The notes below the pieces were generated by a model, which saw only the letters and a program-made list of their open reading frames with translations, made no database searches and was not told the origin of the DNA. Positions 1 through 64,000 of a stretch of 64,000 nucleotides of DNA are shown piece by piece. A program made the position numbers and the translations under genes. Within the stretch, counting starts at the first letter, position 1. Every line of letters begins with the position of its first letter. Origin of the DNA: Enchytraeus crypticus (taxonomy: Eukaryota > Annelida > Clitellata > Enchytraeida > Enchytraeidae); contig CAJHZI010000547.1 in NCBI GenBank assembly GCA_905160935.1, forward strand, positions 2,667,001-2,731,000. Reading direction: 5' to 3'.

Positions 1-1
1 C

Positions 2-298
2 TATAGGATCGTCACAATTTATTTGAATTCCAGCAACAGGACCGACAGGAGCACTGGCCTCGACTTCACTACACCACTTAGACTTAGCAGCTTTGATGCA
101 CACAGGATCGATGAAAGAGACACTGCTTCTAAGTATTTCTTATTGAAGGCTCCGAGTAGAATTGTCTGATGACAGGAAGGCTGACGGAGACAGTTGAGAA
201 ATACAGCGAATTCCGAGACCACCGTTCCGAACTGGAAGACTTGCTTGCTGTCATTGAGAGTCTGACAAGTCTGCATTTAGCAGGCTTGTCTTGAGTTG
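2..298 (+). other. Coding-like fragment of unknown identity at window edge
   Basis: The sequence has higher GC than its surroundings. One plus frame is open from the window start to a TGA at 167-169 (contains SSFDAHRIDERDTASKYF). A second frame opens at an ATG overlapping that stop and runs to TGA near 296 (contains YSEFRDHRSELEDLLAVIES, helix-like). The two could be one gene end broken by a frameshift, or adjacent exon pieces. A minus-strand frame is also open here, so even the strand is uncertain. No family recognised. Confidence 0.25.
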
Positions 299-936
299 GC
301 TCCGATGAAGTTACAAAGAGAGATATCTTTAACTGCATACAATTTGAAAATTGGTCTCTACCAGAGTCTGATTATGTCAATATTATACCGTCTCGGGTAT
401 TATTTTACAAGAGTATGTTTTACAAAGATCGTTAAAATACATGGCATCGACAAAATTTCGCAAAAGATAATTTTTAATTATCATTTTGTCATTTTAGTGT
501 AACGTTGCACCTTTCGCATTTGCTGCTTCTGAACTGTTAAGAAATGGATATTATATTTGTCATGTTTTATATATACTGCCGTAAATGTTTGCTGTTTTTA
601 TGTTTCCTAAAGAAGTGGGCTTTACAATATTTCTAAGTTGAAACAATCAATAAATACTTATAATTTTTAGTTTTGGTTTAAGGGTACAAATAGGTCAAAT
701 AAAAAGTAGACATCTGTATTTGATATTCTTAGAAATCAGATTATTTTGCAACAAATATTACTGTAGAAATAGTAAAATGGTAAAAAATAAAAATTGTAAA
801 ATTACGCACAGTAGATCAAACGCACATGCGACTACTAGGGAGAAATCAATTTCTCAATGCAGGCGGGCAATGATTTCCCTAGATGATAGTTTATTGTGAG
901 TAGACAAAAACTACATGGGCGTCTGAATCAATTATA
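299..936. other. AT-rich spacer, nothing recognised
   Basis: No convincing exon, repeat family or splice-flanked frame is visible on either strand. Confidence 0.5.
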
Positions 937-939
937 AAC

Positions 940-1210
940 GTCTGAGACAATCCCTAAAATTTTATTCTTTTGAGCTTTTAATGACTGGAATTTACTTGAG
1001 ACAAAGATTAGGTATTATTGCGCCTATTTGAGTTTACACCAAATCACAAACATAGTGGAATCCCGACATTATTTAAGCTTTGGAATTACATCTAAGTTAA
1101 AGAAAGTATTAAAAGTGACGGAAATCTCAATAAGATGGGCGGTTATTCTGATGACGTCACTGTTGCTGAAATCAGGTCTCAGTCTCCTTCACTGGGATAA
1201 AATTATTTCA
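940..1210 (+). promoter_or_regulatory. Diverged copy of the lectin-cassette promoter pair, with a possible relic signal exon
   Basis: GTCTGAGACAATCCCT (940-955) matches element A of the lectin cassettes at 13 of 16 positions. GGTATTATTGCGCCTA (1011-1026) matches element B in the right order and spacing (71 bp). A hydrophobic open stretch (MTSLLLKSGLSLLHW, ATG near 1148) lies at the distance where cassettes have their signal peptide, but its expected donor reads GG|GATAAA. No lectin exon follows. Probably a dead cassette, or a chance match. Confidence 0.4.
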
Positions 1211-1324
1211 CTAATTTTATTGCATATCATTTCTTAATTCCTGCGTTTTGGTAGAAGTCTATAGGCCTATCTGAAATATCCTTTAAAAAGTTATTGTTAA
1301 TTAACAATATAATCTTCTACTTCT

Positions 1325-1715
1325 TCTTCTTCAGTGCACTGCTAAGTGGCAGGTTCAAGGTACATATGCATACTCAAGTCTGTTTTCTCGCTCCATAGAT
1401 CACTCTTTAGATCAACAAGTTAATCCCTTCACAAAGTCTATGCCTTATCCATTCCTTATGTATCCTATAGATTGGGAAAAATATGGCTTCTGATGTGGTT
1501 TCCCGTTGCCTTCCTCAGTTAGTTGGATTAATTTCCATTTAATCCTGGAGGAAAATATTTCATGGTGAGGTGGATCCCCTTTTGCCATCCTCATCTCCTG
1601 CCTATTGTCATCTCTTACGTACACGCCGCAGATTGTTAATTTTGCGGTTGCCTCATTCTGCAGTAGTCCAAACTCACCCGGGCACAAAACGGGGACCCGA
1701 GCACAACATGGGGAA
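1325..1715 (-). repeat. Repeat family B (SINE-like), copy 1
   Basis: About 390 bp, similar over most of its length to 8818-9182 and, in reverse, to 61385-61745. The long minus-strand ORF over it (1445-1912) is a by-product. Its 3' end (low coordinates) contains a 'CAGTGCACTGCTAAGTGGCAG' type motif in reverse, shared with LINE family A. Confidence 0.75.
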
Positions 1716-2509
1716 CAATTTAATACATGCCTTATACGATATACATGCACGCATTGCTCAAGATTTATTAAAATGTGCTGTGTTAAACTCAGACACCTGA
1801 CTGCTGTGAGTATGTATTTATTGTACATTATACGATTTATAATATCAATATTCTTAATAGTACAATAGTTCTTTAAAGGAACGATGGTTGGTAGACCTGC
1901 CGACATATACATATATATGAGAACACTCTAAACAACTCAGTATAATTTACATTTCTCTTGCATTTCTGCTGCTACAAAACAGTCATATTCGTTGATCTAC
2001 ATGTACATGTATATACTCTCTAGAACTAGAAAGAAGGTCTCCAGCTCTAACTAATTTATTCAGCATGAATACTTGATATTTTAACAGAGTGTCAAGTATA
2101 GTTTTATGAATATGTGAAAGTGGCATGCCATATTAATCTAAATTTTCAAATTACGCTATTCTTTAAATATAAATGTGTTCTAGTAGCTACATAACGTCTC
2201 AGTATTTAACTCAATGCGTAAATTGTAAATATAAAATGACCAATATTGTTGAGTCTAATGTTAGCTTACTCGTATTACTATGTGGCTGCTGAAGCAGATT
2301 TACTTAATATAATAATTGAAGGTTAAATCAGTCATCTACCTGATCTTAATTAATAAAACCTAAAGTTGGATGCTCTATAGCTACACAAAGTGTTAATTTT
2401 AGACAGCTGCTATTTGCATAAGCAGGCTTAATCGGTCAGCTAGCTCCTTGCAATACAAATCTATGGGCATGGACATTTCAGTTTCCAAAGTGAGTTGATC
2501 ATGAAAACT
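1716..2509. other. 3' flank of the guanylate cyclase gene
   Basis: AT-rich, presumably 3' UTR and downstream sequence on the minus strand. Possible minus-strand AATAAA signals lie near 2053-2058 and 1816. Nothing else is recognised. Confidence 0.4.
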
Positions 2510-2566
2510 TCATGCAATGTCAAATGATCTCCCCAAAAGCCAATACGTTCTCAGTGAGCCCTTACC
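2510..2566 (-). CDS. Guanylate cyclase exon 20 (last coding exon)
   Basis: Acceptor ATTTCAG, phase 0. It encodes [18 protein letters not shown] followed by TGA at 2512-2510, completing 'KGKG...TYWL'. Confidence 0.9.
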   Translation of the reverse strand, partial: GKGSLRTYWLLGRSFDIA

Positions 2567-5183
2567 CTGAAATAGCGAAACGACAAAGTTATTATATCAA
2601 CTAAATCAAAAGTGACCGCAAGATAAATGAAATTGAAGAGCTTACAGCCTAGGTACCCGAAGTTTAGAAACATTTAATAATTTTAATGGAGTGACTGAAA
2701 AGCTGTAAAGCCGATGCCAACTGGGGAGCCAAGGATTTGAAACCATATTTATTAATCCGCGGTCGGATATCTTACAGACATCATCACTGGCTTCAACCAG
2801 AAATAAAGCACTTGTTTAGAATTTCAATATATACAAAAAAGGGTTTCATTTTAAATATAAAATCTTGAGTTCTGGACAGAATCAAATGTCTACAAATCAA
2901 TAGCAATACGTTATAAAATGCATTCATCATATTCTGATTACAATAATTATGCATGAATTGCTAGAACATTGACAATTCTACATGTATAAACTTCATTTAT
3001 CATAGCGACACATCATTGACTAACCTTGACATACGTCTCACCTCTCTCCTGCACGTGGTACCCAGGGTATGCCTGTAGTGAGTCGTGCGCTTCTGCACTC
3101 AGGTGTATCTTAGAGGCTGTAATCAAATTATTCGTTATATCATCCGATAAGATGTTTAATTTTAGAATAACAACAAGTTATTGTCGGGAAATTGCGAATT
3201 TCTCAACCGCACATTATCTACATTTAGAAATAGCTAACTAACAGAGACATTGAAGAAGCAATTGCAACTGTCACAGATGATATATTTTTTAATCTAAAGA
3301 TTTTATTAACAGTATTGCTGTAAAGATGTATCTCTATAGATGGAATCAACATCATAATTTGTATAGTCCTCTATAGTTATCATGAAAGCCAACTAAAATT
3401 TGGTATATCATAACAATCGTTAATGATGTGTTTAGTATTCCAAAATTCCAAGATCAGCATTTTGGTCTGAAGCTAATTTAAAGTTTCGTAAATTTGTTTA
3501 ACAAGCAAATCGCCATAATTCGTAGCAAAAGAAAATGAAAAAGACACGTGACATGTATACATTTGAATAAGGACGACATAATATCTTAAAGATTTTAATA
3601 GTAAATTACTGTGCATGCAGTGATTTTAGAACAACATATTAACAATACTAAATTATATCCGACCAAATCGAAGTCTGTGGAGTTTCGAGTGAAAACTAAT
3701 GATTCATAAACTGAGTGACACTAAAATCGTACAAATCCGGCGAGAATGAAGGACTTTATACATTACTTCGAAAACTGAGAATGAATAATTTAATTCATTA
3801 CTTCGAAAACTGAAAAAGAAGAATTTCATTCAGTATTTCGTACAACTACTCTGAGAATGAAGTACTTCAATCATCACTTCTTACGAACATCAGAGGTAGT
3901 TTCAATTTAATAAATTGCGTTTAATAATACATTTAAATTTTAAATCATCGTGAATGTACATTTGATCATTGTGGAACCTCTTGAATTTGTAAATGGATCC
4001 TCTCTCAAAAATAGTTCTTCCTTGCTTAAACAGACAAAAGTAAAAATAATCTTCAAAAGTAGGCTAAATATAAGAGTAAAAGTAAGCCTCTTGAACTGTC
4101 GAATTGAAAAAATCGCATTCAAAGAGATTAAAATTCTTAATCATAGTTGGAATTTTTAGAATAAAACATTTAACTACGAGTATAATTTTATTCATAGAGC
4201 TGATTGAGGCCGCAAGATTTAGAATAAGAACAGGAAACTATTACGAGGTAACGTAACGCACAAGCTTCCTTCTAATTCTAAATCTTATCAGCCAAATTAC
4301 CTGCAACAAACCTATTGTATTGCAAATATGTGCAGTGTATTTCATCACATTTAGTTGCAACTGAAACGTAACGTAGTAAGTATGTCTTAGTAGAAAAGCT
4401 ATGAAGATTATTAGAAAAATAGATGAAATCAATGTTTATAAGTCAGATGCAGACCAGCGGCGGGTCTCAATTTTTTTTTCTTTCTGTGGATTATATTACG
4501 TCTAAGAATCGCAGTTTAATCATTTTACATAGCACACTTTACTCAGTAAATTTAATCAGTACATTTTAAGCAGTATATAACTCCTGAATAATTACGGTAG
4601 TAGAAACTGCATTATCGTGCCTAATTTACAATATATTCTATAAGTGTGCATTCGGATTTAGTAGGCTTATTAGTTGATATTCAGGATGTATCAAAATAGA
4701 AAAACAAGCCAAATAAATTAGCTCTACAGAATACCTAGGCTATTTGTTTAAATTAAATCTCTAAAATCAAAAACAGCATAACAACCTTCTCCAGTTGATT
4801 CCATCCTCGAGGCGACGTTGACTGTGTCTCCAAACAAACAGTAGCGAGGCATCGTGTGTCCTACTACACCTGCAGCACAGGGTCCGGTGTGGATACCAAT
4901 CCTGACTCTGAGAGCTGTTTCAGGTTTATGACGGATCTTAAAGACGGACGCCTCACTGAGTAGATCTAGTGCCATGTTACATATCTCCATGATATGTCTA
5001 CCACTGTTCTGTACCGGTACTCCACTTACTACCATGTAAGCGTCTCCTATTGTCTCTACCTAAATTAATAAACAATTACTAAAATTTGCAAGCAATGAGC
5101 CGCTCTCGTGAAACAGTACTTAACGGGTAATTTGCTATGCAGATTGCATTTACGAACAATATATATATATATACATGTGTATA

Positions 5184-5224
<41 letters not shown>

Positions 5225-8200
5225 ATATATATATTTATATATAATGCCTACCTTATTTGGCATCACTCAAAACATGTTTAGCATTTTAAGACTTTTCAAT
5301 CAAGTTTCGAATGCAGCAGCTTGTCTATTTAACGCGGCTAGCAAATTAGCAATCACATCATCTGTCTCCGCCACTGTATTTGTATATAGAATTCTGAGTA
5401 TTTCGAAATAAAATTATACTTAAAAATTCCTAAATCTGTTTCTAGTTTGATACAGAAAAGTTTCTCAGTTTTCTTGATATATGTTATCCTATTATTATAT
5501 TCAGTTCTCATATATTATCTGTAAACACCTTAAACGTTACATCATACACAAGTTGATTGCATATACAAACATAAATACGTAGGCTAAAGTGTGTTCCTAA
5601 AATGTTAAAATTCTAAACAATCATGCAACAGTACATGAAATTTATTTAAAGCGAAGCTAACGAATAGGCTGAAAACCTATTTAAGGATTAACAATTGAAA
5701 TAAATTTAAGAGATTCTTTGTCCACCTGTGCGAATTCATAGACAAAGAAATTATTGGATTACGAATTATTTCAAATTTATAACAATTCAGTCGCGGGTAA
5801 AAACTCTAAGGTCAGGCCTAGATTTTACAGGTCATTAACACTTATCAAGAATTTATTCATGGAAGATTTGGGTAGAATATATACATGTACAATTTGTACA
5901 TGCATTCTTCAAAATATAGATATCGTAAGAATTTTCCGGTAGTACCTTGTACACATCATGTCTGGAGATGGCATTGTCGAATGTTCCATAGAGATCGTTG
6001 AGTAGATCCACGACCTGCATAGGAGTCGACTCTGATGAGAGAGACGTGAAGCCTGCTATGTCTGAGAAGTAGATAGTAACACTTGAGAACATCTCGGGTG
6101 GCACGGATTTACCCAACTTTAACTGCTCTGCTACAACTCTGATTGTTCAATACAAAATATGAATGCAAAGATTAAAATGACAAGTTTTACTCAACACCTG
6201 GCAAAGTTAAAGTCAACGATTAACTCTTAGCTTAAACATAAACAGCTGCAGCAATCGAAATGAATTTTACAACATTTTATGTTATTAGGTCTTAAATAAA
6301 AAAATTACCAATTCTATTTAACTGAAAATAGCGATACTGGAAAAATTCCATCTTGCCATAAAACACTTGAAATTAAAGCCTAAATAAACATTTCGACAAT
6401 AAGATAAAACTTATGTTATTTGCTAATATAAAGTGTAATAAAATACGAGTCAAACTTAAATTTGTCGAAACAGTATTGGTGACCGGTGGGCTCAGGATTT
6501 GAAACCTTCAGCTACTGATACGCAGTTTGACGCTTATCGATCATGACACTTATACTTTAAGAATATGCTAATTTTTGCTTCCGCCAAATTACAGGTACTT
6601 TACTGCGAATATAATAAAAATGCGTTATTAGTAGGATACAACACGTCCACACTTGAGTTGATTATTGTAAATGATATGAAGGAAGGAATTGTTACTAGTG
6701 TGCCATGATAGAGCGCATGCAGGCACTTTATTTCCCTTTCAACGTTCCCTAACGTTCTCAATGCCAAGTTCAAATTACAGTATATACTCAACTAACAGTC
6801 TGTTTTCATACTCACTAAAGTGCATTCTAATATATCAGCATTTTGGTCCTATCACCAAATTAGACTATATAAAATTTCAACTTGTAATTTAGTTTAACAA
6901 CAGAATTTTCTTTCACTGGTTTTTTATTACAGCCTTCGACAATCCCTCTTAATTAAAATATTGTAGTTCACAATCAGAATCACAATCATGTTTATTTCAC
7001 TTCAGGTGTAATTCAATTATACCAAAAAACCCATGAACAGAAAATGAAACAGTACACAAAGGCCCGAAAGCACTAGCATGTGCTCCTATTTCTATACTCA
7101 TGAGCAGTATACGATACATTGATATATTTCTAGATTGAATTTCTAGTATTGTAACCAAAATTGTGATCTAAAGCTGCAACAAACTGAAGTCTATTTTTTA
7201 AGTAATCATTGATTGTTCAAAAAGACTGCAGTGCCATGGATCTATTAACTTACGGGGGCAGCATTCTATTGAGAAGTTGATCAGTTTTCTTTTTCTCCTC
7301 GAGGAGCTCCATAGTTCTCTGATCCACTATGGATTCCAGATTGTTCGCGTATTTCTCCAGCTTCTCCAGTACAATATCGACAATCTCTTTCTTTCTGTTA
7401 CATGATTAAATGCATTTAAAACATTTGAATTTATTCGATCAAGATTATACACATGATAAATCCATAGACGAATAATTCAGTAAACGTATCTTAATATGGT
7501 TGAGTTACTATCAAAATTTAGTTGCGTTTACCCATATTGTGTCCCGTTAGCTCAAGTATAGACTAACCGTAGCCTGACCGTTTCGTAAAAGGCTACTAAT
7601 ACTACAATTCAAACCAATGACAGAAAGGGCATACGATTGGAACGGCCTAAGCTCCATAAATTGCTGCACAATTTTCTAAAATGAATTGATATTTGGATGT
7701 CTATTCGTATCCCGATACTGAATCAACTGTGATGGAAGGGAAGACGATGATAATTGTGAGGGAATTCTTCTGGAAGTCAAGAGATAGCGATAAAGATGTT
7801 AAAGAGATACATGTAGATAGATATCTAGAGAGGGAGAAAGAGAAAAGAGCAAGATAACTACAGTGACTACTGTGTTAGAGAAAAGGTAGAAAACTATAGA
7901 GAACAAGATAGAGAATATTAGGCACACAATTTTATCAAACAAGTAACATGGTAGTTCAAAATTTTAACCTTCCGGTATTTAGTCGTTTAATGATTCTGTT
8001 TATTTCATCAAATGAAGGCCTTTCACCAGGATCTTCTTTCCAACATTTGCCTATTAGATCTCTTATCTCTGCTCCTTCAGCTGCACCTGACAACGCCGGT
8101 AAGTCTGGGCGATACAGATTTTCTGATTGATTTGATATCAGTCTCTGAATAACATCTGCAAAAAATAGAAGAAGAATTTTATTTAAAAATTGAAGAAAAT

Positions 8201-10300
8201 AGAAATTATCGGAAACTTCCATTTTAAATACTTTTTTGAAAAGGTATGAGAAACCTTGAATTACATGAACTCAGATGAAATAATCATAAATTAACTATTA
8301 ATTAATTCATATATAATTTTTATTTGAATAACTGTAAATGTGAAAATTATTATAGAACTACAGCTACTAGGCCACTTTTGCAACTAGCCGTAGGCGTCAG
8401 CTTTCTGATCTTAGAGCTTGTTCTTTTACCCTTTTCAAATTGAAGTAGTAAAGTTCTTCTTAATCTCATTCTCATTCTTAATTAGTGAACCCCAGGTGAA
8501 CGTCCATGCAGAATTGATTCTTTCCTTCCGAGAGTTACTATCAGGATAGCTTCACACTGCAACCGTTCATTGGTAGCCTCGTGTAATTTCTCACTTTCAT
8601 TTCACGTACTTTTGATTTGCTTTGAATTGACTGAACATGTATGCATATGTGAGAAATCTCTTTTTTTTAAACTAATGTTTAAACATAAAGGAGAACAAAG
8701 AAAGAAATTATAGAGATTTTATGAAAGCAATCCTGCAATTGGTGTCTTGATAAGTTAACTACTAGTCTGCATAACTTTGTACGATTTGTCCTTTGTGCTA
8801 GATATTATTGTAATCTCTCTCTTCAGTGCACTCCCATGTGACAGGTTCAAGGTACATATTAATACTATTAATACTCAAAGTCCGCTTTCACGCTCCTTGT
8901 GGGCACTCCTTAGCTAATCCCTTCATAACGTCTATGCCTTCTACATAGCTTATGTAGCCTATAGCTTGAAAAAAGTATGGCTTATGAGGTGGTTTCCCGT
9001 TGCCTTCCTCAGTTAGATGGATTACTTACCATTTAATCATGACGAAAAAAATTTTCTTCGTGAGATGGGTCCCTCTTGTTATCCCCAGCTCTTGCCTTAG
9101 TCGCCTCTTACGTATACGCAGCAGATTGTTTGCGTTTGCCCTATTCTTCACAGCTTCAACCACACTCGAGCACAACACGGAGTAATAATTACATTGTAAT
9201 AATTACTAATAAATGAAGCTGTTATTTTCTGATAATCTAGATGTAGTTTCACTCGAGTCCTAGCGTAGATTTTAAAATTAAGAAAATGCACTTATTGGCC
9301 ATAACTTTGATAAATCAGTAGAGTCAGAGATTATTGTTACCTATATATCTAACTCACTCGGCGATTTTAATTTAATTTAGCTTCTTGAATTTACCCCCAA
9401 AAGTAAATGAATAGCATTTATAATGTCAGAAATCATACTCTATACCAATTTTAACCTCACTCTTCTGTATATATCAACTTTAAACTGCGCATGTGCTAAA
9501 ATTAAATTAGTCTAGTCTTAAGATGACATTTTTATTTAACTTACCTTTAAGTTTCTCATTTTCGACCAACAGTGGTGATGCTCTATAGGCAATCTCTTGC
9601 ACAACAACTGCAAAGCTGTAGACGTCTCCCTTCTGAGTCCCATAGGCAGGTCCTACGCTCATACGAAGCAACTCTGGAGCGGTCCACAACATTTGCCAAT
9701 ATCTTTCTCTATCTTTCTCTTCTTTATCCTGCTTGAGTGCTGCATCATTATCATCTCTCTCTGCTTTCACAGTTAACGAGGAAGTCCTGAAAGCTTCCAG
9801 AACTGGACAGGAAATCTTGAGCGTCCATCTGTTGTCCACTCTGCACGTCATGCTGCTCAGATCTCCGTGTGACTGAATGGGAGACTTATGCAAGTAGTGC
9901 ATTCCCTGTAAAAAATAAAATTTTACTCTCATATTTCATTAATTTGAGCAATTGAGATATGGGGACAAAATAAAAAATTGCAAAATACTAGTGGTTTGCT
10001 TATCTTTTCAACATTCCGTTTAGCATACTCAAAGAAAAGAATTAAGTATTTTCTGCGACCGTTTCCATTAATATTGAGAAACATCGAAAAGTCCTTAAGG
10101 TTGATTGCTTCTTAATTGGTTGACTCAGCAAACTTACTCTAACGATCTTCGCGGAAATTTCGAGACTCTTTGGGGATGATTTAATGAGTAAATGATTAAG
10201 TATTGCACTATTTTAAAGAATTTTTACATGAAATACTGTCATACTGATTGTCTAAATGGATTTATAAGCTATGTATACATAGTCATCCAAACTAAATTGT

Positions 10301-10389
<89 letters not shown>

Positions 10390-12277
10390 CATGTACATGT
10401 ATATATAAAACATACATATAATGTATAAATATTATTAGTAACAAACACAGGTATTGAGAGGTAAATGACCACCTTCTTCAATGGTTGCAACAGCTTTTAC
10501 AAAAATTTAAAATCATCAACCAATCCTCATTTTATATTAATCATATTACTCACATTTGACAAATCCATTATTAGAGATATTCTGAAGAACCAGTCCAGTT
10601 TAATTTCATCCTCATCAAGAATCATCTGTGAACATGTTTATTTGAAAAATAAAACTATTATTGCTTTAGATGTGACCTTATCATTGACACCAATGTCGTT
10701 ATTATACACTTTCATTATTTTTTGTATATTGTTGTATTAATATTAATTTGAAATTACTATTTTTATCTATATTTTAGAAGATAGAATTGCCGAATATACA
10801 AGTTAGACGGCCGATTAACTTACATGATACACCGTACGCCCTCAGTTCGAATCTAAGTCGTATCGTAGGTGACAGTGTCTTGTGATACGGTAACTGGCGT
10901 TAAATTTAGCTCTTTAGCTCTATGTCAATTTTTGTACAGAAAACGACATATAAATCGAATTCGAATCTAAGTGGAACTCTTTTTTCAGTAGCTTTGATAA
11001 GCTAAAACTGACACATTCACAGGTTTTGTGCAAAAAAATGTTACAACAATAGCAACATAATAACTTGAATTTACATAATAACATGAAATAACATGAATTT
11101 ACATAATACATGCAAATTAATTAGCCGCATCATTGTAACAACAGTAATAATACAGTAACAACATCATCAATATCAACGTCATTGTAAACCTATCCATTAT
11201 AGTGCACATCATTATCATGCTCGTCAATAGGTATTCCAAGTGTTCATATTCTAGAAAATTCTCCTGTTACAATATGCTTGTAGCCCTGAAAAAGGACGTT
11301 AATCTATTTTACTTTCATGATATTGCTGGTTCAGCACCTGGTGGCCATACGTTTATGATTGGATTCGATCTCTCGACCACATCTCGACCAATTTAGAGCC
11401 TTTGCTATTACTGATTTAAAATATGTAAGTATCGGTAGAAACGGTTCCTCTAAGTAGATGCTGAGGCCTAGTCCCCGGTTCCCGACAAGTTAAAAAAAGG
11501 AGAAGGTAAACTGTTACAAGATGTGAGATTAGCAGATGATCATGGAATGACAGCCGGAAGTAAAAATTGACTGCAGATGATTATGGGTAGTCTGAACGAC
11601 GTGCCATTGAAATGTGACATAAAAATGAACATAAAAAAGACAAAAGTGATGACAGTGTCTCAGGAAATATTTGAAGTCAATATCACAATAAATGGTACTA
11701 GCTTGGAACCGGTAAATAGTTACAAATATCTAGGTCACTCAAAAACAGACGATAGGATATGCTAGACATCGAAAGAAGCCTTCGATAATATTAAAGAACT
11801 CTTAACAAAAAGTCTAAAGAAAACTATAAAGATAGTGAAAACTTCAGTATGGACTACGCTATTACCTCTCTCTCTCACTCTCTCTCTCTCTTAGTGCACT
11901 CCCTTCAGGCAGGTCCATGGTATGTAACGCCTCTACACATCTCTAACTTAAGCTTTCTAATTCATATCCACATATGAGAGGATATGAATTCATTATAACA
12001 TTCAATAATTTTTTAATTCATTTATAACATTCCATTAGAATTACCATTATTCTTGGGGGATTCGAATTATGACGGTGTTAGATAGATGCGAAACATGAAC
12101 ATTGAAGAAGGAATCTGTCAGGAAGTTAGAAGCTTTTAAAATGTGGATATAGAAAATATTGGAAAAAATTAAGTGGATCCAAGAATTTACAAATGAAAAC
12201 ATCTTTAATACAATGGGTTCAGATAGACAGTTGACAAATGCTATATGAAATAGTAATAAGAATTCAATATGACCTAT

Positions 12278-12309
<32 letters not shown>

Positions 12310-15300
12310 AGAGTGGGTCTTTAAATCATCTCACATACCTACTTTCGGCACGCCTCTGCCTCATTTCCCTTCCATTCTACCTTCTATAACCTCTTTTAAT
12401 AGACTTCTCCTTAGAATATGTCCTATCCAACTCTTCTTCCTGTTTATTAATATATTCCAGAACTTCCTAATTTGTAATCTTTTGAGTCCAGTTAATCCTC
12501 CCCATTCTTCTCCAAGCCGTACTATGCCGTATCTCAATGCCGTATTATTCAGGACCTATTCTTAGGGGAGAAGCGTTAATAAAGAAGTTCATAAAAAGTA
12601 AAATGGAAGAAAAGAGAGGCAGAAGCAAACCGAGAAGAGAGGCAGAGATAGCCCGAGATCAGGAATATTAGATGATTTAATGATCCACACGTATGTCAAC
12701 ATGAAGAGGAAAACTAAAGAACTAAAGAAAGAGAAGAGTGGAGGCGTTATATACCATGGACCTGCGAGTAGGCAGTGCACTACGAGAGGGAGAGAGAGAG
12801 CTAGTGAGAGAGAAAGACAGTGAAAACGATTCTATATATATATAATTGAATAAATATAATTTGATCTGGACAATTTTAAATGTATTGAAATAATGCATCA
12901 CTCACCCGAAGAGTTCCTCTAGAACAGATCTGCAGCACATAGCAGATTAGATGTGGTTCCACACAGGCTCCGATAAATGTCTGCACGTTTTCGTGATTTA
13001 ACTCCTTCAACTGAAAGCAGTGAACTAATTATAAGTAAATAAAATAATTAATAAATGTAATAAGTAAATTATAATTGGCGAAACCAATTAAACTTTCAGT
13101 AGGATATCAAATTGACATGGTTGACATGGTTGACATGTCGAGTAATTTAAAATATCTCTAGACAAGCCTTTTAAAACCTTATCCTACTCGAGCCGATGCA
13201 GTCTCTCCTGCATGGGAACCTGTGTCGAAATAGATGCAATATATTAATTTTATCAATATAATAGTTTTCATACTACTAACCAATAAAAGTTTGTAAAGCC
13301 GTTCAAATAATCTTTGTTTAATCAATTTTGGCCAAATATCAAATGTGATTTCAAATGGATTTCATTTACTCTGAAACAGCTTTTATTTTAATTCAGTTGA
13401 CGTTGCGGAACGTCTATAGCATGTTAGTATTATAAAATTTTGCTGCTAAATTTACTATCATCACAAGAATCGACCATATATTATATATTCGCACTTTAAC
13501 GAGAAAGATCAGATCAGATCTCGAGAAGTTGAGAGATTCACTGGACATCTTGAGCAGCAGAACACTGAGTCCTTTGTACACTGCCAGCATCTCTCCTCTC
13601 TCACACTCTACCACTGGCGCCATCTGACTGTTTATTGTCATTCTACTCGACTGTGGAATCCTGTAACTGCTTCCTTGTAACAACTGTGGTGGTAGTCAAT
13701 TAATAAGTATAATTATCAACAGTCAACGGGTCAATCAGTCAGACAATAAGTCAACGAATCGGCGAGCTATTGATTGAGTATATCAGTTTCTCAATAAATT
13801 AATTGACTTAAATTATATTGAAAATTGTGCAAAAAGGAAACAAGAAAGAGTTGCGCCAGAATTGTGTAAATATATTCAAGTATACTTCCATATATAATTT
13901 GATAAAATGACACTTAATGTTTATTTCACTACGAGCAATTTGACATTTCGATTCTTTAAATTTTACATGTAAATAGGCCTATTTATTACTTAAATTATAC
14001 TAACAGGGCTAACTGCAATTTCGAAAATTAATGCAAATGAAAAATTGTAAGGCAAGGAAATTAATAAAGTATATAACTAACGAACCTATTTAATACTCTA
14101 AAAGTAGTTTAGATAATATAAATTTAACGCATATTGTACATGTAGTCAAAATGTATAAACTTATAATTGCAACTAATGCCAGTGACGTTAATTTAAATAA
14201 TGCGATAAATTTGCATCATAACAACACTTAGCCGTATTATTAAACAATTAAGATCTTAAGTAATATTAAGGCAAATATATTTATTGAAACAGTTGAATAA
14301 GAGATAAAAGCATGACAATAAACTAGATAACAATTAATCAATTGAAAATCATTAATAATTAGCAATATATTAACTAAGTTTAAAATTGAGTCACGCCTGA
14401 ACAAAATCAGTAAACGAACAGCATTGTAGAATCCGGGTGATGATAAAAGAAGAAGCCTAATATCTTGCATGCAACCGATTAAAGTTAAATCCTGTGTCGA
14501 GATTTATCTGTCCCCATCTCCAAATCGCAAAAGTAAACCGGTTCTAATAATATTAATCTTACGATTGTTCAGCATACTGACAAGTGAAGAGTTATTGATA
14601 AAATGCATGACGCTAAAACCGACTCTGTTAAAAATTGACTATGCGTTAAGGCCTATGTATTCTGGATTTGTATTAAGCCTGGCAACATATCGCATAAATT
14701 GTATCAGTATTTTAAGCATAAATATGATTAGCATTCAATTATCAACTGCCAATTAAGTTAGTGCAATATTGCAATTAGAAGTAAAATAATTACAAACCAA
14801 TCTTTTAGATTTAATTGCATCGCTGAATCTAGAATTGATTGTTAGTCCTGTAAACTTCAGGAGTTAATGAAATTGTTACAAGGCACAAAACTCTTGTTCA
14901 AACTATACACTGTAACTGTATTATAGTTTGAAAAAGAAAAAACGAACTCTTTAGCAAAGTATGTATAAGTAATAATTAATCTGTTAATGATGTTAACTGT
15001 TATTCATTTATGTGTATAGTACTATCTAGTTCTATTTAGGAAACTTGAAAATGGATCAATAGAAAACTTCTCGTGTTGTTATGTGCTGACTGTCATACAT
15101 AGTGTACATCAAAAAGAACGATGAATTAAAATTTGGGAAAGACACGTGACAGTTCAATTCCATGTCGATATGGAAAATACAATAATAATAATATTAAAGG
15201 TTTAACGTCCGTTTCCTCATCCAGAGATGATGTCAGGGAAGTCCCCAACAGCACACATCACTACAGATCAATTCACCCAGACCAATCTGCAAAAGAATGT

Positions 15301-18300
15301 GCTGAGGAGAAGTAAGGTCCTAAACGAAAGCAGTCCGGTGATCAAAAAAGGTCAGGGTAGATCGATTATGCCTATGGTTGGAAAAGGTGTGTCTTAAGCT
15401 GGCTAGAGGATTTTGAAAGAGATATACTATTAGATATAAATATAAAAAATAAAAATAAATGCAGAGATATATTACTTATACAAGTCAAATATATTCCATG
15501 TTTATACAGCGTTCAAACAATGATCACCAAAAAAATTGAAATATTTTCAACCGTTTCAGATTTACTTTTACTTTTGATTTATTTTATGTTGAAATACGTA
15601 TGACAAAAACCGGCAAAGCTGGCCACGTTTATATAAAAATCTTCTTGATTATTTTCATTTCTTGAACTCATGTCGATGTTGCTAGAAAGTATTGCAGTTT
15701 CTGAATTGAATTCCGCCAGACCCGCTACGCGAAAAATCCTTTGTTAAACGTCTTAGCCGTCATGCTGGTTTCTTCAGTTAGAAGAGACGGCGTGAGCTTG
15801 TCTTTACGAAGAGAAATTTATATTGACAAGTGCCAGTTAAAAAGAAATTAAAGGCTAAATTGAACTATGCCTATCGTACTATAATACTATAGGATTCCAA
15901 TAAATTATAAAATCTAAACTTTACAATCTGCCGATACGAATTTTAAAGAAATAATTTTAAATCTATGAGATACCAAAGAGCTTTGAAAAATTGTACTTAC
16001 AAATTACGAATCATATTGGCCCATATTTTTACTAAGAGTTAAATCATTGTTTTTATTTTCTGAAATTTATTTAACTTAATATCAAGTAATTTCTCGTTAC
16101 CAACAATTCAGAAGTTCCTGTGGTTTTACTCAGTATGTTAAGATCTTCAGATGAAATTTTCCAAATCATTTGTTGAATTTTTGCTTCCAGAAGTCTGACC
16201 CTAATTCACAAACGTTAAAAACCTGTATACTCTCAACGTAGTCGTTGTACGGTGTACATGTACTTGTTTAAATTATGCATGTAAGTATAATATTTTAGCC
16301 TGTTTGTTGTAAGTAAAATAACATATAATACATGCATTTAGATATACATATAATATTTAGTTATAAGTATAAAATTTAAGACTGCTGTAGTAAACGTTTT
16401 CTGTTGTAATAAACTTAACATTTCTTAAACAATGCTCAATGAAGTTATTAAATTCAATATTTCAGCAAACATCAACAAATTGCGGCAGTACTAATATATC
16501 TTAAATAAAAGAACTGCATAACACTTGAATGAAGCAATAGTACTTATCTGCCAAAAAGGGCGTTATAATTATTTATTAACCTTTGTAATTATTTTTCATA
16601 TTAAAAACTCACGATTAAGATAACATCTGCCTCCCTCAGTGCCCTGCTTATTGGCAGGTCCGTCGCGTAAAATGTCTCATATTTCTATATTATGCTTATG
16701 TCTCCACATCAACATACGTATTAGTATCACATCATCTAACATTATAAGTCTGCGTCTTATTCTAACCCTTCTTTCCTGCAATTCTTCCTTCAATGACCTC
16801 TTTCCGTCAGTAATCTCCTCTCAGGACATGATCCATTCAGTTCTTCTTTCTATTCCTTATGATGGACTAAATATCTGAAACCCTTTACCTGTTCCAACTT
16901 TAGAAGAGCATCAGATAATTAAGACACACGATAGCAGAATATGGGAGAAGTGAAACTAAAATAAAGTGCATAATTACGCCAGCAAAGGAAACCTTCAGTA
17001 AGAGGGAAAAACTGCAAACAAAAAGTTTAAAGAAATCCACGATGATTAGGATTGTAAAAGCATTGGTGGAGATTTGTAGCCCAGCCAGTTTCAACGAGTT
17101 CACTGAATAATATTTTATGAACCGTATTTTTAAGTTATGGATTTCATGCAATTTGGTCGAAGCATGTGCTGTGATACTATGAGGCGTTTTCCTGCTGTGA
17201 GTTTGATAGTATTTTTATTTTGAGCTTTTGAGTACGAATATACTGTAAATTGCATCAGCATTTCGGCAAAAATGATCACTACTTGTATGGAGCTCCTAAC
17301 AATCATAGTTTATAGCAAACTCATAATGTACCTTATGATGTAGCTCAGCGCTCCAATGATAAATAGAACGACGAGTATTGATGCCACCACTGCTACTATA
17401 ATTTGAGTAATCGCTTCAAACAAAATATCAAACAATCAGTTAGTCAATCAGTTAACTAGACAACCAATTAGCTTTAATAATCAATCATAACCATAATCAA
17501 TCTATCAGTGATTCATTATTCACTAAATATTCATAGAGCCCTGATTTCTTCATATGGCAAAGGTAATTTTTTAAAGCATGTAATTACATATACATGTGTG
17601 TAGGCCTAATTGCAGAGTATTTCACAAAAGAATTTATATATATACATGTATATATGCTTAGGTAAGTAACTTAAATAATTAAAAAGTAGTTTAAATTGAA
17701 GTGAGTGACAAACCGCTGTTGGTAATCGGAAGACAGAATTCATTAAAGAATCCACATGGAGGGGTGTCAAGAGGAGGTTTTGTTCTCTGACCCCAGAAAA
17801 CGTCTGAAGTTAAATTCGTAACGGTCTGAATAAAACAGACAATTTATATATACACATAATATGCATATATAATTTGTCTGTTATATTCAGACTACAGGGT
17901 GAGTAAAAAAATGATTACACCTGCAAAAAGTTTGAATATCTCCGGCTATTGTTAATATTTTCCAATGAAACTTTAACCGATTACTATAGGACCAATTTCT
18001 GATGGGGTGGCCTATAACAATAGCCTGAGATATTCAAACTTTTTGCAGGTGTAATCTTTTTTTACTCACCCTGTATATATATATATATATAATTATATAT
18101 GTATATACACATATGCATAATATATATTATATATTATGCATACTTGTATATACATGTACGTATATAATTATACATATATAGGCCTATATGTAATATACAT
18201 ATAAAGTAATAATAAAGGTTTAACGTCCGTTTCCTCATTCAAGGAAGATATCAGGGACGTCCCACCATCACATCACGTGTCACTACAAATCGATTCACCT

Positions 18301-18461
18301 CAAACGATACGAAAAAACATGTTCTGAAGCGAAAGAAAAAATATACTAATACTAATGGATATATATATATATTACATATAGATATATATATACTGTATAT
18401 ATATGTATATATATGTATATATATATATATACATGTATATATATATATATACAAACAATTT

Positions 18462-18499
<38 letters not shown>

Positions 18500-18542
18500 A
18501 AAAAATTCCCTAACTTGATATTACGCTATGTTGAGCTGTGTC

Positions 18543-18614
<72 letters not shown>

Positions 18615-21312
18615 ATATGACAGAGCTCAACATAGCGTAATATCAAGTTAGGGAATTTTTTTCATTTAGAAGTGACCAACACGCTAGATGATGTGAAGAA
18701 AATCAGCTGTCTGGCACAGTGTCAACCTGAGAAAATGCAATTGAATAGGGAACTATACAGCCTCTCTGTCATGTAGTCATTTACAGCAGCTAATATCTTA
18801 ACATCGCCAAAGGAAATATCAATAATTAGCCTACGTTTCATTGCAGTTATTAAAAACTACCATAATATCAATACTTAGGTAGGGTGTTTTGCACGTTGGT
18901 TAGGCGCGCATCTCAGAATCGTGAAGCTGGAGTTCAAATCCCAGGTCAGCCAGCAACAAATGAGCCCCCGGGATGATGTATGATAATGCAATTAGGGCTA
19001 ATACCTTATTTACATGCTTAGCAGCTTTACTTCCTCCGCAGTCAGCTGCAACAGATTGTGCCACGTAGGGATCCAGTCCAATAGAGTTATAACTTTGCTT
19101 GTTCACTATTTTAAGATTAGAATGCTTAAAAAGCATGCAAATCCTAATCTATCAGTCTCTCATTGATTTATAGATTTTCCTGATGGATTACAAGCACATA
19201 CGTTATCGTCGTAAAATGGTTTTTCTTTCCTTTAGTAAAGAAAGGAATTTCTGAAATTTCGTAACTGTATTTTGTTTACCGGATTGGACGAGTTTTTTAT
19301 CTCTTTTTTCTCTTCAGCATATGGTTTTTCAAATCGTTTGGGTAATTCTATTTGTTGGAACATCTGATCGAGGGATGTTCCTGACAACGTCCTTTTATAT
19401 GGAAGCGGAATTTAAACCTTTATAATTTTATTGCAACTAGAAAAAATATTAAATACTATCATTTCTATAGGGCCTATTCCTGATTTCTTTCTTCCTTAAG
19501 ATATACATATATAAGATGTATGTTTCATATACATATAATACCGTAGTCTTTGCAGCATTGCACGCAAGCTTTCTGTCAATATATGAATTGCATTATGAAT
19601 TGATTATTATTAAATTATTCGAATTTACAATTTTTCCCATCGAAAGAATACTGAATTCATATTATCTTCTGAACCATCATCAATCATTTTGCAGACGAAT
19701 AGCAGTCCACATTACAATACAAAAATCACAAAAGACAGAAAATTTAACATCCAATACACACCAATGACATTAGCACATGCTATGTAGTACTTACAATAGA
19801 AGAAATTAATGCGTTTCATGACCTTAACAGTCCATCACAAAAGCTAACTCCAGCGGTATGAGTTATTCTATCGACTATGAACAAAACTAAATTCTAGAAA
19901 GCTCCTTTGAGGCAGTGTTAAAGGAAATTAAAATAGAATGTCAGAAAGTAAGCCTAACCATTTCTACGGTAGCGGATTCTAATTTAAATTTTGAATGATT
20001 CTAAGTGCAAACATTCCTTCTGGAAATCGCAATTATGAATCTAAGTTATACAATTTACTTAGAAATTGTTAGAAAGCTATGCATGTACTTGATTATTGAG
20101 TAGATCAATGAAGAGGTAGGGTATGTAGCTGCTAGTATCTGGATTGTACGACCAGATCGTGTAAGTTCTTATTCGATCTCCATTTTCGTTTATCTTCACT
20201 GTTCCGGTCTTACCTAGTAGAAATAGATAGAGAAAATCGAAATTAAAATATGCATAGATTTACATTGTCCGTAAATTATTTTAATTAATTAATTAATTAA
20301 ATTTCATTTTTAATTAGGATAAGCATGGTTGAAAATCAGCGAATTGAAACCTTCGACTCTACTAATAAACTACACAACTGTAAATTAACACTAAAAGAAA
20401 CGAGATCCAAGTGTAGTGCTTCTGAAGAAATTTTTGCTAAGTGTTTGCAACATTTACAATTCAACTAACAACAATAGACTATATTGACTACTATATTGAC
20501 TACTATATTGACTACTATATTTTTGTTATTTTAATCGTAGCCTATATTAGTGTAAAAACAAAATAGATAATTTGTGTATTTTCTATTGCACGATTCATCA
20601 TACAATAATAATTTACAATTATATAAATGGGCGCAGCCAATACTGAAATATTTATTTTGATTAGACTGTTTTAATCTTCTTCTTAGCGCACGTCGCACTC
20701 GTTCAACTATCTTTTAGATCTCACTAAACTGTTAACTGTTGTGCGAATTACTGTTGAATCGACTATGGCCGAGATTCTTTAATTTAGCTGTGAATTGGAC
20801 TGTTTTAATGAAGTGAATTTAAAGAAGTAAATTAATTAAATTTGTGGTTTGTTTGCGATAGTCCCAAATCAAATAACCTTCAAAGGTCGTGCCTATCGAC
20901 ATTTTGAAGAACAGTTTCCCATCTCTGTGATCCAGTCCCATGCTCAGCATTTTACTGATGACCACAGCATAGAGATAGGAGAGGTCGTACGTGTAGAGTG
21001 CGGAGTCAAACTCACTATTGACAGGCTACAACAGAAATATATTCAGTGATGAGCCAAAATTCAATGTCACCTCGAAAGACACATTTAAAAAGTATCATAT
21101 GCTATTGAAATAAAGTACTGTAAAATCGCAATATAATTCATGTATTTGGAATCACAATGGGAGCACCTACAACCAACCAAACCAGTATCTCAGTTTGCTA
21201 ATATAAATTTTGTCCTTATTATAATTTATTATATTACACTGCATGTGATAAGAGAGACAAATACCAATTTCAGTAATATGGGTAATTTTCTCAATAGATA
21301 CCGCATTCAATT

Positions 21313-21362
<50 letters not shown>

Positions 21363-21575
21363 TATGTGTGTGTGTGTGTATAATATATATATAGCCTATA
21401 TATATATAATGTATATATATATATATATATATATCCAATGTTCTGGAAAGTGGTAGGTCCATATTCAGATTTACATGCTGCTTTCACGCTCCTTAAAAGC
21501 ATCACGCCCACTAACGAGGAAATCTCTCCACAAAAGGGATGCTTTATCCACACCTTAATGCAGCTTATATATATA

Positions 21576-21611
<36 letters not shown>

Positions 21612-24600
21612 CATATATATATACTGTATATATAATATCAAATATTATATAAAAGGGAGGCAGGGGCAGGCCGAGATTAGGTATGTTAGATGATTTAAAG
21701 ACCCACTTATATGTGGAAATGAAGAAGAAAGCGGAAGACAGAGAGGAGTGGAGGCGTTATATACCATGGACCTGCCAGTAGGCAGTGCACTAAGAGAGAC
21801 AGATATATAAATATATATATACATAATTATTTTTATAGCAAATTATATATAATATATTATATAAATACTATATATATTTATATATTATATATATATATTT
21901 GGCTTGGGAATGCTTGGGAACAATATGGCTTCTAAAGTGGTTTTCGTTGTCTTTCTCAGTTGTTGCTCAGTCTCTTCTTAGGACACGTGGTGCAGTTTAA
22001 TTCTTAGACCTAAGTAGAATTTTTCTGAAAATTTCCAGATCTAACACTAAAATATGACAGTTTCTGTGACTTTGAATTAAATTTTAATTTTATTTAGATA
22101 ATGAATAGGAATATCAATTTGAATTTTCTAAAACGAATGATAAATGAAGTTCTCCTATTCGTTTTCCGACCCTAACTAAACTGCAATTCAAGGGATGATG
22201 ATTGTGATGTTGGGATGATGATTGTGATGTTGAATGCATGAGAGTATCAACTTATGTGAAACACAAGTCAGGCTATTTCTACCTTATATTATTTACAAAA
22301 TTTCCACTCGCTGAATGATTTCTTTAAAAAAAACTTCATAGACCCAAATGTTGATTTAATCGCAACAAATCCAGGCCTTACCAGAGTAAAGCTCAACAGT
22401 TATTATTATGTACCCGTTAGCTATGGACAAAATGGAATATTATTTAATAAATTACCTACCATCATAAAGCTAAGTGGCTGGAGCTAGTGGCGACGTCGTA
22501 AGATACTCGGTCGTGAATCAGTACATGCGGGGTTCCAATCCTGGGCTCACTCGTCACTGACATCGCTTCCGAGTGAGGAAACTGACGCTAACCTTAGCTT
22601 TACCAACTTTATTTAAACACAGTTTTTCTTAGTCTGAGATATTTTTGGCAGAAGAGATCTATCTGCAGTGATCCTTAGCTAACAAAGTATTATGAACTCC
22701 AAAATATAAGAAACAATCTGAGATATACATAAGATCAACTGCAGACACAAATTATTTCTCAACTTTCTTCTGATAGTTACTTTTAGATCCAGTTGTTTAT
22801 TCATTCAAAATCACTTTAGCATTCGGAGGTAATTTTTTTAATTTGAGTTAATTAATTTAATCAATAATTGGAGTTAATGCTATTTGCATTAACTCAAGAT
22901 AACTTACTACGGCATCTGGTGGTAGAATGCTATTCCACGGTGGTTCGTGATTTCTCTTTTCTATTTCCGCCATCAGCTGAGCGGTTGCGCTGGAGTTGAA
23001 GTCATCACTGTATGTTATCTAGATAATGTAAATAGAAAAAAGTATTATTTTAATTCGAAACAGAACTAAATTATTATAAGTTTATAATTCAACTTTTGCC
23101 TGTACTAAGTTATTAAACGTTAATCATGCAACTTGATATTCTGAAAAAATCGTTTCTTATTTCGAATTTACATATGCAGTTGCTTACCTATTTGAGTAGT
23201 TTTTGATTTGAAAATAGTCAATAGTATAGTTATCAAAGGTCATATTATATTTATTAGTGGTGTAATAGAGAAATGTGGCATTCTGTTAACTTTAAATAGC
23301 TATTACATGTATTTACCGTGTTGTTGCAGAATGCCCTGGCTCCTTTGTGGTAAGCCACTTTCAATTAACTTGCCTGCTTATAAAACTTTAAAGAAACCCA
23401 TAGAGATGAGGATTATAGGAACTTTTGTGTACCGAGCCACTATGCGGTTGTGAGGCATGCATGTTGAGGGGGGATGGGGGCTAGGGTGTTTGGGTTGTGG
23501 CGGTGGGGAGTGAGAATTCTATACACTAATTCTTAACAATTTTAAAAAATATTGCAGTTCTGTGTACTGGAATCATTTCTATTTATAATGACAAGAAGTC
23601 GAATACATGTAAATTACTTTTAAAACATTATTTTTGAGCGAGAAGGCGAGAAAAGTATCGAAATTAATTTTTTTGTTACGAACGCCAAAGAATGGGAATA
23701 AGCAGGTGTACAGCAGATCAATAGGTCAATTACGAACAATTTCACATTTTCTAAACTTAAAAATTATTTTGTCAAAACTTGTCTGTTTGAATCCATAAGT
23801 TTTGGTCGATTGCTTAATGTCACCTATTGAGCGCAACAGCAAAGACCATGAAAAGAAATATATTATACATGTATATTATGAACTTTTCTTTTAGAAAAAA
23901 CATTAAAGAAATATATTTTACCATCAAAAATGCATTTATTTTAAAAGCGATTGTTCTTAATCTGAGGAGATAAATCAAAAGGAACATAATTAAAATATAT
24001 AGGAAAAAACACATCGACTTTGTTATGTATTACTTATTTTTTACGTAGAGTGGGAAAGTCAGAATTTTTGTCAGGAATACCATCTAATAATTATGTCAGA
24101 CAAAACAAGCTCTGAATGAACAAAGTGAAACGAAATAATTAATGGTTGTGAGAGTAATAAAAGTAATAAATTTGCATTTCTAAATGAAATATTTGCTAAA
24201 GCTAAAGGGTAAAGCTAAGTCAATTGTCAATTACAAACAATTTCGCATTTTCCAGACTTAAAAATTATTTTGTCAAATCTTGTCTGTTTGAATGCATCAA
24301 TTTTGGTCGAAAGTTTTCTGTTTCAGAAATGGTGATTGATAGGTGGAACTCTTTGAGTGAGGAGGTTTTGAATGCGGTGTCGGTGAATAGTTTTAACAAC
24401 AAACTGGCTGTTGTAGTCATGTATGATTGGGGATTGAAATTAGCCCTTTGCTTTCTTCCCTTGTTCCTGCTACCTAAGTTTTACTAAGGATTGAATAACG
24501 AAAGATGGTAGCAGTTCTGGTTAATTCTGGTAAAGTCCAACGTCGGTGTTCTGCTAAATAACACGTCATTGTTAGCGAGAGCACTGGATTTGAATCATGC

Positions 24601-27600
24601 AGCTATAAAACAGTAGTTGAACAGCATGCTTACAAGACACCGTTCAGTTAAAATTTTGTGTTTCGAACCTTCTCAGTTATAGAATGAACATCAAACTGCA
24701 TTATTGTACTGCATTAGAGGCCTATAGTTCAAAAGTATTAAGTACAGTTCCTTATAATGAGAAAAATATTTTAGCGCTCTTAATTATGATCTATCGAGTT
24801 TTAGAACAAAAATAGGATTATTAAATTCAGTCAGTTTTGAACATCTAAGCCAAAACTAATAAATCAATCTGTGTAAAGAGATATCTTCTAAAAAGAAAAA
24901 AGAAAAAAATACAAATTAAATTTTAACTAAATCATTGCTAAGGAATTTATACTTTGGTTTATCTAAACGGTGCTAATCCGTAGTATGCATACCTGTTTGA
25001 AGGCGCGGAAAGCATCCTTTCTATAGGCTTTATTCTCTCGAGTAAGGTTTAGCCCTGCGAAAACTTCTTCGATAGAATTAATTGGACGCGGGTAATCCCA
25101 CAAAAATACGTAATCTCCATCCACCATGTTCAGATCTTGAGCGACAGACATAAACGGTGCAATCACGTCCATTGAAGAGTGACACACTATGACGACTGAA
25201 GCAATATCAATACTTTTATAGTAGTTATAAATACTAAATTTTTGACATTTTTTATATTTTAAGAATTAAAACTGGTCTGCTAAGACCAACCATTAATTTT
25301 GTCCTGACAGACTAAAAGTATTCTTAACTTAAGATAATCTAATGATTACGTTTAGGTTGTGAAAATAATTTCAACTTCTTTATAAAGTAGTTTTAAAGTA
25401 TATTATTTATAGAAGGCTTCTGTTCTAGCCCAGTGACTAAATTATTAAACTAATTCGAAGGGCTTAGTCCTTTTCAGCCTGCGGATACTATGTCGTTGGT
25501 TAAGCAGTTGAAGAGCTCGCGGATTGATGTGATGACTGAGTCGGTCTTGATGTCTTGTTGGCGAGTTTCTTATTACTTCTAATACCAGGGGTAATTTCAG
25601 ATAACGATGAATATCATTATTTCTGATGTACCAGGGAGCATGTTACAATGTTTCTTAACACCTTATTCTGGAACGTCTGGACAATCTAAGTATTAGATGT
25701 GTTGGTACAGCCCCAAATTTGCCATCCATAAAGCCAGACTGATTTCAACACTTGACAGTAGTTTATCCAATATGCCAGTAGTATTACCTAAATCTGAGGT
25801 TGAGCTCATTTCTTTTCGTCTTAACATGCTCTTTCCATCTCAGCTTATTATTCAGATTCATGCCAAGGTAATTGGCATTATTTTCATTTGGGACTTCTGT
25901 ACCATTGATAGAGAGCCTTTTCGGATTCTTTATTCTTTTATTTGTAAAGTTTGCGTGAATAGACTTCTTCTGTTCATTTATCTTCTACCAAGATTTGGTC
26001 CATTCCAGAAATTTATTACACCCTGCTTGTACTCTGCTCGCGGGTGTGGCGAGATCTTTGCCAGTTGCGATTATTGCTGTATCATCTGCAAAAGTTGTCA
26101 GAGTAACTCGTCTCATAACTGGAATAACGCAAGTATAGAGCATGTATAGGATTGGTCCTATAACACTTCCTTGTGGTTCGCCTGCATAAAAATGTAGACA
26201 TGGGTACAAGAAATTCAATAACTTTGAATTTTTTCAAGGGTGTTCTCAATTATTTTTTCTACATATATAATCCACTTGGCCAGTATTGAAATTCAAGAAC
26301 TTTAATTCCGATAAACCATATCAACAAAGTCTATAAAGTAAATTTCGAAAAAAATCATATCTTTGACTTACTCCTTCCTCGCTGCTTGATGAGATTGGCA
26401 TAGTTCACAAGATCTTCTCTTCTGGGTGAGGTCACTATGTCGATGATTTCTGTTCCTTCCACTCCATCGTCCAGAAGCATTTGTCTGATAAGAGTCTGAG
26501 CATCCGAACACACCTTGAACGACATTTCCGATAGGAATACCGCTCTCTTCCAAGCAAAATATCGAAATAGGGTAAAAAAAGCGAGACCCAAATCTCCCTG
26601 ATAACCAGCAATCCTAACTGTAGAACGAAAATGGGTTTTATTATCAATCTCAGCATCCTGACAAACATTCGGGAGAAATGGAGTTGAATAGTAGGTTGTG
26701 ATCATTGCTGTCGGCAGACAAGCTGCGGTATATATACAAATTAAGTAAGATATAGATGACTCTAAAGAGATTTTCTTATGTTGGAAAACACTCTCAAACG
26801 CGTTGTACGAAATAGCAACACTAGCATGAAAAGCATCTTACATTATTGTATCATAACACATTATAGTTATCATAACACATTATAGTTATCATAACACATT
26901 ATAGTTATCATAACACATTATAGTTATCATAACACATTATAGTTATCATAACACATTATAGTTATCATAACACATTATAGTTATCATAACACATTATAGT
27001 TATCATAACACATTATAGTTATCATAACACATTATTGTATCATAACACATTATAGTTATCATAGCACATTATTATCAGAACGCATCCTTAATTTATATCA
27101 TCTATATCATATTCATTTGTTTCTTGCTATCATAACTAAACAACGGCTTGCAATCACTAACCATCCGGGCACGCGGATCCATATATGACGTCCGCGTGGT
27201 CCTTGGTCAAAGAATCCATTACTGGTTCCGTTGCGTAGATAAGACCACATGTGATCACTCTTGTACTGTAGCTAGAGTTCAATAAAACACACTAAAGTAA
27301 AGCTGGTAAATCTAGGGTTAACGTCAGTTTCCTCACTCGAAAGCTATGTCAGTGACGGGTTAGCCCAGGATTTGAACCGCGCACATACTGATCCGCGGTC
27401 GAGTATCTAACCGACTTCGCCACCGGCTCCAGCCGGTACAATGAAATGATTAATATACAAATTAATGTAAACATCTTTCCTCTTGCTGTGGGTATCTAAG
27501 CTTCCCCTCATAATTTGACATTTTATTTCATCATCAGCATCATCATCTTCCTTTGAATCCTTGTTTAACTAGGGTCGGGATACGAATAGATCGTATCAAA

Positions 27601-28250
27601 TCCTCTCTGTCCTACATCATATCATCAGTAAATTCCCTATTTGAGTCTTTTCCATTCGTTTAAATTTTGTAGCAAATTCTGTAGCCCAGGGGCTCACCAA
27701 TCGAATGCCCTTTCTGACATTGGTATGGATCTTAGTGCTTTAACCGCCTTCTACGACACCTGCAGTCACCGGTTGGTCAATTTTTCAAACAACCCGGACA
27801 GAACACTGGGAATTTTACATTTTTTTCGTAGCAAATTTTCTAACATCGGTAATGGTATGGCCTAGATATTTAAAGCTTCTTACTTGTTTAATCGTATATT
27901 ATTTAATGTGTTATTTGGATCTCCGTTATCACTAGAATCTGTTCTCAATGTTGTCTTATAACCTTTGTCACATTTGGTGCATTTAACTCTTCATGCTGTA
28001 CCCCAGTAAATAATTCTTTGCGATCCAATCTCACTTTCAATAGCATAGCATATTTGATCAGATGCACATGTCATATTTTTCAGTATGGGTGTTTTCCTGG
28101 CTTCAATCATTGCTTGCTATACATCCGCATAATATAGATACTTTTATATATACATTATATATAAATGTATATATTGATGTCCTGATATCATCCTTGGATG
28201 AGGAAACATACATTAAACTTTTATTATTTATTATTATATAAATATTACTG

Positions 28251-28326
<76 letters not shown>

Positions 28327-28444
28327 GATCTATCTATATATCTATCTATCTATTATCAGATATATATATAGATAATATATATATCTCTATATATATATAT
28401 ATATATATATATACCTATATATATATATATATCTATATATATAC

Positions 28445-28492
<48 letters not shown>

Positions 28493-28728
28493 TGAACATG
28501 TTGTACTATATTATGGATTTACCTGATGTTAAGTGGTATATGATGCCCATCTTTTTGAGCTTGTTCTATGCCCAGTGTAACAGCCCCGTGGTTGTAGTCA
28601 TTGGTTACATAGCCTATCCTAACATCGCTCAATGAACCAATGATATCATGCAGCAATAAAATCCACAATATTGCGTAATGTTTGGGTCTAAGTTGTAAAT
28701 ACACGCCACAGCTTAGCGAACGGGTCAT
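2510..28728 (-). CDS. Receptor-type guanylate cyclase, complete gene of 20 exons
   Basis: A single-pass membrane guanylate cyclase that would make cGMP from GTP when an extracellular ligand binds. Twenty minus-strand exons were joined by hand. Every junction has GT-AG ends and matching phase, and the total is 3213 nt (about 1070 residues plus stop). Domain order: signal peptide (about 1-35), ANF-type ligand-binding domain (about 35-420), transmembrane helix (about 455-478), kinase-homology domain (about 490-820), coiled linker (about 820-865) and class III cyclase (about 880-1060). The cyclase keeps both metal-binding Asp (D892 in FSDIAGFT, D936 in GDAYM), the guanine-selecting pair E932 and C1004, and N1011/R1015. 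The kinase-homology part lacks a recognisable DFG, as expected of a pseudokinase. The protein ends soon after the cyclase (LLGRSFDIA), with no long tail. Ligand and orthology to named invertebrate receptors cannot be assigned. The start is the first ATG before a hydrophobic stretch; an upstream exon is not excluded. Confidence 0.95.
2714..2801 (-). repeat. tRNA-derived SINE fragment
   Basis: Reverse complement of the family seen at 22468, 27300, 42345 and 58780. It keeps the GGATTTGAAACC box-B-like and CCGCGGTCGGATATC segments. Confidence 0.55.
3025..3116 (-). CDS. Guanylate cyclase exon 19 (C-terminal cyclase strand)
   Basis: Acceptor ATTACAG, donor GTTAGT, phase 1 in and 0 out. It encodes [14 protein letters not shown] and [10 protein letters not shown], the family's 'IHvS......L' and 'RG...vKGKG' region. 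Confidence 0.9.
3740..3880. repeat. Degenerate tandem repeat, about 45-bp unit
   Basis: Three imperfect units built on CATTACTTCGAAAACTGAG and GAATGAA, in the intergenic flank of exon 19/18 (intron 18). Confidence 0.5.
4786..5059 (-). CDS. Guanylate cyclase exon 18 (second half of cyclase catalytic domain)
   Basis: Acceptor AATTTAG, donor GTTGTT, phase 0 in and 1 out. It encodes [13 protein letters not shown] and [19 protein letters not shown] and C at the base-recognition positions specify GTP over ATP. The second metal Asp and the N/R transition-state residues are present. Confidence 0.96.
5160..5243. repeat. (TA)n microsatellite
   Basis: Imperfect TA/TATATG run in intron 17 of the cyclase gene. 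Confidence 0.85.
5946..6138 (-). CDS. Guanylate cyclase exon 17 (first half of cyclase catalytic domain)
   Basis: Acceptor AATCAG, donor GTACTA, phase 2 in and 0 out. It encodes [19 protein letters not shown] with the first metal-binding Asp and ends HDVYK. Confidence 0.96.
6478..6550 (-). repeat. tRNA-derived SINE fragment
   Basis: Short minus-strand remnant with GGCTCAGGATTTGAAACC, in cyclase intron 16. Confidence 0.45.
7254..7394 (-). CDS. Guanylate cyclase exon 16 (dimerisation linker)
   Basis: Acceptor TAACAG, donor GTAAGT, phase 2 in and out. It encodes a charged helix ([20 protein letters not shown]) ending in LLNRMLPP, the signalling coiled coil that couples receptor to cyclase. Confidence 0.95.
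7969..8155 (-). CDS. Guanylate cyclase exon 15 (end of kinase-homology domain)
   Basis: Acceptor TTTTGCAG, donor GTTAAA, phase 1 in and 2 out. It encodes [19 protein letters not shown], the 'l+..CW.edP.eRP.F..I' motif that closes the kinase fold. Confidence 0.95.
8818..9182 (-). repeat. Repeat family B, copy 2
   Basis: About 365 bp, the same family and orientation as 1325-1715. It includes the shared core GGTGGTTTCCCGTTGCCTTC. It lies in cyclase intron 14. Confidence 0.8.
9545..9905 (-). CDS. Guanylate cyclase exon 14 (kinase-homology C-lobe)
   Basis: Acceptor TTTTACAG, donor GTAAGT, phase 0 in and 1 out. It encodes [26 protein letters not shown] and [20 protein letters not shown]. The usual DFG position reads ISCPVLEAF, so the kinase lobe is predicted to be non-catalytic. 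A charged insert (about residues 680-700) precedes the WTAPELL motif. Confidence 0.95.
10302..10410. repeat. (TA)n microsatellite with short (CA)n
   Basis: Long alternating TA run broken by ACACACACAC, in cyclase intron 13. Confidence 0.9.
10554..10625 (-). CDS. Guanylate cyclase exon 13 (kinase-homology domain, 24 codons)
   Basis: Acceptor TTCACAG, donor GTGAGT, phase 0 in and out. It encodes [18 protein letters not shown], the 'D.+kLDw.Fr.Sl+.D+' helix that joins 'SRGTL' of exon 12 to 'GMHYLH' of exon 14. Confidence 0.92.
10798..10915 (+). repeat. tRNA-like SINE, diverged
   Basis: A box-B-like CAGTTCGAATCT is followed by a tail ending AACTGGCGTTAAATTTAGCT, like the tail of the other tRNA-derived SINEs here. 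In cyclase intron 12. Confidence 0.45.
11500..12800 (+). mobile_element. LINE family A, decayed copy cut by opposite-strand copies
   Basis: Plus-strand reverse-transcriptase pieces lie at 11500-11860 ([22 protein letters not shown]), 12060-12240 and 12560-12790 (3' end with CCATGGACCTGC). They are interrupted by minus-strand 3' ends of the same family at 11868-11945 and 12276-12555, each bordered by (CT)n. All frames are broken. It lies in cyclase intron 12. Confidence 0.75.
12906..13010 (-). CDS. Guanylate cyclase exon 12 (kinase-homology domain)
   Basis: Acceptor CTTTCAG, donor GTGAGT, phase 0 in and out (35 codons). It encodes [18 protein letters not shown], the classic '+.L.HeN+..F+Ga' stretch. 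Confidence 0.93.
13495..13683 (-). CDS. Guanylate cyclase exon 11 (kinase-homology N-lobe)
   Basis: Acceptor ACCACAG, phase 0 in and out (63 codons). It encodes [17 protein letters not shown], equivalent to 'A.YKG..VA+K'. The donor is read as AAA|GTGCGA, which is weak. A donor nine bases earlier (CTC|GTTAAA) would remove one or two residues. Confidence 0.82.
15178..15360 (-). mobile_element. 3' end of L2/CR1-like LINE
   Basis: The reverse complement aligns almost base for base with 33630-33785, the 3' end of the long LINE at 32186-33790. It ends in (TTA)n after CGTTAAACCTTTA. A 5'-truncated insertion in cyclase intron 10. Confidence 0.85.
16101..16200 (-). CDS. Guanylate cyclase exon 10 (juxtamembrane, start of kinase-homology domain)
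   Basis: Acceptor GAATTAG, donor GTAACG, phase 2 in and 0 out. It encodes [19 protein letters not shown], matching the 'LE..L..M.WKI...DL' segment after the membrane of receptor cyclases. Without it exon 9 (phase 2) does not join properly to exon 11 (phase 0). Confidence 0.88.
16622..16920 (-). mobile_element. 3' end of LINE family A
   Basis: Diverged minus-strand copy of the last 250 bp of LINE A (compare 51893-52075). In cyclase intron 9. A plus-strand piece of the same family (16946-17060) lies beside it. Confidence 0.6.
17332..17413 (-). CDS. Guanylate cyclase exon 9 (transmembrane helix)
   Basis: Acceptor TTTGAAG, donor GTACAT, phase 1 in and 2 out. It encodes an uninterrupted hydrophobic helix ([20 protein letters not shown]). 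Confidence 0.9.
17714..17825 (-). CDS. Guanylate cyclase exon 8 (membrane-proximal ectodomain)
   Basis: Acceptor TTTTATTCAG, donor GTTTGT, phase 0 in and 1 out. It encodes [17 protein letters not shown] followed by FNEFC, the 'W....PP.D.P.CGF...C' signature just outside the membrane. The acceptor lies inside one arm of an inverted repeat (17824-17892). Confidence 0.88.
17895..18073. mobile_element. 179-bp MITE, deletion derivative of the mariner element at 57375
   Basis: Both ends carry CAGGGTGAGTAAAAAAA-type inverted repeats continuing through CACCTGCAAAAAGTTTGAATA, and both sides have TA target duplications (17893-17894, 18074-18075). The termini and subterminal sequence match the 954-bp element at 57375-58328, with the coding part gone. 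Cyclase intron 7. Confidence 0.9.
18205..18335 (-). mobile_element. 3' end of L2/CR1-like LINE
   Basis: Minus-strand copy of the LINE 3' tail (GTTTAACGTCCGTTTCCTC, then GGGACGTCCC), headed by AATAAT. Cyclase intron 7. Confidence 0.75.
18498..18664. repeat. Long inverted repeat with a (TA)n loop
   Basis: Arms of about 45 bp (18498-18542 and 18619-18664) are nearly perfect reverse complements around about 75 bp of (TA)n. More TA (18356-18497) lies just outside. In cyclase intron 7. Possibly a TA-rich MITE, or a cruciform-forming microsatellite. Confidence 0.85.
18885..19080 (+). repeat. tRNA-derived SINE, second family
   Basis: TTGGTTAGGCGCGCATCTC resembles a tRNA A-box region and GGAGTTCAAATCCCAG a B box. 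The tail differs from the main SINE family. Cyclase intron 7. Confidence 0.5.
20089..20213 (-). CDS. Guanylate cyclase exon 7 (ligand-binding domain)
   Basis: Acceptor CTACTAG, donor GTACAT, phase 1 in and 0 out. It encodes [18 protein letters not shown], the 'G.tG.v.id.nGDR...Y' strand. Confidence 0.88.
20878..21025 (-). CDS. Guanylate cyclase exon 6 (ligand-binding domain)
   Basis: Acceptor GTTGTAG, donor GTTATT, phase 0 in and 1 out. It encodes [18 protein letters not shown] and [16 protein letters not shown], the conserved 'yDavyly+.a+...l..g.dG..+...m.n.tF.G' region. Confidence 0.88.
21315..21434. repeat. (TA)n / (TG)n microsatellite
   Basis: TA runs around a GTGTGTGTGTG block in cyclase intron 5. 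A second TA run is at 21566-21631. Confidence 0.9.
21652..21808 (+). mobile_element. 3' end of LINE family A
   Basis: The last 150 bp of LINE A, very close to 40000-40145, ending GGCAGTGCACTAAGAGAG and running into TA-rich repeat. Cyclase intron 5. A 70-bp family B scrap follows at 21895-21965. Confidence 0.85.
22468..22615 (+). repeat. tRNA-derived SINE with LINE-type tail
   Basis: The 5' part has a tRNA-like box B (GGGGTTCCAATCCTGGG). The 3' part reads GTCACTGACATC then GAGTGAGGAAACTGACG, similar to the L2-like LINE tail. Cyclase intron 5. Confidence 0.75.
22908..23018 (-). CDS. Guanylate cyclase exon 5 (ligand-binding domain)
   Basis: Acceptor ATCTAG, donor GTAAGT, phase 0 in and out (37 codons). 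It encodes [16 protein letters not shown]. The 10-bp perfect inverted repeat at 22871-22895 starts 12 nt past the donor. Confidence 0.8.
23467..23507 (+). promoter_or_regulatory. G-rich run able to form a G-quadruplex
   Basis: Four G runs of 6, 5, 3 and 3, separated by 2-5 nt, followed by more G runs. An outlier in AT-rich cyclase intron 4. Confidence 0.6.
24215..24400 (+). mobile_element. Non-LTR retrotransposon C-terminal scrap
   Basis: Encodes [20 protein letters not shown], typical of the C-terminal end of jockey/CR1-like polyproteins. A second copy of its first 100 bp lies at 23715-23815. Cyclase intron 4. Confidence 0.55.
24993..25195 (-). CDS. Guanylate cyclase exon 4 (ligand-binding domain)
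   Basis: Acceptor TTCAG, donor GTATGC, phase 1 in and 0 out. It encodes [16 protein letters not shown] and [12 protein letters not shown], the family's typical '+V+C...d.v+.+m..A..l....GdYvF' segment. Confidence 0.9.
25470..26195 (-). mobile_element. Jockey-like LINE, 5'-truncated and decayed
   Basis: The minus strand reads [19 protein letters not shown] and [13 protein letters not shown] (reverse-transcriptase catalytic ADD), then [15 protein letters not shown], and after frameshifts [10 protein letters not shown]-like and [15 protein letters not shown] segments. This order is that of jockey-clade polyproteins. It lies in cyclase intron 3, in the gene's own orientation. Confidence 0.8.
26372..26722 (-). 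CDS. Guanylate cyclase exon 3 (ligand-binding domain)
   Basis: The largest ligand-domain exon. Acceptor CCGCAG, donor GTAAGT, phase 1 in and 1 out. It encodes [18 protein letters not shown] and a stretch resembling the 'FR+V...D..a....l+.F.W+++' core of natriuretic-receptor-like domains. Confidence 0.9.
26848..27070. repeat. Minisatellite, 19-bp unit, about 12 copies
   Basis: Nearly perfect repeats of TATCATAACACATTATAGT in cyclase intron 2. Confidence 0.95.
27162..27265 (-). CDS. Guanylate cyclase exon 2 (ligand-binding domain)
   Basis: Acceptor CTACAG at 27270-27266 and donor GTTAGT. It enters in phase 2 and leaves in phase 1. It encodes [13 protein letters not shown], matching the 'DVIIGP-C' strand of ANF-receptor domains. 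It is too short to stand out as a long ORF and was found by phase matching. Confidence 0.85.
27298..27437 (-). repeat. tRNA-derived SINE with LINE-type tail
   Basis: The best-preserved minus-strand copy of the family. It has GGATTTGAACC (box B), CCGCGGTCGAGTATC and the tail GTTAACGTCAGTTTCCTCAC in reverse. Cyclase intron 1. Confidence 0.8.
28168..28250 (+). mobile_element. 3' end of L2/CR1-like LINE
   Basis: GATATCATCCTTGGATGAGG and the (TTA)n end match the LINE tail at 33730-33790. Cyclase intron 1. Confidence 0.65.
28251..28490. repeat. (ATCT)n tetranucleotide then (TA)n array
   Basis: About 25 ATCT units followed by mixed TA/TATC repeats. It starts directly at the 3' end of a LINE tail. 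Confidence 0.95.
28523..28728 (-). CDS. Guanylate cyclase exon 1: signal peptide and start of ligand-binding domain
   Basis: ATG is at 28726-28728. The hydrophobic core [15 protein letters not shown] looks like a signal peptide and is followed by VRIGYVT, the opening strand of an ANF-receptor domain. The exon ends in phase 2 at CAG|GTAAAT. Confidence 0.85.
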
Positions 28729-29093
28729 TTTAAATTTTTATTATCCTTGCTCATCTGCGACATATATATGGAATTCAATTCATTATCAATCAATTATCGA
28801 TCAATAAGTCATTCAATCAGTCAATAGTTGCAATCATATACTCAATCTTAAAATTCCACAGTGGCACTAAATGGGCACTAAAAGTCAAGTAGCAAGTGGT
28901 AGGAAAGCCACATGAAGGTATATCAGCTAGGCTATATCTAGTCATATTTGCATGAAATTAAGAAAATGGCATTTATTAGTGTCCTCGTGTAGTACCAATG
29001 GCATAACAAAATATATCATTTGTTAAATGCACGTATCGAAAGAGGCGAATATGCAAGAATTGAGGGAAGCAATGACTAACCATCTCACATTAA

Positions 29094-31176
29094 CCCTAGG
29101 ATGCAGAAGGCATTTTGACTGACGTTAATGCAAAACCCCTGGGTCACCCCTGACCCGTGACAAATTGTCATAATTACTCGCAAAAATAGCAAGAAATAAG
29201 GCAGTATGCAAAACTTTCAATTTTTATCACTGCAATTAATGGTAACAATAATAATACAAGATTTAACGTCCATTTGCTCATCGAGAGATGATGTCAGGGA
29301 CGTCATCATCATCAAGAGATCATGTCAGGGTAGGTATCAGCAAAAAAACTAAACTTTTAAACTTCATTAAATTTTAATCCTTGCTAAATTATATAGTTTA
29401 TGCTGTGACTTAGTTTGAGAAAAAAAGTTTAATGCTTATTTTAGTGAATTAAGGTTACTTAATGAATTAACAAATGATTCTTTTTAAAACTTCAATGAAA
29501 TCTGAAAAGACAAATGTAAGTTATTAATGCACACATAAACACATGTACTGGTAAATCACGCACAATTTACACACACTATGTTAGCTGTAGTTGTGGAGTG
29601 GTCAAGACAGGCACGATTACGACAGATAGAGCATTCAGTGAGCATGCACTTTCCTGTCTCTTGCGGCAAAGCAGTAGAAACACCTCTTTCTCTTGCAAGC
29701 TGCAAATCTTGTCGACATTTACCGTGGTGGTTTAGGTTGACTTGCACAGGTGTAGCCAACGACACTCATGGATGAACGAATACAATCAGATAAGCACTAA
29801 TAATTATCCCGTCGATACTGCAGTTGTGGCTTCATCAAGTCCATGGCCAATGTGTCATCAAGTCCAGGGCCAATGTGTCATCATGCCAATCATCAATGGC
29901 CAATGAACATCATGCGCTTGAACCTTTCCTTGAAATGAAAATCAGGCTTGTTATGGAGAAACACAATGAATTTACTGCTGCAATGTCAAAAAGTCATAGA
30001 AAATGTACAATGGTCAACGAAGAGTTGATCGCTTGACAGTACATCTGTGGCAGAATTGGTCAACACTGTCAACACCTCCTTTCGTTCTATTATAATCCGG
30101 ATATGATCATTTCAAGTTTTTTGGTGTTTCCATCTTGTCGTCATTGTACATTGTAGAGAGAAGAAAAATGCTCTGTAACGTTATGTAGGAACATATGGCA
30201 CTATTATTTAGCTTCACTAAAAGCAAACAATGATGAACCAGCCTCTCTTGACCTATTAGCTAAAAATTGTTGTGGAATGTCACGGTTACTTTTTCCGACT
30301 GCACAAAGAATTGTCAACTTCTTCTCATACAGTTCGTCAGCTAGATGTGTACTTGTAAAGAAGTTGTCGCACGTGACATTTCTGCCAGATTGCTCAATTG
30401 GTTGCAGGAGACTGAGAACAACCTCTGAACCTAGAGGTTGAGTTCTTGTACTTTCCTCCCGCCCAAGATAATAGTTTGAGATTGAATACATAATACGTTT
30501 CTAGATCAGCACAAATCCAAAACTTAATTCCATATCGATTTGGCTTAGACTTGATAAGCTGTCGAAAAGGACATTTTCCTCTAAACCTCAACACATGCTC
30601 ATCGACTCTCACGTAAGCTGATGGTGTGTAGAGAGATCGACATTGTTCAGTAAAGGATTTCCACAAGTCTGTGATGGGTGCAAACTTATCAACTGCTCTT
30701 CTCCTATCTCAAGTATCTTGTCATCAAATTGCAAAAGCGAAAATATTTCAGCAAACTTCGATCCTTACACGAAAGCTGGGAATATGGGATTTTTCACATA
30801 TTTCTTGGACCAAATTCTGCGTAAAGATGCCTATAGGGGTCTATAAAGCTAGGATTCTCTAGACCCGTTAGGTCATTTGACTCATATCAAATTATTTTAC
30901 ATATAAAAATCAAACAGATCCCATTACCATAAAACTATCGCACAGCATTTCCATAGCATTTCGACAAGACGAACTATGACCTTTCCATTTCAGCTCGCAA
31001 CTGAGTAGGGGACAGATGAAAAAACAATTCAAAATATATATACATGTATACCTATGCAAAATAGATTGAATGAGGAATACCTAGACGGACAAGATTTTAT
31101 GTTGTAGCGTTAAAAAAATATAGGGCAAAATGTGAGTCCCTGGTCAGGGGTGACCCAGGGGTTCTGCATCCAAGGG
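29094..31176 (-). mobile_element. piggyBac transposon, decayed, with target duplications
   Basis: TTAA at 29090-29093 and at 31177-31180 flanks a 2083-bp element whose ends are inverted repeats: CCCTAGGATGCAG at one end, CCCTTGGATGCAGAAC in reverse at the other. Both continue into ACCCCTGGGTCACCCCTGAC. Minus-strand transposase remains in several frames: KFAPITDLWKSF and DEHVLRFRGKCPFRQLIKSK (near 30690-30540), VTCDNFFTSTHLADELYEKK (near 30385-30320), and a C-terminal cysteine-rich finger (CSICRNRACLDH..CVNC, near 29640-29560). Frameshifts and stops make it inactive. A minus-strand LINE tail (29245-29335) has inserted in it. Confidence 0.93.
29245..29335 (-). mobile_element. L2-like LINE tail inserted in piggyBac
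   Basis: Reverse copy of the LINE 3' end (GATTTAACGTCCATTTGCTC) preceded by AATAATAAT. Confidence 0.6.
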
Positions 31177-31180
31177 TTAA

Positions 31181-32185
31181 GAGCCTTAATACAGACTTTG
31201 AGTAGGAATTTATTCATTAGACCTGCTATCTGGTAGAAAATTGAAAAGAATTAGTTCTGGAGAAAATAAATCACTTATAAAGTATCTTTCCATCTGCAAT
31301 ATTTCTTAATTTTACGAACATGGACTATAAGTTTAGTAATCATATAAGTTAACTACCAATAGAAGATGAAGCATGACAAAATCCCTGTGTAAATGACATC
31401 TCTAATCCGCGAACTTCTGTAGGCCTACAATATAATTTAATACGACTCTACAATCTACATGTTTGAGGGATTTATTAGAAATAAGTTTGTGTCAGTCGCA
31501 GTCATTCTCCAATATCCAATTGTCTAGATATGTTAGAAGCCTAGTAGATAAATGCTACAAAGGACTGCGAAGGTAAACGATGAACGAATTGGCTTATAAT
31601 CCTTGAAATGTTAAAATACTTTTTGTCACACAAACATAAATTTAATGACAATAAATATTGTCATTGAAATTATGTAATATTATAAGAAATATACAAATAG
31701 ATGATATAATTTATATTAACACAATATACTGATATACATGTAATAATAGGGTGTACACCCACAAATTTATGATTTCAAAATAAAATCTGATTTATGATTT
31801 CAAAGTTCTACAACTTCGCATTATCTAATATTAAGTCATTTTTACTGAAAGCATGACATGTGGTAATTCGAGACCAACGCTCAATCGCTATTTAAATTAT
31901 ATTTACAATATTATTTAACTCTGATTTTAACTGCGTATCGAATTATGGCTTGACTTTGCCCCCGCAAAATACACTATTTAAAAACTTCCATTTTTTGTGT
32001 GCTGTTTATCCATACCCCCGACAAACATAATACTATTATTGGAATGCACATCTAGACTTTACAGATTTACTGCAGTAACTGAGACTGATGCGGTTAATTG
32101 AACTATCGAATACCTGAGGATTGCTACTTCGAGTGAGAGTCAGTTCTATAGCCTAAAAATTTTACGTGTAACTGATTTAAATTTC
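31181..32185. other. AT-rich intergenic DNA
   Basis: No gene or known repeat recognised. It contains a perfect 12-bp palindrome, GGGTGTACACCC, near 31749-31760. Confidence 0.4.
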
Positions 32186-33790
32186 TTGGTGACATTAGCG
32201 GACCGGAAAGCTGTGGCCACTTGGTCTAACAGTCTAACTGATCCTATTACTTACTTAATCAACCTCTCACTCTCAGAAAGTATCTTCCGACGTCCTTCAA
32301 TCAAGCAGTTGTATCTATCTCCTTTGCTAAAAAAGCCTTCTCTACCAAAAGATGATCTTTCCAGTTACCGTCCTATTTCCAATCTTAACTTCATCTCTAA
32401 ACTTCTTGAAAAGGTAATTTATACCCGTTTATGCACTCATCTTGATTCTTTCCCTTCTCTCTCTCATTATCAATCTGCTTATAGAAAACTCCATTCTACT
32501 GAAACCGCTCTTCTTCGTATACATAATGATCTTAGCTTGGCCATGAGTAGTAAACAGGTTTCTGCCTTGGTTATTCTAGATCTCTCTGCTGCCTTTGATA
32601 CAATTGACCATGGCATCCTAATAAATAGGCTTAAATCTTGTTTTGGCATATCTGATTCTGCTTTTTTCCTTCTCACATCATATCTCTCATGTCGCACACA
32701 ATCTGTTGTTATTGGTCAAAATCGCTCTTCTGAACTACCCCTCGTACACGGTGTTCCTCAAGGTTCAGTGTTAGGTCCATTGCTCTTCTCTTTATATATC
32801 ACTCCTCTTAGATACCTGCTTGCTCAGTCCTCCATAAATTTTCATTTCTATGCAGACGACACACAACTATATATTTCCTTTTCTAATCATGATTCTGATC
32901 AAAAACTGGCTCATCCCTCATCCATTCTTGACAAGGTTTATTCCTGGTTTTGTGCTAACCGTCTTGCTGTTAATCCTTCCAAAACTGAATACCTTTAATT
33001 GGCACTCCTTTGCAAAGAAGTAAAATTACCTATAGCTCTGTTAATTTTCAGAATCTTGCTCTTTCACCTTCTCGATCCGCCAAAAACCTTGGAGTCATAT
33101 TTGATGAAAACCTTCACTTTAAATCCCATATCTCTTCTGCTTGTCGCGCTTCTTTCTTTCAGATTCGTCAGATTAGGCAAATACGTCCATCCCTTACTAG
33201 AAATTCAGCCACTATCCTTGCTAATTCTATAGTTCATTCAAAGCTCGACTACTGTAATTCATTATTACATGGGTTGTCTACTTCTTCTCTCAATCGTTTG
33301 CAGCACGTCCAAAATTCTCTTGCACGTGTTGTTTGTAAGTCCTCTCGACTTCAATTTCGCTCTCCTTCTCAACTTCGCAGTCTTCATAGACTCCCTTTTA
33401 ATCAACGCATAAAATATAAAATAGCTCTATTAACTTTCAAAACTCTGCGATTTGGCAAGCCTTCTTACTTATCTGAAATTCTTCTTCCCTATCGTCCCTC
33501 ACGTGCACAATCTGGAACTCTTTACCTGCTAATCTTCGCTCTTGTTCTTCTCTTTCAACATTCTCTAGCAAGCTTAAAACTTACCTTTTTCCACCATAGA
33601 CATAATCAATCTACCTTGACCATTTTTTGATCACCGGACTGGCTTTCGTTTAGGACCTTACTTCTCCTCAGCGCATTTCTTTCGCAGATTGGTCTGGGTG
33701 AATTGATCTGTAGTGATGTGTGCTGTTTGGGACGTCCCTGACATCATCCCTGGATGAAGAAACGGACGTTAAACCTTTATTTTTTATTAT
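32186..33790 (+). mobile_element. L2/CR1-like LINE with nearly continuous reverse transcriptase
   Basis: Frame 32186-32998 encodes the RT core: DLSSYRPISNLNFISKLLEK, LDLSAAFDTIDHGILINRL, GVPQGSVLGPLLFSLYITPL and FHFYADDTQLYISF. After one frameshift at about 32995 it continues 33010-33500 (LDYCNSLLHGL, LHRLPFNQRIKYKIALLTF). After a small deletion it ends with IWNSLPANLRSCSSLSTF. The 3' end carries GGGACGTCCCTGACATCATC and GACGTTAAACCTTTA, then a TTA/TTTA tail. It is 5'-truncated and has no endonuclease. Its tail recurs at 15178, 18205, 28168, 29245 and 63765. Confidence 0.93.
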
Positions 33791-34101
33791 TATTTTATTT
33801 ATTTATCCGACTAAACAGCAGCGGTGTCATCAGAGCTAGTCGCATTCATCCACATAAATTACACGCATAGGCCTATCGCATTAATTTTTGCGATCTTGGA
33901 ATTAACAGCTCTTGCTTAAATTGTTTAGCTGAACGGGTTGTTTCTCATTTTGTGTTGTTATTGTTTCCTTTTTACTTAACGGCCTTTTTTCGGAACATGA
34001 ATGGGCTATATCTGGAAAATTATGCGTGGAAACATTAGGCATTGGTTATTATAAAATTGTACCAGATTCTATCTTGACATATATGTGTAGTTTATTGCCT
34101 C

Positions 34102-34106
<5 letters not shown>

Positions 34107-34158
<52 letters not shown>

Positions 34159-34243
34159 ATATATATATATATATATTATATTATCACATACTAATTTATG
34201 TGCATATATATATATATAGGCCCTATATCCCTATATATACATA

Positions 34244-34287
<44 letters not shown>

Positions 34288-34305
34288 TATATATATATAT
34301 ATATA

Positions 34306-34345
<40 letters not shown>
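34107..34345. repeat. (TA)n microsatellite array
   Basis: About 240 bp of TA with small interruptions. The long ORFs translated from it (YIYIY repeats) are not genes. Confidence 0.95.
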
Positions 34346-34347
<2 letters not shown>

Positions 34348-34769
34348 TACTTTGGCAGGAAATTTTACTAAAATCCCCGCCAAACTCGTTTCAATATTAA
34401 CGATAATTGATCGAATGCGACATATTATGCTAAAATGCACAGTTTACTACTTTCTGAGCTTAAAAAAGTCATCCAAAGAACCCTTTAAAGACGGAAGCAA
34501 AGAAAACTAGAAAATAATAAGAGGGTTCGATACAGCTTACATGTACTCAGGAGTGATTATATCATAAGACTTTTTCGGGCCAATGTACCTCGTTGTTTTC
34601 GAAAAATTGGCAAATCTACTTTCAAGGCGTCGCCTGCACCTCCCTCTAAGTCTTCAACTGCATTTGCTGAAGGAAAAATATGAAGATATTTCAAATTTGT
34701 CTCACTTTTTTTTAAAGAAAGCTGTCAAAAAGTATGCTTGCGAAAAAATATACGGCTATAAAATAAGAG

Positions 34770-35850
34770 GGGCGTTCCAAAAGTAACGAGACTTTTCTTG
34801 TAAAAACCGCTTGAACGAAAAATATAATATTTGTTAATTTTGTTTTCGTGCCCTCACAAGCAGCAGTTGTGTTTACACTACTCTGTATCGTAACATCATT
34901 AATTAGCCGGCTCGGGCGTTAGGCCTATACGTCACCTTTGACTGCAGTAGCCGCGCTTAAAACCTGTATGACGTAAAACATAGCGCAGAATGAAATCTAT
35001 GTTAAACAATGTAAAGAAATAAATTCACCACAGGAACATTATTGCAGGGCAATGCAATAACGTTCCTGTGGTGAATTTATTTATTTAGCTATTTAATTAT
35101 TTATTTATTTATTTCAAACCACTGCACTTTAAAAAATAACATACAATAAACAATAAACTGAGACAGTGAACAATGGTTTGTGGCTTCCTTAGAAGCCCTA
35201 TTTAAAGATATCGACAGGATACCAACAGCTTAGTATCAACATCATACAATATTTGAACCAGCCTCGAAAGGTAACATCAGTTTACTTAAGGCTTGTGGTG
35301 AACATTCGCATGGTGAATCTAGTCGTGCTCGAGTTATTGAACCATCACTGAGGAGGAAGTTTAAAGCCGCCACGTTCATAAAATAAAGATCATGGCATCT
35401 ATGTTCTATGATGTTACAGGTAAGTTGTTCGATGATCTTTTCTTCTATCACATGGACAGACACTTAGTGCCGATAGATACATAGCATCACTTTAAAAGTT
35501 GAAGCTTAACATCCGAAGAAAGAGACCAGATTTACGTGACCATCAAGTCCGGCTGCTCCATTACAACACACGACCTCATTCTGCTCTGCATAAGTAGGAG
35601 GCAATACAGAAGCTCGGGTGGACTATTCTGTCACATCCGCCATACATTCCTGATCTATAATCAGCGGACTTTCAGTTACTCAGCAAAACAAAACACTATT
35701 CAGCATCATTAATATACAGAAAGTCTCTCACTCACGGTTGACACAGATGCGCGATCAAGTTCTAGCAGAGGGGCATCTTTAATCTGGTGCCACGCTGATG
35801 GAAATGCATTGGTGTTTAAGGGGACTATGTTGAAAAATAGAGGACATATG
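34770..35850 (+). mobile_element. mariner (DD34D-like) remnant, interrupted
   Basis: The left end GGCGTTCCAAAAGTAACG resembles a mariner terminus. At 35510-35835 the plus strand reads VRLLHYNTRPHSALHK, LGWTILSHPPYIPDL, SADFQLLS, then GIFNLVPR and GDYVEK with stops between, in the order of a mariner transposase C-terminal half. The middle (35083-35480) is unrelated sequence, and no right inverted repeat was found. Confidence 0.65.
35017..35082. repeat. Near-perfect 30-bp hairpin
   Basis: Arms 35017-35046 and 35053-35082 are reverse complements with one mismatch around a 6-nt loop (GGGCAA). The arms contain TTCACCACAGGAAC. Confidence 0.9.
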
Positions 35851-36029
35851 GGTAGTCATTGTGTACAAATTTTGTTTTATTGTGACTTATTGTTATTCCA
35901 TAATTTAGTCTGTCTTTCTACTTTTGTAAAACCCCCTAGTACGTCGAAATGCAAAGAGCCTACTGATAAATTCATTGTGTAATGTGGCAAACAACCAGTA
36001 TTAAATGTCTTTCAGTGTCTCTACAAGGA

Positions 36030-36140
36030 AGTGGTTAGAGGCATCAGGTAGCAGCATGAAGTTTTAGCCGACCGATCCTGAGGTTAATGGAACTCTCGTG
36101 GGTTCAATTCCCGGCCGCGCTGTTCTGTGAGTACAATCTC
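36030..36140 (+). repeat. tRNA-like SINE sequence
   Basis: TAGCCGACCGATCCTGAGG and GTGGGTTCAATTCCCGGCC resemble tRNA internal promoter boxes. No cloverleaf could be completed, so a SINE is more likely than a tRNA gene. Confidence 0.4.
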
Positions 36141-36301
36141 GGACATTCACTGGACTGGTTACAAAGAAAATGGACTCGATTGTCTAATGCATTAAACATA
36201 TGGTATTAGAAGTGATAGATAGCAACATATCCGATCTTTCACTGTAATGCGTGTTTACTTTTATTATTTAATATTATATTCTGGTTTTGAGGAACTTACT
36301 A

Positions 36302-36429
36302 TTTTGAGATGGTCCCTTTAATGCGCCAGCCTTAGACTTCAGTAACTGCTCATTGAACATAGTCTACAATAAATAAATTATTTAGAACATGATATTGTAT
36401 TCTTAGCGAAATATGTATTACTACGCCAA
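36302..36429 (+). promoter_or_regulatory. Cassette 1 promoter-like pair
   Basis: Element A TTTTGAGATGGTCCCT at 36302-36317. Element B TGTATTACTACGCCAA at 36414-36429. The signal-exon ATG is 245 bp after the start of A and 133 bp after the start of B. Confidence 0.7.
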
Positions 36430-36546
36430 TGCTATGATAGACATACAACATTATACACACGATCATTACTACTTTTTATTTTAATATACCCTCTAAACTT
36501 CATCATATTAATATCGACATTATTCCGGTCATTATTAATAGAAGAA

Positions 36547-64000
<27,454 letters not shown>

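Follow-up and report, generated by a model that had tools for sequence, protein, structure and literature searches.

A window of 64,000 nucleotides from Enchytraeus crypticus, by which we mean the whole stretch of DNA analysed, carries seven lectin cassettes ahead of one set of constant exons, confirming the arrangement described in a first-pass annotation. Judged from its sequence, it is quite probably a variable/constant receptor locus run by promoter choice, in which each lectin is spliced to a shared stalk. This reading is favoured because each head has its own promoter-like element and signal exon, the phases match, there is one constant set, a sister family is built one-to-one, and the heads are under purifying selection. 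A transcript would start at one chosen cassette promoter, the signal exon of that cassette would be spliced to its own lectin exon, and the lectin donor would join the shared phase-1 acceptor at 56924. The predicted product is a type I membrane receptor of ~388 residues, with one lectin head, a CUB-like/CCP-like stalk, a transmembrane (TM) helix and a tail of ~34 residues.

Lectin cassettes and constant exons

Each window cassette has a signal exon of its own, which starts at an ATG, encodes a hydrophobic segment and closes with a phase-1 G|GT donor. The first intron measures 584-961 bp (584-1731 bp over all 19 cassettes of the two arrays considered below), and the lectin exon behind it is open, bounded by AG and GT and of phase 1-1 (7/7; Table 1). 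The phases claimed earlier for the signal and lectin exons were seen in every one of the seven cassettes. Likewise, the seven donors that the first-pass annotation had placed at the ends of the lectin exons (37561 to 56722 in Table 1) all prove to be genuine phase-1 |GT sites, and the base directly after the AG of the shared exon is 56924. Signal exons were judged by their hydrophobic stretch and encode putative signal peptides; 14 of the 19 were recovered at the first thresholds and those of cassettes 1, 9, 12, 13 and 14 at relaxed ones (for cassette 1, a relaxed hydrophobicity threshold), while the weak signal-exon donor of cassette 14 (GTTTAA) was placed by likeness to the other cassettes. 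When spliced in silico, all seven single-lectin products of array 1 stay open. The last exon ends at 64002, two bases beyond the window.

Table 1. Positions of the array 1 features and of a relic cassette in the window
Feature	Position	Strand	Details
Relic of array-2 cassette 2: promoter-like element, signal exon, intron	295..2197	+	start codon and donor lost
Cassette 1 promoter-like element and signal exon	36302..36627	+	motif 1 36302-36316, motif 2 36414-36426, signal exon 36546-36627
Cassette 1 SUEL lectin exon	37247..37561	+	phase 1-1
Cassette 2 promoter-like element and signal exon	40605..40864	+	motifs at 40605, 40658; signal exon 40798-40864
Cassette 2 SUEL lectin exon	41739..42053	+	phase 1-1
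Cassette 3 promoter-like element and signal exon	44029..44306	+	motif 1 44029; motif 2 weak, ~44102; signal exon 44222-44306
Cassette 3 SUEL lectin exon	45268..45582	+	phase 1-1
Cassette 4 promoter-like element and signal exon	46686..46954	+	motifs at 46686, 46776; signal exon 46873-46954
Cassette 4 SUEL lectin exon	47750..48064	+	phase 1-1
Cassette 5 promoter-like element and signal exon	49048..49355	+	motifs at 49048, 49153; signal exon 49268-49355
Cassette 5 SUEL lectin exon	50271..50579	+	phase 1-1
Cassette 6 promoter-like element and signal exon	52755..53033	+	motifs at 52755, 52820; signal exon 52928-53033
Cassette 6 SUEL lectin exon	53861..54169	+	phase 1-1
Cassette 7 promoter-like element and signal exon	55547..55823	+	motifs at 55547, 55625; signal exon 55733-55823
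Cassette 7 SUEL lectin exon	56408..56722	+	phase 1-1
Shared constant exon 1, CUB-like	56924..57280	+	phase 1-1
Shared constant exon 2, cysteine-containing CCP-like module	59368..59520	+	phase 1-1
Shared constant exon 3, stalk	61955..62026	+	phase 1-1; donor GC in array 1, GT in array 2
Shared constant exon 4, transmembrane helix	62749..62830	+	phase 1-2
Shared constant exon 5, cytoplasmic tail	63897..64000	+	stop codon 64000-64002, across window end

We assign the heads to the SUEL/rhamnose-binding lectin domain family (PF02140) on profile evidence. Scanned alone, two window lectins matched positions 2-80 of the 80-position profile (E 1e-6 and 2.3e-6) at 28.3 and 29.4 bits, slightly below the Pfam SUEL cutoff of 31.4; the genome search placed five array 2 lectins, and three window lectins other than these two, above the PF02140 cutoff. 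An alignment of 20 lectins matched a solved rhamnose-binding lectin (3.6e-9) and latrophilin lectin domains, and among its matches were CSL2 and CSL3 (195 residues), which we take to have two domains each. YGR and DPC are the motif names of this family. In the 20 aligned lectins, eight cysteine columns and the PC are invariant, Y/F-G-R is present, and NPC mostly stands in place of DPC. The most variable columns are 25, 39, 42, 38, 81, 7, 41 and 6, the eight cysteines and the G-R of YGR being fixed. The heads may bind different glycans.

The shared exons were less readily named. A single constant exon set had been proposed, with CUB-like and sushi-like modules; the exons stand and are conserved in a second array, but the module names fared less well. 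The window CUB-like exon had no match to the CUB domain (PF00431), and one of four homologues reached 13.1 bits against a cutoff of 21.4 (E 0.12). No Pfam match to the Sushi/CCP domain was obtained with the window exon or one homologue. In a Pfam scan of a composite full receptor, SUEL was the sole domain at E<=1, with no cadherin, Ig or FNIII domains. The second half of the CUB-like exon lacks, in both arrays, cysteines that are present there in the copies on contig C405.

Several other features lie in the window. A reverse-transcriptase-like fragment (39308-39982; E 7e-6, under the Pfam cutoff) is found between cassettes 1 and 2, and a 16-base tandem repeat (46023-46242) between cassettes 3 and 4. 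In the intron 3' of the CUB-like exon, an ORF without a Pfam match, presumably mariner-like, lies at 57370-58333 between 193-base inverted arms. Adjoining the array, minus-strand exons at ~4751-25265 belong to a receptor guanylate cyclase, with cyclase and kinase-like matches and an ANF-receptor match that is weak and below cutoff. Scans of the whole window for tRNA and Rfam families returned no matches.

A second array, single-lectin relatives and a shared upstream element

The structure was first described within the window, where seven cassettes do lie; it continues outside, with 12 further cassettes that have their own constant set. Over 164 kb, a profile built from the seven window lectins detected 20 lectin exons, every one in plus orientation. 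Besides the 7 of the window they comprise 12 further downstream and a single diverged copy. The second array starts 2 kb past the end of array 1 and comprises twelve cassettes and one constant set, beyond which lies a one-lectin gene of the same family. Over both arrays, the lectin exons are open, keep AG/GT and are of phase 1-1 (19/19), each cassette has a private signal exon (19/19), and all 19 single-lectin in-silico products are open, at 383-394 aa. One set of CUB-like, CCP-like, stalk, TM and tail exons follows array 1 and another follows array 2.

We then set the arrays against the rest of the genome (524,188,772 bases in 802 contigs, the window being on C454). The mitochondrial gene order of this assembly, with every gene on the same strand, is the ground pattern of annelids. 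The constant CUB-like exon has 43 genome matches at E<=0.01. Lectins were paired with a match when they lay on the same strand, between one constant exon and the previous one, and within 35 kb. By this rule one lectin precedes 40 of the matches, none precedes one (a weak match on C560), and 7 and 12 precede the remaining two, the arrays. The pairing used 59 of 150 scored lectin matches, those near a CUB-like exon; the others lie on other contigs or, in four cases, far off on the same contigs, and the 34 candidates beyond the 150 scored leave room for a missed lectin. These 150 SUEL-lectin matches scored of 184 candidates genome-wide, some partial, amount to a large expansion in their own right. 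Four genes on C405 that were read in detail have one exon each for the lectin, CUB-like, CCP-like and TM parts, arranged in this order. No stalk or tail exon was detected in these four or in the downstream one-lectin gene, and the full constant set was seen only in the two arrays. The C405 genes are ordinary tandem genes, and the two arrays are the exception.

An unsupervised search of the 400 bp before the 19 start codons recovered motif 1, TTTTGAGACGRTCCC, in every cassette (19/19), 173-281 bp upstream of the start codon. Its EM score was 532; 12 control sets, sampled from this locus with very AT-rich stretches excluded, scored 229-254. Motif 2, TGTATTACTGCGC, lies 38-97 bp downstream of motif 1 and scored 386, compared with 187-208 in controls. 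It has <=2 mismatches in 15/19 cassettes, is weak in cassettes 3, 8, 10 and 16, and is looser before the one-to-one genes, with <=2 mismatches at 7/24 single-gene sites. The promoter-like pair that had been noticed in the window, TTTTGAGAYGRTCCC plus TGTATTRCTGCGC, is real and stands far above chance across the 19 cassettes. Four other sets of flanking sequence, taken downstream of the lectin donor, upstream of the lectin acceptor, downstream of the signal donor and from further upstream, gave scores at control level, leaving the motif pair as the sole shared non-coding element found in the flank sets searched.

Across the 524 Mb of the genome, the pattern TTTGAGAYGRTCCC is matched exactly at 53 sites and the reversed pattern at 8. 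It is exact in 17 of the 19 cassettes (7 in array 1, 10 in array 2), and the other two, both in array 2, have one mismatch. Forty-five of the 53 exact sites precede a family gene on its strand, namely the 17 cassettes and 28 single genes, one each; the other 8 are unassigned, a number equal to that of the reversed-pattern control. Exact motif 1 is absent before 13 of the 43 CUB-like exon matches. Because each cassette has what most single family genes have once, we infer that the motif pair is the promoter of each cassette. Three pairs of unassigned copies of the promoter-like 14-mer occur in inverted orientation 13.4-13.6 kb apart (C352:1314156/1327783, C373:606200/619625 and C535:920135/933510) and are perhaps the ends of a repeated element.

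The 40 single-lectin CUB-like exon matches, 28 of them with one exact upstream element, provide a rare built-in control. Similar alternative exons preceding a common exon would also be seen if the lectins were spliced in a mutually exclusive manner from one 5' promoter, as in insect Dscam1. That arrangement is very improbable here: signal exon and promoter-like element are private to each cassette, and no shared intronic docking or selector motif was found in the 400-bp stretches searched.

Selection, origin and the proposed joining of heads to the stalk

Among 171 head pairs, dS is saturated in 70 and has a median of 1.63 in the other 101. For these 101 pairs with computable dS, median dN/dS is 0.10 and the maximum 0.21, indicating that the heads are under purifying selection. 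Positive selection was considered and dropped, as no scorable pair exceeded 0.21, a measure in which saturation and pairwise averaging hide single sites. Assembly duplicates were ruled out, the closest head pair differing at 43% of synonymous sites. A family rich in tandem duplicates might be expected to leave decaying cassettes from which the 3' exons are gone, and one true relic is indeed present in the window (295-2197). It is 82-85% identical to its source, array-2 cassette 2, yet besides the losses given in Table 1 no lectin was found there; it is a natural picture of an unselected cassette. By contrast, all 19 array units are intact and under purifying selection, though far more diverged from one another. 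Between cassettes, tblastn at E<=1 found no CUB-like, CCP-like, stalk or tail match and no decayed constant exons, only three hydrophobic TM-like chance matches (E 0.29-0.77). We therefore give decay next to no credence.

When the 19 heads were placed in a tree with the downstream one-lectin gene and 29 other one-to-one genes (49 lectins in all), they formed one clade (support 96/90.6) within the one-to-one family, adjoining three C405 genes, which points to a single origin of the heads. They are not sorted by array, label changes being no fewer than in shuffles, and cross-array pairs include A1_2 with A2_6 (92/95) and A1_6 with A2_7 (87/73, modest). From this mixing it seems that several heads were already present when the array doubled. 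The starting point was probably a one-lectin gene of the C405 family, whose promoter-signal-lectin unit was copied repeatedly while the constant exons were not; the resulting multi-head array probably doubled later to yield arrays of 7 and 12. The single-lectin relatives illustrate how such an array could arise, by cassette duplication without constant exons and then by array doubling.

Between the two arrays, constant exons differ by dS 0.42 and dN 0.06, values partly blurred by a homogenised block of the CUB-like exon. The first ~148 bases of that exon (56924-57071) are 93-97% identical, including synonymous sites, in 22 other genes, with copies on four contigs (C405, C396, C319 and C454) and one gene sharing bases 30-148 only. 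In 11 pairs followed base by base, the similarity sets in right at the splice acceptor and does not extend into the intron. It ends at ~base 150 between array 1 and the C405/C396 genes and at ~base 210-240 between some single genes; in five further genes it is confined to about bases 73-148 (81-98%). Such a mosaic points to gene conversion or, alternatively, to an exonic signal under extreme constraint.

How the lectins might be joined to the stalk was judged from their donors and acceptors. A stop lies 1-25 codons beyond each of the seven window lectin donors, as might be expected if cassettes 1-6 were separate genes for short secreted lectins ending in their own introns, with cassette 7 alone joining the stalk. 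However, the donor lies two codons past the last cysteine in all 19 heads, as it does in the 29 one-to-one lectins examined, and it has stayed in place while synonymous sites have diverged almost to saturation; by eye, the read-through tails show no relation to one another. Separate genes are therefore improbable. Scored against a metazoan matrix, most lectin donors are weak, and 16/19 have T at +3. A first hand count (16/19 against 5/19; Fisher 8e-4, rows not independent) had raised weak donors as an array-specific splicing control. The idea was rejected, as the four nearest single genes have likewise weak donors, which are found in 10/29 single genes overall.

As the lectin exons have their own acceptors, later lectins could be included with no frame shift. 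If all downstream lectins were included, promoter k of 7 would give a nested receptor with 8-k lectin domains, and several points are consistent with this: the exons are phase 1-1 with own acceptors, a seven-lectin joining reads open (1014 aa), and tandem SUEL domains exist in rhamnose-binding lectins. Some inter-cassette exon mixing and extra Ig domains are also described for chelicerate sDscam (PMC4835542). By contrast, the one-to-one relatives have a single lectin (40/43 CUB-like exon matches), and a private signal exon and promoter-like element per unit would be superfluous for a change in domain number alone. Nested receptors are thus unlikely, and on the promoter-choice reading one lectin would be kept per mRNA.

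A bolder extension, which we regard as rather doubtful, is an independently evolved, protocadherin-style code of 19 promoters and glycan-binding heads for single-cell identity or immune recognition, in which occasional lectin-to-lectin joining yields 1-12 heads. Were it true, each cell would pick one or a few of the 19 promoters (plus some 40 one-to-one relatives), and two loci would give diversity in both specificity and valency.

Comparison with known receptor arrays

E. crypticus has served ecotoxicology as a model for two decades. It is presented as an innate-immunity model by its genome paper, whose main text names lectins once in general and holds no 'SUEL', 'isoform' or 'alternative splicing' (PMC8460440). 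Seven SUEL transcripts are reported for Olavius, with no array apparent in the parts of that paper covered (PMC5117596). No SUEL variable/constant array was found among the titles and opening lines of abstracts in an open-access library. The lectin exons match PF02140 at full length and also the solved lectin domains of rhamnose-binding lectins and latrophilins. Most known rhamnose-binding lectins are secreted proteins with tandem domains, and latrophilins belong to the GPCRs; we know of neither as a shared-stalk array.

Clustered protocadherins and UGT1 had been offered as analogies for the variable/constant plan. The parts of that reading testable on DNA speak for it, but the analogy is better moved to chelicerate sDscam-alpha, because the cassettes here are of two exons each and contain an internal acceptor. 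Clustered protocadherins resemble the lectin array in having a promoter (here a promoter-like element) per variable unit, shared constant exons and a conserved element, which in protocadherins is a conserved promoter element. Their ectodomain is held by one large variable exon without an acceptor, whereas here variation is confined to the head, stalk and TM are common to all heads, and an acceptor precedes the head exon; membership is excluded, with no cadherin repeats in the receptor scan. The UGT1A locus encodes an enzyme from tandem alternative single first exons, without an acceptor, joined to shared 3' exons. The tandem variable units before shared 3' exons are alike, but the lectin array has a lectin head and two exons per cassette.

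In the sDscam-alpha genes, as described by Yue et al. (2016, PMC4835542), one constant set is preceded by tandem cassettes of two exons, a leader exon and an exon for one domain, and every cassette has a promoter of its own. According to the same account, their frame permits exon mixing, 249 of 264 junctions in RNA join neighbouring exons of one cassette, and unusual splicing is estimated at 10-40% of isoforms in most genes (PMC4835542). Two-exon cassettes before one constant set and a mixable frame are thus common to both systems. They differ in that the variable head is an Ig domain in chelicerates and a SUEL lectin in an annelid here, and in that sDscam is backed by RNA whereas the lectin array is known from DNA alone. 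A rich array of predicted promoter elements is described there, compared with one family-specific element in 19/19 cassettes here. Membership in sDscam is excluded, as no Ig or FNIII domains appeared in the lectin receptor scan. We regard chelicerate sDscam with two-exon 5' cassettes as the closest precedent and, as far as our searches reach, the lectin array as a known kind of system in a new protein family and phylum. To our knowledge, only a handful of families have promoter-choice receptor arrays with a shared constant part, the clear examples being clustered protocadherins and sDscam; an annelid array with lectin heads would add another independent invention.
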